From NCBI RefSeq assembly GCF_021742065.1, contig NZ_JAKKIE010000008.1, forward strand, positions 1 to 64,000: DNA of 64,000 nucleotides. The letters are read 5' to 3'. The translations under genes were made by a program, and so were the position numbers. The notes beneath the pieces are model-generated. The model was not told the origin of the DNA. It did no database searches and saw only the letters and a program-made list of their open reading frames with translations. This stretch comes from Rhizorhapis sp. SPR117. Lineage in GTDB: Bacteria; Pseudomonadota; Alphaproteobacteria; Sphingomonadales; Sphingomonadaceae. This document shows, piece by piece, positions 1 through 64,000 of the stretch (within the stretch, counting starts at the first letter, position 1; every line of letters begins with the position of its first letter).

Positions 1-20
1 CGGTCCGCTCCTTTCCTTCT
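1..20 (-). promoter_or_regulatory. Probable ribosome binding site of a gene lying off the left edge
   Basis: Read on the minus strand the first bases form a purine-rich run containing AAGGAAAGGAG, followed by about seven bases before the window ends. This is what a Shine-Dalgarno sequence just ahead of a minus-strand start codon looks like. The gene itself is outside the window, so this is an inference from a short motif only. Confidence 0.35.
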
Positions 21-71
21 TAAGCACCAACATCATAACCGATGCCGGGGAAAAGGGGCGGGCCATCCCAT

Positions 72-107
72 AAAGGCCCGCGACGCGCATTCGCGCCGCG
101 AGCCTTT
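72..107 (-). terminator. Strong hairpin terminator downstream of the TorF-like porin gene
   Basis: A 16-base left arm (72-87) and right arm (92-107) pair around a 4-base loop; on the minus strand only two positions are G-U wobbles. It lies 21 bases past the porin stop codon. On the plus strand it is followed by a longer T run (to 111), so it probably works in both directions. Confidence 0.75.
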
Positions 108-128
108 TTTTCATGATTTCTTACAAAA

Positions 129-902
129 TCAGAAGCTTGCGCCCACCGAGAAGACAAGGCCGCTATCGGAACCGATAGCATTCGCTCCCGGACTTACACT
201 GAACGGAGCATTCCTGACGTCGGTGTCGACATAGGAAACACCGAAAGTCAGCATCTTGTAGCTGGCTTCCGCGCCGACCGACCAGTCCCAATAGTTTCCG
301 CTGATCGCACCGGAGGTCGAAGCAAGGCTGCCGTCGGTATAGCCGACATGGCCCTTCAACGTGAAGGGCGTGCTGGGGATCGCCGTCTTCAGATCGGTAT
401 AGGCATAGATGTTGTCATCATTGCCCAAAGCATTCTGTCCGCCCCATGCGTAGGCCAGGCCGACTTTCGCATTGACCGGACCCAGATCACCGGAAAGCGA
501 TGCATAGGGTTCGAAATAATCAGTTGCGGCATTGCTGCTGCCTGTCTTGGGATAGAAATAATAGAGCAGACCAACATCGGCGGTGATGCCCGGCGAGACT
601 TCTCTGCTGTACCCGGCATAGAAGTCGAGCTCGGTATTGAGGCGAGCGCCGTCACTGGCGGTCAGATCGACGCTGGAACCCCATGCGCCGGCATAAAGGC
701 CGCTGCTATGAGCAACGCCGATCGTGCCCTGAATTGCGGCATCTTCACCGGTCTGCGACACACCGCGGAAACGATAGTCGGAAACGACGCTAGCGCCACC
801 GGTGATGATGATGCCATCGCTGCTGTCGCCTTGCGCGAAAGCAGGCGTTGCGGCGGCAAGGGCGATGGCAAGGCTGCCAAGGCCGATAAGGGTCTTACGC
901 AT
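129..902 (-). CDS. TorF family putative porin (outer membrane beta-barrel)
   Basis: A 257-residue exported protein. Residues 1-23 form a signal peptide (basic MRK, hydrophobic core, cut after AFA). The mature part begins with a glycine-rich strand and the segment VVSDYRFRGVSQ, typical of the TIGR02001/TorF putative porin family, and consists of alternating amphipathic strands. The last residue is phenylalanine (VGASF), the usual C-terminal signal for insertion by the BAM complex. Family members are predicted small-solute channels; the substrate cannot be read from sequence. It is a single-gene unit with its own terminator downstream and a long untranslated region upstream. Confidence 0.85.
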   Translation of the reverse strand: MRKTLIGLGSLAIALAAATPAFAQGDSSDGIIITGGASVVSDYRFRGVSQTGEDAAIQGTIGVAHSSGLYAGAWGSSVDLTASDGARLNTELDFYAGYSREVSPGITADVGLLYYFYPKTGSSNAATDYFEPYASLSGDLGPVNAKVGLAYAWGGQNALGNDDNIYAYTDLKTAIPSTPFTLKGHVGYTDGSLASTSGAISGNYWDWSVGAEASYKMLTFGVSYVDTDVRNAPFSVSPGANAIGSDSGLVFSVGASF

Positions 903-1237
903 ATATAATCCTTTTCACTTTGGTGCAGTCCACCCATTACGGGCGACAGGCCGGCCGGCCGCCATGTCATCCCATCTGGCATGGCGACCGGACGCGGCGT
1001 AGCTGCACCCGGACGCTGCGATGCACAACACTAAAAATGTAACAGAGAACGAATATTGCCGAGGTTGTTGCGAAGATACAACATCATGAAAAGGCGAGAT
1101 ATTATTAACATGAATCAGCGATGAACAAGTCGTTCAGAAAGAGCTGTTTCAGTCAATTTGCCTTGATTTTGTTGCATTGCATATTCAGCTATAGTTCAGA
1201 TCTGATATTTTTCAGATCGACTATAAATGCTGCTGCG
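903..1237. other. Intergenic region between mscS-like and porin genes
   Basis: A 335-base gap that must contain the porin promoter and leader (minus strand) and the end of the mscS transcript. The part nearest mscS is clearly AT-rich and holds one dyad (listed separately). I see no convincing small gene: the plus-strand reading frame that crosses the gap runs into antisense of mscS and has no recognisable protein features. Confidence 0.5.
1190..1225 (-). terminator. Imperfect inverted repeat just downstream of mscS
   Basis: Outer arms TATAGT/ACTATA (1190-1195, 1220-1225) and inner arms GATCTG/CAGATC (1199-1204, 1213-1218) form a nested dyad starting 12 bases past the mscS stop. There is no clear T run after it on the minus strand, so it may be a weak or factor-assisted terminator, or an operator for the porin promoter further on. 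Confidence 0.4.
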
Positions 1238-2548
1238 TCATGCTGGCTTGTCCTGCATATCGGTCCTGCGTTCTATCACGATATTATCGGGCATGCTGCG
1301 AACATGGATGTCGCGTTGCGGGAAGGGGATTTCGACCCCGTGTTCCTGAAACAGCCCCCACAAGCGGGTGAGCACATCCGATGTAATTCCCCCAATCCCG
1401 CTTTCGGGATCGCTGATCCAAACCAGAACCTCGTGATCGACGCTGCTATCACCAAAACCGCTCAACCAGACGTTGGGCTTGGGTGAACGCAACACGCGGG
1501 GGGAATCGGATGCTGCTTGCAACATCAGTTTCTGCGCCAGCTTGATGTCGCTGCTATAAGAAACGCCGACTGGAATACGCACACGCACATTGCGGTCGGA
1601 ATAGGACCAGTTCTCCACTTCCTGCGTCATCAGGTTTTCGTTTGGAATCAAATGTTCCTTGCCATCACGTGTTATGATGGAGACTGCGCGTACGCCGATC
1701 TTGTTGACCATGCCGATGCTATCGCCCACGACGATGACATCGCCCGGCTTGATCGACCGATCCATGAGCAGGATGATCCCGGCAATCAGATTGCCAAAGG
1801 TTTTTTGCAGACCAAAACCAACCGCCAGCCCGAATGCGCCTGAAAAAACAGCAAAGGCCGTAAGATCAATACCCGCAATGTCGATGCCGACAAAGAACGC
1901 GATAACAATGATCGTGATTCCCGCCAGCTTCTGCCCCAACAGCTTTTGCGTGGCGTCCAGGTCCTTCATCCGCGAAATACCGTGTTCGATGATTCGGTTG
2001 GCCAATCGCACGCCCGCGAACAGCGCCACCGCCGTCACCGTCAAAGTCAGCAGACTGAGCAGCGAAAAACGGCGTGTGCCTGCATCAAAACCAATACGTT
2101 CAAGTGCATCAGTCAGCGGGAAGAAGCCGCCGACCTTGTTTGAAATGATGGCGATCGCCACGATCAGCGTAACAGGGATGCTGACCCAGCCTGGCATGTG
2201 CAAACCGCGCAATACATGAAGCACCAGCATTGCCGTCGTTATCGCCAGTATGATCCCCAATAGCAGCGCCGCGTGATTTCCCCACGGCCATATGTTCGCG
2301 GTGAGCGCCAGGAAAAAGGAGGCACAGCCATAACGAAGGATGGGCCCTATCCGATTACCCAGGCCCTCCCCATGCGTTCCCGCCTTGTCCAGCCACAGCT
2401 GATACAAGCGCGGACGAGCCCAGCGCGCCAGAAACCAGGAAAGAAGGAGTATAAGGAGAGCGATACCCGCACTTGTGCCTACTTCAATCGCGTCCCATCC
2501 TGTCGGCAGGTCTATGCCCCAGCCGGCGAAGAGGGGCCTGAGTGACAT
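1238..2548 (-). CDS. Small-conductance mechanosensitive channel family protein (MscS)
   Basis: About 436 residues. Several hydrophobic helices fill the N-terminal half (about 28-45, 75-115, 125-145, 165-185 and 210-228). These are followed by the Gly/Ala-rich pore helix (about 229-259) and the MscS beta domain with KPGDVI, RDGKEHLIPN and a V-x-NWS segment (about 267-315), then an alpha/beta C-terminal domain. The family opens under membrane tension and releases solutes during osmotic downshock. The start is the ATG that overlaps the metC stop as TGATG, with GGGA nine bases upstream; an ATG three codons earlier is possible. It is probably translationally coupled to metC. Confidence 0.9.
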   Translation of the reverse strand: MSLRPLFAGWGIDLPTGWDAIEVGTSAGIALLILLLSWFLARWARPRLYQLWLDKAGTHGEGLGNRIGPILRYGCASFFLALTANIWPWGNHAALLLGIILAITTAMLVLHVLRGLHMPGWVSIPVTLIVAIAIISNKVGGFFPLTDALERIGFDAGTRRFSLLSLLTLTVTAVALFAGVRLANRIIEHGISRMKDLDATQKLLGQKLAGITIIVIAFFVGIDIAGIDLTAFAVFSGAFGLAVGFGLQKTFGNLIAGIILLMDRSIKPGDVIVVGDSIGMVNKIGVRAVSIITRDGKEHLIPNENLMTQEVENWSYSDRNVRVRIPVGVSYSSDIKLAQKLMLQAASDSPRVLRSPKPNVWLSGFGDSSVDHEVLVWISDPESGIGGITSDVLTRLWGLFQEHGVEIPFPQRDIHVRSMPDNIVIERRTDMQDKPA

Positions 2549-3774
2549 CAGCGGCATTCCCGGAAACGTTCCAGCCCAGCCGCAAGATCAGCGATCAGAT
2601 CTGCGGGGTCTTCCAGCCCGATATGCAGTCGTACGAGCGGACCTTCCGCCTGCCACTGCGTCGCTGCGCGATAATTTTGGGGATCCGATGGCACGGCCAG
2701 ACTTTCATAGCCGCCCCAGCTATAGCCAATTCCGAAATGCTGGAGCCCATCGATCATCGCCACCCGAGCCGCATCGTCACCGCCATTCAGGACGATGGAA
2801 AAAAGCCCGCTTGCCCCCGTAAAATCGCGCTTCCATATAGCATGTCCCGGACTATCGGGAAGAGCGGGGTGCAGCACGCGCGCAACCTCCCGCTGGTCCT
2901 GCAACCACCGGGCAACTGCAAGCCCCCCCGCCTGATGCTGGGCAAGGCGTACCGACAAGGTGCGCAACCCCCGGCTGGCAAGGTAACAATCATCGGGACT
3001 TGCCGTCTGGCCGAATGCATAGGCTGTCTTGCGAATTTTCTGCCACAGGGCGGGAACGGCCGTAACCGATCCCAACATCAGATCACTATGTCCCGCTATA
3101 TATTTGGTGCAGGCGAGGATGGATATATCGACGCCATGGCCCATTGCCCGGAAATAGAGCGGCGTTGCCCAAGTATTGTCGATCAGGGTAACAAGCCCCC
3201 GCGCCTTTGCCACTGCAACGATAGCGGGTACGTCCTGGACCTCGAACGTCAGGCTGCCGGGGCTTTCCATGAAAATGGCGCGGGTCCGCTCTGTGACCAG
3301 TCCGGCAATCGCGTCGCCCATCAATGGATCATAATAGACAGTGGCAATGCCCATCGGCCGCAGAATGTTGTCGCAAAAGGCGCGGGTCGGATCATAGGCA
3401 CTGTCGACCATCAGCAACTCATCGCCCGGCGACAATACCGCCAGCAGTGCGCAAGCGATGGCAGCGACACCGGAGGGATAGAGCATCGTCCCTTCCGCGC
3501 CGGGTTCCAATTCCGTCAGTGCGTCAGCCAAAGACCAGGTCGTCGGCGTTCCCCGCCGCCCATAAAACAGTCTTTCATGGGTGTCATGCACCCGCGCCCG
3601 CATGTCCGCGACGCTGTCATATAATATGGTGGATGCGCGCCATACCGGCGGATTTACGATTGCGCCTGTGCCCGAAGGGTCCTTCGTCCATTCCGGTCGC
3701 CGTCCCGCTTCCACCAGCCGGGTCGCATCGCCGGTCTCGCCTCGCTTCTTTTTGTCTTTACCTAGACTACGCAC
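2548..3774 (-). CDS. metC: Cystathionine beta-lyase
   Basis: A PLP-dependent Cys/Met metabolism enzyme of about 408 residues, cleaving cystathionine to homocysteine, pyruvate and ammonia in methionine synthesis. Visible motifs: YGRRGTPTTWSL (phosphate-binding Tyr/Arg from the partner subunit), LYPSGVAA, LIDNTWATP with the pyridine-binding Asp, and ACTKYIAGHSDLM with the Schiff-base lysine near residue 224. The GTG at 3774 is chosen because frame-matched ATG lies well inside sseA. The chosen start overlaps the end of sseA by 13 bases, implying co-transcription of sseA, metC and mscS. Cystathionine gamma-lyase activity cannot be excluded from sequence. Confidence 0.88.
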   Translation of the reverse strand: MRSLGKDKKKRGETGDATRLVEAGRRPEWTKDPSGTGAIVNPPVWRASTILYDSVADMRARVHDTHERLFYGRRGTPTTWSLADALTELEPGAEGTMLYPSGVAAIACALLAVLSPGDELLMVDSAYDPTRAFCDNILRPMGIATVYYDPLMGDAIAGLVTERTRAIFMESPGSLTFEVQDVPAIVAVAKARGLVTLIDNTWATPLYFRAMGHGVDISILACTKYIAGHSDLMLGSVTAVPALWQKIRKTAYAFGQTASPDDCYLASRGLRTLSVRLAQHQAGGLAVARWLQDQREVARVLHPALPDSPGHAIWKRDFTGASGLFSIVLNGGDDAARVAMIDGLQHFGIGYSWGGYESLAVPSDPQNYRAATQWQAEGPLVRLHIGLEDPADLIADLAAGLERFRECR

Positions 3775-4613
3775 GCTGCTCCGGTCGCTTTTTCGGTGGC
3801 AGGATCGGCGCCCCATTCTGCCCAGCTTCCATCATACAGGGCAATATCCTTTTTGCCCAGCAAGCGGGCGCCAAAGGCAATGACCGATGCAGTCATTCCC
3901 GATCCACATGTGGTAACCATGGGCTTTGTCATGTCAACGCCAGCCGCATCGAAGACCGCCTTCAGCGCCGCACCCGTCTTGTACGTGCCATCCGCATTGA
4001 ATAACTCACCGTAAGGCAAGTTCTTCGAACCGGGAATGTGCCCCGGCGCCATGCCGGGCCGCGGGTCGCGTTCCATGCCGGTAAAGCGGGCGGCGGAACG
4101 GGCATCGACGACTTCCTCGGCGGCGTTGGCAATATTGGCAGCCACGTCAGTTTTCGTTCGGACGGCCTTGTCATCTTTCCAGACCGTAAAATGACGGTGG
4201 CGCAATGCCTCCTTGCCCTGCGTCAGGGGACGCCCCTCCGCCTTCCATTTGGCAAGCCCGCCATCCAGAATTGCCACATCATAGGCACCAAACATGGTCA
4301 GCATGAACCATGCACGCGCTGCGCTTTTGATCGGGCTCTCGTCATAAAGGACGATGCGGCTACCATCGCCAAGCCCAAGCGATTGCATGCGACTTGCAAA
4401 CTTTTCCGGCGGCGGGAGCGTATTATCGACAGGACTATTGCTATCGACCAGATTAGCCAGATCCATGAAGACAGCGCCTGGAATATGGCCTGCCTCATAT
4501 TCAGCCAGCGCCGTGCGCGGATCATCCGGCATATATTGCGTGGCATCCACGACGCGCAGATCCGACGCCCCCAGTTCATTGGCAAGCCATTCGGTCGAAA
4601 CAAGCATGTCCAT
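3762..4613 (-). CDS. sseA: 3-mercaptopyruvate sulfurtransferase
   Basis: A 283-residue two-domain rhodanese. The N-terminal inactive domain has the hallmark DLRVVDA and GHIPGA motifs. The C-terminal domain carries the active-site loop TTCGSGMTA with the catalytic cysteine near residue 236; CGSG(V/M)TA is the mercaptopyruvate type rather than the thiosulfate CRKG(V/I)T type. It transfers sulfur from 3-mercaptopyruvate to thiol acceptors or cyanide. I chose the ATG at 4613 (MDMLVSTEWL) over one six codons upstream because family members begin here. Its 3' end overlaps metC, so the operon is sulfur-amino-acid related. Confidence 0.9.
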   Translation of the reverse strand: MDMLVSTEWLANELGASDLRVVDATQYMPDDPRTALAEYEAGHIPGAVFMDLANLVDSNSPVDNTLPPPEKFASRMQSLGLGDGSRIVLYDESPIKSAARAWFMLTMFGAYDVAILDGGLAKWKAEGRPLTQGKEALRHRHFTVWKDDKAVRTKTDVAANIANAAEEVVDARSAARFTGMERDPRPGMAPGHIPGSKNLPYGELFNADGTYKTGAALKAVFDAAGVDMTKPMVTTCGSGMTASVIAFGARLLGKKDIALYDGSWAEWGADPATEKATGAACVV

Positions 4614-4818
4614 CAAAACTCTCCCTGGCAAAAGCGGTTTCCAGATTGGACCTGGGGAGAAAAAGGCAGCCTCTACCGGGCTTTCAACTTTTTCTCCGAA
4701 ACATCGCCAGAATGCAAGCGATTAGTAAAATCTCCACTATTCTTGTGGCCGCCTGTTCAAATATGGGTCCTGCGCTTATAGTACGCCCCGCTTGACCCCT
4801 TGCACAAAGAATCCTTGG

Positions 4819-5265
4819 ATGAACCCAAAATATCTCGGCCAGAACAGCGTGCTTCCAGACTCCCCGCAAGCGGCGGTATTGGACTATGTTCCCAATCCAC
4901 GTCCGGGCAGGCCGTATCTGGTTCGTTTTACAGCGCCTGAATTCACGTCGCTTTGCCCTGTCACCGGCCAACCCGATTTCGCCCATCTGGTTATTGACTA
5001 TGCGCCGGGGGAAACCATTGTCGAATCGAAATCGCTGAAACTGTTTTTAGGCTCATTTCGCAATCATGCCGCCTTTCACGAGGATTGCACCGTTGGCATA
5101 GGAGAGCGGCTGTTTTCCGAAATGCGGCCAGTCTGGCTGCGCATCGGCGGGTACTGGTATCCCCGCGGCGGCATTCCCATCGATGTCTTCTGGCAATCGG
5201 CAGAGCCCCCAGCAGGCATGTGGCTACCACTACAGGATGTGCCCGGTTATCGTGGCAGGGGCTGA
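4819..5265 (+). CDS. queF: NADPH-dependent 7-cyano-7-deazaguanine reductase (short, unimodular QueF)
   Basis: A 148-residue enzyme of the tunnelling fold that reduces preQ0 to preQ1 in queuosine biosynthesis. The nucleophilic cysteine lies in [13 protein letters not shown] (about Cys46), with the catalytic Asp of PDFA a few residues on. ESKSLKLF is the NADPH/substrate motif. Family members usually start MxxPKYLGQ, which fixes the start at 4819 rather than the upstream TTG at 4792. It is transcribed divergently from sseA, with about 205 bases between the starts. I see no preQ1 riboswitch-like structure ahead of it. GluQRS, which acts on Q-modified tRNA-Asp, is encoded at 60.4 kb in the same window. 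Confidence 0.93.
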
Positions 5266-5448
5266 TTTCGAAGTATGATATTTTATCATCGCGTAATCCG
5301 TTCACCACAACCAACCGCGATTTTGCCACCGCTCGAAGTTTTATCTTGCTGCGCCGCACAAAAAGCGCAACGCTTCGCATCTTGAGTCGTTTGAAAGGGT
5401 CTGGATTAGAGCAAGAGGTTTTACCGTGCGCACGCAAAAGGGGTTGGC

Positions 5449-7728
5449 ATGAACAATGAAGCCTCAGGACAAAAAGCCCAGATAAAACTTCCGGGACATA
5501 TTGCCGTAATCGGCAACAGCGTGCCGCGCCGATGCGGCATTGCAACCTTTACCACAGACACGGTCGAAGCGATGCGAGCGCGCTTTCCCGATATGCGGAT
5601 CGACTTGTACGCAATGGATGAGGGGCATGACGGCCTTGTATATCCTTCCGGGGTTACGACCGTTGCTCAACATGATCCGGCCAGTTACCTTGCTGCGGCG
5701 CGCGCAATCGAAGCCAGCGGAACGAGCGCGATCTGGCTTCAACACGAATATGGAATCTTCGGTGGCCCTGCGGGTGAAATGCTGCTGAACCTGCTGCGTC
5801 GCACGGACATTCCGATGCTCACCACGCTGCATACGATATTGGAGCGGCCGAATCCCGACGAACGTCGCGTACTCGAAGCAGTCATCCGGCGCTCCGCACG
5901 CCTTATCGTCATGTCCGACATGGGGCGGGAAATTCTGACCCGGGTGCATGGTGTTCCGGACCGGATGATAAAAGTCATTCCCCATGGCGTACCTGACCGG
6001 ACCTATGTCGATCCAGACAGCGTCAAGGCGCTTTTCGGCTTCGCGGAACGCAAAATATTGCTGACATTTGGCCTGATTGCGCCCGACAAAGGTATCGATC
6101 ACATGATCCGGGCTATGCCCTCGATTGTGGCTGAACATCCCGACGCCCTCTATGTTGTTTTGGGTGCTACCCATCCGAACATCATCCGACAGGAAGGCGA
6201 GACGCTGCGTAAATTCCTTCACGCCCTGGTGCACGACCTTGGCCTGATGGATCATGTTCGTTTCATCGACACCTACGTCGACCATGATGCGTTACTGGAT
6301 TATCTGCAAGCAGCCGATATCTATGTAACGCCCTACAATAACCCCGCGCAGATCACGTCGGGAACGCTGTCATATTCAATCGCGCTGGGCAAACCGGTCG
6401 TATCAACCCCCTATATCCATGCTACGGAGATATTGGCCGATAGCCACGGCGTTCTAGTGGGTTTCGGTGACAGTGAGGCCATGGCCAACGCAGTCAATGC
6501 ACTACTGGCCGATAATCCTGCGCGGGCCGCATTGGCCGAGCGAGCCTATGCCCGCGGACGGACCATGATCTGGTCGAAGATGGCGGAAACGGCGGCGGCT
6601 TTGCTAGGCGAAGTGGAAATGACACGACCCGTGCGCATTCCTGCCGCACCGCGGCTCGAATATTTGGAGCCCGATCTGGCGGCGGTCATCCGCATGACAG
6701 ATGCCACAGGGATGTTACAACACAGTATCTATTCAGTCCCCAATCGAGAACATGGTTATTGTCTGGATGACAACGCCCGAGCACTGATTCTCATGAGTCA
6801 GATGCCAGGCATGAGCGAAGGTGAGCGCGATGCGCTGACCAGTATCTATGCATCCTTTATCCAGCACGCCTGGAACCCGGAGCGCGGGCGATTCCGGAAT
6901 TTCATGCGCTTTGACAGGAGCTGGGTCGAAGAGGAGGGCTCGGAGGACAGCTTTGGCCGGGCGATATGGTCCATCGGAGTTACCGCGCGCGATGCGAGCG
7001 CTGGCAAGCATTGCGATTGGGCGGCAACCCTTTTCGATCAGGTGGCAGGGCATTCGCACGAACTGGGCTCGCCGCGGGCGCAAGCTTTTGCGATGCTGGG
7101 CGCGGCGGCAATGCAGGATGCACATCCCGGCCATGGCCTTTCAAAACGCCTGCTTGAACAATTTGGTGAACAGCTTCTTTCGCTACTGCACGTTTCACGG
7201 CGTCCCGATTGGGCCTGGTTCGAAGCGGTACTTGCTTATGACAATGCGCGATTATCCGAAACCTTACTACGTGCCGGGAAATCACTGGGTCGGGCAGACT
7301 TTATGGATTGCGGCCTTGCGACACTGGAATGGATCGTCGAACAGCAGACCGCGCCGGAAGGGCATTTCCGCGCCATCGGCACAGACAGTTTCGGTCGCGA
7401 ATATCTCCCGCCCCTTCCGTTCGATCAACAGCCGCTGGAGGCCCATGCTACAATAGACGCCTGCGCAGCCGCATTCATGGTCACCGGCAACCGCCGCTGG
7501 CGCCATGAGGCGGAAAAGGCGTACTACTGGTTTCTAGGACGCAACGACCTGGACCTTCCCCTTAACAGCAGAGAGGACGGCGGTTGTTTTGACGGGCTGA
7601 TGCCAACGGGGGTTAATCGTAACCAGGGCGCAGAATCGATCCTCGCACTGCAATTGGCGTCTTGTGCAATTTTGCGGCTTTCCCAAAGCAGCGTGGACGT
7701 GCCACATAGTTCGAGTGCCGCGGCCTGA
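5449..7728 (+). CDS. Family 4 glycosyltransferase fused to a C-terminal alpha-helical domain
   Basis: A 759-residue cytoplasmic protein. Residues 15-385 are a GT-B glycosyltransferase: GNSVPRRCGIATFT at the N-terminus, LTFGLIAPDKGIDHMI at the start of the sugar-nucleotide domain, and a donor-binding stretch around VTPYNNPAQITSGTLSYSIALG (about 295-315, quoted in part). Residues 400-745 are a separate helical repeat domain with GYCLDDNARALI and paired Trp/Arg-rich helices, resembling an (alpha/alpha)6 toroid as found in glycan-processing enzymes. It lies 18 bases ahead of a GH130-type gene. I infer synthesis or remodelling of a mannose-type glycan; the substrate is not determined by sequence. 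AAAAGGGG precedes the ATG as the ribosome site. Confidence 0.82.
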   Translation: MNNEASGQKAQIKLPGHIAVIGNSVPRRCGIATFTTDTVEAMRARFPDMRIDLYAMDEGHDGLVYPSGVTTVAQHDPASYLAAARAIEASGTSAIWLQHEYGIFGGPAGEMLLNLLRRTDIPMLTTLHTILERPNPDERRVLEAVIRRSARLIVMSDMGREILTRVHGVPDRMIKVIPHGVPDRTYVDPDSVKALFGFAERKILLTFGLIAPDKGIDHMIRAMPSIVAEHPDALYVVLGATHPNIIRQEGETLRKFLHALVHDLGLMDHVRFIDTYVDHDALLDYLQAADIYVTPYNNPAQITSGTLSYSIALGKPVVSTPYIHATEILADSHGVLVGFGDSEAMANAVNALLADNPARAALAERAYARGRTMIWSKMAETAAALLGEVEMTRPVRIPAAPRLEYLEPDLAAVIRMTDATGMLQHSIYSVPNREHGYCLDDNARALILMSQMPGMSEGERDALTSIYASFIQHAWNPERGRFRNFMRFDRSWVEEEGSEDSFGRAIWSIGVTARDASAGKHCDWAATLFDQVAGHSHELGSPRAQAFAMLGAAAMQDAHPGHGLSKRLLEQFGEQLLSLLHVSRRPDWAWFEAVLAYDNARLSETLLRAGKSLGRADFMDCGLATLEWIVEQQTAPEGHFRAIGTDSFGREYLPPLPFDQQPLEAHATIDACAAAFMVTGNRRWRHEAEKAYYWFLGRNDLDLPLNSREDGGCFDGLMPTGVNRNQGAESILALQLASCAILRLSQSSVDVPHSSSAAA

Positions 7729-7746
7729 AAACAAAGTTGTGGCACG

Positions 7747-9054
7747 ATGTTCAAACGTCGGGGGTGCGCCGTGCTGAGTGTCCATAACCATCGTCTTCGC
7801 CTCTATGCCGATCCGTCGCGCGTCGTGGTGCGACCCTTTCACTTGGCTTGGCAGGCGAAAGGGCCCATTGCCAGCCGTTCGGAACGGCTTGTCGATGCGG
7901 TGCTGAAAATGGATGAGCATATCGCGCGCGCTCAACTTGCAGCGGTGTTCAAAGATTTCGAGAAGCGCCATTGGCAAACCCGTCGTGTTTTCATGACCCG
8001 CTACGAGGAAATCGAAGCGCAACTCGATCTGGACAGCAGCAACATAAGCGATGACAAAAGACAGCTCATCGGGGCCTATTTCTGCCATGAATACAGCTAT
8101 GCCGCCGCCGCATTGATGAACCCCAGCGTGGTGCCCCATCATGACCAAAGCGGCATCTCCGACGGGTCACGGCGCGTTATCATGTCACTGCGCGCAGTGG
8201 GTGAAGGCCATATCAGTTCAGTCGCTTTCCGGGAAGGCATCATCACCGAAGACGGCGATTTCAGTCTTGCGCCCGAACCGCCCTTTGCAACGGCTACAGA
8301 CGCGCATCGGAGCGAGGATATCCAGCTTGAAGGTCCCGTCACCGTATTTCGCCACCGAGACGCCACTCTGTCTGGGACGGTCATTTTTCCGATCACCCCG
8401 GCGCAGGCAAACGGCCTGGAGGATCTGCGTCTGGTTCAATTCACACACGACGATGGCTCGATCGAATGGATGGGCACCTATACCGCATATAGCGGACGCG
8501 AGATTCAATCTGAATTGCTGCGCACCTGCGATTTCCGCAGTTTCGATCTTGTTCCACTGACCGGGTCGGCGGCGCGCAATAAAGGAATGGCTCTGTTTCC
8601 CCGCACCATAGATGGCCAATATATGATGATTGGCAGACAGGATGGACAGAATCTCTTTCTATTGAAATCGGATAGCCTCGGCCATTGGGACGATGGCGAG
8701 AAACTGTTGGAGCCCGTCTATCCTTGGGAATTGGTACAGATCGGCAATTGCGGTTCGCCTATCGAGCTGGACGAGGGCTGGCTATTGCTGACACACGGTG
8801 TCGGCGCGATGCGCAAATATTCTATCGGTGCCATATTGCTGGATAAAACCGACCCCTCGAAAGTCCTCGCCCGCACACGCGAACCTGTTCTGACAGCTGC
8901 TGATGAGGATCGTGAGGGTTATGTGCCCAATGTCGTCTATACATGTGGCGCCATGAAGCATGGAAAGCATATCTTCATGCCATATGGCGTAGCCGACAGC
9001 TCAGTCGCATTTGCCTTTGTCCCGATCAGCAAGATGCTTTCGCTGATGGATTAA
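7747..9054 (+). CDS. GH130-type glycosidase / beta-mannoside phosphorylase-like protein
   Basis: A 435-residue five-bladed beta-propeller-like protein. Recognisable GH130 motifs are NPSVVPH (about 125-131), SLRAVGEGHISS, ANGLEDLRLVQF with the conserved Glu-Asp (225-226; family EDPR), and the glycine-rich GSPIELDEGWLLLTHGVG (about 336-353). GH130 enzymes phosphorolyse or hydrolyse beta-mannosides. The first 100 residues are an extra helical section not found in the shortest family members. Pairing with the upstream GT4 gene suggests a joint pathway for making and turning over a beta-mannose glycan. Whether it is a phosphorylase or a hydrolase cannot be decided here. Confidence 0.8.
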   Translation: MFKRRGCAVLSVHNHRLRLYADPSRVVVRPFHLAWQAKGPIASRSERLVDAVLKMDEHIARAQLAAVFKDFEKRHWQTRRVFMTRYEEIEAQLDLDSSNISDDKRQLIGAYFCHEYSYAAAALMNPSVVPHHDQSGISDGSRRVIMSLRAVGEGHISSVAFREGIITEDGDFSLAPEPPFATATDAHRSEDIQLEGPVTVFRHRDATLSGTVIFPITPAQANGLEDLRLVQFTHDDGSIEWMGTYTAYSGREIQSELLRTCDFRSFDLVPLTGSAARNKGMALFPRTIDGQYMMIGRQDGQNLFLLKSDSLGHWDDGEKLLEPVYPWELVQIGNCGSPIELDEGWLLLTHGVGAMRKYSIGAILLDKTDPSKVLARTREPVLTAADEDREGYVPNVVYTCGAMKHGKHIFMPYGVADSSVAFAFVPISKMLSLMD

Positions 9055-9110
9055 GCGTTTGCAAAGCCAGTAGTCATACACATATGCGCCGGCCGGGACG
9101 CAACGACATA

Positions 9111-9129
9111 CCGCATTTCTTAAATGCGG
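9111..9129. repeat. Perfect inverted repeat between the GH130 and aminopeptidase genes
   Basis: CCGCATTT and AAATGCGG pair perfectly around a 3-base loop (CTT). It lies 57 bases past the GH130 stop and 2 bases ahead of a good -35 element. No T run follows, so an operator for the downstream promoter is as likely as a terminator for the upstream unit. Confidence 0.5.
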
Positions 9130-9131
9130 GA

Positions 9132-9161
9132 TTGACATGCATCATCCGCGACTCGAATAAT
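9132..9161 (+). promoter_or_regulatory. Candidate sigma-70 promoter for the M1 aminopeptidase gene
   Basis: TTGACA (9132-9137) matches the -35 consensus exactly; AATAAT (9156-9161) matches the -10 at five of six bases; the spacer is 18 bases. The likely start codon is about 37 bases downstream of the -10. Confidence 0.5.
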
Positions 9162-9198
9162 CGTGGTATATCAATGTCATTCCCCCGGAGATTTGCCC

Positions 9199-11868
9199 AT
9201 GTTTTCACCCTTTTTCCGGTATGCCTGCCTGTCTGCGACGGCACCTCTCGCTCTTGCTACAGCAACGCCCGCCCTCCTTGCGCAGGATACCGTTCCTCCT
9301 GGAGCGCATGTTGGCGATGTGCCCACCCAGCTTCCCGTCAATGCCCGTCCAACTCATTATGCCCTTTCCGTCACGCCTGATGCTGCGAAACTCAGCTTCA
9401 CCGGCAGGGTGGCGATTGACCTGGACCTTCTGGAGCCATCCTCCAGTCTGACACTGAATGCGGCGGATCTGGACATTTCGAGCGCTGACATAAGCGCCAT
9501 CGGGGGCAAGGCGATCACGCCCAAGGTCAGCATCAACCCCGATGCGCAGACGGCGACATTCACCTTTCCCAGAAGCCTAGCGCCTGGAAAGTACCGGCTG
9601 AACATCGCTTATTCCGGCAAGATATACACCCAGGCCGCCGGGCTGTTCGCACTCGATTATGAAATTGGCGGCGAAAAGAAACGAGCCCTCTTCACCCAAT
9701 TCGAAGCCCCCGATGCGCGGAGATTCGTGCCCAGTTGGGACGAACCATTATATAAAGCAACATTCGACCTGACGGCGATCGTGCCTGCCGATCAACTCGC
9801 CATAAGCAACATGCCGATCAAATCCCGTCAAAAGGTGGGGAATAGCAGGGTGGCAGTGACCTTCGCCACCACCCCGAAAATGTCGTCCTATCTACTCTTC
9901 TTCGGTGTCGGTGAGTTGGAACGCACGGCCATGATGGCGGGCAAGACCGAAGTTGGCATCGTGACGGGCAAAGGCAACGCCGACAAGGCGCAATATGCAT
10001 TGAAGGCGGCAGCGGAAATTCTTCCTTTTTATAATGACTATTTCGGCATCGATTTTCCGCTGCCCAAACTCGATAATGTGGCAGGCCCAGGCCAGAGCCA
10101 ATTCTTCAGCGCCATGGAAAATTGGGGGGCGATCTTTTCGTTTGAACGTGTGCTGCTCGATGATCCAAAGATCACGACTGAAGCCGATAAGCAACGCATC
10201 TACGTCGTTCTGGCACATGAGATGGCGCACCAATGGTTTGGCGATCTCGTGACCATGGCCTGGTGGGACGATCTCTGGCTGAATGAAGGATTCGCAAGCT
10301 GGATGGAGAGCAAAACGACAGCCCATTTCAACCCGGAATGGCATGTTGAACTGGATAAGGTCGACAGCAAAGAGGCCGCCAGGTCGCTCGATGCTTTTGT
10401 TACCACCCACCCCGTTATCCAGAAGATCCAGACGGTGGAACAAACCAGTCAGGCCTTCGACGCCATCACCTATCAGAAAGGCGAGGCCGTCATTACCATG
10501 TTGGAGGGATTTGCCGGTGAGGACGTATGGCGGAGCGGCATTCGGCAATATATGAAGGATTACGCCTATCATAATACCGTGACCGATGACCTCTGGACCG
10601 CTGTAGAAAAGGCTGGCGCCAAGGGCGTGACGCAGATCGCGCATGATTTCACGCTTCAGCCAGGCATTCCACTTATCGAGGTGAAGAAAGCGGCTTGCGA
10701 GAACGGCATGACCAAACTGTCACTCTCGCAAGGGGAGTTCACCCGCGACCGCAAGAACAAGACACCACTCATGTGGCACGTTCCCGTCATCGCCCGCATT
10801 GCCGGCCAGACAGAAAGCCGCGCAATCATCGCCGATGGTTCAGGAAATATGACACTGGCTGGCTGCGGTCCACTGATCGTGAATGCGGGGCAAAGCGGCT
10901 ATTATCGCGTGCTGTACGATGAAACGACGCTTTCTGCTCTCAAGGGCAATTTCACGGCGCTGGAACCGATCGACCAACTCGGCCTGCTGGGCGATAATTT
11001 TGCGATGGCCTATGCCGACAGGCAGCCAATATCCAAAGCGCTTGATTTGCTCGACGCGGTGCCCGGCGACGCACAGCCCAAGTTGTTGAATGCTGTATCG
11101 GACTATCTTTATGGACTCTATTCGACCTTTGACGGCGATCCTCCCTTGCAAACGAAAATCGCGGCCTTTGCGACCACGAGGCTTGAACCGGCATTGCGCC
11201 GCTTAGGGTTTGCCCCGGCCGCAGGCGAAAGCAGCGAAAACGCGATCCTGCGCAGTAATCTGCTCATTAACTTGGGCGCGATGGGAAATTCCATGGTGCT
11301 GGAGACTGCGAACGAGCGTTTCGCACAGCTCGATCATGATCGGTCGGCGTTGGATGGACCGCTACGCACAACCTGGCTCAATGTCACCGCCCGGCATGCC
11401 GACCAGGCCACCTGGAACAAGCTGCGCGCCATGGCCAACGCTGCTCCGTCGCAGCTGGAAAAGAGCAGCCTTTTCAGCCTGTTGGGAGCCGCCTATGATA
11501 AGGCGCTCGCGCAGAAGGCGCTTGATCTGGCCCTGACCGATGAGCCGGGCGCAACCAACAGCGCCGCGCTCATTTCACGTGTCAGCAGCCGTTATCCCGA
11601 CATGGCGGTCGATTTCGCGCTTGCCCATCTGCCGGAGGTGGAAAAGCTGGTCGATACCTCCTCGCGCTCCCGCTATGTGGCGCGGCTGGCCGGTGGATCA
11701 AAGGACAAAGCCATGCTCGACAAGCTCGACGCCTATGCGACCGCCCATCTAACGCCGGAATCACGCAAGCCGATCGATCAGGCGATTGCCCGCATCCGGG
11801 AAAGCATCGCTACGCGCACACGAATCAAAGCAGATGTTGAACGCTGGTTCGCGGGCGAAAGGAAATAG
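9199..11868 (+). CDS. Exported M1 family zinc aminopeptidase
   Basis: About 889 residues. The ATG at 9199 gives a signal peptide (FSPFFRYACLSATAPLALA..., cut near ALLAQ). An upstream frame start at 9163 would add a charged, non-signal segment and is rejected. The exopeptidase motif SAMEN (residues 304-308; family GAMEN) and the zinc site HEMAH (340-344) with NEGFASW downstream are intact. The C-terminal 350 residues form the helical ERAP1-like domain. It is probably periplasmic and removes N-terminal residues from peptides. CGGAGA lies ahead of the start. It is convergent with the yggS-like gene, with only seven bases between the stops. Confidence 0.92.
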   Translation: MFSPFFRYACLSATAPLALATATPALLAQDTVPPGAHVGDVPTQLPVNARPTHYALSVTPDAAKLSFTGRVAIDLDLLEPSSSLTLNAADLDISSADISAIGGKAITPKVSINPDAQTATFTFPRSLAPGKYRLNIAYSGKIYTQAAGLFALDYEIGGEKKRALFTQFEAPDARRFVPSWDEPLYKATFDLTAIVPADQLAISNMPIKSRQKVGNSRVAVTFATTPKMSSYLLFFGVGELERTAMMAGKTEVGIVTGKGNADKAQYALKAAAEILPFYNDYFGIDFPLPKLDNVAGPGQSQFFSAMENWGAIFSFERVLLDDPKITTEADKQRIYVVLAHEMAHQWFGDLVTMAWWDDLWLNEGFASWMESKTTAHFNPEWHVELDKVDSKEAARSLDAFVTTHPVIQKIQTVEQTSQAFDAITYQKGEAVITMLEGFAGEDVWRSGIRQYMKDYAYHNTVTDDLWTAVEKAGAKGVTQIAHDFTLQPGIPLIEVKKAACENGMTKLSLSQGEFTRDRKNKTPLMWHVPVIARIAGQTESRAIIADGSGNMTLAGCGPLIVNAGQSGYYRVLYDETTLSALKGNFTALEPIDQLGLLGDNFAMAYADRQPISKALDLLDAVPGDAQPKLLNAVSDYLYGLYSTFDGDPPLQTKIAAFATTRLEPALRRLGFAPAAGESSENAILRSNLLINLGAMGNSMVLETANERFAQLDHDRSALDGPLRTTWLNVTARHADQATWNKLRAMANAAPSQLEKSSLFSLLGAAYDKALAQKALDLALTDEPGATNSAALISRVSSRYPDMAVDFALAHLPEVEKLVDTSSRSRYVARLAGGSKDKAMLDKLDAYATAHLTPESRKPIDQAIARIRESIATRTRIKADVERWFAGERK

Positions 11869-11875
11869 GAATGCG

Positions 11876-12556
11876 CTATTTGCGCGCGCCGAACAGGGCC
11901 GTACCCACGCGAATATGGGTCGCGCCCAGCATCACAGCAGTTTCGTAATCACCCGACATCCCCATACTCAGTCCGGTAAGGTCATGGTCGCGCGCGATTT
12001 TCGCCAGAAGCGCGAAATAGGGCGCAGCTTCGACGTTGGCAGGAGGTACGCACATCAGGCCCGCTAAGGGGATTCCAGCGCCCTGTGCAGCAGCGATTAA
12101 AGCTGGCAAAGCGTCGATAGCACACCCACCTTTTTGTGACTCATCCCCAATATTCACCTGAATGAAACAGGGCGGATGGCGACCGAGCTTATCCATGGCC
12201 CGGGCGACTGCCATGAGCAGTGACGGGCGATCGAGCGAATGGATGAAGTCAAATAAGGCGACCGCCTCTTCGGCTTTGTTCGATTGCAGTTGGCCGACCA
12301 TATGCAAGCTGATGTCTTGATAAACCTCCCGCAGAGCAGGCCATTTTGCGTGCGCTTCCTGTATTCGGTTTTCCCCAAATACACGCTGACCCGCATGAAT
12401 CAGCGGTACAATATCGTCGGTGCCCTGCGTCTTGGAAACGGCGATAAGAACGACGTCTTCGCTTTTACGGCCTGCGTTGCAAGCCGCCCGATCTATCCGA
12501 TCGCAAACACGAGCCAGGCGCTGCGCTGCTTCATTATCGTTGCTTTCACCAGTCAT
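11876..12556 (-). CDS. YggS/PROSC family pyridoxal phosphate homeostasis protein
   Basis: A 226-residue alanine-racemase-like TIM barrel that binds PLP and buffers its free level. The PLP lysine is in VLIAVSKTQ (Lys42). Other family motifs are FGENRIQEA, HMVGQLQSNKA, SLDR, VNIGDESQKGG and the C-terminal LSMGMSGDYETAV with IRVGTALFG. The open frame continues upstream to 12709, but the ATG at 12556 (MTGESNDNE) fits the family; the extension is not conserved-looking. Its start is only 22 bases from the divergent thiE-like start, so the two promoters must overlap the neighbouring genes. Confidence 0.9.
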   Translation of the reverse strand: MTGESNDNEAAQRLARVCDRIDRAACNAGRKSEDVVLIAVSKTQGTDDIVPLIHAGQRVFGENRIQEAHAKWPALREVYQDISLHMVGQLQSNKAEEAVALFDFIHSLDRPSLLMAVARAMDKLGRHPPCFIQVNIGDESQKGGCAIDALPALIAAAQGAGIPLAGLMCVPPANVEAAPYFALLAKIARDHDLTGLSMGMSGDYETAVMLGATHIRVGTALFGARK

Positions 12557-12578
12557 AACGGCTGCTATAGGCAGAGCA

Positions 12579-13208
12579 ATGCTATGCCACCAGTCCCGAA
12601 ATGTCACGAAAGTGCATCTGCCCCGTCTCTGGCTGATGAGTGATGAACGCATCAACGATGAAGCGCTATTGGCAGCAGTCAAGCGCCTGCCCCGCGGCGC
12701 AGGAGTCATTTTCCGGCACTATGGCTTGTCACAATCCGCAAGACGATCATTATTCCTTCAAGTGCAGAGCATCACGCGGCGCCGAAAGCTTATTCTGGTT
12801 ATCGCGGGGTCGGAACGTCTGGCACTTGCATGGAAAGCCGATGGTTTTCACGGGCGAACCCTGCACAAATCCCAACATCGCCATTTGATTCGAACGGCTC
12901 CCGTCCATGACCTGATCGAAATCTGCCAAGCGGAACGTTCGGGCGCGCACCTCCTGTTCTTGTCTCCTCTTTTCCCTACACGATCACACCCGCAGGCGAC
13001 GGAATTAGGGCGGGTAGAATTCGCCTTTCTTGCGCGACAGGCACGGCGACCTGTCGTTGCGCTGGGCGGCATGACGGCAATACAAGCAAAGATATTGCGG
13101 CAATTAAACGCTTACGGGTGGGCTGCAATCGATGGATTGAGCAAAACGGAAATGAAGGGCAGTCAGATGCCCTCTCCACTCAAACGGAGGCAAACCATAT
13201 CGAGCTGA
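12579..13208 (+). CDS. Thiamine phosphate synthase-like (TenI/ThiE fold) protein
   Basis: A 209-residue TIM-barrel protein starting near LPRLWLMSDERIND, a pattern common in sphingomonad thiE-like proteins. It has LLFLSPLFPTRSHP and VVALGGM, matching the phosphate-binding end of ThiE/TenI. The ThiE pyrimidine/diphosphate motif (usually GVHLGQxD) is replaced by GFHGRTLHKSQ, and the usual TxTK segment is absent, so catalysis of thiamine phosphate formation is doubtful. No TPP riboswitch is visible upstream. Its last 46 bases overlap the end of parB on the other strand. The ATG at 12636 is an alternative start but would remove conserved residues. Confidence 0.7.
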   Translation: MLCHQSRNVTKVHLPRLWLMSDERINDEALLAAVKRLPRGAGVIFRHYGLSQSARRSLFLQVQSITRRRKLILVIAGSERLALAWKADGFHGRTLHKSQHRHLIRTAPVHDLIEICQAERSGAHLLFLSPLFPTRSHPQATELGRVEFAFLARQARRPVVALGGMTAIQAKILRQLNAYGWAAIDGLSKTEMKGSQMPSPLKRRQTISS

Positions 13209-14083
13209 TCCAGATTGGAATAACCCAGCGTCAGCGTTCCACCACTGCCCTTGTGATGAATCTGGACATGTAGACCCAACAGGTCAGAGAGATGTTGTTC
13301 AAGCGCGGTCAAATCGGCATCATCCCTGCGCGGCGGCTTTTGGGAAACCTTGTTGTTGCGCACTGGCTTCGCCTGCTTTGCCAGTTTTTCTGTTTCTCGA
13401 ACCGACAGACCCTTTTCCACCACGATCCTGGCCAGGGCTTCGCAATCGGGAGCGCCAATCAAGGCGCGGGCGTGCCCCATATTCAGCTCACCGCGCGTCA
13501 CCATATACTGCACCTGGGATGGCAGATCGAGCAACCGCATAAGATTGGCCACATGGCTGCGCGATTTGCCGACAAGGCGTCCCAGCGCGTCCTGACTATG
13601 ACCGAATTCAGCTATCAGTTTCCGATAGGCCTCCGCCTCTTCAATGGGATTGAGATCTTCGCGCTGAATATTTTCAATGAGCGCGATTTCCAGCGTTTCG
13701 GTATCGCTGAAATCCCGCACGATGGCAGGAATGCGATGCAATTGCGCCCGTTGCGCTGCACGCCAGCGACGTTCGCCGGCGACAATTTGATACCCTCTAT
13801 CCAGCGGCCGAACGATGATGGGCTGAATAACGCCGCGCCGCGAAATACTGTCAGCCAGTTCAGCCATCGCATCGGCATCAAAATGTCGACGCGGCTGCTC
13901 GGGATGTGGAGAAATCATAGATATATCAATACTTTGTATCGATTTTCCTGAGGAACCTGACGGTGTTCCAACAGGCTCTTCACGCGCCACGTCACCCAGC
14001 AGCGAATTGAGGCCCCGGCCAAGACCCGATACCCGGCGAAGCGGCTTTGCAACCTTTTCGCCTGTCTTGTCCGCGTCGCTCAT
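13163..14083 (-). CDS. parB: Chromosome partitioning protein ParB
   Basis: A 306-residue CTP-dependent DNA clamp that loads at parS and spreads around the origin. An N-terminal LGRGLNSLLG (about 21-30) is the ParA-contact segment. The ParB/Srx-like CTP-binding domain has GERRWRAAQRA (103-113) and ENIQREDLNPIEEA (137-150). The helix-turn-helix SQDALGRLVGKSRSHVANL (about 163-181) reads parS, and the C-terminal 50 residues form the dimerisation domain. It is translationally coupled to parA (ATGA overlap at 14080-14083). Three parS sites lie 0.8-3.3 kb upstream. Confidence 0.97.
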   Translation of the reverse strand: MSDADKTGEKVAKPLRRVSGLGRGLNSLLGDVAREEPVGTPSGSSGKSIQSIDISMISPHPEQPRRHFDADAMAELADSISRRGVIQPIIVRPLDRGYQIVAGERRWRAAQRAQLHRIPAIVRDFSDTETLEIALIENIQREDLNPIEEAEAYRKLIAEFGHSQDALGRLVGKSRSHVANLMRLLDLPSQVQYMVTRGELNMGHARALIGAPDCEALARIVVEKGLSVRETEKLAKQAKPVRNNKVSQKPPRRDDADLTALEQHLSDLLGLHVQIHHKGSGGTLTLGYSNLDQLDMVCLRLSGEGI

Positions 14084-14865
14084 GCGGCTATATCCCGCAT
14101 AGGCGGGAGCCGCCCGATCAGCTCCCGCGCCAATTGCATATAAGCCTCCGACCCGGAACAGCGATAATCATATATAAGCGCCGGTAAGCCATGACTCGGG
14201 GCTTCCGACAGACGCACATTTCGGGGAATGACGGTATCGAACACCACATTGCCAAGGCACGCCCGCACATCGTCGGACACCTGTTCCGTCAAACGGTTGC
14301 GCCGATCATACATGGTCAGAGCAACTCCCAATATGGAAAGATTTGGATTGAAACGACCGCGAATTCGCTCAACAGTTTGCAGTAGCTGACTAAGCCCTTC
14401 CAGCGCAAAAAACTCGCATTGTAGCGGGACCAGCAACGATTGTGCCGCGACCATCGCGTTTACGGTCAATAGCCCAAGCGAAGGCGGGCAATCGATCAGA
14501 CAAATATCCCAGCGCCCTTCAGGTGCCTGGGCAAGACCGTGATCGAGTCGATGCGTGCGTTCTTCATAGTCAATCAGTTCGATCTCCGCCCCCGACAAAT
14601 CCTGCGTCGATGGGATGATATCGAGATTGGGAACCCGCGTTGCGATAACCGCTTCAGCCAGACCGCACTCTCCGGTGAGCAAATGATAGCTTGACCAATC
14701 GCGTTCAGCCTGGCCGACGCCCAGCCCAGTTGACGCATTACCTTGCGGATCGAGGTCGACAAGCAAGGTTTTCCATCCGGTCGCGGCGAGCGCGGTGGCC
14801 AGATTGATAGCAGTGGTGGTTTTGCCCACACCGCCCTTCTGGTTTGCAACTGCCAAGCGTATCAT
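14080..14865 (-). CDS. parA: Chromosome partitioning ATPase ParA
   Basis: A 261-residue deviant-Walker ATPase that moves ParB-parS complexes along the nucleoid. The Walker A KGGVGKTT is at 10-17 with the signature lysine, the A' motif LVDLDPQGNAS is near 36-46, and Walker B LIDCPPSLG lies near 120. The chromosomal type is indicated by the short N-terminus, with no helix-turn-helix domain. It overlaps rsmG upstream and parB downstream by four bases each, so rsmG-parA-parB are translated as a coupled unit. Confidence 0.97.
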   Translation of the reverse strand: MIRLAVANQKGGVGKTTTAINLATALAATGWKTLLVDLDPQGNASTGLGVGQAERDWSSYHLLTGECGLAEAVIATRVPNLDIIPSTQDLSGAEIELIDYEERTHRLDHGLAQAPEGRWDICLIDCPPSLGLLTVNAMVAAQSLLVPLQCEFFALEGLSQLLQTVERIRGRFNPNLSILGVALTMYDRRNRLTEQVSDDVRACLGNVVFDTVIPRNVRLSEAPSHGLPALIYDYRCSGSEAYMQLARELIGRLPPMRDIAA

Positions 14866-15494
14866 TTTCTGCCCCTTTTCCGGACTGACCGGCCCAGCAA
14901 TATAGCGCTTTCCGGATCAGTGATACTCGGTTCCACGTGAAACAGCCCCTGCCACGCGGGTCGCACCTGTTGCAATTCATTCTGGCAATTTTTGCCCTTT
15001 GGCAAAAGCCAAATCGTTCGGTCACTCGAGAATCTGACCGCTTTTTCAAACAATCTGTCCAACGGTGCGAAAGCACGAGCGCTGATGACCGAGACCGGGG
15101 CCGTAACCTCAAGCGACTCCAGACGCAAACCATGCACCGTTACCCGCGTCAATCCGAGCTCCACAATAACATGGTTCAAAAATGCAATGCGCCCTTTACG
15201 GGACTCGACCATTTCAACGCACCAGTCACTCAAAATGCCTATGACAATAGCTGGCAGACCTGCGCCCGATCCAAGATCAAGCCATGTGCCGCCATCATTA
15301 TCCGGGGCGTGGCGCAGGAGCTGAGCGCTATCGACAATGTGGCGCGCCCAGACATGATCACGGGTCGACGCAGCGATCAAATTTTGCTGCTGCATCCCCT
15401 CCAGAAGAAGCTCAACATAGGCCGTCAGCCGATCCATTGTTTCACGTGAAACACCAGAATCGTCCAACCAGAGCTTCGCGTCATCCTCAGTCAC
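14862..15494 (-). CDS. rsmG: 16S rRNA (guanine-527-N7)-methyltransferase RsmG
   Basis: A 210-residue Rossmann methyltransferase (formerly GidB) that methylates G527 of 16S r[19 protein letters not shown] is the SAM-binding glycine-rich loop, [15 protein letters not shown] the ribose-binding acidic strand, and [13 protein letters not shown] the catalytic region. Two parS sites lie inside its coding sequence: one encodes VSRET near residue 15, the other HVE near the C-terminus. It overlaps mnmG by four bases upstream and parA by four bases downstream. Confidence 0.96.
14929..14944. other. parS site, within the 3' part of rsmG (14/16)
   Basis: The core CACGTG (14934-14939) and the right half AAACA match the alphaproteobacterial/Bacillus parS consensus TGTTTCACGTGAAACA; two bases of the left half differ (first T to G, fifth T to C). 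It is the site closest to parAB. Confidence 0.75.
15438..15453. other. parS site, within the 5' part of rsmG (16/16)
   Basis: An exact copy of TGTTTCACGTGAAACA. On the minus strand it encodes the residues VSRET of RsmG, a segment seen in the same place in many alphaproteobacterial RsmG proteins, as expected if the site constrains the protein. Confidence 0.95.
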
Positions 15495-17353
15495 GCAGCC
15501 TTCCGTCTCGCGTGAATCAAGATGGCGGCAAGAGCGGCTGGCGTGATCCCACGGATGCGTCCGGCCGATGCAAGCGTTTCGGGTGCCGCCGCTTCAAGGC
15601 GCTCTATCATTTCAATCGATAGGCCAGCGACCGTCCGATAATCAAGGGATGCAGGAAGGTGGACTGCCTCATTAGCGCGTAACGTTCGGATCTCCGCTTC
15701 CTGCCGCTCCAGATAGGGCGCATAATGCGCGTCTTCAAAGATTTCATTGCATAGATCGATGGGCAGGTCTGCCATCTCTGGAACATGTTCCGTAAGTTGC
15801 GCCAGCCCAACTTCCGGGAAGCGGGCCCATTCAAATAGCGATCGACGCGACCCATCCTGCCGCACAGCGCAACCGAGCTTCATCATTTCGGAAGCAGTCA
15901 CCACCCGATGCAGCAGCGCTTTAATCGCCGATCTCGCATCGGTCCTGTCCTTGAACCATGCATGTCGCTGCTGGCCAACCACGCCATGCGCGATACCCAC
16001 CCCCGTCAGCCGGGTACACGCATTGTCGGCACGCAGGCGTAAACGGTATTCTGCGCGGGCGGTTAGCATACGGTAGGGTTCGGTCACTCCCTGCAAAGTC
16101 AGGTCGTCGATCATCACTCCAATATAACTGCTTACCCGGTCAGGGATAAGAGCGTCTTCCCCTCGGGCAAAAGCCGCAGCATTGATACCGGCGACGAGCC
16201 CTTGCGCTGCGGCCTCCTCGTAACCCGTCGTACCGTTGATCTGGCCCGCGCAATAAAGACCTGGAATGCCACGCACCGCCATACTGCTGTCGAGTGCGCG
16301 CGGATCGATATGGTCATACTCGACAGCATAGCCGGGAACGACGATCACCGCGGCCTCCAGACCGGCCATGCTGCGGATCATGCTTTCCTGTATGTCGACT
16401 GGTAATGATGTGCTGATGCCGTTGGGATAGACGAGGTGGTTATCCAATCCCTCTGGTTCCAGAAAGATCTGATGACCATCGCGGTCTCCGAACCGAAAAA
16501 TCTTGTCCTCGATGGAAGGACAATAGCGCGGCCCCCTCCCCTCTATCGCTCCGCTAAATAATGGTGAGCGATCAAGGCCAGTCCGGATGATCTCGTGGGT
16601 GCGTTCATTAGTTCGGGTGATCGCGCAAAATATCTGGGGCAAAGGGCGCCGCGAAGTCAGCGCCGACATTGTCCATTCGCCACTATCGGACGGCTGTTGA
16701 GGCAATGCAGCCCAATTGATGGTGCGGCCATCGATCCGGGGCGGCGTACCTGTCTTCAATCGGCCAATGGGCAGGCCAGCATCCCGAAGCTGTTGGCCCA
16801 GAGTGACGGCTGAACGCTCGCCGGTCCGTCCTCCAGAAGCGACATCCTCTCCGCGGAAAAGCTTGCCGTTCAGAAAGGTTCCTGTCGCCAACACAATGGA
16901 TGACGCTGGCAGAACAGAACCATCGGCGAGGCGCAAGCCGCTCACCCGTCCACTGTTTATATCCAGCGCCACAACTTCGGCTTCGATGATCTCCAGTCCC
17001 TGCTGCGCGTCGAGCAGCTCATGTATGGCAGCCTTGTAGCGCTTGCGATCCGCCTGAATGCGCGGACCCTGCACTGCCGCCCCCTTGCTGCTGTTGAGCA
17101 TGCGATAGTGGATGGCCGCGGAATCTGCTGCTCGCGCGATCAGGCCGTCAAACGCGTCGACCTCGCGGACCAGATGTCCCTTGCCTAAGCCGCCAATCGC
17201 CGGGTTGCAGGACATTGCACCGATCGTTTCCCGGGAGAAACTGACGAGCGCCGTGCGCGCGCCCTTGCGCGCAGCAGCTGCGGCAGCTTCACAACCGGCA
17301 TGGCCTCCGCCAACCACAATCACGTCAAACATCGTCCGCATAGCGGCGCTCAT
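15491..17353 (-). CDS. mnmG: tRNA uridine-5-carboxymethylaminomethyl(34) synthesis enzyme MnmG
   Basis: About 620 residues, FAD-dependent. With MnmE it installs the cmnm5 group on wobble U34. [16 protein letters not shown] near the start is the FAD dinucleotide fold; [28 protein letters not shown] and the [13 protein letters not shown] VPGYAVEYD are family motifs, and a helical C-terminal domain ends the protein. The open frame reaches a GTG at 17404, but family members start just before FDVIVVGGG, so I take the ATG at 17353; ATGs at 17341 and 17332 are alternatives. With this start, a parS site lies in the 47-base gap to mnmE. Confidence 0.96.
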
Positions 17354-17380
17354 ACCTAATTTAATTCCTTGGGTCAAAAT

Positions 17381-17396
17381 TGTTTCACGTGAAACG
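17381..17396. other. parS site between mnmE and mnmG (15/16)
   Basis: TGTTTCACGTGAAAC followed by G instead of A. It lies between the mnmE stop and the preferred mnmG start, or encodes VSRET at the very N-terminus of MnmG if the GTG at 17404 is used. Confidence 0.92.
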
Positions 17397-17400
17397 TCTC

Positions 17401-18702
17401 TCACTTTCCGATGCAGAAAGAACCAAAAAGCGTATTCAGCATGTCTTCTGTACTAGCCCGACCCGTTACCGCGTCGAGTGCAGCCCGAGCCACCCGCAGA
17501 TGTTCTGCAACAGCCAAATAATCACTCGTTTTCATGCCCATCGCAAGTTCATGCTTCAACTGCGTCAGCGCCACGCGCTGACGCTTGTTCAGAGCGTATT
17601 CCCCGTCACGAGGCAACAATGTTTGCGCACGTTCGACAAGCATTTTTTGCAGCACACTCATCCCCTCGCCCGTTAAGGCCGACAAGCTGATGTCAGATTC
17701 CGGATACGCCCGCTCTCCAGGCAAGTCAGACTTCGTCTCTATACGGATCAACCGGTCTACGAGATCTTGCGGACATAATTCCGGCGGCCCCAGCCATAGA
17801 ACGATATCACCTTCCACCATGGCGCGACGGGCAAGGTCTATGCCAATGCCTTCGATCTCGTCACCGCTTTTATCCCGCAAGCCTGCAGTATCCGTGACGA
17901 GAAAAGGGAAACCTCCAATAGCGACCGGCACCTCGATCCGATCCCGGGTCGTCCCGGCAATGGGGGACACAATGGCTGCATCACGCCCAACCAACGCGTT
18001 GAGCAAAGTCGATTTACCAGCATTAGGGGGGCCAGCCAGCACCACGCGAACACCGTCGCGTAAACGCTCCGCAGTCGGACGCAGCAGTTCGCCTTCTATT
18101 TCCGCTACTATCCTGCCAAGCGCCTCTGCAACCTTTTCCTCGGCACTCCCCGACACATCGTCTTCATCCGAAAAATCCAGCTCGGCCTCAACCAGGGCGG
18201 AAATCCCAAGTATATCTGTCTGCCACTGTGCGACTCGCCTTGAAAAATAACCCTCTGCCATTGCAATAGCGCTACGGCGCTGCGCTTCGGTTTCGGCAAA
18301 AAGCAGATCAGCAAGACCTTCAGCCTCACTTAAGTCAATTCGTCCATTTTCAAAAGCACGACGCGTATATTCTCCGGGCAAAGCTTCTCGCATGCCGTCC
18401 TGCCCCGCCAACGCGGAAATCACTGCCTGAACTACCGCCCGACCACCATGCAAATGCAGTTCGGCTAGATCTTCTCCTGTAGCGGTATCAGGTCCCGGAA
18501 ACCACAGCACCAACGCGCGATCCAGATGCTCCCCGGTAGTCGGATGACGCAGTGTCCGCACACTTGCCCTGCGCGGCAATGGCAATTTCCCGGCCATCGA
18601 TTTCACTGCCATGGCAGCCAGCGAGCCGCTTATTCTGACTATGGCAATGGCGGCAGGCGGCATCCCGCTCGATAGAGCGAAAATGGTGGCGCGCTCCGTC
18701 AT
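17401..18702 (-). CDS. mnmE: tRNA modification GTPase MnmE (TrmE)
   Basis: 433 residues. An N-terminal tetrahydrofolate-binding domain (about 1-120) is followed by a helical domain with an inserted G domain: G1 GPPNAGKS (224-231), G2 Thr in IAGTTRD (248-254), G3 DTAG (271-274). The C-terminal CIGK (430-433) holds the conserved cysteine. It partners MnmG in making cmnm5U34 and dimerises in a K+-dependent way. It is the first gene of the mnmE-mnmG-rsmG-parA-parB run, 31 bases downstream of a DUF6489 gene. Confidence 0.97.
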
Positions 18703-18733
18703 ATCTGGCAGCTTTTACATCGCGCGTGCGGGT

Positions 18734-18991
18734 TCATTTATCGGATTTGTCGGTGCTCCCGCCCCCGCCCATGCCAAGATTCATCATCTGCTGGAACAGA
18801 CGCATTCCGGCATCGCCCATCATAGGCGAAAAGTTGCTGAACAGTTTTTCCATCTGCTCTACACTGTTTGAACCGTTCATCGTTTCCAACATAGTCTGAA
18901 TATATTTTTCATGGATGGGCGACACATCAGGCAGCCCCAAAAAGGTGCGCGCTTCCTCTGGCGTGCAATCCACGTTCACGGTGACATTCAT
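18734..18991 (-). CDS. DUF6489 family small protein
   Basis: An 85-residue soluble protein. It begins MNVTVNVDCTPEEARTFLGLPDVSP and has a helical middle with repeated Met/Phe (LFSNFSPMMGDAGMRLF) and a flexible Gly/Ser/Asp tail. The pattern matches the alphaproteobacterial DUF6489 family, members of which sit beside mnmE. Function is unknown. It is probably co-transcribed with mnmE and is divergent from the dienelactone hydrolase gene. Confidence 0.8.
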   Translation of the reverse strand: MNVTVNVDCTPEEARTFLGLPDVSPIHEKYIQTMLETMNGSNSVEQMEKLFSNFSPMMGDAGMRLFQQMMNLGMGGGGSTDKSDK

Positions 18992-19163
18992 GGACTTCTA
19001 GCTCCCGGTGTTATCAAGGCGGCATTGCAGCAACCTGTCTCCTTCATGCCGCATGATCGGGCAGATTGCCAGTTTTTCAATATAGCGCAAATATTTGAAG
19101 TCTCGCCGTGACGTGACATAGTGCGGTAGCGGTTCCGACTCAGAAATCAGAAAAGGATTTGGC

Positions 19164-19865
19164 ATGAGCGAAATGATCTCCGTCCCCACCCTGGAAGGCG
19201 ATAGTGTTTTTGGCTGCTACGTTGCCCAACCCGAAGGCAAACCCAAAGCGGCGATTATTGTCATTCAGGAGATATTCGGGGTGAATGCCGGTATTCGAAG
19301 CAAGTGCGACGCATGGGCCAAAGCAGGCTATATTGCCTATGCGCCCGATCTTTTCTGGCGCATCAAGCCCGGCGTTGAATTGGACTCCGACATCCCGGAT
19401 GAATTCCAGACAGCGCTGCAACTAATGGGCGAATTTGACCAGGGGCTTGGTGTCCGTGACATAGAAGCCGTCATCCATGCAGCGCGCAAAACTCTCGGCA
19501 ACGGAGCCAAGGTGGGATGTGTCGGATACTGCCTTGGCGGACGCCTGGCCTTCATGACGGCGACCCGTACCGACATCAGCGCGTCCGTAGGGTATTACGG
19601 CGTGGGTATCGATAACTTGCTGCATGAATCGCATGCCATCGCACACCCTGTCATGCTGCATGTTCCGACCGCCGATCATTTTGTGCCACCTGAAACGCAA
19701 AAAATTGTGCATGACGGATTGAACAGCCATCCCAAAGTCGTGCTGCATGATTATCCCGGCCTCGATCACGGCTTCGCCGCTGAAACAGGAAAGCGCCGCA
19801 ATGATGCTGGCGCCAAGCTGGCCGATCAACGAACAGCAGATTTTTTTGCGGAGCATTTAGGCTGA
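19164..19865 (+). CDS. Dienelactone hydrolase family protein
   Basis: A 233-residue alpha/beta hydrolase. The nucleophile elbow GYCLGG puts Cys at residue 123, as in dienelactone hydrolases rather than Ser esterases. The acid Asp is in TADHF and the His in LDHGFA, completing the triad. Early motifs QEIFGVN and YAPDLFWR are typical. Family enzymes open lactones from chloro-aromatic degradation, but many chromosomal members have unknown physiological substrates. No degradation genes lie nearby, so a general hydrolase role is more likely. Confidence 0.88.
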   Translation: MSEMISVPTLEGDSVFGCYVAQPEGKPKAAIIVIQEIFGVNAGIRSKCDAWAKAGYIAYAPDLFWRIKPGVELDSDIPDEFQTALQLMGEFDQGLGVRDIEAVIHAARKTLGNGAKVGCVGYCLGGRLAFMTATRTDISASVGYYGVGIDNLLHESHAIAHPVMLHVPTADHFVPPETQKIVHDGLNSHPKVVLHDYPGLDHGFAAETGKRRNDAGAKLADQRTADFFAEHLG

Positions 19866-19982
19866 TACGCGTGGGCCACGCCTTATCGCCTGGCCAGCTG
19901 AAATCACCAGTTCGTTAGGTTGCCAAGCTTTTTCGCCCTGTTGCGGAGATAAGAAGCGTATAACCATATGGGTGAAAATAGT

Positions 19983-20705
19983 TCACGCCAGAAGCGTCAG
20001 TATCCCGACCTGATGATCGACAATTCCATCGTAGATCATCTTGGCTGCAACATAAAGGATGATGACCAGACCAACATACGCGATCCAGCGGTAACGCTCG
20101 ATATATTGGGCGATAACGTTCGCAGCGAGTCCCATCAGCGCAACCGAAAGTAACAGTCCGATAATGAGGATGCCCGGATGTTCGCGGGCTGCACCTGCAA
20201 CAGCCAGAACGTTGTCGAGAGACATGGAAACGTCGGCCAATGCCACTGCCCATGCGGCTGCGGCAAAGCTCTTCGCGGGACGAAGGCCGCTATGCTCATC
20301 GCCTTTTATTTCAGGCGATCCCGCACTTTGCCCTGTCGCGTGCAATTCGCGCCACATTTTCCATGCTACCCACAGCAACAACAAGCCGCCTGCCAGGATC
20401 AGGCCCACAACGCCCATCAGCACGCTTACGGCCAATGCAAAGACAATGCGCAGGGCCAGTGCCGCGCCAATCCCGATCAGGATGACCTTGCGCCGCTGAT
20501 CGGTTGGCAAACCAGCGGCCAGCGCACCGACAATGATAGCATTGTCCCCTGCCAGCATAAGGTCGATCAACAAAACCTGACCAAAAGCTGCCAGAGCTGA
20601 TGGATTATCCAGATTGGTGAAATCATGGACTATGCTGGCCCAAATTTCGGCAGGCGTCCCAAGAGAGGCTGCCGCGGCAGCACCAGCTGTAATGAAATCG
20701 ATCAT
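19983..20705 (-). CDS. TerC/YjbE family integral membrane protein
   Basis: 240 residues with about seven hydrophobic helices. The first has the family motif LIDLMLAGDNAIIVG and the fifth the matching repeat LADVSMSLDNVLAVAGA; the acidic residues in these helices are the proposed metal-binding sites. A polar loop (about 115-145) divides the two halves. TerC/Alx/YjbE proteins are linked to metal, often Mn2+, export and envelope protein metalation; tellurite resistance is not implied without other ter genes. It lies 22 bases past the rho start side and convergent with the hydrolase gene. Confidence 0.88.
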   Translation of the reverse strand: MIDFITAGAAAAASLGTPAEIWASIVHDFTNLDNPSALAAFGQVLLIDLMLAGDNAIIVGALAAGLPTDQRRKVILIGIGAALALRIVFALAVSVLMGVVGLILAGGLLLLWVAWKMWRELHATGQSAGSPEIKGDEHSGLRPAKSFAAAAWAVALADVSMSLDNVLAVAGAAREHPGILIIGLLLSVALMGLAANVIAQYIERYRWIAYVGLVIILYVAAKMIYDGIVDHQVGILTLLA

Positions 20706-20727
20706 GACTGGGTAACGCTCTCTGCCC

Positions 20728-21984
20728 TTACTGGTTCATGCTGTCGAAGAAATCTTCATTGGTCTTGCTGTCTTTCATCTTGTCCAGCAGGAATTCCATG
20801 GCGTCGATGGTGCCCATTTGCATAAGGATGCGGCGAAGAACCCACATTTTGGAAAGCTTGTCCTTTTCAACCAGCAATTCTTCCTTGCGCGTGCCGGATT
20901 TGCCGACATCAAGCGAGGGGAAGATACGCTTGTCGGATACTTTACGGTCCAGCACGATTTCGCTGTTGCCGGTGCCCTTGAACTCTTCGAATATGACCTC
21001 GTCCATACGACTGCCGGTGTCGATCAGTGCAGTGGCGATGATGGAGAGCGAACCCCCTTCCTCGATATTGCGGGCAGCGCCAAAGAAACGCTTGGGGCGT
21101 TGCAGTGCATTGGCGTCAACACCGCCAGTTAACACCTTGCCGGAGCTGGGGACCACGGTGTTATAGGCGCGACCAAGACGGGTGATGGAATCGAGCAGAA
21201 TGACGACGTCTTTCTTGTGTTCCACCAGACGCTTGGCTTTTTCAATCACCATTTCAGCAACCTGGACGTGACGCGAAGCGGGTTCATCGAAGGTCGAACT
21301 AATCACCTCGCCCTTCACGCTGCGTTGCATGTCGGTCACCTCCTCGGGCCGCTCGTCAATCAGCAGAACGAGCAGATAAACCTCTGGATGATTGTCTGTG
21401 ATCGCCTTGGCGATGTTCTGGAGAAGCACTGTTTTACCCGTGCGCGGCGGAGCAACGATCAGAGCGCGTTGGCCTTTGCCTTGCGGTGCAATAATGTCGA
21501 TGACGCGAGCCGACTTGTCTTTGACGGTGGGATCTAACGTGTCGAGTCGCAGTTTTTCATCGGGATAGAGCGGTGTCAGATTATCGAAATTGACGCGATG
21601 GCGGACGACCTCCGGGTCATCGAAATTGACAGCTGTAAGCTTTGTCAGTGCGAAATAGCGTTCGCCGTCTTTCGGGCCGCGGATTTCGCCTTCGACCGTA
21701 TCACCAGTGCGCAGACCGAATTTACGCACCTGATTAGGCGAGACATAGATGTCATCCGGACCCGCAAGGTAATTGGCTTCCGGACTGCGCAAGAAACCGA
21801 AGCCATCGGTCAGCACCTCAATTGTGCCCAGACCCATGATCTGCTCGCCATTTTCAGCCTCAGCCTTCAGGATCGCGAACATCAGATCCTGCTTTCGCAG
21901 GGTCGAAGCACCTTCCACACCCAGTTCTTCCGCCATGGAAACGAGTTCGGCCGGGCTTTTTCTCTTGAGTTCTTTAAGGTGCAT
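20728..21984 (-). CDS. rho: Transcription termination factor Rho
   Basis: A 418-residue hexameric RNA helicase that ends transcription. The start is fixed at [14 protein letters not shown], as in other Rho proteins; the open frame upstream to 22110 has no Rho-like sequence. The cold-shock-like RNA-binding domain has DGFGFLRS (60-67); Walker A is APPRTGKT (178-185), Walker [14 protein letters not shown], and Q-loop [14 protein letters not shown]. It sits between hemJ and terC on the same strand, with about 150 bases of leader that may be used for autoregulation. Confidence 0.98.
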
Positions 21985-22134
21985 GGGTGGTAAATCCGGA
22001 AATCTGGAATGGTGAGAAGAGCCGGATCGCGCTTTTGGGGAAGGGATTCTTGATGCGCGAACGGCAAAGAACGATGGTTCCGCGTTACGCCGGGACTCTT
22101 CGTTAGTCAACGGGATTTGGAACGGACAGGTCCG

Positions 22135-22578
22135 TCAGAAGGGCCGAACGATGGCAAGAACAACAATGATCGCCGCCAATATCCCGGGGGCCTCATTCCA
22201 CATCCGCAGCTTCTTGTCGTTAAAGGGCCGCAAGCCTGCCGCGAGCTTCTTTGAATAACCAACCGCCCAGCCATGATACCCCGACAGAACCAGCACAAAG
22301 AATAATTTGGCATGAAACCAGCCCTCGGCCCAGGCATTGGTATGAAAAGCCAGCATCAAACCGAAAACCCACACGATGATCAACGACGGGTTGAGGATGA
22401 TCTTGCGTAATCTCCCTTCGCGCCGAATCCATTTCTGTTCTTCATCCGAACCAACCGCGCATTCCTGATGATAGATGAAAAAACGCGGCATCATGAAAAG
22501 GCCCGCCATCAAAAAGATGACGAAAATGATATGACCTGCAAGAACCCAGAGATAGGCGTTGCCGAGAAAACCTGTCAT
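22135..22578 (-). CDS. hemJ: Protoporphyrinogen IX oxidase HemJ
   Basis: A 147-residue four-helix membrane protein that oxidises protoporphyrinogen IX, the penultimate haem step in many alphaproteobacteria. WVLAGHIIFVIFLMAGLF contains the conserved histidine in helix 1, and the FHAKLFFVL segment contains the conserved lysine. It lies directly after hemE with a four-base overlap (22575-22578), supporting the haem assignment over a generic CopD/DUF2269 protein. Confidence 0.92.
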   Translation of the reverse strand: MTGFLGNAYLWVLAGHIIFVIFLMAGLFMMPRFFIYHQECAVGSDEEQKWIRREGRLRKIILNPSLIIVWVFGLMLAFHTNAWAEGWFHAKLFFVLVLSGYHGWAVGYSKKLAAGLRPFNDKKLRMWNEAPGILAAIIVVLAIVRPF

Positions 22579-23612
22579 TTGTCCTCCTTGCGGACTAATT
22601 TTATCAGCATTTCAACATGTTCGATCGGCGTATCCGGCAATATCCCATGGCCCAGGTTAAAGATATGCGGCCGATCCACAAATGCCGACACAATATTTTC
22701 GGTCGCAGTTTTCAATGCCTCACCACCTGCAATCAACGCGAGGGGATCCAGATTGCCCTGTACCGGAAGTCCTTTTGGGAGAACCTGGTTTGCCCAATGC
22801 GGATCCACGGTTTCATCAAGACCAATGGCATCCACGCCTGTTCCCTGCGCATAAGCAGCCAGTTTTCCGCCGGCGCCCTTTGGAAAACCAATGATCGGGA
22901 TTCCCGGGCAGCGAACCCGCAATTGCTCCACAATGGCGCGATTTGGCTCAATTACCCATTTATCGAATTCAAGTGGGGACAGACTGCCCGACCAACTATC
23001 AAATAATTGAATAGCTTCGACCCCCGATTCCACTTGCCCGGCCAGATATTCAACCGTCAGATCAATGATCGCATGAATGATTTTGCCAAAACGCACAGGA
23101 TTGCCGTAAGCCAGACGACGAGCCAATCCATGATCCTTGCTGCCTGCGCCAGCGACCATATAGGTCGCCACTGTCCATGGGCTTCCAGCGAAACCCAGAA
23201 AAGTGGTATGTTGCGGTAATTCCGCCTTCACCAGCTTTACAGTTTCATAAATTGGTGCAAGCTTTTCCCGGCGCAAAGTCAGCCCGGCAAGGTCATTTTC
23301 GCACAGCGGCGGCGCAAGCCTTGGCCCCTCTCCCGCCTCGAACCACAAATCCTGCCCGAGCGCATAAGGGACGATCAATATGTCGGAAAACAAGATCGAA
23401 CCGTCAAAGCCGAAGCGGCGAAGCGGCTGCAATGTGATTTCTGCTGCCGCTGGACTGTCGTAGACCAGCTCCAGAAATCCACCCTTTTCAGTACGCAAAG
23501 CGCGATATTCCGGCAGGTAGCGTCCGGCCTGCCGCATCAACCACAAAGGCGGAATGTCCAGTTTTTCGCCATGCAGTACGCGTAACAATGTCTGGGCGTT
23601 CGGGTCAGTCAA
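22575..23612 (-). CDS. hemE: Uroporphyrinogen decarboxylase
   Basis: 345 residues. It decarboxylates the four acetate groups of uroporphyrinogen III to give coproporphyrinogen III. PPLWLMRQAGRYLPEYR (about 21-37) is the diagnostic N-terminal motif; FSDILIVPYALGQ, GFAGSPWTVATYM and NLGHGILPDTP follow in order. The start codon is TTG, preceded by GAAGGAA about nine bases upstream; no better ATG exists. Translationally coupled to hemJ. Its start faces the DnaA-box-rich gap, as in Caulobacter and Rickettsia where hemE borders the origin. Confidence 0.97.
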   Translation of the reverse strand: MTDPNAQTLLRVLHGEKLDIPPLWLMRQAGRYLPEYRALRTEKGGFLELVYDSPAAAEITLQPLRRFGFDGSILFSDILIVPYALGQDLWFEAGEGPRLAPPLCENDLAGLTLRREKLAPIYETVKLVKAELPQHTTFLGFAGSPWTVATYMVAGAGSKDHGLARRLAYGNPVRFGKIIHAIIDLTVEYLAGQVESGVEAIQLFDSWSGSLSPLEFDKWVIEPNRAIVEQLRVRCPGIPIIGFPKGAGGKLAAYAQGTGVDAIGLDETVDPHWANQVLPKGLPVQGNLDPLALIAGGEALKTATENIVSAFVDRPHIFNLGHGILPDTPIEHVEMLIKLVRKEDK

Positions 23613-23918
23613 CCAGGGTGTTCCTTCTTCACTATAATCTTAAAAGAATGATATAAGGATAGATGATGATAGTAGGTTCATGGAAGAGCGGGGTTTATGC
23701 GTTAAGCCCGCTCTTGCCAACAGCTTGTCTCAAAGAGGATGAAGATTCAGAGGCGAGTCTCGTCGGCTTTCCACGTTACACACAGGCTGTGGGTGAAATA
23801 ACCAAGCTGTAGACGAGCTGTGGACAAAAATCCGGTCAGCGCACATGAAAATTTCCGTACCGCGGTAGTAGCATTCTATCCCTTGCTTTATGCACAACCT
23901 ATCCACAAAGATGTCGGG
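23613..23918. other. oriC: Putative chromosomal replication origin (oriC)
   Basis: A non-coding 306-base gap between divergent hemE and ppsR. It holds an AT-rich stretch (about 23632-23676) and DnaA-box-like 9-mers: TTATGCACA (23888-23896, fits TTATNCACA exactly); CTATCCACA (23899-23907) and, reversed, TTGTCCACA (23819-23827), each one base from TTATCCACA; and weaker TTACACACA (23776-23784) and reversed TCACCCACA (23788-23796), each two bases off. Location beside hemE with parS sites 6-9 kb away matches the known origin layout of Caulobacter and relatives. A single GANTC site (about 23744) is present; I found no TTAA-N7-TTAA CtrA site. Confidence 0.8.
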
Positions 23919-24743
23919 ATGACGCGGCTTCACCTTCATCTTTTGTCCGACTCAACAGGCGAAACATTGGAAAATATCGCCAAGGCGGCGATCGCGCAGT
24001 TCGACAATGTCGAAACTATCCGGCATTTCTGGCCCATGGTTCGGTCCGAAGTTCATCTGGAACGGATACTGGAGGAAATTTCCCAAAATCCCGGGCTGGT
24101 CCTTTTTACGCTGGCTAACCAGCAATTGCGACGAAAACTGGAAAATCGTTGTCGCGCCTTCGGGCTTCCGATCGTTGCCGCGCTGGATCCGGTGATGGAT
24201 GCCATGTCCAACATATTGGGACAGGAAACGCGAAATCGCACGGGCCGCAAATATATTATGGACGATGCCTATTTTGCCCGGATCGACGCTATTCAGTTCA
24301 CGATTGCCCATGACGACGGCGTCAATTGGGAAAATTGGGAAGAGGCGGATATACTTCTTGCCGCTGTATCGCGTGCATCAAAGACGCCGACGTCAATCTA
24401 TCTCGCCAATCGCGGCTACAAGACGGCGAATATTCCACTGGTGCCGGAATCTCCGCCCCCGCCCTCTCTCTTTACGTTGAAACACCCCTTGATCGTTGGC
24501 CTGACCACCAGTGCCGATCGATTGATCCAGGTACGGCGCAATCGACTTTTATCGCTGAACCAGGCACCCGAAACGACCTATGTCGATCAGGAAAAGGTCA
24601 AGGAAGAAGTGGCATTCGCCCGACGGATATTTGCGGATAATGGCTGGCCGGTGATCGATGTCACGCGTCGATCGATCGAAGAAACAGCCGCTGCGATTAT
24701 CAATATATACAACGAGCGGTATATCGCTCAAGCTGACGGCTGA
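23919..24743 (+). CDS. ppsR: Pyruvate, water dikinase / PEP synthase regulatory protein (bifunctional kinase-pyrophosphorylase)
   Basis: 274 residues, DUF299 family. LHLHLLSDSTGETLENIAKA opens the protein, and VSRASKTPTSIYLA is the conserved nucleotide-binding segment before GYKTANIPLVP. Family members phosphorylate and dephosphorylate a threonine of PEP synthase or PPDK using ADP and phosphate. The ATG at 23919 (MTRLHLHL) is chosen; the upstream frame from 23820 crosses DnaA boxes and is not conserved-looking. It is the first gene of ppsR-maf-aroE-coaE-dnaQ, the gene order that follows oriC in Caulobacter. Confidence 0.95.
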   Translation: MTRLHLHLLSDSTGETLENIAKAAIAQFDNVETIRHFWPMVRSEVHLERILEEISQNPGLVLFTLANQQLRRKLENRCRAFGLPIVAALDPVMDAMSNILGQETRNRTGRKYIMDDAYFARIDAIQFTIAHDDGVNWENWEEADILLAAVSRASKTPTSIYLANRGYKTANIPLVPESPPPPSLFTLKHPLIVGLTTSADRLIQVRRNRLLSLNQAPETTYVDQEKVKEEVAFARRIFADNGWPVIDVTRRSIEETAAAIINIYNERYIAQADG

Positions 24744-24747
24744 AGAA

Positions 24748-25341
24748 ATGCTTGTCCTCGCTTCTCAAAGTGCCAGCCGACGGATGATGCTGACCGCAGC
24801 AGGAGTGCCGCATGAAGCCATCGCGCCCGGTGTTGATGAAGATACGGCGAAAGCGGCCCTTCGCGCGGACGGTCTTGATGCACGCAGTTTGGCCGATGCA
24901 CTGGCCGAACTCAAATCCATGCGCATTTCACGTCGACGGCCCGATGATCTGGTGTTGGGATGCGATCAAACACTGGCCCTTGAATCAGGTGAATTGATCG
25001 ACAAAGCGGAAAATCGTGAAGATGCGACTCGAATTTTAAAGCTTTTGTCCGGCAAGTCCCACTATTTGCATAGCGCTGCCGTTATCTCGCAGGGTGGAGA
25101 GCCGGTATGGCGGCATCTGGAACGCGTCAAGATGACAATGAGACCATTGTCGGACTCGTTCATCGCTACCTATTTAGACGCCGACTGGGACGATTGCCGC
25201 TGGTGTGTAGGTTGCTACCGGATTGAAGGTCCCGGGGCGCAGCTTTTTGTGCGGGTCGACGGAAGCCACTTCGCGATTCAGGGATTGCCGTTGCTGCCGT
25301 TGCTGGAGTATCTTCGGATCAGGGGAGTGCTGACGTCATGA
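24748..25341 (+). CDS. maf: Maf family nucleotide pyrophosphatase
   Basis: 197 residues. LVLASQSASRRMML (3-16) is the Maf substrate-binding loop, and LVLGCDQTLALESGEL carries the catalytic Asp. CVGCYRIEGPGAQLF is a variant of the usual VGSYxIEGxGAQLF. Maf proteins hydrolyse non-canonical or pyrimidine NTPs and can delay septation when overproduced. It starts four bases after the ppsR stop; its end overlaps aroE by four bases. Confidence 0.93.
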   Translation: MLVLASQSASRRMMLTAAGVPHEAIAPGVDEDTAKAALRADGLDARSLADALAELKSMRISRRRPDDLVLGCDQTLALESGELIDKAENREDATRILKLLSGKSHYLHSAAVISQGGEPVWRHLERVKMTMRPLSDSFIATYLDADWDDCRWCVGCYRIEGPGAQLFVRVDGSHFAIQGLPLLPLLEYLRIRGVLTS

Positions 25342-26150
25342 CACTGCCTTATGCTGAGGTAATTGGTGATCCGATTGCGCATAGCAAATCGCCGATCATT
25401 CATAATTTCTGGCTGAAAAAGCTGGGTATAAAGGCGGATTACCGCAAAACGCTGGTCCCGCCAGACGGTCTTGAGATATGGCTCGATGAAAGGCGCGCCG
25501 ATCCGCTGTGGCGTGGGGCAAACCTGACTATCCCACATAAAGAAAAGATATTGCCTCTTGTGGACGATCCTGAAGGTCTTGCCACAAGCGTAGGAGCTAT
25601 GAACATCATTGTCCCCCATGGCGCCAAAAGGCCCAGCGGACACAATAGCGATATTAGCGGATTTGCCGAACCGCTCAATAATATCATGCTGAAGGGTAAA
25701 ACAGCTGCTGTTTACGGTGCGGGAGGGGCGGCACGCGCGATTCTTGTCGCTCTGCGCAATATTGGCATAGCCCATGTGACCATTCTCAATCGTAGCGAAG
25801 ACCGCGCTTGGGGGTTGCTTAAGGAATTGGGAATCAAAGGTAATGTTCTTCCTCTGTTTGCGCCATTGCCGGCGGTTGCATTGGTCGTCAACAGCACGGC
25901 ACTCGGCATGGCAGGATATGACCCGTTGAATCCCGATCTGTCGGGCTTGCCGAGCGAGGCCATTATCTATGACATTGTCTATGCGCCGCTTGAAACGGCT
26001 TTGCTGGTCGAAGCGGCTGGCCGCGGTTTGCGGACTTTGGATGGTCTGAATATGTTGATAGGTCAGGCGGCGACAGCTTTTATGCTTTTTTTTGGTGCAG
26101 AGGCGCCGCGCGATCATGATTTCGAATTGAGGGCGCTGCTTACGGCATGA
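25338..26150 (+). CDS. aroE: Shikimate dehydrogenase (NADP+)
   Basis: 270 residues. It reduces 3-dehydroshikimate in aromatic amino acid synthesis. EVIGDPIAHSKSPIIHNFWL is the shikimate-binding N-terminus, with NLTIPHKEKIL containing the catalytic Lys. VYGAGGAARAILVAL is the NADP-binding glycine loop and ILNRSEDRA its specificity strand. The gene overlaps maf by four bases at its start and coaE by four bases at its end. Confidence 0.96.
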   Translation: MTLPYAEVIGDPIAHSKSPIIHNFWLKKLGIKADYRKTLVPPDGLEIWLDERRADPLWRGANLTIPHKEKILPLVDDPEGLATSVGAMNIIVPHGAKRPSGHNSDISGFAEPLNNIMLKGKTAAVYGAGGAARAILVALRNIGIAHVTILNRSEDRAWGLLKELGIKGNVLPLFAPLPAVALVVNSTALGMAGYDPLNPDLSGLPSEAIIYDIVYAPLETALLVEAAGRGLRTLDGLNMLIGQAATAFMLFFGAEAPRDHDFELRALLTA

Positions 26151-26740
26151 GCGTATATGCCCTCACAGGCTCCATCGGCATGGGCAAGTCAGCCGTCGCG
26201 GCCATGTTCCGCAAGGAGGGAGTCCCGGTGTTCGATGCCGATGCCGAAGTCCACAAACTGCAGCAATCTGGCAGTTCACTCGTGCCAATCATCGAGGCGC
26301 GCTTTCCCGGCACAACTGGTCCCCAAGGTGTCGACCGGCAGAAATTGGGAGCAGTCGTGCTTGGTCATCCCGCAGAATTACGTGCTCTGGAACATATTAT
26401 CCATCCTGCGGTTGCCCGGGCGAGGGAAAAATTTCTGCGTCGTTACCGCGCACGTCCAATGGTCGTGCTGGATATTCCGCTTTTGTTCGAAAAAGGCCCC
26501 CCATCCAGCCTCGCAGGTATAATCGTGGTTACTGCGCCCGCCTGGAAACAGCGACGCAGGGTGTTGCGGCGCCCGGGCATGACACCGGCAAAATTCAAAG
26601 CGATCAAAAAATTACAGCTCCCCGATGCTGAAAAAAGACGTCGGGCTGATTATATCATTGATACAGGCACGACATTCGAGCGTACGCGAGCCGCCGTCCG
26701 GCGGTTGACCGCTTGTCTAAGTCGCCGCGCAGGCCGATAA
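26147..26740 (+). CDS. coaE: Dephospho-CoA kinase
   Basis: 197 residues. It phosphorylates the ribose of dephospho-CoA in the last step of coenzyme A synthesis. The P-loop is GSIGMGKS (8-15), with PVFDADAEVHKL, LEHIIHPAV and VLDIPLLFE following in family order. The lid region (RRVLRRPGMTPAKFKAI) and YIIDTG near the end agree. It is translationally coupled to aroE; a 21-base gap separates it from dnaQ. Confidence 0.96.
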   Translation: MSVYALTGSIGMGKSAVAAMFRKEGVPVFDADAEVHKLQQSGSSLVPIIEARFPGTTGPQGVDRQKLGAVVLGHPAELRALEHIIHPAVARAREKFLRRYRARPMVVLDIPLLFEKGPPSSLAGIIVVTAPAWKQRRRVLRRPGMTPAKFKAIKKLQLPDAEKRRRADYIIDTGTTFERTRAAVRRLTACLSRRAGR

Positions 26741-26761
26741 GGGATTGGAGAGACTCAAAGC

Positions 26762-27460
26762 ATGCGCGAAATCATCTTCGATACAGAGACGACCGGGTTC
26801 GACCCTCAAACTGGGGACAGACTTGTGGAAATAGGCTGCATCGAACTTGTCAATCGTGTACCCACGGGCCAAACCTTTCATGCTTATTACAATCCCCAAC
26901 GGCCCATGCCCGCAGCGGCCGAGGCAGTTCATGGCCTTTCCGATATATTCCTTTCCGACAAGCAATTATTTCCGGCCGGCGTCGATGCGCTGCTCGAATT
27001 TCTGGGTGATAGTCCGCTGGTCGCGCATAATGCCAAGTTCGACTTTGGCTTTCTAAACCATGAATTGACGCTTTGCGGTCGGACCGGCATCAGCATGACG
27101 CGGATGATTGACACTGTTGCCATGGCCAGAACACTGCACCCAGGCGCCAAGCACAGCCTGGATGCACTCTGTACCCGTTATGGCATAGACCGCAGCCATC
27201 GTATTAAACATGGTGCGCTGCTGGATGCGGAACTGCTGGCCCAACTTTATATCGAACTGACCGGTGGGCGGCAGATTGGGCTGGTGCTGGGTATTGAGAC
27301 TGAGAGGAAGGCAAATGGTCTGTGCAGCATTGCCACTCAGGCTCGTTCTCATCGTCCGGCACGCGCACACAGCGCCTCATCGGCGGAACTGGAACGGCAT
27401 GCATCATTTGTAGCGGCGCTGGACAAGCCTTTGTGGCTTGATTCCGGTTCTTCTGCATGA
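26762..27460 (+). CDS. dnaQ: DNA polymerase III epsilon subunit (3'-5' proofreading exonuclease)
   Basis: 232 residues. Exo I FDTETTGFDP (metal-binding Asp and Glu), Exo II VAHNAKFDFGFLN and Exo III-epsilon HGALLDAELLAQLYIEL are all intact, so proofreading should be active. The C-terminal tail after about residue 180 is less conserved and should carry the alpha-subunit binding part. It is the last gene of the origin-proximal ppsR-maf-aroE-coaE-dnaQ run; a hairpin follows its stop. Confidence 0.96.
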   Translation: MREIIFDTETTGFDPQTGDRLVEIGCIELVNRVPTGQTFHAYYNPQRPMPAAAEAVHGLSDIFLSDKQLFPAGVDALLEFLGDSPLVAHNAKFDFGFLNHELTLCGRTGISMTRMIDTVAMARTLHPGAKHSLDALCTRYGIDRSHRIKHGALLDAELLAQLYIELTGGRQIGLVLGIETERKANGLCSIATQARSHRPARAHSASSAELERHASFVAALDKPLWLDSGSSA

Positions 27461-27464
27461 AGGT

Positions 27465-27490
27465 CCGGCTATCCTGTCTGGATTAGCCGG
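27465..27490 (+). terminator. Hairpin after dnaQ, before hpf
   Basis: CCGGCTA (27465-27471) and TAGCCGG (27484-27490) pair perfectly, extended inward by TCC/GGA across one bulged base. It starts five bases past the dnaQ stop and is followed by TTTG and then the hpf ribosome site. The T run is short, so it may be an attenuator or partial terminator. Confidence 0.45.
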
Positions 27491-27508
27491 TTTGAAGGAG
27501 AAGAAACG

Positions 27509-28096
27509 ATGGATATTCGTGTTTCCGGACATCAGATCGATACGGGCGACGCACTGAAAACCTATGTTGATCAGCGGTTGCAATCGATGGCCGAGAAATA
27601 TTTTGCCCGAACTATCTCCGCACAGGTAACATTCGGCCTGGCGCCACACAGCGCCTTTCATTGCGATATCATATGTCATGTGATGCAAGGGCTGGTACTG
27701 AAAGGAGCGGGCGAGGCACAAGATGCCCACCTCGCTTTTGAACAGGCGGCAGAGCGTATCGAAAAGCAGCTGCGCCGTTATATGCGTCGATTGAAAGACC
27801 GTCATGGACAGGCATTGGCGGCGGAAGCGGCGCGAGTGCCTGATGGAGCAATCGACGGTGCAGCCTATACAATTTTCGAGGCCGCAAACGAGGAGGAGGA
27901 AGCGCCTGAAGCTCCGTTGATCGTGGCGGAAACCCGTGTGGATATACCCGAAGCAACGGTTTCCGACGCCGTCATGATGCTCGACCTGCGGAATACCAAC
28001 GCGCTGTTGTTCCTCAATAGCGGGACCAGTAACTATAATATGGTGTATCGGCGCCGTGATGGCACAATCGGTTGGGTAGAACCCAGAAGCAGTTGA
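27509..28096 (+). CDS. hpf: Long-form ribosome hibernation promoting factor
   Basis: 195 residues. The N-terminal S30AE/YfiA domain (about 1-105) begins MDIRVSGHQIDTGDALKTYV, with basic helices binding the 30S decoding site. The C-terminal domain (about 145-195), containing LDLRNTNALLFLNSGTSN and a final DGTIGWVEP, is the dimerisation domain of the long form that makes 100S ribosomes. GAAGGAGAAG is a strong ribosome site. In many proteobacteria hpf is followed by ptsN, as here, although rpoN and lptB that often precede it are not in this window. Confidence 0.94.
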   Translation: MDIRVSGHQIDTGDALKTYVDQRLQSMAEKYFARTISAQVTFGLAPHSAFHCDIICHVMQGLVLKGAGEAQDAHLAFEQAAERIEKQLRRYMRRLKDRHGQALAAEAARVPDGAIDGAAYTIFEAANEEEEAPEAPLIVAETRVDIPEATVSDAVMMLDLRNTNALLFLNSGTSNYNMVYRRRDGTIGWVEPRSS

Positions 28097-28152
28097 CCTG
28101 ATCCCGCCCAGTCCCTATCTGGCCGGGCTTCAGTTTCAGATGCAACACAGGA

Positions 28153-28185
28153 TCGACCGGAACACGTACTTTAGTTTCCGGTCGA
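28153..28185 (+). terminator. Stem-loop between hpf and ptsN
   Basis: A perfect 10-base stem (TCGACCGGAA at 28153-28162 with TTCCGGTCGA at 28176-28185) around a 13-base loop ends 15 bases before the ptsN ATG. Only a weak T-rich stretch follows. It could end part of the hpf transcript or control ptsN translation, which has no strong Shine-Dalgarno sequence. Confidence 0.5.
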
Positions 28186-28200
28186 CCGTTCGAGTTTATT

Positions 28201-28668
28201 ATGCCTCATTTTGATGATATTTTACTGCCAAAGGCGCTCAATAGCCGCCTGATTGCAAGCAACAAGAAACAATTATTCCAGCGCATCGCCGAAATCGCTG
28301 CGACAGTTTATGCTCTTGATGAGCATGTGGTTTTCGAACGCCTGATGGAACGCGAGCGCCTTGGTTCTACGGGATTCGGCGGCGGTGTGGCTATTCCTCA
28401 TGCGAAACTCGATAATTTGACGAGTATGAGAGCTGTGGTTGTATTGCTTGAAGAGCCGGTCACCTTCGATGCTGTGGATGGGTTGCCTGTTGATCTTGTC
28501 TTTGCGCTGTTGTCACCCATCGACAGTGGTGCCGAGCATTTGAAGACACTCGCGCGCGTGTCGCGTTATTTGCGTGATGAACGCCACATGGCGCGATTGC
28601 GCGGTGCGGGATCGGACGAAGCGCTGTTTGCCCTACTGGCGGGAAACGAGGCGCGTGACGCGGCTTGA
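28201..28668 (+). CDS. ptsN: Nitrogen-type PTS EIIA protein PtsN
   Basis: 155 residues, EIIA-Fru/Ntr fold. The phosphorylated histidine is in GGGVAIPHAKL (His67), and ERERLGSTGFG precedes it as usual. VDLVFALLSP and HLKTLARVSRYLRD follow. PtsN takes phosphate from NPr and regulates potassium uptake, stress and nitrogen responses. No other PTS component is in the window. Its last 14 bases overlap the thioesterase gene. Confidence 0.94.
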   Translation: MPHFDDILLPKALNSRLIASNKKQLFQRIAEIAATVYALDEHVVFERLMERERLGSTGFGGGVAIPHAKLDNLTSMRAVVVLLEEPVTFDAVDGLPVDLVFALLSPIDSGAEHLKTLARVSRYLRDERHMARLRGAGSDEALFALLAGNEARDAA

Positions 28669-29167
28669 TCCGCCCACAGGCCATCCGGCCGCTAGCGGTG
28701 AAACCGCGCATTTTCGCGCGCTGGAACGGCTGTATCTATCCGCACCCATCAATCGGATTTTCAAATCACGCCTGACTATTACCGAGCAGGGCCACAGTCG
28801 GATAGATTTTTTGGTGGATGAGAATTTCTACCATGCTGCTGGCGCAGTTCACGGCACAAGTTATTTCAAGATGCTGGACGATGCGGCCTTTTATGCCGCG
28901 AACAGCCTGGTTAATGATCGATTTCTGTTGACCACCGCGTTCAACCTGCTGTTCACCAAACCGCTGACCACCGGACCCGTCGTTGCGGAAGGACGGTGGA
29001 TCAGTGGCAAGCGTCGCGTTTATGTCGCTGACGCTCGGCTTATCGACGCCGCCGGCGATGAGGTGGCACGCGGAACCGGAACCTTCATGCGGTCGCATAT
29101 ACCGCTCTCCTCACTTTCCGGCTATGCGCCCGAACCGGCAAAGGGTGGTCGTTCCAACCGTGTCTGA
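28655..29167 (+). CDS. PaaI-type hotdog-fold thioesterase
   Basis: About 170 residues starting at GTG 28655 (VTRLDPPTGHPAAS), overlapping ptsN by 14 bases. The hotdog core has FYHAAGAVHGTSYFKMLDDAAFYAA, where the HG...xD/A-type active-site pattern of PaaI/YbgC thioesterases is recognisable, and later VVAEGRWISGKRRVYVADARLID. The family hydrolyses acyl-CoA, often aromatic. The start is not certain; an upstream ATG at 28574 would lie deep inside ptsN. It ends overlapping the DUF1491 gene by eight bases. Confidence 0.8.
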   Translation: MTRLDPPTGHPAASGETAHFRALERLYLSAPINRIFKSRLTITEQGHSRIDFLVDENFYHAAGAVHGTSYFKMLDDAAFYAANSLVNDRFLLTTAFNLLFTKPLTTGPVVAEGRWISGKRRVYVADARLIDAAGDEVARGTGTFMRSHIPLSSLSGYAPEPAKGGRSNRV

Positions 29168-29495
29168 CCGGCTGACCAGCCGCATGCTAGCAAGCGCTCT
29201 GATCCGCCGCGCAGGACAGGAGGGAGGCTTTGCTACCATTGTACGCAAGGGCGATGAAGTTGCCGGAACCATTTTGTTGATATGCCTCGAAAGAGGGATT
29301 GAAACCGGACTGTTCGAACGGATTCCCGATTATGCTGGTGGATACAGGCTGGTCCCCTGCGGCCCAACGGGGAGCGAATCGCAGACCGAACGCACGCAAT
29401 ATATTGAGCGTCGTACCAAGTCAGACCCCGATATATGGTTAATAGAACTTAACATCCCGCAACCGGAACGGTTCGCCGCTGAAACAATTTGTTAA
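29160..29495 (+). CDS. DUF1491 family protein
   Basis: A 111-residue protein starting at GTG 29160 (VSDRLTSRMLASALIRRA), a segment characteristic of DUF1491. GGFATIVRKGDEVAGTILL and a C-terminal WLIELNIPQPERFAAETIC also fit. The family is restricted mainly to alphaproteobacteria and has no known function. It overlaps the preceding thioesterase gene by eight bases, so it is likely the last gene of the hpf-ptsN-thioesterase-DUF1491 unit. Confidence 0.85.
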   Translation: MSDRLTSRMLASALIRRAGQEGGFATIVRKGDEVAGTILLICLERGIETGLFERIPDYAGGYRLVPCGPTGSESQTERTQYIERRTKSDPDIWLIELNIPQPERFAAETIC

Positions 29496-29527
29496 GCATT
29501 GACTTTGGCAGCCTGCCAGACGAAGAG

Positions 29528-29569
29528 CCCCCTGCTCAACGCGCAGGTTACCGTATCCGGTCCAGGGGG
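29528..29569. repeat. Inverted repeat in the gap between DUF1491 and sleB-like genes
   Basis: CCCCCTG (29528-29534) and CAGGGGG (29563-29569) form a 7-base stem with a 28-base loop containing smaller pairings. The 173-base gap also has a TTGACT (near 29499) that could be a -35 for the downstream gene. No T run is present directly after the dyad. Confidence 0.3.
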
Positions 29570-29668
29570 GACATGATCGGCAAACACGCAGACGGGGGGC
29601 GATCGAACGTCCGGGTCTAAGGTTTTTTGGGTGTTCAGGATCGACCAACCGCATGAACATGTGACTTT

Positions 29669-30349
29669 ATGAGTTTGCGTTTGAAGGCTGCCTCATTGGC
29701 GGCAATTATTATATCTGCAGTTGCTTCACTGGTTGCAACAGATCCCTCACTTGCTTCCGGGGCCGCCGATTCCGCGGGAACCGTTGCCATGGCGAGCCGC
29801 ACCTTGTCTTCCACCGATGCTGTTTCAGCCATGCAAGACACAGCGCCTCAATCTCCAGTTTCCATCGTTCATAACGCTGATGGCTCCGTGACCGTGACGC
29901 CGCGCATTCTGGACGATACCGATATGGATTCGGATGCATCAAGCCTTGCTGAATTGGTGAAACAACAGGACGTTTCCGGTACGCTTGATTCTGAAATGCA
30001 GTGCCTTGCCAGCGCAGTGTATTTCGAATCCAAAGGCGAACCCCTTGCGGGACAGCTCGCTGTCGCTCGCGTGGTCATCAATCGCAGCGAATCGTCACGT
30101 TTCCCCGACAGTTTATGTGGCGTCATTTACCAGCGAAGCCAGTTTTCTTTCGTCCGTGGCGGTCGGATGCCGGCGATCAATACCTCAAGCAAGGCATGGC
30201 ACAGGGCCGTTGCCATAGCAAAGATCGCGCTGGATAATAGCTGGACTAACGAAGCCAAGGGCGCTCTCTATTTTCATGCTCGCCGTGTCTCACCGGGCTG
30301 GAGACGTACCAAGCTCGTCGCCATCGACAATCATATTTTCTATCGCTGA
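29669..30349 (+). CDS. Exported SleB-type cell wall hydrolase
   Basis: 226 residues. Residues 1-30 form an N-terminal hydrophobic signal or anchor (LKAASLAAIIISAVASLVAT). The C-terminal hydrolase_2/SleB domain (about 105-226) starts at EMQCLASAVYFESKGEPLAGQ and includes the catalytic Glu, RVVINRSES, YQRSQFSFVRGGRMP and ALYFHARRVSPGW. SleB domains cleave peptidoglycan as lytic transglycosylases; in Gram-negatives they act in wall remodelling rather than spore germination. It is convergent with the ankyrin gene. Confidence 0.88.
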   Translation: MSLRLKAASLAAIIISAVASLVATDPSLASGAADSAGTVAMASRTLSSTDAVSAMQDTAPQSPVSIVHNADGSVTVTPRILDDTDMDSDASSLAELVKQQDVSGTLDSEMQCLASAVYFESKGEPLAGQLAVARVVINRSESSRFPDSLCGVIYQRSQFSFVRGGRMPAINTSSKAWHRAVAIAKIALDNSWTNEAKGALYFHARRVSPGWRRTKLVAIDNHIFYR

Positions 30350-30376
30350 GGTAAATGGTCGCTCGTTGATCCAGAA

Positions 30377-31009
30377 TTACAATTTGGGCCCTTCTACCTC
30401 GGCTGTCGCCTTTTGTGCCGGCTTTGCTGTATCGAGTGCTGTCAGCAACGACGAACTCCGGCTGTCGCGTTTAGCATAGTCGCGTGCGGACATGCCGGCC
30501 AATGTGTCCGCTTTTTCAGGATTTGCACCACCTGCGATGAGCAATCGAACCATCGGCAGGTCGCGGAGCTGCACCGCGCGGATCAGCGGAGTTTCGCCCT
30601 TGTCATTGGTTTTGTCGACCTGCGCGCCTGTGGCAAGCAATAGCTGTGCGCCGTCAAGAAAACGAAGCTCCGCCGCCAACATCAGCGGTGTAGTGCCCCT
30701 ATTGTCTGCCACATCGGGTTTGGCTCCCTTGGCCAGAAGGAAGTTGAGCCAGACGGCATCTCGCCGCGAGATAACAATGTGCAGGGCGGTTTCACCTGTT
30801 TCTCTATCCCGTGTATTGATGACCGTAGTACCAGGCTGATCGACGAATTCAGTGGCTTTGGCCCCATCACGATCCCTGATGGCCTTCAGGAAATTATAGC
30901 TGTCGGAAAATTGCGCATAGGTCGAGCTTGGGATCAAAACTGCCGCTGCCAAGCCTGCAAATACCGTTGTTCGCGTCAGAGCAAAAACTATCCCAAGTCG
31001 ACCACGCAT
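30377..31009 (-). CDS. Exported ankyrin-repeat protein
   Basis: 210 residues with a signal peptide (about 1-32, ending STYAQ). From about 65 to 190 there are three to four ankyrin repeats: TGETALHIVISRRDAVWLNFLLAKGAKPD, DNRGTTPLMLAAELRFLDGAQLLLATGAQ and a similar KGETPLIRAVQLRDLPMVRLLIAGGANP, shown in part. Such repeats bind other proteins; location is probably periplasmic. The C-terminal 20 residues are Lys/Ala rich. It is divergent from the SCO gene, 72 bases away. Confidence 0.85.
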   Translation of the reverse strand: MRGRLGIVFALTRTTVFAGLAAAVLIPSSTYAQFSDSYNFLKAIRDRDGAKATEFVDQPGTTVINTRDRETGETALHIVISRRDAVWLNFLLAKGAKPDVADNRGTTPLMLAAELRFLDGAQLLLATGAQVDKTNDKGETPLIRAVQLRDLPMVRLLIAGGANPEKADTLAGMSARDYAKRDSRSSSLLTALDTAKPAQKATAEVEGPKL

Positions 31010-31081
31010 GTCTCGCCACCCTGTTCATTTCGTCGGAAGTGATTGAATTTCTATTCTTAGCAAGGCATGGCTGGCTACGCT

Positions 31082-31708
31082 ATGAACAAAGCTTGTTTTT
31101 CGATCGCTTTTCTCGCTGCATTGTCGCTTGCGGCCTGCAACAGCTCACAGGACGGGGCGGCCCGGCAAGGTGAAGCGCCGCTGGCCGGGGCCAGCATTGG
31201 CGGACCATTCACCCTGACCAATCAGGATGGAGCAAAAGTTTCCTGGAAGGATTTCGATGGCCAGTACCGGATAATGTATTTCGGTTACAGCTATTGCCCG
31301 GATATATGTCCGCTCGACCTGCAAAAGCTGATGCAGGGCTATCGTCAGTTCGCCAAGCAGGATTCTGCGCGTGCGGCCAGGGTGCAACCTATCTTTATCA
31401 CCATCGATCCCGAACGCGATACCGTTCCGGTTGTGAAAAATTATGTTTCTGCCTTTGATCCCAAACTCATTGGCCTTACCGGCACGCCCGAGGAGATTGC
31501 AAAGGTCGCAAAGGAATTCGCCGTCTATTATGCAAAAGACGGCAAGGACGGAGCCAGCGATTATCTGGTCAATCACAGCCGCTCGCCTTATCTGATGGGG
31601 CCTGATGGCAAGCCCATCGCCATCCTGCCTACAGACCAGCCGAACACGGACGAGGATGAAGGGTCCCCGCAAGCAGTGGCGGCTGAACTTGATCGCTGGG
31701 TGAAATGA
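31082..31708 (+). CDS. SCO1/SenC family copper chaperone lipoprotein
   Basis: About 208 residues. The ATG at 31082 yields a lipoprotein signal MNKACFSIAFLAALSLAACNSS with the lipobox Cys near residue 19. The thioredoxin fold has YCPDICPLD, giving the CxxxC copper-binding pair, and the distal His in LVNHSRSPYL. The family metallates cytochrome c oxidase CuA or acts in thiol redox. The upstream start at 31067 would only add five residues. It overlaps the ycgN-like gene by four bases. Confidence 0.92.
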   Translation: MNKACFSIAFLAALSLAACNSSQDGAARQGEAPLAGASIGGPFTLTNQDGAKVSWKDFDGQYRIMYFGYSYCPDICPLDLQKLMQGYRQFAKQDSARAARVQPIFITIDPERDTVPVVKNYVSAFDPKLIGLTGTPEEIAKVAKEFAVYYAKDGKDGASDYLVNHSRSPYLMGPDGKPIAILPTDQPNTDEDEGSPQAVAAELDRWVK

Positions 31709-32136
31709 ACACGCCGTTTTGGGAGCGGCCGCTGAAAGAGTTGGATCGGGCCGAATGGGAGGCGTTGTGCGACGGCTGCGGCAAATGCTGTCTGCACAAG
31801 GTCGAGGATGAAGATACCGGCCGTATCTATCCCACAAATGTCGCCTGCAAGCTGCTTGACCGGCACAGTGCCCGATGCAGTGATTATCGCCATCGCAAGG
31901 CCTTTGTTCCCGATTGCCTGCGCCTCACTCTTCCCATGTTGAAGGACATTGCGTGGTTGCCCGAAAGCTGTGCTTATAAATTGCGTGCTGCGGACAAGTC
32001 GCTGCCTGAATGGCATTATCTGATCTGCGGTGATCGCGAAGCGGTGCATCGTGCGGGTCAGTCGATTCGCGGATGGACCGTATCGGAGACGCAGGCGGGT
32101 GATCTGGAACATCATGTGGTCGAAAGAGAGCTCTGA
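31705..32136 (+). CDS. YcgN/UPF0260 cysteine cluster protein
   Basis: 143 residues. FWERPLKELDRAEWEALCDGCGKCCLHKVEDED is the diagnostic N-terminus (quoted by its key residues WExLCDGCGKCC), with further cysteines in VACKLLD, ARCSDY and VPDCLRLT. The cysteine cluster probably binds metal or Fe-S. Function unknown. Its ATG overlaps the SCO stop, and its last 23 bases overlap the metallopeptidase gene. Confidence 0.92.
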   Translation: MNTPFWERPLKELDRAEWEALCDGCGKCCLHKVEDEDTGRIYPTNVACKLLDRHSARCSDYRHRKAFVPDCLRLTLPMLKDIAWLPESCAYKLRAADKSLPEWHYLICGDREAVHRAGQSIRGWTVSETQAGDLEHHVVEREL

Positions 32137-32827
32137 CGACCGACTGACTGTCGGGGGTATCGAATATCCCTTGCGTGTGCGGCGCCATGCTCGCACACGA
32201 TCCTTTCGGCTATCTATCGACCCTGCCAGGCTGGAAATTCGTCTTGGCCTTCCTCCCAAGGCCAGCCTGCGAAAGGCTCTCAAATGGGTAAGCGAGCAGC
32301 GGGTTTGGCTGGAAGGACAACTGGCTGCGGCGCCCGACACCATTATTCTATCGCACGGTGCTATTATTCCCTTTGAAGGACGCGATGTGCAGATCAACTG
32401 GTCGTCCTCTGCCCCGCGTCGCGTGGTGCAAGAGGGCGATAGCTTGGTGGTAGGCGGCCCTCAATCGAGTATTTCGCCTCGGATCCTGCGTTGGCTTAGA
32501 CAGGTGGCGCGGGAAAAGCTGACGCATGAAACCGGGCTCTACGCAGCACGGGCAGGGCTGCGTCTTGGTCAGGTGTCAGTTGGCGATCCCCGTTCACGCT
32601 GGGGCAGTTGCGCCGCAAGTGGTAATATCCGGTATAGCTGGCGGCTGATCTGCGCGCCGATCTTCGTGCGGCAAGCGACTGTGGCGCATGAAGTCGCGCA
32701 TCTGGCGCACATGGATCATAGTCCCGCTTTTCATGCCCGCCATGCACAAATTTATGGCGAGGACCCTGCTCCTGCGCGACGTTGGCTTCGTGAACATGGC
32801 GCAATGTTGCACCGTATCGGCAGGTAA
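32114..32827 (+). CDS. YgjP-like/M48-type zinc metallopeptidase domain protein
   Basis: 237 residues starting at ATG 32114. The central DUF45/SprT-like domain has RSRWGSCAASGNIRYSWRL (RWGSC at 162-166) and the zinc site VAHEVAHLAHMDHSPAF (HEVAH 192-196, distal His at 201). This combination defines the YgjP metallopeptidases, whose targets are unknown; no signal peptide, so cytoplasmic. It is convergent with pbp1A, with a seven-base gap. Confidence 0.9.
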   Translation: MWSKESSDDRLTVGGIEYPLRVRRHARTRSFRLSIDPARLEIRLGLPPKASLRKALKWVSEQRVWLEGQLAAAPDTIILSHGAIIPFEGRDVQINWSSSAPRRVVQEGDSLVVGGPQSSISPRILRWLRQVAREKLTHETGLYAARAGLRLGQVSVGDPRSRWGSCAASGNIRYSWRLICAPIFVRQATVAHEVAHLAHMDHSPAFHARHAQIYGEDPAPARRWLREHGAMLHRIGR

Positions 32828-32834
32828 GGAGATC

Positions 32835-34964
32835 TTATTGGGGAGGCGGACTCTGCGGCGCCGTTGGTTGTTGACGCGGAGGATTGGCGAGGGTGGCCGG
32901 AGGTGCGGGTGACGCAGGCGTTCCTTTACCATCCTGGCGGCCCAGCACTTCGTCGATCCATCTCTGGTCAAGCCGGGGGGATGTAGGCACGCTGCCGGGA
33001 GCGCTTTCGCCTGGGACCTGGGGTGCCGCGCCCACTATTCCGTCATTAGGCAGGGTTTCCAGCGGCATCCCGTTTTCGTCAACATACATCCCATTGTCAG
33101 GAGCGCCGAAATACGCTTCATCATCGGGTTCCAATTGCCATTCGGGCAGTTTAAGCGCGGTGTCGAATTCTTCCGCCGGCCGTTTGGCGACCGCTACCTT
33201 CATATATTGGGCGAAAGCCTGGGCGGGCGCTCTCCCGCCCTGCAAACCGCCGACCGCGCGCGCATTGTCGCGGCCCATCCATACGCCCGTGGTAATGCCG
33301 CTCGAAAAGCCAAGAAACCAGCCATCCTTGTTGCTGTTGGTGGTGCCGGTCTTGCCCGCCACTGGTCGGCCGATTTGTGCCGCGCGGCCCGTGCCGGTAT
33401 TGACCGCAGTCTGTAACAGGTCGGTCATGCCAGCTGCGACCCATGGCGCCACCAGAACCCGGCTGGTGTCGTCCTGATGCTCGTACAACAGGTCGCCGTC
33501 GGCAGTCGTCACCTTGGTTATGCCATAGGGAATGACAGCCACGCCCTTGCGACCAACGGAAGCAAATGCGCGGGTCATGTCAATCAACCGCACCTCCGAC
33601 GTGCCAAGCACCATGGATGGATGGGTATTGACCGGGGTGGTTATGCCAAAGCGGCGGGCCATATCGGCAACGGCGGAAAATCCGACCTCTGCGCCTATTT
33701 TTGCGGCTATCGTATTGACGGAATAGGCAAAGGCGGTGCGCACGTCGATTTGCCCATTGAAATGGCGAGAACTGTTGCGCGGCTGCCAACCATTAATATC
33801 GACCGGTTCATCCACGACAGCCGTATCGGGGGTAAACCCAGCCTCCAATGCCGCCAGATAGACGAACAATTTGAAAGCTGAGCCGGGTTGACGCTCGGCC
33901 TGGGTTGCGCGGTTATAGTTGGAACTGACATAATCCAGGCCGCCAACCATAGCGCGTACCGCTCCATCGCGGTCAAGCGAGACCAATGCACCCTGCGTTC
34001 CGGCAGGAGCATTGTTACTGACGGCCAGAGTCGCAGCGCGCTGCATTTTAAGATCGATCGTTGTCCACACGTCCAGCGGCTGCGTGGTTTCATCGATTAG
34101 CGTATCAAGCTGCGGCAAGGCCCAGTCGGTGAAATAGCGGACGCTGTTCTGCGGTGCTTCCGGCGCCATGACGATGTCTTCGGGGTTGGCCGCTGCCGCT
34201 TGTGCTGCTGTTATCGCACCGTTTTCCTTCATGACGTCAAGAACGACTCCTGCCCGTCCGATAGCGGCCTGTGCATCGGCCGTTGGTGCATAGCGCGAGG
34301 GCGCCTTTACCAGGCCAGCGACAATGGCCGCTTCACCAAGGCTGAGTTCGGTTGCTGGATGGCCGAAAAATTTGCGGCTTGCCGCATCGATTCCATAAGC
34401 GCCGCCGCCAAAATACACTTTGTTAAGGTAGAGTTCCAGAATCTGCTGCTTGGAGAATTTACGCTCCAGCGCCATTGCCAGGATCATCTCCCGTGCTTTG
34501 CGCCCGAAACTGTAGCTGTTGTTCAGGAATATGTTGCGGGCGACCTGTTGCGTGATGGTCGAGGCGCCTTGCATCCTTCGACCGGTCCCGCGATTGGAAA
34601 TCGCAAGCCATGTGGCGCGGGTTAGGCCAATGGGATCGATGCCGGGGTGCATATAAAAACGCTTGTCCTCGATGGACACCATGGCGTCGACCATGATCTT
34701 TGGAATCTGGCCATAGGGCAGCCATTTGCCGAAACTTGGTCCCAGGGACACGATGACCGAGCCGTCGGCGGCGTGAACACGGATCATTTGACCATTGGGC
34801 GAGGATTTCATGGCCTCGTAACTGGGCAAGGACGACATTGCCACAGCGACCGCCACGATCAGCGCAATGCCCCCTGCAATTCCTGTGAACAATCCGATCT
34901 GGAGAATACGCATTACGATCCTGCGCATTCGTCCCTGCGACTGTGTCTTGTTTGATTTCGCCAT
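32835..34964 (-). CDS. Class A penicillin-binding protein (PBP1A family)
   Basis: 709 residues, bifunctional. A basic N-terminus and one membrane helix (20-43) precede a GT51 transglycosylase with the catalytic Glu in SIEDKRFYMHPGID (near 99) and GASTITQQVARN. The transpeptidase has SAFK (362-365), SVN (415-417) and KTGTT (538-542). The last 40 residues are a Pro/Ala-rich tail. It polymerises and cross-links peptidoglycan in the periplasm. A gene symbol is not given because several PBP1A-like paralogues occur in this order. Confidence 0.95.
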   Translation of the reverse strand: MAKSNKTQSQGRMRRIVMRILQIGLFTGIAGGIALIVAVAVAMSSLPSYEAMKSSPNGQMIRVHAADGSVIVSLGPSFGKWLPYGQIPKIMVDAMVSIEDKRFYMHPGIDPIGLTRATWLAISNRGTGRRMQGASTITQQVARNIFLNNSYSFGRKAREMILAMALERKFSKQQILELYLNKVYFGGGAYGIDAASRKFFGHPATELSLGEAAIVAGLVKAPSRYAPTADAQAAIGRAGVVLDVMKENGAITAAQAAAANPEDIVMAPEAPQNSVRYFTDWALPQLDTLIDETTQPLDVWTTIDLKMQRAATLAVSNNAPAGTQGALVSLDRDGAVRAMVGGLDYVSSNYNRATQAERQPGSAFKLFVYLAALEAGFTPDTAVVDEPVDINGWQPRNSSRHFNGQIDVRTAFAYSVNTIAAKIGAEVGFSAVADMARRFGITTPVNTHPSMVLGTSEVRLIDMTRAFASVGRKGVAVIPYGITKVTTADGDLLYEHQDDTSRVLVAPWVAAGMTDLLQTAVNTGTGRAAQIGRPVAGKTGTTNSNKDGWFLGFSSGITTGVWMGRDNARAVGGLQGGRAPAQAFAQYMKVAVAKRPAEEFDTALKLPEWQLEPDDEAYFGAPDNGMYVDENGMPLETLPNDGIVGAAPQVPGESAPGSVPTSPRLDQRWIDEVLGRQDGKGTPASPAPPATLANPPRQQPTAPQSPPPQ

Positions 34965-35052
34965 CTATGTGCCCGATTACGCGCTGCCTGCTCCGCCTAC
35001 AAGCGCTTTGCGGCTTTACCGGTGATGAACGGCAGGGATTTTGAAGGATGGT

Positions 35053-35457
35053 CTATTTGTCTTCGCCATGCGGTTTGAAATCTAGCGAAGCGCTGTTCAT
35101 GCAATAGCGCAGGCCGGTAACCCCCGGCCCATCGGGAAAAACATGGCCCAGATGCCCCTCGCAACTGGCACAGCGTATCTCTACCCGGCGCATCCCATGG
35201 CTCATATCGATATGCTCGACGACTGCATCGCCATCGACTGGCGCAGTGAAGCTGGGCCAACCCGAACCGCTGTCATATTTCTCGCCGCTGTCGAACAGTT
35301 CCGCGCCGCAACCTGCGCAAAAATAGCGGCCTTCGGCTTCATTATGATAATATTTTCCGGTAAAGGCGCGCTCGGTACCTGCTTCGCGCAGAACATGATA
35401 TTGCTCCGGGGTCAGTCGGGCTTTCCATTCGGCATCAGAGAGAATCTTCTTTTCCAT
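35053..35457 (-). CDS. msrB: Peptide-methionine (R)-S-oxide reductase
   Basis: 134 residues. Two zinc CxxC pairs (CAGC 47-50, CASC 96-99), GSGWPSF and the catalytic Cys119 in [13 protein letters not shown] mark a standard selenium-free MsrB. It repairs oxidised methionine (R-sulfoxide) in proteins, probably in the cytoplasm since no signal peptide is seen. It is separated by 42 bases from the flavoprotein gene of the PKS operon and may be transcribed by read-through from it. Confidence 0.95.
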
Positions 35458-35499
35458 TGCGCGAATATGGTGTCCGAACGCCGCTGGATCAATATCCTA

Positions 35500-36597
35500 T
35501 TACACCCGTGTCGCCCGCGCGATCATCGTCGTTGCTCCGGGTATCGCCGCCAGCAGGGCAAGGGGCAAGGCGGCAATATCAGGATGCCGACCAACGCTGC
35601 CCAGCAGTTCCGCGATTGCAAGTGGCCGACGCAGTTGGCGGGCAAAGGCGCGTTGATAAGCGGAAGCGGCGGCACTACCGCCATCTCGCCAATATTCCAC
35701 GGCGCACCGGGCACTGGCCAGTGCAATGCCAATACCTTCACCAGCAAGAGAGGTAATGACGCCAGCCTGATCACCCAGACGAAAGATACCCGGTTGTGTC
35801 GTTCGTGCACGCCAGCCATAGGGGACCCGGCCAATAGCATCGATATGCGATGCGGCAGGCATGCCTGCCAGCCGTTCGGCCAGAGCGGGACTATCCTGCG
35901 CCAGTTCGGCAAAAAGCGCTGCGGGGCGGGTTTGGGCGACGCCCAGGCGGCTTTTGCGCACGGCCATGCATAGATTGGCGATTGCCCCTTCCTGTACAAC
36001 AATCCCCAGATAGCCACCGTTGAATAGATGCATTTCAATATGGCCGCTCAGAATATCGATCAGGGTGTTGGATGCAGGTAGCCGAAAGCGCAGGCCCAGC
36101 ATCGGATCGTTCCCCGCTGCATGCCTTGGGCGTGGCAGTCCGCGCAGATCGTGCTTGCCGGTAGCGAGAAACAGGCTTTCCGGCGTCAGAATTCCTCCAT
36201 CGTCGAATCGCAATTCGCCCGTTTCCGTCCGATATTCGGATATGGCAATGCCGCGCCGCACGACCACGCCCAGAGTTTCTGCCTTTGCAAGTAACAGGCT
36301 GTCCAGCCGCCCGCGCGAAACGCCTCTTGCAGGCGCGGGCAGCGGTAGTTCGTAGATACGGCGTCCCGCAAAAATGCGCAGCGTATGGACTTCATGGCCT
36401 TGCAGTTCGTCACCCGATAGACCGAGTGTTTCCAGCGCTTCAAGGGTTTGCCAGCTGAGAAACCCCCCGCATAGTGGATCGCCTGCTATGGCCTGCCGCT
36501 CGATAATCGTCGAACCGGATCCCGCTTTTGCGAGGCGGATTGCAGCGGCGGCGCCAGCCGGTCCTCCGCCGATGATCAGCGGCGGCGTTCGACGCAT
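35500..36597 (-). CDS. FAD-dependent oxidoreductase of the type III PKS operon
   Basis: 365 residues. An N-terminal FAD fold (PLIIGGGPAGAAAAIRLAKAG, Gly-rich at 9-14), DPLCGGFLSWQTLEAL near 42-57, and IFRLGDQAGVITSLAGEGIGIALASA near 270-295 (the second FAD motif) place it with the geranylgeranyl-reductase-like/aromatic hydroxylase flavoproteins. It is the third gene after a type III PKS and a methyltransferase, overlapping the latter by 22 bases. I infer hydroxylation or oxidation of the polyketide ring (SrsC-like role) or reduction of an alkyl tail; sequence alone does not decide. Confidence 0.82.
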   Translation of the reverse strand: MRRTPPLIIGGGPAGAAAAIRLAKAGSGSTIIERQAIAGDPLCGGFLSWQTLEALETLGLSGDELQGHEVHTLRIFAGRRIYELPLPAPARGVSRGRLDSLLLAKAETLGVVVRRGIAISEYRTETGELRFDDGGILTPESLFLATGKHDLRGLPRPRHAAGNDPMLGLRFRLPASNTLIDILSGHIEMHLFNGGYLGIVVQEGAIANLCMAVRKSRLGVAQTRPAALFAELAQDSPALAERLAGMPAASHIDAIGRVPYGWRARTTQPGIFRLGDQAGVITSLAGEGIGIALASARCAVEYWRDGGSAAASAYQRAFARQLRRPLAIAELLGSVGRHPDIAALPLALLAAIPGATTMIARATRV

Positions 36598-37274
36598 AAC
36601 CGAAACGGGAAATAGCGCCGCACATGCGCAACACTGGTCAGGTCAGCCGCGGCAAGCATGGCTCGCCACTCTGCCGGGCGAAAGGAACGTGCGATGCTGA
36701 GCTGCCCATCCTCCCGCACGATGGGGTGAACACGCAGCAGGCGGGCGAGCAGGGGGAAGCTGCGATAGGCAAGACCATGACGATGCAGGTCGTTGATGAA
36801 CCACCCGCGTGTGGCGTGTCGTTCCATGAAGAGCAGAAAAGCGTGTCGTTCCGCATCGCTCATATGATGGGTGACCAGACTGCTGACGATGAAATCCCAC
36901 GGTTCGTGCGCCAGATCCGCATAGTCACCGCTGCGGTATAGTATCGGCGCGCCTGCCGGATGCAGGGCCCGCGCTACCGCCTTGCTGCGTGAGTTCAGGT
37001 CGATGCCGGTCAGTTCGCATAACAAGCCATTTCGCCTGCTCCAGCGATAAATGCTGCGCAGCATTCCACCATCGCCGAAGCCGACATCCAGCAAACGAAA
37101 GGGCCGGTCTCGTCGTGCAGCGCGGCATAGAAAATCCAGCGTAGGCCGCACAGCAAGCGTAGCGATATTGACGCGGCCAAGCCCTTGCAGCGCTGCGGCA
37201 TAATCTGCGTCCGGCAGATCGACTGAGTCCATCTGCTCTTCTTCCAGCGCGCGGATGGAAAGGTTGTGCATCAT
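36576..37274 (-). CDS. SAM-dependent methyltransferase of the type III PKS operon
   Basis: 232 residues with a Rossmann methyltransferase core: FRLLDVGFGDGGMLRSIYR is the SAM loop, LTGIDLNSRS the acidic ribose-binding strand, and DFIVSSLVTHHM the motif-IV region with FLLFMERHATRGWFINDLHRH after it. It belongs to the methyltransf_11/25 type often found next to type III PKS genes. I infer methylation of the polyketide phenol. Start overlaps the PKS stop by four bases (ATGA); the end overlaps the flavoprotein gene. Confidence 0.85.
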   Translation of the reverse strand: MMHNLSIRALEEEQMDSVDLPDADYAAALQGLGRVNIATLAVRPTLDFLCRAARRDRPFRLLDVGFGDGGMLRSIYRWSRRNGLLCELTGIDLNSRSKAVARALHPAGAPILYRSGDYADLAHEPWDFIVSSLVTHHMSDAERHAFLLFMERHATRGWFINDLHRHGLAYRSFPLLARLLRVHPIVREDGQLSIARSFRPAEWRAMLAAADLTSVAHVRRYFPFRLCVERRR

Positions 37275-38362
37275 GGACTTGAGAATGAGAAACCTTCGGC
37301 GGCAAGTCCCGGACCGAAGGCCAAAGCGATGCCATTCCGGGGAACTTTGTCTGCCAGCATTCCAGCCAATACGAACATGAGTGTAGCCGACGACATATTG
37401 CCGAATGCATCCAGCACAGCCCGGCTACTGTCGAGGGCGTGTTCGGGCAGATCCAGCCCATGCGCCACGGCATCCAGAATCGATCGCCCCCCTGCATGCA
37501 CAGCCCAGCCGTCCACCTCTTTGACGCCCTCCGGGCATAATATTGCGCGCATTTCAGATTCCGCCAATGCATTGGCAATGCGCCTGGGTACTTCGCCTGA
37601 CAAATGCATGGCAAAGCCATGATCGCCGATATGCCATTGAATCAGGTGCTGACTATCGGGAAGCGTCGCGGCAAAGGGAGCATCAATACGCAAACCCGCC
37701 GGATCTGCTGTCACCAGTGCCGCCGCTGCGCCGTCGCCAAATTGCAGTGCGGCGAGAAGGGTTTCCAGCCGGTCATATTTTTGTAGATGCAGGCTGGATA
37801 GCTCTACGCAAATAGCAAGCACGCGTGCGCCCGGATCAGACCGAACGATATGCCGAGCAGAACGTAGCGCGGCGGCGGCGGCGTAGCAGCCCATATAGCC
37901 GACAAGCAGCCGCTCGACCGAAGGCGATAAGCCGAGCGCGTGGGCAATGACCTGATCGACGCCCGGCGCCACGAACCCGGTGCAGCTTGCAACGACCAGA
38001 TGGGTTATACCATCCGTTTTCACTTGTTTTGCAAGAGCGTCAATTGCTTGCAATGCCAGTGCGGGCGCTGCCTGCGCATAGAATTTCATGCGCGTCGACG
38101 TTGGAGGAAATTCGGCGCTCGCATAAAATCCGCCCGGCTCCACCGGCGATCCTGTGCCGTTTGCTTTTGGCAGGACCGACCAGCGGTGGGAAATGCCGCT
38201 ACGGCGCGCCATCCGCTGAAACAGCGCGCGGTCGGTGTCGCTGGTCAGTTGCGCTTGCGCCCATGCGATGAAAGGCTGATGGATGTCATGACCGGGAACA
38301 GCAGTGCCAATGGCATTGATATAGGCAGCAATGGCGATGGTTTGGACCTTCCATGTCGTCAG
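37271..38362 (-). CDS. Type III polyketide synthase (chalcone/alkylresorcinol synthase family)
   Basis: About 363 residues if started at CTG 38362. The catalytic triad is complete: Cys127 in VVASCTGFVAPG, His289 in WAVHAGGRSIL, and Asn322 in DAFGNMSSATLMF. The open frame contains no ATG, GTG or TTG before 38212, yet translation upstream of that ATG gives perfect family sequence (AYINAIGTAVPGHDIHQ, then RALFQRMARRSGISHR), so the true start must be upstream. CTG at 38362 is the best candidate: GGGA lies about ten bases upstream and a promoter candidate further up. A non-standard start, or a small sequence change, must be considered. It heads the PKS-methyltransferase-flavoprotein operon. Confidence 0.85.
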   Translation of the reverse strand: MTTWKVQTIAIAAYINAIGTAVPGHDIHQPFIAWAQAQLTSDTDRALFQRMARRSGISHRWSVLPKANGTGSPVEPGGFYASAEFPPTSTRMKFYAQAAPALALQAIDALAKQVKTDGITHLVVASCTGFVAPGVDQVIAHALGLSPSVERLLVGYMGCYAAAAALRSARHIVRSDPGARVLAICVELSSLHLQKYDRLETLLAALQFGDGAAAALVTADPAGLRIDAPFAATLPDSQHLIQWHIGDHGFAMHLSGEVPRRIANALAESEMRAILCPEGVKEVDGWAVHAGGRSILDAVAHGLDLPEHALDSSRAVLDAFGNMSSATLMFVLAGMLADKVPRNGIALAFGPGLAAEGFSFSSP

Positions 38363-38400
38363 CGCGGGATCGTCCCGTGGTATCTGCCCTGTTGAACGGG

Positions 38401-38428
38401 ATACTATACTCCTAGGTCTTCAGGACAA
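38401..38428 (-). promoter_or_regulatory. Candidate promoter of the type III PKS operon
   Basis: On the minus strand TTGTCC (38423-38428) and TAGTAT (38401-38406) are spaced by 16 bases, four of six matches to each consensus hexamer. Transcription from here would begin just downstream of 38401 and leave a leader of roughly 30 bases before the CTG candidate start. AGGAG inside the spacer is therefore unlikely to be a ribosome site. Confidence 0.35.
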
Positions 38429-38467
38429 ATAGGGAATCAATGTCCGTGTTGAGGATTCTCCGCACTG

Positions 38468-39493
38468 CTATTGTCCACGGGCGGCCTGCCGGGCAATGAT
38501 CAGCAGTTCATGTTCGATCAAAACAGGGCCGGCATTCCGACTGGATCGTGACAGTCGTTCTGCCTGACCCAGGCGGTGGATGATGCGCGCGATACCATCG
38601 GAAGACCAGAGGCGGACTTGCCGCTGCACAGCGCTCTTGTCCTTCCAGAAAACAGCACGACCGGCCGATGCCATAGCGGCGTCCGGGCTGCTGCCCTTTT
38701 CTACCTCTGCACGAATCGCAGCGAGCAGATGGGCTCGGCGCAGCAATGCCCACAGCATACTACCCTCACTGGCACCCAATTGCGCCAGAATCTGCAATTC
38801 GTGGACCAGCTTGGCTGTATCGCCGCTCAGCGTGGCATTGACCAGCGCACCAATATCCTGTTCTGTCGTCTCGGCTGCCAATGCGTCTATGGCATCGTGC
38901 GTCGCATCCATCGGATGGTCCGGCGCGGCATTCAAATAAAGGGCGAGCTTTTCAATTTCGCCCGACATCAACGTGCGGTCGCCGCCGGTCAGTTCGGCGA
39001 TTCTCCGGGCAAGATCGGGTGCGAGACGTAATCCCAGTTCGCGGGCGATCGTGGCAGCAAGCTGTTCGGCATCACGACCTTCGGGCATATAGCTGGCGCA
39101 AGTCATGACGGCCTTGTGGTCGAGCGCAAGCTTGAGAATTTTCGATGTATTCCTTATTTCTCCCGCTATCGCCACGACCGGATTGCCAGCTTGAGCGGCA
39201 TTCAACAGTCCTTCGATTGCAGGCAACGCCTCATCGCCCGACAGGGTCAGACGCAGCCAACGAGCGTCACCAAACATGGAGATCGAAGCGGCTTCATCGG
39301 CCAAGCGTGCCGGATCACCCTTCAAGGTCGCCCCGTCCAGATCGATACGCTCGGCATTTGGCCCCATGGCCCGTTCCAGCCGTTTTGCCAGCGCCCGGCT
39401 ACCTGCCTCGTCCGGACCGTAAAGCAGGAACAGGCGAATATCGGCGGGTGGCGCATCAAGTGCGCGTTCAATCTGGCCTTTATTGGCCTTCAC
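38468..39493 (-). CDS. holA: DNA polymerase III delta subunit
   Basis: 341 residues. The clamp-loader delta subunit opens the beta clamp. RLFLLYGPDEAGSRALAKRL (about 20-39) is the AAA-like N-terminus without a functional P-loop, as expected for delta, and the C-terminal helical domain contains LWALLRRAHLLAAIRAEVEKG. Last gene of the leuS-lptE-holA unit: starts inside lptE with a four-base overlap. Confidence 0.92.
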   Translation of the reverse strand: MKANKGQIERALDAPPADIRLFLLYGPDEAGSRALAKRLERAMGPNAERIDLDGATLKGDPARLADEAASISMFGDARWLRLTLSGDEALPAIEGLLNAAQAGNPVVAIAGEIRNTSKILKLALDHKAVMTCASYMPEGRDAEQLAATIARELGLRLAPDLARRIAELTGGDRTLMSGEIEKLALYLNAAPDHPMDATHDAIDALAAETTEQDIGALVNATLSGDTAKLVHELQILAQLGASEGSMLWALLRRAHLLAAIRAEVEKGSSPDAAMASAGRAVFWKDKSAVQRQVRLWSSDGIARIIHRLGQAERLSRSSRNAGPVLIEHELLIIARQAARGQ

Positions 39494-39990
39494 TGGTCAT
39501 TCGCGCCGCGCGTCGCATAGAGCGCAAGGCGCGAAATGATCTGATCGGCGACTGTCTGTGCCAAACGTTCAAGCGCGGTATTTTCCGCTGCGATGGTCGC
39601 ATATTCCGAACTGGTGACGTCAATCCCGGCGTCTGAACCGGCCGTTGCATCAAGCACTACCGTTTTTCCGCTCAGTTCGATCAACTGGTATCGAGCGCGC
39701 AGGGTGCGTCGCTCGCGCGTCACGGCATCGTCGGAACGCACGCCAAAGCCTGTAATTTCGTCATCCAGTTTGACGACCAGACGATAGCGAGGGGATGCTG
39801 TGGGCACGGCGGCCAGACGATCGTTGATCGCGTTTCGGACAAGCCAGCCGCCTTTTCCCTCAATCGGGGCCACTTCAATATCGCGCAGCGATTGTGCGAC
39901 CGCCCCCTCACTGCCGCCGGCATAAAGCGGACGCAAGCCACAGCCCGACAGGCTGGCGGCGATCAGCAACAAGGGAAGAAGGCGTTTCAT
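39490..39990 (-). CDS. lptE: LPS-assembly lipoprotein LptE
   Basis: 166 residues. [23 protein letters not shown] is a lipoprotein signal (lipidated Cys17), and GLRPLYAGG after it is the typical LptE start. It plugs the LptD barrel that places LPS (here probably glycosphingolipid-related transport partners) in the outer membrane. Its ATG overlaps the leuS stop and its end overlaps holA. This leuS-lptE-holA order is common in alphaproteobacteria and supports the assignment of an otherwise weakly conserved protein. Confidence 0.85.
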
Positions 39991-42506
39991 ATGACCAGAT
40001 TGACCAATCGATCGGGAACGACAATCACTTTTTTCGGAACTGCGCCATCAAGCGAGCGGACAATCTTTACCGATGCCAGTGCAAGACGCTCCAGTTCGTC
40101 CTTCGGCGTGCCTTTGGCGACGGTCAGCGTGTCGCGCAACTTGCCCTGCACTTGAATGGCAACAGTAACTTCATCCTCGACCAGCAGCGCAGGATCGACG
40201 TTCGGCCAGGGTGCATCTGCGATAAGGCCCTGCTCGCCCATGTCGGCCCAGGCTTCCTCGGCCAGATGCGGCGTCATGGGTGCCACCAGCAGGGCAAGCG
40301 CACGAATGGCGGCGGAGCGCGATGCCGATGGAGCAGCTTTCTCAACGGCATTCGCAAGTTCGTAAATTTTCGCCACCGCCTTGTTGAATGATAGCGCCTC
40401 AATGTCCTTGGCCACGCCGTCGATGGTCTGGTGCAGTTTGCGATCGAGCGGCTTGTCCTCACCCGTTGCCGCCGCATCGATTTGGCCAAAAAGCCGCCAC
40501 AAGCGATTGACGAAACGCCATGCACCTTCAATTCCTGCCGCAGTCCACGGCAGGTCGCGTTCCGGCGGGCTATCCGACAGCATGAACCAGCGCACCGCGT
40601 CCGCGCCATATTGTTCGATAATGTCATCGGGATCGACGACATTCTTCTTCGACTTGGACATTTTTTCTACCCGGCCGAGCGTCGCATTCTCACCGGTCTC
40701 GAGGACGACCACCCGGTCGCCGCGCTTTTCCACCTCATCCGGGGATAGCCAGCGGCCGTCGGTCGCTTTGTATGTTTCATGCGTCACCATGCCTTGCGTG
40801 AACAGGCCGGTGAATGGCTCGGATATGTCCAGCATGCCGATGTGCTTGAGTGCGCGGGTCCAGAAGCGGGCATAGAGCAGGTGCAGGATCGCATGTTCGA
40901 CGCCGCCGATATACTGGCTGACGGGCATCCATTTCTTGACGGTTTCCGCATCGAAGGGCTTGTCGCTGGGCTGGCTGGCAAAGCGGATGAAATACCAGCT
41001 TGAATCGACGAAGGTGTCGAGCGTATCGGTTTCGCGCCGCGCTGCCTTGCCGCATTTGGGGCAGTCCACATGCTTCCATGTCGGGTGCCGGTCCAGCGGG
41101 TTGCCGGGAACATCGAAGCTGACATCATCGGGCAAGATGATCGGCAACTGTGCCTTGGGAACCCCGACCGGGCCGCATGTATCGCAGTGAATGATCGGGA
41201 TCGGGGTGCCCCAGTAACGCTGGCGCGATACGCCCCAGTCGCGTAACCGCCAAACGGTCGTGCCATGCCCCCATCCTTCGGCTTCGGCGCGGTCGATAAC
41301 GGCCTTTTTGGCGGATTCGGCATCCATGCCGTTCAGGAATTGAGAATTCACCAGATGGCCAGGCCCCGTATAGGCCTCGTCATGAACTGGCGCGTCTTCC
41401 TGTCCCTCAGGCGCGACGACGCGCTCGACCGGCAGCATATATTTACGCGCAAAATCCAGATCGCGCTGGTCGTGTCCGGGCACGCCCATGACTGCGCCGG
41501 TGCCATAGTCCATCAGCACGAAATTGGCGACAAATAGTGGCAGTTTCCAGTCTGGATTGAAGGGGTGGACGACCGACAGACCGGTATCGTGGCCCTTCTT
41601 GTCCATCGTCTCGATGTCGGCTGCGGCGGTGCCAGTGGCGCGGCATTCCTCGATGAACGCGGTCAGCAGCGCATCATTTTCCGCCAGCGCCTGCGCGATG
41701 GGGTGATCGGCAGCGATGGCGGCAAAGCTTGCGCCGAAAATCGTGTCGGGACGCGTAGAGAAAACCGCAACTTCGCTATGACCATTCACAGCCTGATCCA
41801 GCTTGAAACTGAACTGCAACCCCACGCTCTTGCCGATCCAGTTTTCCTGCATCAGCTTGACCTTTTCGGGCCAGTGGTCGAGCGTTTTTAAACCATCGAG
41901 CAATTCGTCGGCAAAATCGGTGATCTTCAGGAACCATTGCGAAAGCTTGCGCTTTTCGACCGTTGCGCCCGAACGCCAGCCCTTGCCGTCAATCACCTGC
42001 TCATTGGCGAGCACGGTCATGTCGACCGGATCCCAATTGACCGCCGATTCCTTGCGATAGACCAGACCATGTTCGTACAGATCGAGGAACAGCGCCTGTT
42101 CGTGACCGTAATATTCAGGTTCGCAGGTCGCAAGTTCGCGCGACCAATCCAGCGCGAAACCCAGCTTTTTCAATTGCGCCCGCATGGTGGCGATATTCTG
42201 GCGCGTCCAGCTTCCCGGATGCACCTTCTTTTCCATGGCGGCATTTTCGGCAGGCATGCCAAAAGCGTCCCAGCCCATCGGATGCAGCACCTCATGCCCC
42301 GTCATACGACGAAAGCGCGCCAGCACGTCGCCCATGGAATAATTGCGGACATGGCCAATGTGGATGCGGCCGGAGGGATAGGGAAACATCTCCAGCACAT
42401 AACTGCGCGGTTTGACGCTATCGTCGGAGGCGCGAAAACTCTGTTGTTCGTCCCAGATTTTCTGCCAGCGGGCATCGGCCTCAAGCGGGTTGAAGCGCCT
42501 TTGCAT
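39987..42506 (-). CDS. leuS: Leucyl-tRNA synthetase
   Basis: 839 residues, class I synthetase. The start is the ATG at 42506 ([15 protein letters not shown]); the open frame to 42641 runs into DUF3576. [16 protein letters not shown] has the HIGH motif (49-52), the editing CP1 domain has [16 protein letters not shown] with the discriminating Thr-rich loop and [10 protein letters not shown], and [10 protein letters not shown] is the KMSKS loop. The C-terminal anticodon-binding helices end with the small leucine-specific domain. It overlaps lptE by four bases. Confidence 0.98.
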
Positions 42507-42541
42507 ATTCACTCCCAAGATAAGGTCTGCCGCGTAGGGCG

Positions 42542-42991
42542 TCAGCCGCCAATGGCACTGCGTCGCAGGTCGCGTGCCTTGGACAGAATGATTTCTTCCA
42601 GTTTCTGAACGGTTGCCGCCTGAACGGGCGCATCGACCCATTGTCCCGCCTGACTGACCTGACGACTGGCCGCAACGCGCAGGGCATCGGCACGCAAATC
42701 CTGATCCAGTATCGATACGGTCAGCTTCATGCGTTCATTGGGCGCGGTCGGATTGGCATACCAGTCGGTGACGATAACGCCGCCATTGGAGTCGGTTTGC
42801 AGGAGCGGCATGAAGGATAAAGTGTCAAGAGTCGCCCGCCACAAATAGCTGTTGACGCCAATCGTCGTCACCCGCGATGCGGCAAGATCGGCCTTGGGAC
42901 GCTCTTGCCGCGATCCGCAGGCCGCCAGCACCGACAGGCTGGCAATGATAAGAACGGTGCGGATGGCCGGCATGGAAATCGGGCGAAGCAT
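42542..42991 (-). CDS. DUF3576 family lipoprotein
   Basis: 149 residues. The signal peptide ends in a lipobox (SVLAACGS, Cys25). [28 protein letters not shown] and the acidic/basic C-terminal part match DUF3576, an alphaproteobacterial lipoprotein family that normally precedes leuS. Function unknown; an outer-membrane or periplasmic role is inferred from the lipobox. It is separated from leuS by 35 bases and probably co-transcribed. Confidence 0.9.
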
Positions 42992-43209
42992 GAAGCTTTT
43001 CCTTGAAAAATCTGGATGTCTCGAAGGCTTCTATAGTTGGTCTTGCGGCTGGAGCAAGCCTGTCGCACAGGCGATTCTTGCTAAAGCAGCATCCGGCCTG
43101 TGTGTTTAATGCCACAAAGCCGCAGAAAACCGACTCACAGGACTAGCCGTGACCGGCAAAATGGTGATATGGATACATCATAAAATTAACGGAGGAGTAT
43201 TGGGGGATC

Positions 43210-43941
43210 ATGCGTACGCGTCGGGGATATGTGCTTTGGACTGGAGCGGCCTTTGCCGTGGCCGCCCTTGCCTTGTCACCTGCAATCGGGGCCGTGGCTG
43301 ATCTGGTCACTGGTTCGGGCGAATCGCATTCCGTATCGCTTAGCCGGTTGGGCAGCATCGGTTCCTTCACCCCTGCCAATCCTGATCCCCGGCTTGCGGC
43401 AACTTATGCCAAGGCGTCGTTGCAGTCGAATCACTCCTTCCGTTTCACGCCCACCAGTGGATCGATGAGCGGCAGCCGGTCTGTGACCATTGCCGTTCGT
43501 GCTGGCGTTTTCTCCGCGCTTTCTGATCGCGGGCTATCCACAACCATGAGTATCACGCCAGTGTCCTATAATCTGGGCGTTGCGCGTGGGTGGAAGAAAT
43601 TTGCATTGCCCGATTCGGTGGGCAGGGCCGAAATTCCGCCGGTCGCAATTGAAACCAGCGCTAGCAGTTCGCAAGCCGCCGACAGCTTCAGCCTGACCGG
43701 CAAGAAGAAGTTCAGCACCAGTGTTCAATTGGACAGCGAACGCCCGATCGCCACCTCGCCACAAACGCTGGCCGGTACGGAAGCGATTTCCGTCGATGTG
43801 GCCGGCTCCTATTCCCTGACCCGCAATCTGGACCTGAAAGCAGGCGTTCGGTATCGCGGATCCGCCAACCGCCTTGCACCCCTGACCGATGACCGGCAGG
43901 ACAGCCAGGCCGTCTATATCGGCACAGCCTTCAAATTCTGA
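43210..43941 (+). CDS. Conserved hypothetical exported protein, possible beta-rich envelope protein
   Basis: 243 residues. Signal peptide about 1-28 (WTGAAFAVAALALSPAIGA). The mature part is rich in Ser/Thr and alternating strands. It mentions no known motif; the last strand (SQAVYIGTAFKF) ends in phenylalanine, and LDLKAGVRYRG suggests membrane strands, so an outer-membrane barrel is possible. I do not recognise the family. GGAGGAGTATTGGGGGATC lies ahead of the ATG. It stands alone, divergent from DUF3576. Confidence 0.65.
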   Translation: MRTRRGYVLWTGAAFAVAALALSPAIGAVADLVTGSGESHSVSLSRLGSIGSFTPANPDPRLAATYAKASLQSNHSFRFTPTSGSMSGSRSVTIAVRAGVFSALSDRGLSTTMSITPVSYNLGVARGWKKFALPDSVGRAEIPPVAIETSASSSQAADSFSLTGKKKFSTSVQLDSERPIATSPQTLAGTEAISVDVAGSYSLTRNLDLKAGVRYRGSANRLAPLTDDRQDSQAVYIGTAFKF

Positions 43942-44105
43942 TCGGCGCCGGATTTTAACGTCTCAGCACAGGTTCACTCCAGATCCTGTTCGTGCGTCGG
44001 TTTGAAATAGGTGCAGATCGACGTGTCGATGGCACGTCCGGCCTCTTGGCGAATTTCCAGCGACTGTGAAACGGTTATGCCCTGTCGATCCCGGCCAAGA
44101 GGGCA

Positions 44106-45236
44106 ATGCGCGTGACAAGGCATATCCAGCAGTTCGAGGTCTTGCGCGGTTTTGCTGCGAGCTGGGTCTTTGTCAGCCATATCCTGCTGATTTCCGAAAT
44201 CCATATGGGACCGATCAACGATGGCGGTAAGGCCGTTGATATTTTCGTGATACTCAGCGGATTTGTCATTACCTTGCTGATCAACCGCCATCCCGAACCT
44301 TATGGCGGCTATCTGTTTCGCCGATTCATGCGGCTTTACCCGCTCTTCCTGATCGCGCTGCTGCTTGGATGGGCGACGACAGATCTTTATGGGCCAGTGA
44401 TAGGGGCATCCCATTTCGGGGCGCCAGCGGCGGATAATTTCGCAATCCGGGGCGATGTGCTGGCGCGCGATTTCTGGTCGCACCTGTTGCTTCATCTCAC
44501 CATGCTGCATGGCGCAATCCCCGATTCCGTTCTGCCGCTTTCGGCGCTCAGCTTTTCAGGGCCGCTCTGGTCGATTTCGCTGGAATGGCAATTCTATCTG
44601 GTCGCGCCCTTCCTCGCTTCTGTCCTTGATTTTCGCAGGGGCGGACGATGGCCGTTGATTGTCATCTCTTTGATCATCATCGAATTGCTGCGGTTCGCGG
44701 CAAAGGCCTATTGGACAGCGAAGGTTCCGGCGTTTCTGCCGATGCGGCTTGACCTGTTCGCGCTGGGCATCTTGTGCGCGCACGGGTGGGATTGGGCACG
44801 CACGGCGCGTTTACCGGTGCTGGTCGCGCTGGTGGTGGCGGTCCTCGCCCTGTTGCGCGGGCTGGGGCATAATTGGTTGCCATTACTGATCTGGTCGGGA
44901 ACCTATATGCTCGCCGCGACGGGGGATCGCTATCGGGTGACGGCACTGGCCAACCGTCTTTATACGCTCTCCCTTTTCCGTTGGATCGGTGAGCGGTCCT
45001 ATGGATTATATGTGCTGCACATGCCGATCATGCTGGCGTTCGCCTGGTTCGTGGTGCTGCCGCTTGGGTTAAACCAGGTGGCGACGCTGGCCGCATTGGC
45101 GACGGCGTTTCCATTGGTGCTGGCGGCGGCGGCGCTCTGCTACCGCTATGTCGAACGACCCACCATCCGTTGGGCCAGAGGACTGGCGCAGCGATCGCCA
45201 GGGCATCGGGCCGTACCGATTCCCGAGACTGGTTGA
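44106..45236 (+). CDS. Acyltransferase-3 family membrane protein
   Basis: 376 residues with about ten membrane helices. FEVLRGFAASWVFVSH carries the conserved arginine and histidine of the acyltransferase-3 (OafA/NodX) family, and VDIFVILSGFVIT the FFxLSGF-type motif; YLFRRFMRLYP is the RxxRxxP motif. These proteins O-acetylate or acylate cell-surface glycans. No sugar genes surround it. AAGAGGGCA is the ribosome site. The 164-base gap upstream holds no other gene; a REP-like palindrome begins 18 bases past its stop. Confidence 0.88.
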   Translation: MRVTRHIQQFEVLRGFAASWVFVSHILLISEIHMGPINDGGKAVDIFVILSGFVITLLINRHPEPYGGYLFRRFMRLYPLFLIALLLGWATTDLYGPVIGASHFGAPAADNFAIRGDVLARDFWSHLLLHLTMLHGAIPDSVLPLSALSFSGPLWSISLEWQFYLVAPFLASVLDFRRGGRWPLIVISLIIIELLRFAAKAYWTAKVPAFLPMRLDLFALGILCAHGWDWARTARLPVLVALVVAVLALLRGLGHNWLPLLIWSGTYMLAATGDRYRVTALANRLYTLSLFRWIGERSYGLYVLHMPIMLAFAWFVVLPLGLNQVATLAALATAFPLVLAAAALCYRYVERPTIRWARGLAQRSPGHRAVPIPETG

Positions 45237-45253
45237 AGGGGAGAAGCTTAAAG

Positions 45254-45289
45254 CCCTCTCCCCTTCAGGGGAGAGGGTTGGGAGAGGGG
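45254..45289. repeat. REP-like palindromic element A
   Basis: CCCTCTCCCCTTCAGGGGAGAGGG with a GGGAGAGGGG tail: an almost perfect hairpin (arms of ten bases around TTCA-type loop) plus a half-repeat. It contains the stop codon of the DUF559 gene and lies 18 bases past the acyltransferase stop. Same unit as elements B and C. Confidence 0.8.
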
Positions 45290-45624
45290 CCTACAAGCTG
45301 CCCAATCGCCTCCAGCACGCCCTCAAGATTCCTCATCACCTCCGCATTGGTGAAACGAATAACCCGATAGCCCTGCATTTCCAGAAATGCCGTCCGGCGG
45401 GCGTCATGCGCGATCTGCGTGCCATGACTGTCGCCGTCCAGTTCGATGACCAGCATCGGATCGCGGCAGGCGAAGTCGGCAATATAGGGACCGATGACTT
45501 TCTGGCGGCGAAACTTGACCCCCTGAAACCGGCGGGCGCGCAGAGCAAGCCAGAGGCGCGTTTCCGGCGGAGTTTGGGCGAGGCGAAGGGATTTTGCACG
45601 GTCGATGGCGGTCTGGTCGCGCAT
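45265..45624 (-). CDS. DUF559 family protein (endonuclease-fold)
   Basis: About 119 residues. After a short helix (MRDQTAIDRAKSLRLAQTPPE) the core has GVKFRRQKVIGPYIADFACRD and LVIELDGDSH, the acidic PD-(D/E)xK-like pattern of DUF559, related to very-short-patch-repair endonucleases. The long upstream frame to 46017 is not coding. Its C-terminus runs into REP element A (LVGPSPNPLP), which supplies the stop. DUF559 genes are often embedded among such repeats. Function unproven. Confidence 0.8.
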   Translation of the reverse strand: MRDQTAIDRAKSLRLAQTPPETRLWLALRARRFQGVKFRRQKVIGPYIADFACRDPMLVIELDGDSHGTQIAHDARRTAFLEMQGYRVIRFTNAEVMRNLEGVLEAIGQLVGPSPNPLP

Positions 45625-45658
45625 TTCTTCAGGTGCTTTCCCTTGTGGGCCGGACAGT

Positions 45659-45695
45659 CCCCTCTCCCCGACCCTCTCCCCTAAAGGGGAGAGGG
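45659..45695. repeat. REP-like palindromic element B
   Basis: CCCCTCTCCCCGACCCTCTCCCC-TAAA-GGGGAGAGGG: a ten-base hairpin with a preceding half-repeat. It lies just upstream of the DUF559 start and is in inverted orientation to element C, 13 bases away. Confidence 0.8.
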
Positions 45696-45708
45696 AGACT
45701 GACCAAAG

Positions 45709-45745
45709 CCCTCTCCCCTTTAGGGGAGAGGGTCGGGAGAGGGGG
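45709..45745. repeat. REP-like palindromic element C
   Basis: CCCTCTCCCC-TTTA-GGGGAGAGGG followed by GTCGGGAGAGGGGG, the reverse complement of element B over nearly its whole length. With B it forms a long inverted pair capable of a large cruciform or RNA hairpin. It ends 16 bases from the stop of the 185-residue orphan gene. Confidence 0.8.
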
Positions 45746-45761
45746 AGTGCTGCGTCTTGTT

Positions 45762-46319
45762 TTAATCCGCCGCCATGGTAGCAATCTGTATCAAAAATCG
45801 TGCGACAGAATATAATCCATATATAGCCGTGATTAATCCGATAATAAGCAAAGTTAAAGCAGCTAAATTGAACCATTTTGGCAACAAACGCTGATGAATT
45901 ACCGGAACCATTTTGGCAGGACCTTCCAACGATCGAACAGTATCTATTAAAGGGCCGTTCAGAACTTGTACTGTTACGATTTCTCCTGGGCCCAAGTAAG
46001 GCATTTCTAGAATCCACTCGTCACGAGCACCTGTTCTAATTTCATGATCTACACTTGGGAAAATCGAATACCCCCATGGATGAGGTCCGGGTTGGGCTGT
46101 TAGCTGAACCCTATTAGCGCTTTTGCGACCCTGATTCTGAACGATAAGTTGTCCCGCCTTAAGAGTAAACGGTGGGTTATCATTTTGTTGCTTAAGCTCG
46201 AACCAAGCCGAATTTGGGCTGAAAGCAATCAGCCGAGGTTTCCCAGTAAGCCAATAAGCGAAATAGGCTCCTATCAGCGTCACCAACGCCGTCGCAAGGA
46301 CCGTCCAAAGATTCTCCAT
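45762..46319 (-). CDS. Orphan membrane-anchored protein, atypical composition
   Basis: 185 residues. One N-terminal helix (about 6-25), a mid region of beta strands with LIVQNQGRKSANRVQLTA and GPGEIVTVQVLNG (Ig-like pattern) and a second helix near the C-terminus (about 150-178). Its DNA is visibly richer in A and T than every neighbour. It starts immediately after the nrdB stop (TAAATG), so it is transcribed with nrdB. I do not recognise the family; composition and the nearby REP elements suggest it was acquired. Confidence 0.7.
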   Translation of the reverse strand: MENLWTVLATALVTLIGAYFAYWLTGKPRLIAFSPNSAWFELKQQNDNPPFTLKAGQLIVQNQGRKSANRVQLTAQPGPHPWGYSIFPSVDHEIRTGARDEWILEMPYLGPGEIVTVQVLNGPLIDTVRSLEGPAKMVPVIHQRLLPKWFNLAALTLLIIGLITAIYGLYSVARFLIQIATMAAD

Positions 46320-47372
46320 TTACTCCGCCGCGATCCCCGCCTTGGAGAACATGTCCTCGCCGTCATCCTTCGCTGGGGCGTCATCATTCGCCTTGACCTT
46401 CTTGCGCCGGTCGAAGCTGTCCCAGACTTCGTTCCAGTTCCCCCGTGTCGCGGCCTTGCTGTATTCCGTCGCGCGGGTTTCGAAGAAGTTGGCGTGTTCG
46501 ACGCCGTTGAGGAGCGGGGCGAGCCAGGGGAGGGGGTGTTCGTCGATCATGTAGATCGGCTGGAATCCCAATTGGCCCAGACGCCAGTCGGCGATGTAGC
46601 GGATGTATTTCTTGATTTCCTTCGCCGTCATGCCGGGGACCGGGCCATGTTCAAAGGCCAGGTCGATGAATGCATCCTCCAGCCGGACGGTTTTCTGGCA
46701 CACGTCCATAATGTCTTCACGCACCGCGCGGGTCATGCAGTCGCGTTCCTTGACGAAGGCGTGGAACAGCTTGGTAATGCCTTCGCAATGCAGGCTTTCG
46801 TCGCGGATCGACCAGGTGACGATCTGGCCCATGCCCTTCATCTTGTTGAAACGCGGGAAGTTCATCAGCATGGCGAAGCTGGCGAACAGTTGCAGTCCTT
46901 CGGTAAAGCCGCCGAACATGGCGAGCGTGCGGGCGATGTCCTCATCGCTATCCACGCCGAATGTGGACAGATAATCGTGCTTGTCCTTCATCTCCTTGTA
47001 CTGAAGGAACATGCCATATTCGCTTTCGGGCATGCCGATAGTGTCAAGCAGATGGCTGTATGCGGCGATGTGGACCGTTTCCATGTTGGAAAAGGCGGTC
47101 AGCATCATCTTGATCTCGGTCGGCTTGAACACGCGGCCATATTTGTCGTGATAGCAATCCTGCACCTCGACATCGGCCTGCGTGAAAAAGCGGAAGATCT
47201 GCGTAAGCAGATTGCGCTCATGGTCGGTGAGCTTTTGTGCCCAATCGCGGCAATCCTCGCCCAGCGGCACTTCTTCGGGCATCCAGTGGATTTGCTGCTG
47301 GCGCTTCCAGAAATCGAACGCCCAGGGATATTCGAAGGGCTTATACTGTTTGGACGCTTGAAGAAGAGGCAT
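46320..47372 (-). CDS. nrdB: Ribonucleoside-diphosphate reductase beta subunit (class I)
   Basis: 350 residues, ferritin-like. NMETVHIAAYSHLL contains the diiron Glu and His plus the nearby tyrosine expected to form the radical. HERNLLTQIFRFFTQADVEVQD precedes it, and RDESLHCEGITKLFHAF is the second helix ligand set. It supplies the radical that NrdA uses to reduce ribonucleotides. Order on this strand is nrdA, a 79-residue membrane protein gene, nrdB. Confidence 0.95.
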   Translation of the reverse strand: MPLLQASKQYKPFEYPWAFDFWKRQQQIHWMPEEVPLGEDCRDWAQKLTDHERNLLTQIFRFFTQADVEVQDCYHDKYGRVFKPTEIKMMLTAFSNMETVHIAAYSHLLDTIGMPESEYGMFLQYKEMKDKHDYLSTFGVDSDEDIARTLAMFGGFTEGLQLFASFAMLMNFPRFNKMKGMGQIVTWSIRDESLHCEGITKLFHAFVKERDCMTRAVREDIMDVCQKTVRLEDAFIDLAFEHGPVPGMTAKEIKKYIRYIADWRLGQLGFQPIYMIDEHPLPWLAPLLNGVEHANFFETRATEYSKAATRGNWNEVWDSFDRRKKVKANDDAPAKDDGEDMFSKAGIAAE

Positions 47373-47396
47373 GTGGGCTACTCCCGCCGAGTAAAT

Positions 47397-47636
47397 TCAA
47401 TAGTTTAATATGCTGTCGAACAGGTGAAACGCACCTAATATGGTGAGTATGCCACCCAGAATGAAGACAAGGCCGATGCCCCGTGTGACGCGCAGAGAAA
47501 AGGAACTGCGTATATGCCCGTGGCTGTCCATCACCTTGCGCCGATCCGGCTTCAATGTCACCTTGCCCCAGAGAAGCAGGAACAAGCCTATGCCGATGAA
47601 GACGGCGGCGACAAGGAAGGGGATGATATAGGCCAT
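47397..47636 (-). CDS. Small membrane protein between nrdA and nrdB
   Basis: 79 residues with two membrane helices: about 4-24 (IIPFLVAAVFIGIGLFLLLW) and 52-72 (GIGLVFILGGILTILGAFHLF). Between them is a basic loop. Spacing of 24 bases to nrdB and 62 to nrdA, same strand, argues for a real gene. I do not recognise a family. Its place between RNR subunits is unusual. Confidence 0.65.
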   Translation of the reverse strand: MAYIIPFLVAAVFIGIGLFLLLWGKVTLKPDRRKVMDSHGHIRSSFSLRVTRGIGLVFILGGILTILGAFHLFDSILNY

Positions 47637-47698
47637 GTACCTATGCCCTCACCTCGTCATTGACATGCGAGGAGCGCCCCGCATTGCCAATGCCCCCG

Positions 47699-49657
47699 TC
47701 ATTGACATGCAAGGCACTCATCATAATCCGTGCTTTCGCCGATTTCGAATTTCGGCGCGTCGGCGGTGTTGTCCGCCTCTACCCCGCCTGCAAAACCCGC
47801 GCGCTGAACCGATTTGGACCGCAGGTAATAGAGCGATTTGATGCCCAGCTCCCACGCGCGATAGTGGAGCATGAGCAGGTCCCATTTGTCGACGTCCGCC
47901 GGAATGAACAGATTCAGCGATTGCGCCTGATCGATATAGGGCGTGCGATCGGCGGCCAGTTCGAGTAGCCAGCGCTGGTCGATTTCGAAGCTGGTCTTGA
48001 ACGCGTCCTTTTCTTCGGGCGTCAGGAAGTCGAGATGCTGTACCGAACCATTTTTTTCGAGGATCGAGTTCCAGACATTGGCGCTGTCCTTGCTCTTTTC
48101 CTGCAGCAGTTTTTCGAGATACGGGTTCTTGATCGAAAAGCTGCCCGATAGCGTCTTATGCGTATAGACGTTCGCCGGGATCGGTTCGATGCAGGCACTG
48201 GTGCCGCCGCAGATGATAGAGATCGACGCGGTCGGTGCGATTGCCATCTTGCAGGAAAACCGCTCCATCACGCCCATTTCGGCTGCATCGGGGCAGGGAC
48301 CACGCTCTTGCGCCAGCATCATCGACGCATCATTCACCCGCGCGTTGATATGCTTGAAGATTTTGAGGTTCCAGCTCTTGGCCAGCGCGGATTCAAAACC
48401 GAGGCCACGTGCCTGCAGAAAACTGTGGAAACCCATGACCCCTAAGCCAACCGAGCGTTCGCGGCTTGCCGAATATTTCGCGCGAGCCATTTCGTCGGGC
48501 GCGCGGTCGATATAATCCTGCAGCACATTGTCGAGGAAGCGCATGACATCCTCGATGAACTGTTTGTCGCCGTTCCATTGGTCCCAGGTTTCCAGGTTGA
48601 GCGAAGAAAGGCAGCATACCGCCGTGCGGTCGTTGCCCAGATGGTCGCGTCCGGTCGGCAGGGTGATTTCGCTGCACAGGTTGGACGTTGAAACCTTCAG
48701 CCCCAATTCGCGGTGATGCCGGGGCATCATCCGATTCACCTGATCGGAGAAAACAATATAGGGTTCGCCGGTGGCAAGACGGGTTTCGACAAGTTTCTGG
48801 AACAGCGAGCGCGCATCGACCTTCGCCCGGACAGAGCCGTCCTTGGGGGATTTCAGCTCCCACTCGGTCCCATCACGCACCGCCTCCATAAAGGCGTCGG
48901 TCAGGAGCACCCCATGATGCAGGTTCAGCGCCTTGCGGTTGAAGTCGCCGCTCGGCTTGCGGATTTCAAGGAACTCCTCAATTTCCGGATGCGAAACGTC
49001 GAGATAGCAGGCCGCAGACCCCCGGCGCAGGCTGCCCTGGCTAATTGCGAGGGTGAGCGAATCCATGACCCGAACGAAGGGGATGATGCCCGATGTCTTG
49101 CCGTTGAGACCTACCGGCTCGCCAATACCGCGTACATGGCCCCAATAGGTGCCGATGCCGCCACCGCGCGAGGCGAGCCACACATTCTCGTTCCATGTGT
49201 TGACGATGCCTTCAAGACTATCGTCAACAGAGTTCAGGTAGCAACTGATCGGCAGACCGCGTCCGGTGCCGCCGTTCGACAGCACAGGCGTTGCCGGCAT
49301 GAACCACAGGCGGCTGATATAGTCGTAGATGCGCTGGGCATGCTCGGCATCATCGGCATAGGCCGACGCGACGCGTACAAAAAGGTCCTGAAAACTCTCG
49401 CCGGGCAGCAGATAGCGGTCCTTGAGCGTTTCCTTGCCGAAATCGGTCAGCAGCGCGTCACGGCTTTCATCTTTTTTCACGGGATAAAGCTGCGGCCGCA
49501 CCGTGTGGCTGGTCTCTTCCGTCGCTGCGGAGGCCATGGCTTCCGCCAACTTTTCCGTTGCCGCCTGCGCGGCTTTTGCCGGCGCTTCCAACACTTCGCT
49601 GTCCTGTGTCATTGTCACGTCGCCTGCACCTGTTTCCTGGGTATCTCTGAAATCCAT
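47699..49657 (-). CDS. nrdA: Ribonucleoside-diphosphate reductase alpha subunit (class I)
   Basis: 652 residues. Active-site cysteines appear in GLPISCYLNSVDDSLEG, in STSNLCSEITLP and in the mobile C-terminal ECLACQ pair. The first 55 residues are an Ala/Glu-rich linker; no ATP-cone (overall-activity) domain is present, and the protein is about 100 residues shorter than the E. coli type. Activity control by dATP therefore needs another route. The long upstream region carries NrdR-like boxes. ATG 49657 is taken; ATG 14 codons later is possible. Confidence 0.95.
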   Translation of the reverse strand: MDFRDTQETGAGDVTMTQDSEVLEAPAKAAQAATEKLAEAMASAATEETSHTVRPQLYPVKKDESRDALLTDFGKETLKDRYLLPGESFQDLFVRVASAYADDAEHAQRIYDYISRLWFMPATPVLSNGGTGRGLPISCYLNSVDDSLEGIVNTWNENVWLASRGGGIGTYWGHVRGIGEPVGLNGKTSGIIPFVRVMDSLTLAISQGSLRRGSAACYLDVSHPEIEEFLEIRKPSGDFNRKALNLHHGVLLTDAFMEAVRDGTEWELKSPKDGSVRAKVDARSLFQKLVETRLATGEPYIVFSDQVNRMMPRHHRELGLKVSTSNLCSEITLPTGRDHLGNDRTAVCCLSSLNLETWDQWNGDKQFIEDVMRFLDNVLQDYIDRAPDEMARAKYSASRERSVGLGVMGFHSFLQARGLGFESALAKSWNLKIFKHINARVNDASMMLAQERGPCPDAAEMGVMERFSCKMAIAPTASISIICGGTSACIEPIPANVYTHKTLSGSFSIKNPYLEKLLQEKSKDSANVWNSILEKNGSVQHLDFLTPEEKDAFKTSFEIDQRWLLELAADRTPYIDQAQSLNLFIPADVDKWDLLMLHYRAWELGIKSLYYLRSKSVQRAGFAGGVEADNTADAPKFEIGESTDYDECLACQ

Positions 49658-49822
49658 GTTCGCCCCCGAATGTTCCCGTTCCGTTCGACTCGGCTAACCG
49701 CTTTTGAGGCAAGCGTCCGGTCTAGCATTATCCGTCAGCAATTTGGACCACGAATTTACAAAATTTCCGCTGTCCAACGGGCAAAGATGAGACCGGGCAC
49801 CGAAACAAGTCGTCGCCATGAA

Positions 49823-49838
49823 ACACAATCTGTTGGGT
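49823..49838. promoter_or_regulatory. NrdR-box-like sequence 1 upstream of nrdA
   Basis: ACACAATCTGTTGGGT agrees with the NrdR consensus ACACWATATATWGTGT at 13 of 16 positions. It is 166 bases upstream of the nrdA ATG; box 2 starts 33 bases further, about three helical turns, the usual pairing geometry. Confidence 0.5.
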
Positions 49839-49855
49839 CACCCCCGTAAGCCCTG

Positions 49856-49871
49856 ATACAACAGATAGTGC
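49856..49871. promoter_or_regulatory. NrdR-box-like sequence 2 upstream of nrdA
   Basis: ATACAACAGATAGTGC agrees with the NrdR consensus at 12 of 16 positions. Its pairing with box 1 at a 33-base offset is the main reason to take either seriously. No nrdR gene is in the window. Confidence 0.45.
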
Positions 49872-49958
49872 CACAGATGAATCTTGATGCAAGAGGGTAA
49901 AACAGGCTTCGACGATTCGATTCGCCGCCAAAAGGACTCGTCCCACCGGCAGCTGAGA

Positions 49959-49972
49959 TCACAATATTGTGA
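49959..49972. promoter_or_regulatory. Perfect 14-base palindrome in the nrdA leader
   Basis: TCACAATATTGTGA is fully self-complementary. Its spacing does not fit an NrdR box. A dimeric regulator could bind here; which one is not known. Confidence 0.35.
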
Positions 49973-50144
49973 CAAACCAAGGCCCTCTGCGGCTTTGCGC
50001 GTATACGGTGCTGGCAGGCGCAGCGAACAGGCTCTGCACAAAAATATTTTTCGCCCTTCAGGGGGTTAACGGCATTGACTTTCAATGAAGGTCGGAAGGT
50101 CCGCGCGTCGCTGCCCAGGCTACATTATGGTCGGTTTATCCGCT

Positions 50145-50816
50145 TTAAAAATCCGGCTTTTCATAATGGGAGGGGGGCGCAATCACTTCCATTCGTTCTG
50201 ACAACAAGGGACGGAAGGATGGGCGGGATTTAAAACCGGCATACCAGCGCTTGGTCGGTTCGTGCCCAATCCAGTCGATGCCTCCCAGATAATCCGCGAC
50301 TGAAATGTGCGCCGCCGCGCTGATATCCGCCAGACTCATCGTTGCGCCACCCATCCAGTTTCGATAGTCCAGCAGATAGTCCATATAATCCATATGCGTA
50401 TTGGCGCGCTTCATCGCCTCTCGCAAGGTCCGCGCATCAGGAGCGGCGCGGTCGACGATTCGTTTACGCATCCTCTCATGCAGGAGCGGAGCCACTACAT
50501 CGCCATAGAAATTTTCGTCGAACCACGCGGTTAGCCGCCGGATTTCGGCACGGTTCGTCGCGCTACCGCTGATCAGCGGGAATTTTTCGACTGTCTCCTC
50601 GAAATATTCGCAGATCGCCTGTGAATTGATGAGGGTTATGTTGCGTTCCACATCGGCCATGACAGGGGTACTGCCCGCCGGGTTCATGTCGAGAAATTCG
50701 TCCCGCTGCAACCATGGGGATTCGCGCACCAGATCGTACCCGATTCCCTTTTCACCCAGCAACAGCCGTACCTTTCGGGAGAAAGGACATAGGGGGAATT
50801 GATAGAGCTGCCACAT
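50145..50816 (-). CDS. Glutathione S-transferase family protein
   Basis: 223 residues. A thioredoxin-fold N-terminus (LYQFPLCPFSRKVRLLLGEKG, Cys/Ser in CPFS near 10-13; NPAGSTPVM is the cis-Pro loop, INSQAICEYFE the glutathione-binding Ser) is followed by a helical GST-C domain. Members of this bacterial subgroup, with CPFSRK, resemble the plant-type lambda/omega forms and often act as reductases. Function not resolvable. There are 220 bases upstream before the next gene, with no clear additional gene. Confidence 0.88.
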   Translation of the reverse strand: MWQLYQFPLCPFSRKVRLLLGEKGIGYDLVRESPWLQRDEFLDMNPAGSTPVMADVERNITLINSQAICEYFEETVEKFPLISGSATNRAEIRRLTAWFDENFYGDVVAPLLHERMRKRIVDRAAPDARTLREAMKRANTHMDYMDYLLDYRNWMGGATMSLADISAAAHISVADYLGGIDWIGHEPTKRWYAGFKSRPSFRPLLSERMEVIAPPSHYEKPDF

Positions 50817-51036
50817 ATCGCCCTATGTAGCGCGCGGGCGCATATATGCCAGCGGGGAAATGCGCCGATTGGGTTGTTTCAGGCAGGCGAGCCTTATTGG
50901 CTATCCAGAAGCCGCTTCAGCAGAACGGCGTCGGCGGCGCTCACGGCACCCCCCTATATCCAACGCCGTAGAGCCAATGTGGAATGGCCAAGGCCGCAGC
51001 AATTAATATGCTGCGCGCAAAAAGAGGGGTTGCACA

Positions 51037-51351
51037 TTGGTAGAGTTTTACAGATTCGATCTGCGCGGGCGATTGGCGTGGCGGCGATACGCGTTGGAAG
51101 GCCGAAAGAGCCTGAGCGATTATGACTGGGAGCGGGGAGTCTGGAAAATCCCGGCGTTGCATAAATCCCGCTCCAAAAGCCAAAGGCATATGGTCCTGAC
51201 CGGCGTTGCGCTCGCCACAAGCATCTTGGTCGCATTGGGGAGCATGCAATTTCCAGCATTGAGCCGCTCTGCCAGCGACGTTTTACACAACCTGAAGACA
51301 TGGGTGGGCATTGAGTCCGGCGCCTGCCAGTCAAGCAATCTCTTGGGTTGA
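51037..51351 (+). CDS. Small hypothetical protein with one membrane helix
   Basis: 104 residues from TTG 51037 (LVEFYRFDLRGRLAWRRYAL), preceded by AAAGAGGGG seven bases upstream. The N-terminal 45 residues are basic and aromatic, then HMVLTGVALATSILVALGSM (about 51-70) could be a helix in the membrane. It is not recognised. The reading frame competes with minus-strand frames here, so existence is moderately supported only by the ribosome site and protein-like composition. Confidence 0.5.
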   Translation: MVEFYRFDLRGRLAWRRYALEGRKSLSDYDWERGVWKIPALHKSRSKSQRHMVLTGVALATSILVALGSMQFPALSRSASDVLHNLKTWVGIESGACQSSNLLG

Positions 51352-51476
51352 ATGACAGGCTGGCGCATGCGGCCTGTTGATGCCTTTTTACATTCTGCGC
51401 GCAAAGATTTTTCGGGCTATTGGCGTGTCAAGGGTCTAGGCATTGCCTGGGCACCACGCCCATGAAGGAAGTCGTC

Positions 51477-51602
51477 ATGGCCAAGAGCCAGAAGAAATCG
51501 AGCCGCGAAATTCGTAAACCCAAGGCGGAAAAACCCAAGAAGCAGAATGCGTCCAACCCTTCAACCAAGCCAGGGCCGGTGGGCATCACCACTCTGAAAT
51601 AG
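51477..51602 (+). CDS. Lys/Pro-rich conserved micro-protein
   Basis: 41 residues from ATG 51477: [20 protein letters not shown], then [21 protein letters not shown]. The [13 protein letters not shown] pattern is found in short proteins near the end of many proteobacterial genomes' gene lists, so I believe it is real although too short for most callers. Very basic and proline-rich; probably unstructured and nucleic-acid associated. GAAGGAAG lies just upstream. Confidence 0.6.
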
Positions 51603-51622
51603 ATGCGACTCCCCGTTTGGAC

Positions 51623-51715
51623 ATGCTTCAGGACCGGTTGACGGGCGATCCTGCTTTGCGCACACCGCACGGCAGGATGGCTGTCAAACAGGTGCTGGCA
51701 AAGGGACGTTCATGA
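51623..51715 (+). CDS. Candidate 30-residue leader ORF ahead of ung
   Basis: ATG 51623 to TGA 51715 encodes [20 protein letters not shown] and ten more residues; its stop overlaps the ung ATG as ATGA. Such an overlap suggests translational coupling, but the ORF is tiny, has no known family and no strong ribosome site, and may be chance. Confidence 0.3.
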
Positions 51716-52401
51716 GCGGCGAAGTGAAATTGCATGAAAGCTGGCGCGGACCGCTCGCGGGCGAGTTTGCCAGTCCTTATATGCAGGGGCTCAAAGCCTT
51801 CCTGCTGGACGAAAAGGCACGCGGCAAGCGGATTTTTCCTAAAGGAAGCGAGTATTTCCGCGCGCTGGATCTAACGCCGCTGGAATCCGTACGCGTGGTG
51901 ATATTGGGACAGGACCCCTATCATGGCGAGGGGCAGGCGCACGGATTGTGCTTTTCGGTGCAGCCGGGGGTGCGAACGCCGCCCTCCCTGGTCAATATTT
52001 TCAAGGAATTGCATAGCGACCTCGGTATCGCCCGGCCGGGACACGGATTTCTTGAAGCTTGGGCACGGCAAGGCGTGCTGCTTTTAAACAGTGTGTTGAC
52101 GGTGGAAATGGGACGGGCCGCTTCGCATCAGAGCAAGGGGTGGGAACGCTTCACCGACGCCGTAATTGCACAGGTGAACAAACGTTATGAACCGGTCGTG
52201 TTCATGCTGTGGGGCAGCTACGCGCAAAAAAAGGCTGCATTCGTGGACAGCGCCCGCCATCTGGTACTCAAGGCGGCACATCCGTCGCCACTGTCGGCGC
52301 ATAATGGCTTTTTGGGCTGCCGGCATTTTTCAAAAGCAAACGCATTTCTGGAAAGTCACGGCCTGCCGCCGATCGATTGGGCGCTGCCAGAGCAGGCGTA
52401 A
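51712..52401 (+). CDS. ung: Uracil-DNA glycosylase (family 1)
   Basis: 229 residues. [18 protein letters not shown] contains the catalytic Asp and water-activating loop, [12 protein letters not shown] the uracil-binding strand, and [17 protein letters not shown] the DNA-intercalating HPSPLS loop. It removes uracil from DNA to start base-excision repair. Start overlaps the stop of a possible leader ORF. Confidence 0.96.
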
Positions 52402-52512
52402 CGCTGGTGCATGCGGGGCGCGGACCGCCGGTACGCGGTTGATTTTTCCTTTTGAATAATGCTTGGTTACGGAACCGAACACTCGCATGGGAATGAAGGG
52501 GATTATCGTTCA

Positions 52513-52866
52513 ATGACGGTCACCATGTACGGCATCAAGAATTGCGATACCATCAAGAAGGCGCGGGTGTGGCTGGAAAGCCATGGCATCGCCTATGATT
52601 TTCATGACTATAAGGCTGTCGGAATCGATGCAGCGCGGCTGGATGACTGGTTTGACAAGGTTGGTTGGGACGTGGTGCTGAATAAGGCGGGCACGACATT
52701 CAGGAAGCTGCCTGACGCTGACAAGCAAGGATTGGATGCGGACAAGGTAAAGACGTTAATGATCGCGCAGCCTTCAATGATAAAGCGCCCGGTGCTTGAC
52801 CTTGGCGGAACCTTGCTTGTGGGGTTCAAGCCAGAGCTTTATGAGCAGGCGCTGGCTTCGGCCTGA
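52513..52866 (+). CDS. ArsC/Spx family reductase-like protein
   Basis: About 117 residues. MYGIKNCDTIKKARVWLESHGI has the single N-terminal Cys (CxxxK rather than the CxxC of glutaredoxins), and the C-terminal KRPVLDLGGTLLVGFKPELYE is the Spx/ArsC-type end. Chromosomal members of this YffB-like group are not arsenate reductases in most cases, and no ars genes are nearby. The ATG at 52513 is chosen; an upstream frame adds unlike sequence. Confidence 0.88.
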   Translation: MTVTMYGIKNCDTIKKARVWLESHGIAYDFHDYKAVGIDAARLDDWFDKVGWDVVLNKAGTTFRKLPDADKQGLDADKVKTLMIAQPSMIKRPVLDLGGTLLVGFKPELYEQALASA

Positions 52867-52903
52867 TCGAATCGCTCCCAGAACAACAGGATTCCCACGC
52901 GCC

Positions 52904-53287
52904 ATGACACGTACTTTGATTTCCTCCGGCTCGCCTTTTGAAAAGACCGTCGGCTACAGCCGGGCGGTGGTGCAGGGGGATTGGTGCTTTGTGGCGGGCA
53001 CAACGGGTTATGATCCGGAAACCCGTGCAATGCCGGATGATGTGAAGGATCAGGCGAGGAATGCGCTGGCCGTGGTTGAAAAGGCGCTGGCAGAAGGCGG
53101 TTTTGCGCTTACCGATGTAGTGCGGGCGACCTATTATATTACCGACATGGCCTATTGGGACGAAATCGGGCCGGTGCTGGGCGCGAAGTTTGGGGAGGTT
53201 CGACCGGCGGCCAGCTGTCTCGTGGTTGGCCTTGTGAAGCCGGAAATGAAGTTTGAGGTTGAAGTGGCGGCTTTGCGGCAGTCTTGA
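52904..53287 (+). CDS. RidA family protein (YjgF)
   Basis: 127 residues. SSGSPFEKTVGYSRAVVQGDWCFVAGTTGYDP is the RidA N-terminus, and ARNALAVVEKALAEGG, VVRATYYITDMAYWDEIGPVLG and VRPAASCLVVGLVKPEMKFEVEVAA follow. RidA proteins deaminate reactive enamines from PLP enzymes; this is one of the Rid subfamilies lacking some of the archetypal active-site residues, so exact activity is uncertain. A ten-base gap separates it from the following acyltransferase gene. Confidence 0.9.
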   Translation: MTRTLISSGSPFEKTVGYSRAVVQGDWCFVAGTTGYDPETRAMPDDVKDQARNALAVVEKALAEGGFALTDVVRATYYITDMAYWDEIGPVLGAKFGEVRPAASCLVVGLVKPEMKFEVEVAALRQS

Positions 53288-53296
53288 GCAAAAGAC

Positions 53297-54379
53297 ATGG
53301 TAATGCCCGCGCTTGATGTCCAGCTATCGGCGCTTGGGGACCAGAGCGTTCTGGCGGATAGATGGCAGGGGCTTGAAGCGCGATCACAGGGGAGCTTCTT
53401 TCTGGGCTGGACCTGGATGGGGGCATGGCTTGCCACCACTGGCGCGCGTCCGGAATTGCTGAGTGTCCAAAGCGATCGGCGGGACATTGCACTGGCGCTG
53501 ATCGGGCATGGGATGGCACGCCGGCCACTGGGTCGGGTGCCCACGCTGTTCCTCAATCAGGCGGGTGATCGTCCAGCCGACCGGGCTTTTATCGAATATA
53601 ATGGCGTATTGAAGTCCGATGACGCTTCTGAAGGGACGGAAGCGGCCATCATGCGCCAATTGTTTAGGCGCAATGATTGGCGGGTGCTGCGGCTTGCCGG
53701 AATGCTATCCGATGCTCCGTTTGCGGCGGCGGGGCCGTTTCATCGCAGGATAGTGACCAGCCGATCCCCGGCCTATTTTGTCGATCTGGACGCGGTCCGT
53801 GTGGCGAAGGGCGATTATCTGTCTTTGCTGAGCGCCAATAGCCGCGGGCAGATCCGCCGTTCGATGCGTGAATATGGCGGGGATGATCTGCATGTGACGC
53901 GTGCATCGACTGTGGTGGAGGCCAATGGCTGGCTGGCCGAAATGATGACGTTGAATGCGGGGCGACATGCCGATAATGCTTGGGATGAGCCGCTGTTCCA
54001 GGCCTTTGCGCATGCGCTGGTACTGCGCGGCATGGATAATGGCGAAGTTGAATTGCTGCGCGTGGCACAGGGCGGGCATATCCTCGGTTATCTGCTGAAT
54101 TTTGTCTATCGCGGGCGGGCGATGAATTATCAGTCGGCGTTTGCGCCCGGCCTTTCATCAAAGGCAAAGCCGGGACTGATGTGCCATGTCGCCGCAGTAG
54201 CCCGCTATGCCGATATGGAGTGCAGTCTTTATTCTCTGTTGGCTGGCAATGATCAATATAAGCAAAGCTTGTCGACCGGGCATGAGATATTACAGTGGTG
54301 GAACATGGAGCGCTTTTCACCGATGCTTGAGGTTGAGCATCTGCTCCGCCGGATATTCAGACGCCCAGTTTGCGCATGA
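53297..54379 (+). CDS. GNAT-fold acyltransferase (BioF2-like, Acetyltransf_6)
   Basis: 360 residues. An N-terminal GNAT-like half is followed by a second half with YLSLLSANSRGQIRRSMREYGGDD, GHILGYLLNFVYRGRAMNYQSAF and a C-terminal QYKQSLSTGHE, the pattern of the Acetyltransf_6/BioF2-like (FemAB-related, CelD) family. Its 3' end overlaps the cupin gene convergently by 23 bases. A second such protein is encoded 1 kb away on the other strand. The acyl acceptor is unknown. Confidence 0.78.
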   Translation: MVMPALDVQLSALGDQSVLADRWQGLEARSQGSFFLGWTWMGAWLATTGARPELLSVQSDRRDIALALIGHGMARRPLGRVPTLFLNQAGDRPADRAFIEYNGVLKSDDASEGTEAAIMRQLFRRNDWRVLRLAGMLSDAPFAAAGPFHRRIVTSRSPAYFVDLDAVRVAKGDYLSLLSANSRGQIRRSMREYGGDDLHVTRASTVVEANGWLAEMMTLNAGRHADNAWDEPLFQAFAHALVLRGMDNGEVELLRVAQGGHILGYLLNFVYRGRAMNYQSAFAPGLSSKAKPGLMCHVAAVARYADMECSLYSLLAGNDQYKQSLSTGHEILQWWNMERFSPMLEVEHLLRRIFRRPVCA

Positions 54380-55217
54380 TGCGATAGAACAGGCGAGCCA
54401 GCGCTTGCCGTTCGGGAGCCTTGCCAATGGATACAAGGGGCAGGGACCATCGGCGAAGCGTTGCATTCAGGCTGTGCAGTTCGCCCTCGGCCACGCTGCG
54501 TTTCGAACGCCAGGTAATGGAAAAGCTGATGGATACCGACGGGCCATTTTGTACGAAATGCGGTGCCTTGACTGGAACCAGCAGGGCGTCTCCGGGGGTA
54601 AGGTGCACCTTTGTTCCCTTGGCCAGAAATGCGTCGTTCCAGGCAAGATTGCGGTGGCTGCCGCCATGGAAGCTCTCGCTCTGGCGGGGTGGCACCAGCG
54701 CCTCGTCGCCGGGGGGAAAGACCGTCATGGTCTTTTCGCCTTCGATCTGCAGCAGGATGTTATGTTCCGGGTCCATGTGAAAGGGCGTGACGCTGTTCGG
54801 AGAGGAGAGGAAGATGAAGGCCTCCATATGCAGCATCGGCCCAGTTTGGGCCTCTACCAGCGGAGCGATTTCGGTCAGAGCGCTTTCCAGCAATGACCTG
54901 TAGCCATGGTCGCGTTCGATATTTTTGAGCACCATCCAGGACCCGTTGTCGTCTATACTGCGGATCGTGTCGCTAACGGATAGTCCATTGGCTGGCGTGT
55001 CTTCAGGACGAATGCCAATTGGCAGGTCGCCGCGATTATATTCGACGCGATCGTTGGGCAACCGTTCGGCCAACGCAGCCAGTGCTTCGCGTGTGAGCAG
55101 CGCATGACCCGAAAGATTGTGGCCAAGCCGGACGTGGGCATCGGGATATGCCTGTTCGAACAACGCTCGCGTCGTGTCAGGAAAGACCTGGGGAATTATA
55201 TCAGCCTGTATTGTCAT
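54357..55217 (-). CDS. Cupin-8/JmjC-like dioxygenase-fold protein
   Basis: 286 residues. The cupin-like core has FHMDPEHNILLQIEGEKTMTVF, with the HxD iron-binding pair, and GDALLVPVKAPHFVQNG with the distal His, as in Fe(II)/2-oxoglutarate cupin_8 proteins. It probably hydroxylates a small molecule or protein. Gap of two bases to the upstream GNAT gene on the same strand, so they form an operon. Confidence 0.85.
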   Translation of the reverse strand: MTIQADIIPQVFPDTTRALFEQAYPDAHVRLGHNLSGHALLTREALAALAERLPNDRVEYNRGDLPIGIRPEDTPANGLSVSDTIRSIDDNGSWMVLKNIERDHGYRSLLESALTEIAPLVEAQTGPMLHMEAFIFLSSPNSVTPFHMDPEHNILLQIEGEKTMTVFPPGDEALVPPRQSESFHGGSHRNLAWNDAFLAKGTKVHLTPGDALLVPVKAPHFVQNGPSVSISFSITWRSKRSVAEGELHSLNATLRRWSLPLVSIGKAPERQALARLFYRIMRKLGV

Positions 55218-55219
55218 GG

Positions 55220-56332
55220 TTATTTCTTGCCATTGAGGGCACGCAGCCGCGCCGTGATGTTATCGACGATTTGCAGGGCATGCCATGCGATTGATCGCCG
55301 GATACCGCGCAGGGCGACGCGATATTGAACGATGTGGCGACGTTCGGCCCACAGGCTGTCGATCATCGGATGACCGGGCGCGGCGCAACTGTCCATCCAG
55401 TCCGCGCCACCACTGTCCAGCACATGGCGCAGATTGTCGATTTCAATGAGCACGCCGGGCGAAAAGCGCGCCATTGTTTCATCGAAAGCGATCTTGAAGG
55501 AAAAGGCCCCTTCGCCCATCAGGAAATTGACCAACATTGCGATAGGTTTGCCGTCAAAATCAAGGCGCAGGAAATCGACTGTTCCATCCGCAAAGGCTGA
55601 GGCAATGCAGTCCCGAAAAAAGGCGGCGTCCGCGGGGTTGCAGGCCATGGCGGTGCCCTCGACACCTTTCCATCCGGCCAGTTCAAGCGCCAGAAACGCA
55701 TCACACCACGCGCTAATATCGTCTACATGGGTCAGGGTGCTGCTCGTCATCGTGCCCAATTCCTTCAGACGCTTCTGGAGGCGACGGATTTCCTTGCGTT
55801 TTTTGCCGCGAATATGAGTTTCCCAATACTCGTCAGCGGAGAGCCGGCTTTTTAGAAAGGCGCGTGCATAACCGTGGATAGAGCGCAGGCCACGGCGTTG
55901 GCGAGCGCATACCTCCTGTAGTGCAGCGACGTTTGCGCCGTCTGAATCCAGGCCGGTCAGATGCAGAAAATGGGGTGCCCAGTCCGCCCCGTCCAGTGCG
56001 GACAAGAAATGCTCCCAGGCGTGAATTTCTTGTCCCTTACGGATGATCGGCGCGCCGAAGAAGCAATGGCGATGGGTCCAGTTAGTGACGTTGGCAATGG
56101 GGTAGCGGCCATGACGAGACGCTATGGCGACAGGGAGCAGACCGATTAATGTGTCATCCCGCCACGCCTCGATCAGGCGGACGTCATCCTGATCCGCAAG
56201 ATGCCGGAGCGCGGGCAGCAGCATGGCGGGCATGTAGAAGCAGTTGGCCTCCGCCGCATTCGCAACAAGCGCTTCCCAGGCTGGGCGCAATTTTGCTGCG
56301 CTATGCAATGCCGGATCGGGCGTCATATCCAT
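55220..56332 (-). CDS. GNAT-fold acyltransferase (BioF2-like, Acetyltransf_6)
   Basis: 370 residues with the same two-half layout as the gene at 53.3 kb. DDTLIGLLPVAIASRHGRYPIANV and the basic HIRGKKRKEIRRLQKRLKE (compare NSRGQIRRSMRE in the neighbour) and FDGKPIAMLVNFLMGEGAFSFKIAFDE are visible. C-terminal helix is hydrophobic to basic. It heads a two-gene operon with the cupin protein. Confidence 0.78.
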   Translation of the reverse strand: MDMTPDPALHSAAKLRPAWEALVANAAEANCFYMPAMLLPALRHLADQDDVRLIEAWRDDTLIGLLPVAIASRHGRYPIANVTNWTHRHCFFGAPIIRKGQEIHAWEHFLSALDGADWAPHFLHLTGLDSDGANVAALQEVCARQRRGLRSIHGYARAFLKSRLSADEYWETHIRGKKRKEIRRLQKRLKELGTMTSSTLTHVDDISAWCDAFLALELAGWKGVEGTAMACNPADAAFFRDCIASAFADGTVDFLRLDFDGKPIAMLVNFLMGEGAFSFKIAFDETMARFSPGVLIEIDNLRHVLDSGGADWMDSCAAPGHPMIDSLWAERRHIVQYRVALRGIRRSIAWHALQIVDNITARLRALNGKK

Positions 56333-56478
56333 GGGCAGAGCGAATACAGGGCAAAGATTAGAGAAAGGCTAAAAAGCGATTCTTTACGTCACTCCATTAC
56401 GCTGCCGTCGCGATGAGTTAACGGGTTTCTAACACTGGTCGTTATAGAGCGTCTGGAGAGGGATAAGGACAGAGTTGA

Positions 56479-58380
56479 ATGGCACGCTGGGTATCGGCGA
56501 TACAGAAGATCAGGTGGCGCGAATTGCCTGATGTGCCGCGCATGGGCATGATGCTGCCTTTTGTCGGTCTTGTCTTCGTGGCAGTGGCGAGTTGTGCTTT
56601 CCTGCTGTCCTCGCTCGCCATGAAAGTTGATGAAAATGCGGCCAATTACATAAAGACCGTGATCAGCGAGGCGCTTCAACGCGAAGTTCATAGAATTGGC
56701 GACAATGCCTATACAACGGTGCGCCGGGATGACGCCGTGGACAATCTATATGGTGCCTTGAACCGGGACTGGGCGGCCACGAATCTGTCCTATCCCATGT
56801 ACCGCTATGTCATTGATGAAAAAGGACGGGCCTTGTGGGCAATGACGCCCGATGGCACGGCCGCAATGCCTTTGCAGAAGGCGGCGCCGGTTGCCGCACA
56901 GGTGTTGATGAAAACATTGCCCCGGAATTTGGCTGCGGCGAGGCGAATGGAGACGGGCGTCAGCCTGCTCGCGTCCTATAACGGCGCGCCTGCCTTCGTC
57001 GGTGCAATGCCGATCATCCCATTGCAAGGTACAGGGCAGTTGCCCGGCAATAAGCTGCGCTACATTATATTTGTCCGGATGCTGGATAGGACTGTCTTGC
57101 AGAAATGGCAGGAAACATTCCATTTTCAGGGCATCGAATGGCAGCAATTGGCATCGAACGAGCGGATTAAAGGGGTGTCGCTAACAGAGGCAGATAATGC
57201 CGGCGTCTATCTGGGCAGCATAACCTGGCCGCCCTACCCGTTTGGTCAAAAAGCAATCGTCGAGATGTTGCCTTTGTTGAGTTCTTGCGCGCTTGTTTTT
57301 GGTGGCCTCTCTCTATGGCTGATCACGCTGATATACCGTTCGCGCACTGATCTGGAGACCAATGGCAGGATTGCCAGGATTGCGGCGTCCGAGGCGACAC
57401 GCCATGCCAAAAAAGCCGATCAGGCCCGCGCCGAGGCTGAAGCCGCGCTGCTCGAAGCCGAAGAGGCGCGACACCGCGCGGACGAACTGGCGCAGCGCGA
57501 AATTGCCGAACAGGCGCGGCATCGCCAGCAACTCGGTGAGAACTCCCACAAAATGGCGACGGCCTTGCAGGACTCCATGTCTTCACTGGTCAAACAATTG
57601 CTTGAAACTGCCAATGACCTTGAACTCAGCGCCGAAATGACGATCAACACCATCCATGAACAGCAAAGGCATGCCGATGTGGTCCGCGGCCGCTCCCATG
57701 ACGCTGCTGCAGCGGTTCAGGCCGTGACCGACGGCATTGCAGAATTGACGGCGTCCATCAGTGAAATTCGCCGGGCCACCGAAACAGCACGTGAATCGGC
57801 GTTGGTGGCAAGCAATCAGTCGGCAACGGCACGAAGCGCGAACGACCATCTTCTTGCACAGGTCAGTTCCATCAATGATGCCGCCAGCGTGATTGCATCC
57901 ATTGCCAAGCAGACGAACCTGTTGGCGCTCAACGCCACGATAGAGGCCGCACGAGCGGGGGAGGCCGGATATGGTTTTGCTGTGGTGGCGACCGAAGTGA
58001 AGGCGCTGGCCAGCCAGACCGCGCAAACGACCCGCAGCATTCATGATCGGGTGGATGGCATGGAAGCGGCGGCTCAGTCGACGGTCGACCTTGTTGGAAC
58101 AGTGGACGAAATACTGGGTGCGCTGGTCCGGTCCATGGCGTCATCTTCGGCCACCGTCCAGCAGCAGCAGACCGTCGCTGAGGATATTCAGCGTAACTCA
58201 CGAGGCGTTGCAGACAATGCCCAAATTGCCGATCAAGCGATCGAAGCGATTTCCCGATCCCTCGACAATGTTGCCCAGACCGCCGCGTCCACGCGACATA
58301 TCGGCGCCGCTGTGCGCAACCGTGCGGAACATCTCGATGCCGAATTCGCGCGTTTGATAGCGCAATTGAAAGCCGCTTAA
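56479..58380 (+). CDS. Methyl-accepting chemotaxis protein with CHASE4-like sensor
   Basis: 633 residues. Helix 1 (about 24-44) and helix 2 (about 262-283) bracket a periplasmic sensor of the CHASE4 type, with a [28 protein letters not shown] start. A coiled-coil linker rich in Ala/Glu/Arg (about 300-360) leads into the signalling domain with [37 protein letters not shown] (hairpin tip, quoted by its core [16 protein letters not shown]). No C-terminal NWETF pentapeptide. It relays an unknown signal to CheA. No other che genes are in the window. Confidence 0.93.
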
Positions 58381-58386
58381 GCCAGT

Positions 58387-59670
58387 TTAACCGTCGCTCA
58401 CCCGTTCGATGTCGGCACCTACGGCTTCCAGTTTTTCCTCCAGCCGCTCATATCCCCGGTCAAGGTGGTAGACACGGGCGACCTGCGTTTCTCCTTCGGC
58501 GGCAAGGCCGGCGAGAACCAGGCTCATCGAGGCGCGCAGGTCTGTCGCCATCACTGGCGCGCCCACCAGCCTATGTACGCCCCGTACCACTGCGCTACGG
58601 CCATTCACCTGAATATCCGCCCCCATGCGCGCCAGTTCAGGAACATGCATGTAACGGTTTTCAAAAATGGTTTCGGTCAGGACGCTTGCCCCCTGCGCCA
58701 AGGTCAGCATGGCCATGAACTGCGCCTGCATGTCGGTAGGAAAAGCGGGAAAGGGCGCGGTGGAAATCGACAGTGGTTTCAAGGGACCATCGGCACTTAC
58801 CGTGATGCTGCCCGGCGTTTCGGTGATGATCACGCCCGCTTCCCGCAGGCCCGCCAATATCGCGTGCATGTCATCGGCATTGGCCCCGACGAGTTCCAGC
58901 GATCCGCCTGTGATTGCAGCAGCGCAGGCATAGCTGCCCGCCTCGATCCGGTCGGGCATGACGCGATAGGTTGCGCCGTGCAGTCTGTCCACGCCGTCAA
59001 CCACAAGCTTGTCGCTGCCGATGCCGCTGATCTGCGCGCCCATAGCGACGAGCAGGTTGCACAGGTCGACAATCTCCGGCTCGCGCGCGGCATTTTCCAT
59101 GATGCACTGGCCCCTCGCCAGCACGGCGGCCATCAGCGCGTTTTCCGTTGCACCGACTGATACCACAGGAAAGTTGATCGTACCGCCGGGCAGACCGCCA
59201 GTAGGGGCGCTGGCTTTCACATAGCCCGCCGTGATTTCTATGATCGCACCAAAGGCTTCGAGGGCTTTCAAATGCAGGTCGATTGGCCGATTGCCGATGG
59301 CGCAACCGCCCGGCAGCGAAACCGTGGCCTCGCCAGCACGCGCGAGCAGCGGCCCCAGCACCAGGATCGACGCGCGCATCTTGCGCACGATGTCATAGGG
59401 CGCGATGGTGGATGTGATCTTGCTGGCGCGAAGGGTCATGACGCGGCCAAAATCCTCCGGTCTGCTACCCTCGATCATCGTTGATACACCCAACTGGTTC
59501 AGCAGGTGGCCAAAGCTGTCGACATCGGCAAGACGCGGCAGGTTGCGCAACGTCAATGGTTCGTCGGTCAGCAGCGCGCAGGGCAGAAGCGTCAGTGCAG
59601 CATTTTTTGCGCCGGAAATAGGGATGCGGCCTTCCAATCTTTTGCCGCCGCGGATAAGAATTCGGTCCAT
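58387..59670 (-). CDS. murA: UDP-N-acetylglucosamine 1-carboxyvinyltransferase
   Basis: 427 residues. [19 protein letters not shown] contains the catalytic Lys22/Asn23, and [17 protein letters not shown] the active-site cysteine (Cys123) that fosfomycin alkylates. It joins enolpyruvate to UDP-GlcNAc, the first committed peptidoglycan step. It is convergent with the chemoreceptor gene; six bases separate the stops. Confidence 0.97.
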
Positions 59671-59727
59671 TGCGCCGCTTCTAAAGGCAAATTCGCCCTA
59701 CGCAAGCTAAAGGCGCGGCGATGCGGA

Positions 59728-60294
59728 TCAGGCCAGCAGTTCGACGTCCCAATAGAGCCAGTCATGCCAGGTATCGTGCAGATAATTGGGCGGGAAAGCG
59801 CGGCCGCGTTCTTGTAATTGCCAGTTGGTTGGGCGGGTTGGCGTGACATTCAGGCGCATATGCGCCTCCTTTGGCGTCCGTCCGCCTTTTTTCAGATTAC
59901 AGGGGGAGCAGGCGGTTGCAACATTTTCCCATGTAGTCCGTCCACCCTGCCGCCGGGGAACGACATGATCAAAGGTGAGGTCGCTCGTCACACCGCAATA
60001 TTGGCAGGAAAATCTGTCGCGCAGAAACAGGTTGAACCGGGTAAAGGCAGGGTATTCGGACGGTCGGACATATTGTTTGAGTGCGATGACCGACGGAATT
60101 TTCATGGCCCAACTGGGACTGTGCACTTCCCGTTCGTAGCTGGAAACGATGTCCACGCGATCCAAAAAAACCGCCTTGATGGCGGTTTGCCAAGGCCATA
60201 CGCTCAGCGGATAATAACTCAAAGGTGTGTAATCGGCATTCAGTACGAGCGCCGGGCAGTTATCCGGATGTCTTATAAGGTCGGGATGGTACAT
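59728..60294 (-). CDS. HNH endonuclease
   Basis: 188 residues from ATG 60294 (MYHPDLIRHPDNCPALVLNADY). The HNH domain has CQYCGVTSDLTFDHVVPRRQGG (zinc Cys97/Cys100, catalytic His110) and ACSPCNLKKGGRTP (Cys129/Cys132). This is the widespread chromosomal single-copy HNH protein of unknown role, with no restriction partner nearby. An upstream start at 60375 would add a Ser/Arg-rich segment that is not family-like. It is divergent from gluQRS by 96 bases. Confidence 0.9.
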   Translation of the reverse strand: MYHPDLIRHPDNCPALVLNADYTPLSYYPLSVWPWQTAIKAVFLDRVDIVSSYEREVHSPSWAMKIPSVIALKQYVRPSEYPAFTRFNLFLRDRFSCQYCGVTSDLTFDHVVPRRQGGRTTWENVATACSPCNLKKGGRTPKEAHMRLNVTPTRPTNWQLQERGRAFPPNYLHDTWHDWLYWDVELLA

Positions 60295-60390
60295 AAACGC
60301 GTGCGTCTCCCCCTTGCCTGCCCTGCTAATCCATGAAATGCATGACATGCGTATGACAGCATTAACTACCCGCATTCGTCAAGAGTCTGT

Positions 60391-61269
60391 ATGAACGTCG
60401 TCTCCGGGGCACCGCATATAGTGACGCGTTTTGCGCCCAGTCCGACTGGAAAATTGCATATTGGCCACGCATGGTCGGCGCTGATGGCGCATGATCTGGC
60501 GCGCGAAAATGGCGGGCAATTCCGCCTGCGTATCGAAGATATTGACGGCACGCGCAGCCGGACGGCCCATGCCGATGCTATTTTGGAGGATTTGCGTTGG
60601 ATCGGCCTTGATTGGGACGGAGAAGTGTTTTTTCAGTCTCAACGGTTGCCAATTTACAACGCTGGATTGGACAGGTTGAAGGCAGCCGGATTGGTTTACC
60701 CCTGTTTCTGCACGCGTGCGGACATCGCCGCCAGCCTGTCAGCACCCCATGGACCCGAAGGATCGCTCTATCCGGGAACCTGCCGTCAATTAGCTGAGGC
60801 GGAACGGTCGGCCCGATTGGAAAAGGAGGCTCATGCATGGCGGATCGACATGGCAAAAGCCGTAACCCTTGCCGGGGCGCTGACATGGAATGATATGGAT
60901 GCCGGCACCATCACCGCCGATCCGCTGGCCGCAGGCGACGTTATCCTGGCGCGCAAGGATGCGCCGACCAGCTATCATCTGGCAGCGACGCTGGACGACG
61001 CGGATATGGGGATCACGCATGTCGTGCGAGGGCAGGACTTGTTTGCCGCTACCCATGTGCATCGGTTGTTGCAGGCATTGCTTGACCTGCCGACCCCGTT
61101 TTACCGACATCATCGTTTGTTGCTGGGACCAGATGGGAAACGGCTGGCCAAACGCCATGGGGGACTGACACTGGCGGACCTGCGTGCTGGCGGCGTCGAT
61201 CCGGGGCAATTGGTCGCGGATTTGCGGCGGGGTGTCTTTCCCGTTGGCATTTGTGTGGGCAATGCCTAA
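60391..61269 (+). CDS. gluQ: Glutamyl-queuosine tRNA(Asp) synthetase
   Basis: 292 residues, truncated GluRS-like class I synthetase without an anticodon domain. TRFAPSPTGKLHIGHAWSALM has the HIGH motif (23-26), EDIDGTRS the glutamate-binding segment, CFCTRADIAAS a zinc-type Cys cluster with a downstream Cys in TCRQL, and GKRLAKRHGG the KMSKS-equivalent. It adds Glu to the queuosine of tRNA-Asp. It depends on queuosine made by the QueF route; queF is present at 4.8 kb. Confidence 0.95.
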   Translation: MNVVSGAPHIVTRFAPSPTGKLHIGHAWSALMAHDLARENGGQFRLRIEDIDGTRSRTAHADAILEDLRWIGLDWDGEVFFQSQRLPIYNAGLDRLKAAGLVYPCFCTRADIAASLSAPHGPEGSLYPGTCRQLAEAERSARLEKEAHAWRIDMAKAVTLAGALTWNDMDAGTITADPLAAGDVILARKDAPTSYHLAATLDDADMGITHVVRGQDLFAATHVHRLLQALLDLPTPFYRHHRLLLGPDGKRLAKRHGGLTLADLRAGGVDPGQLVADLRRGVFPVGICVGNA

Positions 61270-61278
61270 ATAGTGGTC

Positions 61279-61512
61279 ATGACCACTTTTCTCATCATCC
61301 TGATTATCCTGGCCGCCATTGCGACGGTAGTGGCGCTGGTGCGTGGCATCATCACGTTCCTGAGAACGACAGAACGGGATCTGAAAAGCGGTACGGGACC
61401 AAGTGCCTCCAGCCTGAAACAGAACAGGATGATGATGGCCCGCATCGGTTTTCAGGCAGTTGCGGTCCTGCTTGTCGCCTTCCTGCTGCTGATGACGGGT
61501 GGCGGTCGATAG
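61279..61512 (+). CDS. Twin-transmembrane (HIG1-type) small protein
   Basis: 77 residues from ATG 61279. Two hydrophobic helices (about 3-24 and 52-74) flank a polar loop with RTTERDLKSG and QNRMMMARIGFQA, a pattern shared by HIG1/DUF6-length proteins in alphaproteobacteria. GTG 61273 is an alternative start. It overlaps the adenosyltransferase frame by 14 bases. Possibly a respiratory-complex accessory protein by family analogy. Confidence 0.72.
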   Translation: MTTFLIILIILAAIATVVALVRGIITFLRTTERDLKSGTGPSASSLKQNRMMMARIGFQAVAVLLVAFLLLMTGGGR

Positions 61513-62086
61513 TTCCTTGGTAAAGCTCAACAAAATCTACACCCGCACTGGCGACCATGGCACCACCGGTCTGGTTGGCGGGTCACGCGTTGCCAAATCC
61601 GATCCGCGCATGGCTGCGATCGGCGATGTCGATGAAGCCAATAGCGCCATTGGCATGGCCATAGCGGCGCTTGGCGAAGGGCAGTTTGCGGTCATGCTTC
61701 GCCGCATCCAGAATGACCTGTTCGATCTTGGCGCCGACCTTGCCACGCCGGGGGAGGATTTCACGCCAAGCGAAATGACATTGCGCATCGTTGTGGATCA
61801 GGTCGCGCGGCTGGAAAAGGAAATCGACCAGATGAATGCGCCGCTGAAGCCATTGCGCAGCTTCATCCTGCCCGGTGGAAGCCAGGCCGCGGCCGCCATC
61901 CACCTTGCCCGCGCGATCGTTCGCCGGGCCGAACGTACTGCTGTCGGCGCGGGGGATGGAATATCGCTCAATCCCCAGGCACTGACCTATCTGAACCGCC
62001 TTTCCGACCATCTGTTCGTCATGGCACGCGCTGTCAACGCGGGGGGCGCGGGCGATATATTATGGGTTCCGGGCGCTTCACGCTGA
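61499..62086 (+). CDS. Cob(I)yrinic acid a,c-diamide adenosyltransferase (PduO type)
   Basis: 195 residues. IYTRTGDHGTTGLVGG is the ATP-binding N-terminal motif, SFILPGGSQAAAAIHLARAIVRRAERTAV the helical core with RRAER, and a final LSDHLFVMARAVN. It attaches adenosyl to cob(I)alamin. GTG 61499 or TTG 61517 could start it; both overlap the twin-transmembrane gene. No B12-riboswitch is visible upstream. It is the only cobalamin gene in the window. Confidence 0.9.
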   Translation: MAVDSSLVKLNKIYTRTGDHGTTGLVGGSRVAKSDPRMAAIGDVDEANSAIGMAIAALGEGQFAVMLRRIQNDLFDLGADLATPGEDFTPSEMTLRIVVDQVARLEKEIDQMNAPLKPLRSFILPGGSQAAAAIHLARAIVRRAERTAVGAGDGISLNPQALTYLNRLSDHLFVMARAVNAGGAGDILWVPGASR

Positions 62087-62182
62087 ATTGATCCCTGAAA
62101 TTTTTTCGTCACCCGCCGCCACTATACTAGGATCGGAACGAATGAAGCTGCGTTGACCCGATACAAACAGCCGGGAGAGGGT

Positions 62183-63454
62183 ATGGGAAAGCATATCACA
62201 TCAGAACGACTGGTCGAGGAATGGACGGATCAGTATACGCGCATCAGGGCTTTGTCGGAATCACTTGTGCAACCGCTGTCCGACGCCGACGCCACTGTGC
62301 AATCGATGGACGACGCATCGCCCGCCAAATGGCATCTGGCGCATGTCAGCTGGTTTTTCGAAACCTTTATCCTGCGCGATCATGTGCCTGATTACAGCCT
62401 GTTCGACGAGGATTATCCCTTTCTCTTCAACAGCTATTATGAGGCGGAAGGAGAGCGTCATGCCCGCCCCCGTCGAGGTATGTTGACCCGGCCCTCGCTT
62501 GATGAAGTGCTGGCCTATCGTGCGCATGTCGATGCAGCGCTTATGGCGGCATCACCTGATCTGGCGCCCGATGTTCGTGCACTGGTCACGCTCGGCCTGC
62601 ATCATGAGCAGCAACATCAGGAATTGCTGCTGACCGACATATTGCACTTGTTTGCGCAAAACCCGCTGCAACCCGCCATGTGGCGCGCGCCTTCCTCCAT
62701 GCCCGCGCCAATGCCGGGTCCGATCGTCTGGATAGAGGGAAGGACCGGAGTTGCAGCCATTGGCCATGAAGGGCCGGACTTCGCTTTTGATTGTGAGGGG
62801 CCACGCCATGATGGGTTGCTTGCCCCCCATGCGCTGGCCAACCGTCCGGTGACCAATGGTGAATGGATAGAATTTATCTCCGATGGAGGATATGCCGACC
62901 CGCGCCTCTGGTTGTCGGACGGTTGGGCCTGGGTACAAGCCAATGCTATTTCCGCGCCGCTCTATTGGGAGAGCGAGGCCGGGCGCGACTGGACCTGTTT
63001 CGGCCATGACGGTCGGCACATGGTCAATCCCGCGGCACCCGTCACTCATATCAGCCTGTATGAGGCGGATGCCTATGCCAGTTGGGCGGGGGTTCGCCTG
63101 CCTACCGAAGAAGAATGGGAGGCTGCGGCGCAGGGAATAGACCCTGCTGGCGGTCACCAATTGGATGAGGCCGCCGCTCCACGTCCGCGCGCCTGTGAAC
63201 AGCAACACGGATTGGCGCAGATGTTCGGCGATGTATGGGAATGGACCGGCAGTGCGTACCGGCCCTATCCCCGCTTTCACGCAGCGGAAGGCGCGGTCGG
63301 CGAATATAACGGCAAGTTCATGTCGGGTCAGTTCGTGCTGAAGGGTGGAAGCTGCGCGACACCGCGCGGGCACATGCGCGCATCCTACCGTAATTTCTTT
63401 TACCCGCATCAACGCTGGCAGTTTACCGGTCTGCGGCTCGCGAAGGATCTCTGA
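62183..63454 (+). CDS. egtB: Ergothioneine biosynthesis sulfoxide synthase EgtB
   Basis: About 423 residues. The DinB_2-like N-terminal half carries the iron ligands: HLAHVSWFFE gives the first His, and HHEQQHQELLL the HxxxHxE set (about His141, His145, Glu147). The C-terminal FGE-sulfatase domain has the VTNGEWIEFISDGGY, RLPTEEEWEAAA and GGSCATPRGHMRASYRNF landmarks. EgtB joins trimethylhistidine (hercynine) to a cysteine thiol using O2. The ATG at 62183 is preferred over the upstream TTG at 62153; GAGAGGG lies close to it. It overlaps egtD by one base (TGATG). Confidence 0.93.
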   Translation: MGKHITSERLVEEWTDQYTRIRALSESLVQPLSDADATVQSMDDASPAKWHLAHVSWFFETFILRDHVPDYSLFDEDYPFLFNSYYEAEGERHARPRRGMLTRPSLDEVLAYRAHVDAALMAASPDLAPDVRALVTLGLHHEQQHQELLLTDILHLFAQNPLQPAMWRAPSSMPAPMPGPIVWIEGRTGVAAIGHEGPDFAFDCEGPRHDGLLAPHALANRPVTNGEWIEFISDGGYADPRLWLSDGWAWVQANAISAPLYWESEAGRDWTCFGHDGRHMVNPAAPVTHISLYEADAYASWAGVRLPTEEEWEAAAQGIDPAGGHQLDEAAAPRPRACEQQHGLAQMFGDVWEWTGSAYRPYPRFHAAEGAVGEYNGKFMSGQFVLKGGSCATPRGHMRASYRNFFYPHQRWQFTGLRLAKDL

Positions 63455-64000
63455 TGGCGCAATATAGTCTGGCAAAAAAGACGGAATCGTCGGACATTGT
63501 TGTCGATCCGGCCTTCCGCGATGACATATTGGCCGGGTTTACCGCGATGCCCAAGACAACACCGGCCCGCTGGTTTTACGATCAGCGGGGTTCCGAATTG
63601 TTCGAGGATATAACAAGACTACCCGAATATTATCCAACGCGTATCGAAACACAATTGCTTGAAACCCATTGCGCGCAGGTTGGCCAGATCATTGGCAAAG
63701 GACGCGCGGTCGTTGAATTCGGCGCGGGTTCGGCAGCAAAGACGCCACATCTGTTACGCCAGATTGATCCTGCGGCTTATGTTCCCATCGATATTAGCGG
63801 CGATTTCTTGAGAGAAAGCAGCGCGGTACTGGCGCGGGATTTCCCCGGTCTCCCCGTGCGCCCGGTAGAAGCGGACTTTCTGTGCCCGGTACAATTGCCA
63901 AAGGAACTCGCGAATATTCCAAGGCTGGGCTTCTTTCCCGGATCAACCATTGGGAACTTCGATGCACCTGCCGCTGTTGACCTGTTGCGATCGCTGCACT
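63454..64000 (+). CDS. egtD: L-histidine N-alpha-methyltransferase EgtD, N-terminal part (cut by window edge)
   Basis: 182 codons are present from ATG 63454, in frame to the window edge; the family is about 320 residues. VDPAFRDDILAGFTAMPKTTPARWFYDQRGSELFEDITRLPEYYPTR (quoted by RWFYDQRGSELFE and LPEYYPTR) is the family start. VVEFGAGSAAKTPHLL is the SAM loop, and GFFPGSTIGNF the conserved later motif. It makes hercynine for EgtB. Confidence 0.93.
   Translation, partial: MAQYSLAKKTESSDIVVDPAFRDDILAGFTAMPKTTPARWFYDQRGSELFEDITRLPEYYPTRIETQLLETHCAQVGQIIGKGRAVVEFGAGSAAKTPHLLRQIDPAAYVPIDISGDFLRESSAVLARDFPGLPVRPVEADFLCPVQLPKELANIPRLGFFPGSTIGNFDAPAAVDLLRSLH

Follow-up and report, generated by a model that had tools for sequence, protein, structure and literature searches.

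Organization of the hemE-ppsR Locus

The window, i.e., the whole stretch of 64,000 nucleotides analyzed, contains a 306-bp intergenic gap (23613..23918, no strand) that was annotated as oriC from its borders, its boxes and its alignment with relatives. It is flanked by hemE on the minus strand (uroporphyrinogen decarboxylase, TTG start, 22575..23612; URO-D, 3.1e-110) and by the PPPase gene ppsR on the plus strand (23919..24743; Kinase-PPPase, 3.4e-93), a kinase-pyrophosphorylase gene of the COG1806 border type. The ATG start of ppsR at 23919 was picked by homology, and the listed open frame extends back to a GTG at 23820. The original prediction had placed a replication origin between these two genes, and its borders proved exact, with the genes divergent. 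Past ppsR lie the genes for Maf, shikimate dehydrogenase, dephospho-CoA kinase and an exonuclease. Beyond hemE there are a UPF0093 gene, which we take to be hemJ-like, rho, a TerC-family gene and a dienelactone hydrolase gene, followed by mnmE, mnmG, gidB, parA and parB, the last five spanning 13163-18702.

According to the gene calls, parB and parA occupy 13163..14865 on the minus strand, at a distance of 8.7-10.5 kb from the gap. A pattern search of the window retrieved three parS-like sites, all on the plus strand, where 0.17 would be expected: one with the exact consensus (15438..15453), one with a single mismatch (17381..17396) and one with two mismatches (14929..14944). These sites lie 6.2-8.7 kb from the gap, so the parAB genes and three parS sites announced at 6-14 kb are indeed there. 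Rfam models applied at gathering thresholds retrieved nothing in the window.

DnaA Boxes and the AT-Rich Tract

Next to hemE, the gap carries an AT-rich tract (23625..23674, no strand; 76% AT), which is a likely duplex-unwinding element (DUE). No other 50-mer of the window is as AT-rich as the one starting at 23625 (0.76). Measured as a 30-mer the tract is tied, 13 segments being at least as rich, and as a 100-mer it is not at the top, with 249 segments at least as rich; the AT-rich element of the original prediction is therefore real at the 50-mer scale and not at the 100-mer scale.

The five DnaA-box-like 9-mers that had been reported were all recovered. Two of them carry two mismatches, namely TTACACACA (23776..23784, plus strand) and TCACCCACA (23788..23796, minus strand), while TTGTCCACA (23819..23827, minus strand) and CTATCCACA (23899..23907, plus strand) are one base off TTATCCACA, and TTATGCACA (23888..23896, plus strand), likewise with one mismatch, fits TTATNCACA. 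With up to two mismatches allowed, for which the chance is about 0.0009 per position and strand, a box occupies the aligned position in 73/76 gaps for 23776, 29/76 for 23788, 51/76 for 23819, 18/76 for 23888 and 67/76 for 23899. In addition, a weak box position, TCGTCTACA (23808..23816, minus strand), has three mismatches counted by hand and the consensus CTGTGGA in relatives. A worn DUE-proximal position (23679..23687, minus strand), with four mismatches by hand count, can be assigned with low confidence in the window.

Single boxes in the window are at background level, since TTATNCACA occurs once vs. 1.13 times expected and one-mismatch boxes 12 times vs. 8.31; no perfect TTATCCACA is found among the boxes of the window. 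The clustering, in contrast to the individual boxes, exceeds chance. The three one-mismatch boxes of the gap fall within 89 bp, and in 300 first-order Markov simulations of the 64-kb window three such boxes within 306 bp arose once and within 100 bp never. Exact TTATCCACA counts were also tried as an origin finder and rejected: they amount to 7-11 per genome in four relatives, and they are useless alone because they fall below the reversed-pattern control (9-20) in all four.

Conservation Among Relatives

Relatives were collected in one scan with the PPPase protein, and the best 80 of 120 stretches encoding a relative were used; those named to genus are, we presume, Sphingomonadales. The closest PPPase among these best 80 of 120 is that of Rhizorhapis suberifaciens (93% identical), by which the window is assigned to a sphingomonad. 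Divergent hemE and PPPase genes were found in 77/81 loci, window included. The fetched DNA of the other four (L017, L029, L058, and L066) gave no hemE match; L058 comes from the record of Sphingobium SYK-6, which is interrupted at the origin, and L029 lies at the end of a contig. The same arrangement was present in 70/82 loci sampled across the class Alphaproteobacteria.

The gap measures 274-411 bp in 76 of the 77 loci and 525 bp in L044, which was left out of the alignment, so that the latter comprises 76 gaps (the window and 75 relatives). One locus of the order sample (L207) has a hemE-PPPase gap of 973 bp, three times the usual length, which carries extra sequence. Across the 76 gaps, one-mismatch boxes average 2.49 per gap, vs. 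0.035 per 306-bp piece in 2909 pieces of flanking DNA, and in 67/76 cases no other piece of the locus equals the gap in boxes. Read from the hemE side, the aligned order is the AT-rich tract, a trinucleotide element, a weak box in TGTGGATAA orientation, CGGGG, the near-invariant GCCAACAGCTTGAC, a GANTC site, the main boxes and PPPase. The DUE-proximal weak box, worn in the window, reads CGTGGA in many Sphingomonas loci and CTGTGGA in Novosphingobium loci, and TGTGGA directly follows the trinucleotide repeat in 12/28 order-sample loci. The full CtrA site TTAAN7TTAA occurs in 0/76 gaps, and not even a one-mismatch CtrA site lies within 5 kb of the gap in the window.

GC Skew

The cumulative GC-skew minimum of the window lies at 24578, 660 bp from the gap, and the skew is -0.054 left of the gap and +0.023 right of it. 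In the finished SYK-6 chromosome, 11/11 sampled 20-kb stretches between 0 and 2.12 Mb were positive (one by only 0.0001) and 8/9 between 2.31 and 4.01 Mb were negative, the exception being the one at 2.94 Mb (+0.006). The skew therefore switches near the hemE/PPPase junction, at position 1, and near 2.2 Mb; dnaA of SYK-6 is located at 309 kb. A skew minimum had been anticipated at the gap, and both the minimum of the window and the chromosome-wide switch in SYK-6 agree with that expectation. Locally, however, the skew near the gap is blunt in two relatives, which counts against an origin. The SYK-6 cumulative curve is flat outward from the origin, with no upturn within 80 kb; its lowest point is at the far edge (+79 kb). 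In a 200-kb stretch of R. suberifaciens, the minimum is about 39 kb off the gap, one side being flat (-0.0007) and the other +0.019. Among the literature matches listed, no marker-frequency or DnaA-binding experiment was found for the organism of the window or another sphingomonad. For Hyphomonas neptunium, a marker-frequency maximum near hemE is described in the cited text (PMC6650430).

The GCCAACA Element

The alignment of the gaps revealed a near-invariant element, TGCCAACAGCTTGTC (23715..23729, plus strand), which may be IHF-like. GCCAACA followed by G or T was found in 67/76 gaps, the other nine comprising three close variants and six without it, all Novosphingobium. In the class sample, a loose form was retrieved from 1/70 gaps, and that one is sphingomonad-like by its PPPase; judging from the gaps compared, the near-invariant GCCAACAGCTTGAC element, which was added by the comparison, appears only in sphingomonads. 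Exact copies of TGCCAACAGCTTG number one in SYK-6, at the origin, and two in strain QA11, one of them at the origin, while none was found in four other relatives tested, including R. suberifaciens, the copy of which differs in the first base. Two further uses of the element were rejected. As a genome-wide marker, GCCAACANNTTGAC matches in 56/118 order genomes, mostly away from the origin; it stands just upstream of PPPase in only 11/118, and its frequency elsewhere is close to that of a reversed control pattern. As a 5-4-5 palindrome, the element fails in the Novosphingobium sequences, which are not palindromic when read without removed columns.

As for a protein that might bind there, TGCCAACAGCTTG keeps CAA-N4-TTG of the IHF consensus, without its WATC start. 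The consensus with up to two mismatches has 584 matches in the window vs. 581 expected, i.e., chance level, and among relatives several have lost TTG although the CA within N4 persists, in contrast to the free N4 of the IHF consensus. The left half of E. coli oriC has the same order of AT-rich tract, TGTGGATAA-orientation box and CAACA-containing site, the last being the IHF site GATCAACAACCTG, as given in the cited part of PMC4285127. By hand comparison, 8/13 bases of the two sites are alike, the ATC core is not kept in the sphingomonad element, and the distance from box start to site start is 36 bp here vs. 27 bp in E. coli. The putative protein at the TGCCAACAGCTTGAC site could be IHF or another one, and the IHF reading is possible.

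GANTC Sites

The window has just two GANTC (CcrM-type) sites, GATTC at 23744..23748 and GAGTC at 23755..23759 (both from the pattern, no strand), and a GANTC begins at the column of the latter in 64/76 gaps. Their density in the gaps is 12.95/kb, vs. 2.66/kb over 91 other intergenic regions and 2.37/kb over the flanks as a whole, while nine other five-base palindromic patterns range from 1.26 to 4.79 per kb in gaps. There are 4.05 sites per gap vs. 1.36 expected from Markov shuffles, with an excess in 76/76 gaps. The order sample gave 4.19 vs. 1.29 expected, above expectation in 27/27 gaps, the 973-bp gap being left out and some genomes possibly being among the 75 relatives. Our contribution is confined to the magnitude of this excess in sphingomonads, because GANTC sites in Caulobacter origins (PMC3973325) and a GANTC rise around ori in four orders (PMC9836097) are already reported in the cited passages.

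It could be argued that the origin is gated by CcrM methylation of these sites, as a counterpart of the Dam/SeqA control of E. coli oriC. The above excess and the shared column are in favor of this, as is the RAMA-domain (CcrM-type) protein found in R. suberifaciens and SYK-6. However, we consider such gating unlikely. The window itself carries two sites only, the pattern is in print for Caulobacter and around ori in four orders, and in the class outside sphingomonads the excess is small and alike with or without a RAMA hit (2.4 vs. 1.77 expected in 60 gaps, 34 of them above, with a hit; 2.56 vs. 2.04 in nine gaps, five above, without), one genome's hit below the curated cut-off being counted as present. 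Furthermore, in Agrobacterium an altered CcrM level had no significant effect on the DnaA-dependent ori1, according to the cited part of PMC11514494.

The Trinucleotide Element and DnaA

Beside the AT-rich tract, the alignment exposed a three-base-periodic element, AGGATAGATGATGATAGTAGGT (23656..23677, plus strand), which is placed like DnaA-trios and is untidy in the window. Read 3'-5', its box-proximal end is GAT GAT, i.e., canonical trios by the worn box, followed by a one-base slip, and tidy trio rules fail. Among the 76 gaps, lag-3 identity in the segment aligned to 23656-23677 is 0.476 vs. 0.246 at lags 2 and 4 and 0.299 when shuffled. Two consecutive 3'-G(T/A)(T/A)-5' occur in 74/76 gaps vs. 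16 shuffled, and NAN three times in 18/76 vs. 9 shuffled; G-led A/T triplets have a central T in 186 cases and a central A in 52. Runs of five G-led triplets are present on the hemE side of 36/69 class gaps (shuffles 10.5%), at a median location 14% into the gap. In these 36 gaps the preceding 30 nt are AT-rich (0.68), the next 40 nt contain a TGTGGATAA-type box with up to three mismatches in 29 (reversed pattern, 8), and GGGGAT lies in the following 40 nt of 17.

When only the leading G is required, the central base in the class is A 0.32, T 0.35, G 0.26 and C 0.07 (shuffled: A 0.23, T 0.30, G 0.24, C 0.24), and in sphingomonads A 0.19, T 0.50, G 0.26 and C 0.05 (shuffled: A 0.25, T 0.27, G 0.20, C 0.28).

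A rather improbable explanation, though one to be taken seriously, is that the element is AT-rich DNA with chance or coding-like periodicity, for instance the 5' end of a longer hemE, and no unwinding motif. Five G-led triplets were also found in 31/124 strand-stretches of other intergenic DNA of the loci, well above the 10-12% of shuffled gaps. Moreover, 14 of the 36 class loci have no in-frame stop between element and hemE start, and the window's own best G-led run (4/5) sits elsewhere, at 23730. On the other hand, the hemE frame of the window does have such a stop, runs of four NWG triplets occur in 24/69 class gaps vs. 3/70 (top) and 6/70 (bottom) hemE coding flanks, and six other segments reach a lag-3 identity of only 0.25-0.32. 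The strand asymmetry of the five-triplet runs is strong, with 36/69 top vs. 5/69 bottom in the class and 36/76 vs. 2/76 in sphingomonads; it is weak in the order sample (5/27 vs. 2/27).

The element resembles the DnaA-trios of Bacillus subtilis in being a G-led three-base repeat by an AT-rich tract, apparently on the matching strand and beside an oriented DnaA box, as far as the cited parts of the two accounts go (PMC8287927; PMC10721633). The center there is A, while here it is often T or G. The published rule, a box with up to two mismatches within 16 bp of three NAN (PMC8287927), matches the mirror strand about as often here: 25/69 vs. 33 in the class, 16/76 vs. 16 in sphingomonads and 6/27 vs. 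4 in the order sample. In the window, its match nearest hemE falls on the box at 23819, at a distance from the AT tract; when three mismatches are allowed, it falls within the trinucleotide element, on a box at 23654. With GAN three times in place of NAN, the rule matched 0 class, 0 sphingomonad and 1 order gaps. With GTN three times, the counts are 9/69 vs. 1 mirrored (class), 6/76 vs. 1 (sphingomonads) and 1/27 vs. 0 (order), and with G(A/T)N four times 8 vs. 0, 3 vs. 1 and 2 vs. 0 in the same samples. Allowing the box three mismatches, NAN gives 43/76 vs. 22 mirrored and 20.8 in shuffles for sphingomonads and 15/27 vs. 8 for the order, strand differences that speak against the re-coded reading considered below; for the class it gives 43 vs. 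48, i.e., no strand difference. No account of trios in alphaproteobacteria was found among the literature matches listed, although the tables of PMC8287927 may list alphaproteobacterial origins. In addition, trios lacking a central adenine were already suspected by the authors of that survey, as stated in the passage cited (PMC8287927).

The contacts in question are described for B. subtilis DnaA, where Asn187 bonds the central adenine and Arg202 and Glu228 bond the leading G, and where changing the center from A to T or G slows the origin more than A to C (PMC10721633). None of these residues is universal, but their properties are generally maintained in the homologues aligned in the cited part of that study (PMC10721633). 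We aligned DnaA of 64 relatives, including L261 from the order sample and leaving out L282 and L294, which gave no reading frame. Positions were numbered from chain 8btg, presumably B. subtilis DnaA. Asn187 is replaced in 62/64 of these relatives: position 187 holds Tyr 27, Phe 4 and His 2 times in 33 class proteins, and Val 13, Phe 6, Leu 5, Tyr 2, Asn 2, Met 2 and Ile 1 time in 31 Sphingomonadales, with Tyr in R. suberifaciens. Lys in place of Arg202, with Glu183 and Glu228 kept, was found in 64/64. E. coli DnaA has Gln at 187 and likewise Lys at 202, and in the printed alignments position 187 is Asn and Gln in two further solved chains, which we take to be from Thermotoga and Aquifex. From these residues, it appears that the guanine contacts broadly keep their chemistry, while the adenine contact does not.

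We thus propose, tentatively and with more doubt than confidence, that alphaproteobacterial origins may use a re-coded basal unwinding system. The trio would read 3'-G(T/A/G)(T/A)-5' instead of 3'-GAT-5' and an aromatic or aliphatic residue would replace Asn187; in sphingomonads the pocket would be mostly hydrophobic and the center mostly thymine, initiator and origin having co-evolved a new single-strand code. However, SYK-6 speaks against the idea in its simple form, since its DnaA keeps Asn and its repeat is T-centered; within clades, the central base and residue 187 vary too little to reveal a link. The G-led runs in other intergenic DNA, the fact that relatives are not independent and the untidy element of the window itself also count against this reading. 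A class in which both the repeat and the recognizing residue differ would lend itself to a direct swap experiment. The mechanisms by which DnaA recognizes and melts bacterial origins are still under study, and this comparative result may carry more weight than the origin itself.

Against PF00308, sphingomonad DnaA (L263-L265, L297-L324) mostly scores 162-197 bits and the class sample mostly 213-243 bits; DnaA of the sphingomonad type varies at the initiator-specific motif.

Interpretation as a Chromosomal Origin

The site, its boxes, the AT-rich tract, their conservation and the skew are direct observations. Taken together, they suggest that the gap between hemE and ppsR is almost certainly where chromosome copying starts. 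The function that we infer agrees with the original prediction, being supported by the skew and by a gap and boxes kept in 75 relatives. In all likelihood it is a sphingomonad oriC with boxes on the ppsR side, melting by hemE and segregation by parABS; binding, order of events and roles of the elements we infer. DnaA would bind the clustered boxes on the ppsR side (23776-23907), and the conserved TGCCAACAGCTTG element, situated between the boxes and the melting site, is probably the target of a protein with an architectural or regulatory role. Starting at the weak DUE-proximal position, a DnaA filament may then extend over the trinucleotide element (23656-23677); the AT-rich tract on the hemE side would melt, the helicase would be loaded there and two forks would leave, while parABS, 6-10 kb away, would segregate the new origins.

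The gap is a hemE-type alphaproteobacterial oriC, a kind already described for Sphingopyxis. The original prediction had pointed to known hemE-adjacent origins, and this is borne out by Caulobacter crescentus Cori, which lies between hemE and COG1806. Cori and the Rickettsia origin share with the gap the flanking genes, several DnaA boxes and an AT-rich tract (cited parts of PMC1914354). However, the Caulobacter subtype has CtrA sites, of which the sphingomonad gaps are devoid, Cori measures 404 bp vs. about 300 bp for the gap (PMC1914354), and sphingomonad boxes are closer to TTATCCACA than to the Caulobacter TGATCCACA (PMC4285127). The Sphingopyxis oriC, from the same bacterial family, has the hemE border, conserved DnaA boxes and a putative DUE, and is predicted rather than mapped; the cited text of that account, its additional file aside, does not mention the GCCAACAGCTTGAC element, GANTC density or trios (PMC4741004). 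As an origin the gap is ordinary and useful mainly for annotating and numbering the genome. Our comparison appears to have added three things, namely the near-invariant GCCAACAGCTTGAC element, the dense GANTC sites and a strand-specific three-base repeat, the center of which is T no less often than A.

It is very improbable that the gap serves hemE and ppsR solely as a divergent promoter region, in which box-like sequences would regulate the two genes, and that the true origin lies elsewhere. DnaA can serve as a transcription factor, and a TTGCGCTAGCG-type stretch just upstream of ppsR, kept in many relatives, looks promoter-like. Nevertheless, the skew switches at the hemE/PPPase junction, several box positions and the AT-rich tract keep a fixed order in 76 gaps, and the origins of Caulobacter and Hyphomonas are located here according to the cited passages (PMC1914354; PMC6650430). 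Promoter and origin can also coexist, so the above stretch is compatible with an oriC in the gap.

Finally, the box at 23899 begins 20 bp ahead of the ppsR start codon, beside the promoter-like stretch kept in relatives (23888-23919), and because of this position initiation and ppsR transcription may interfere with each other.
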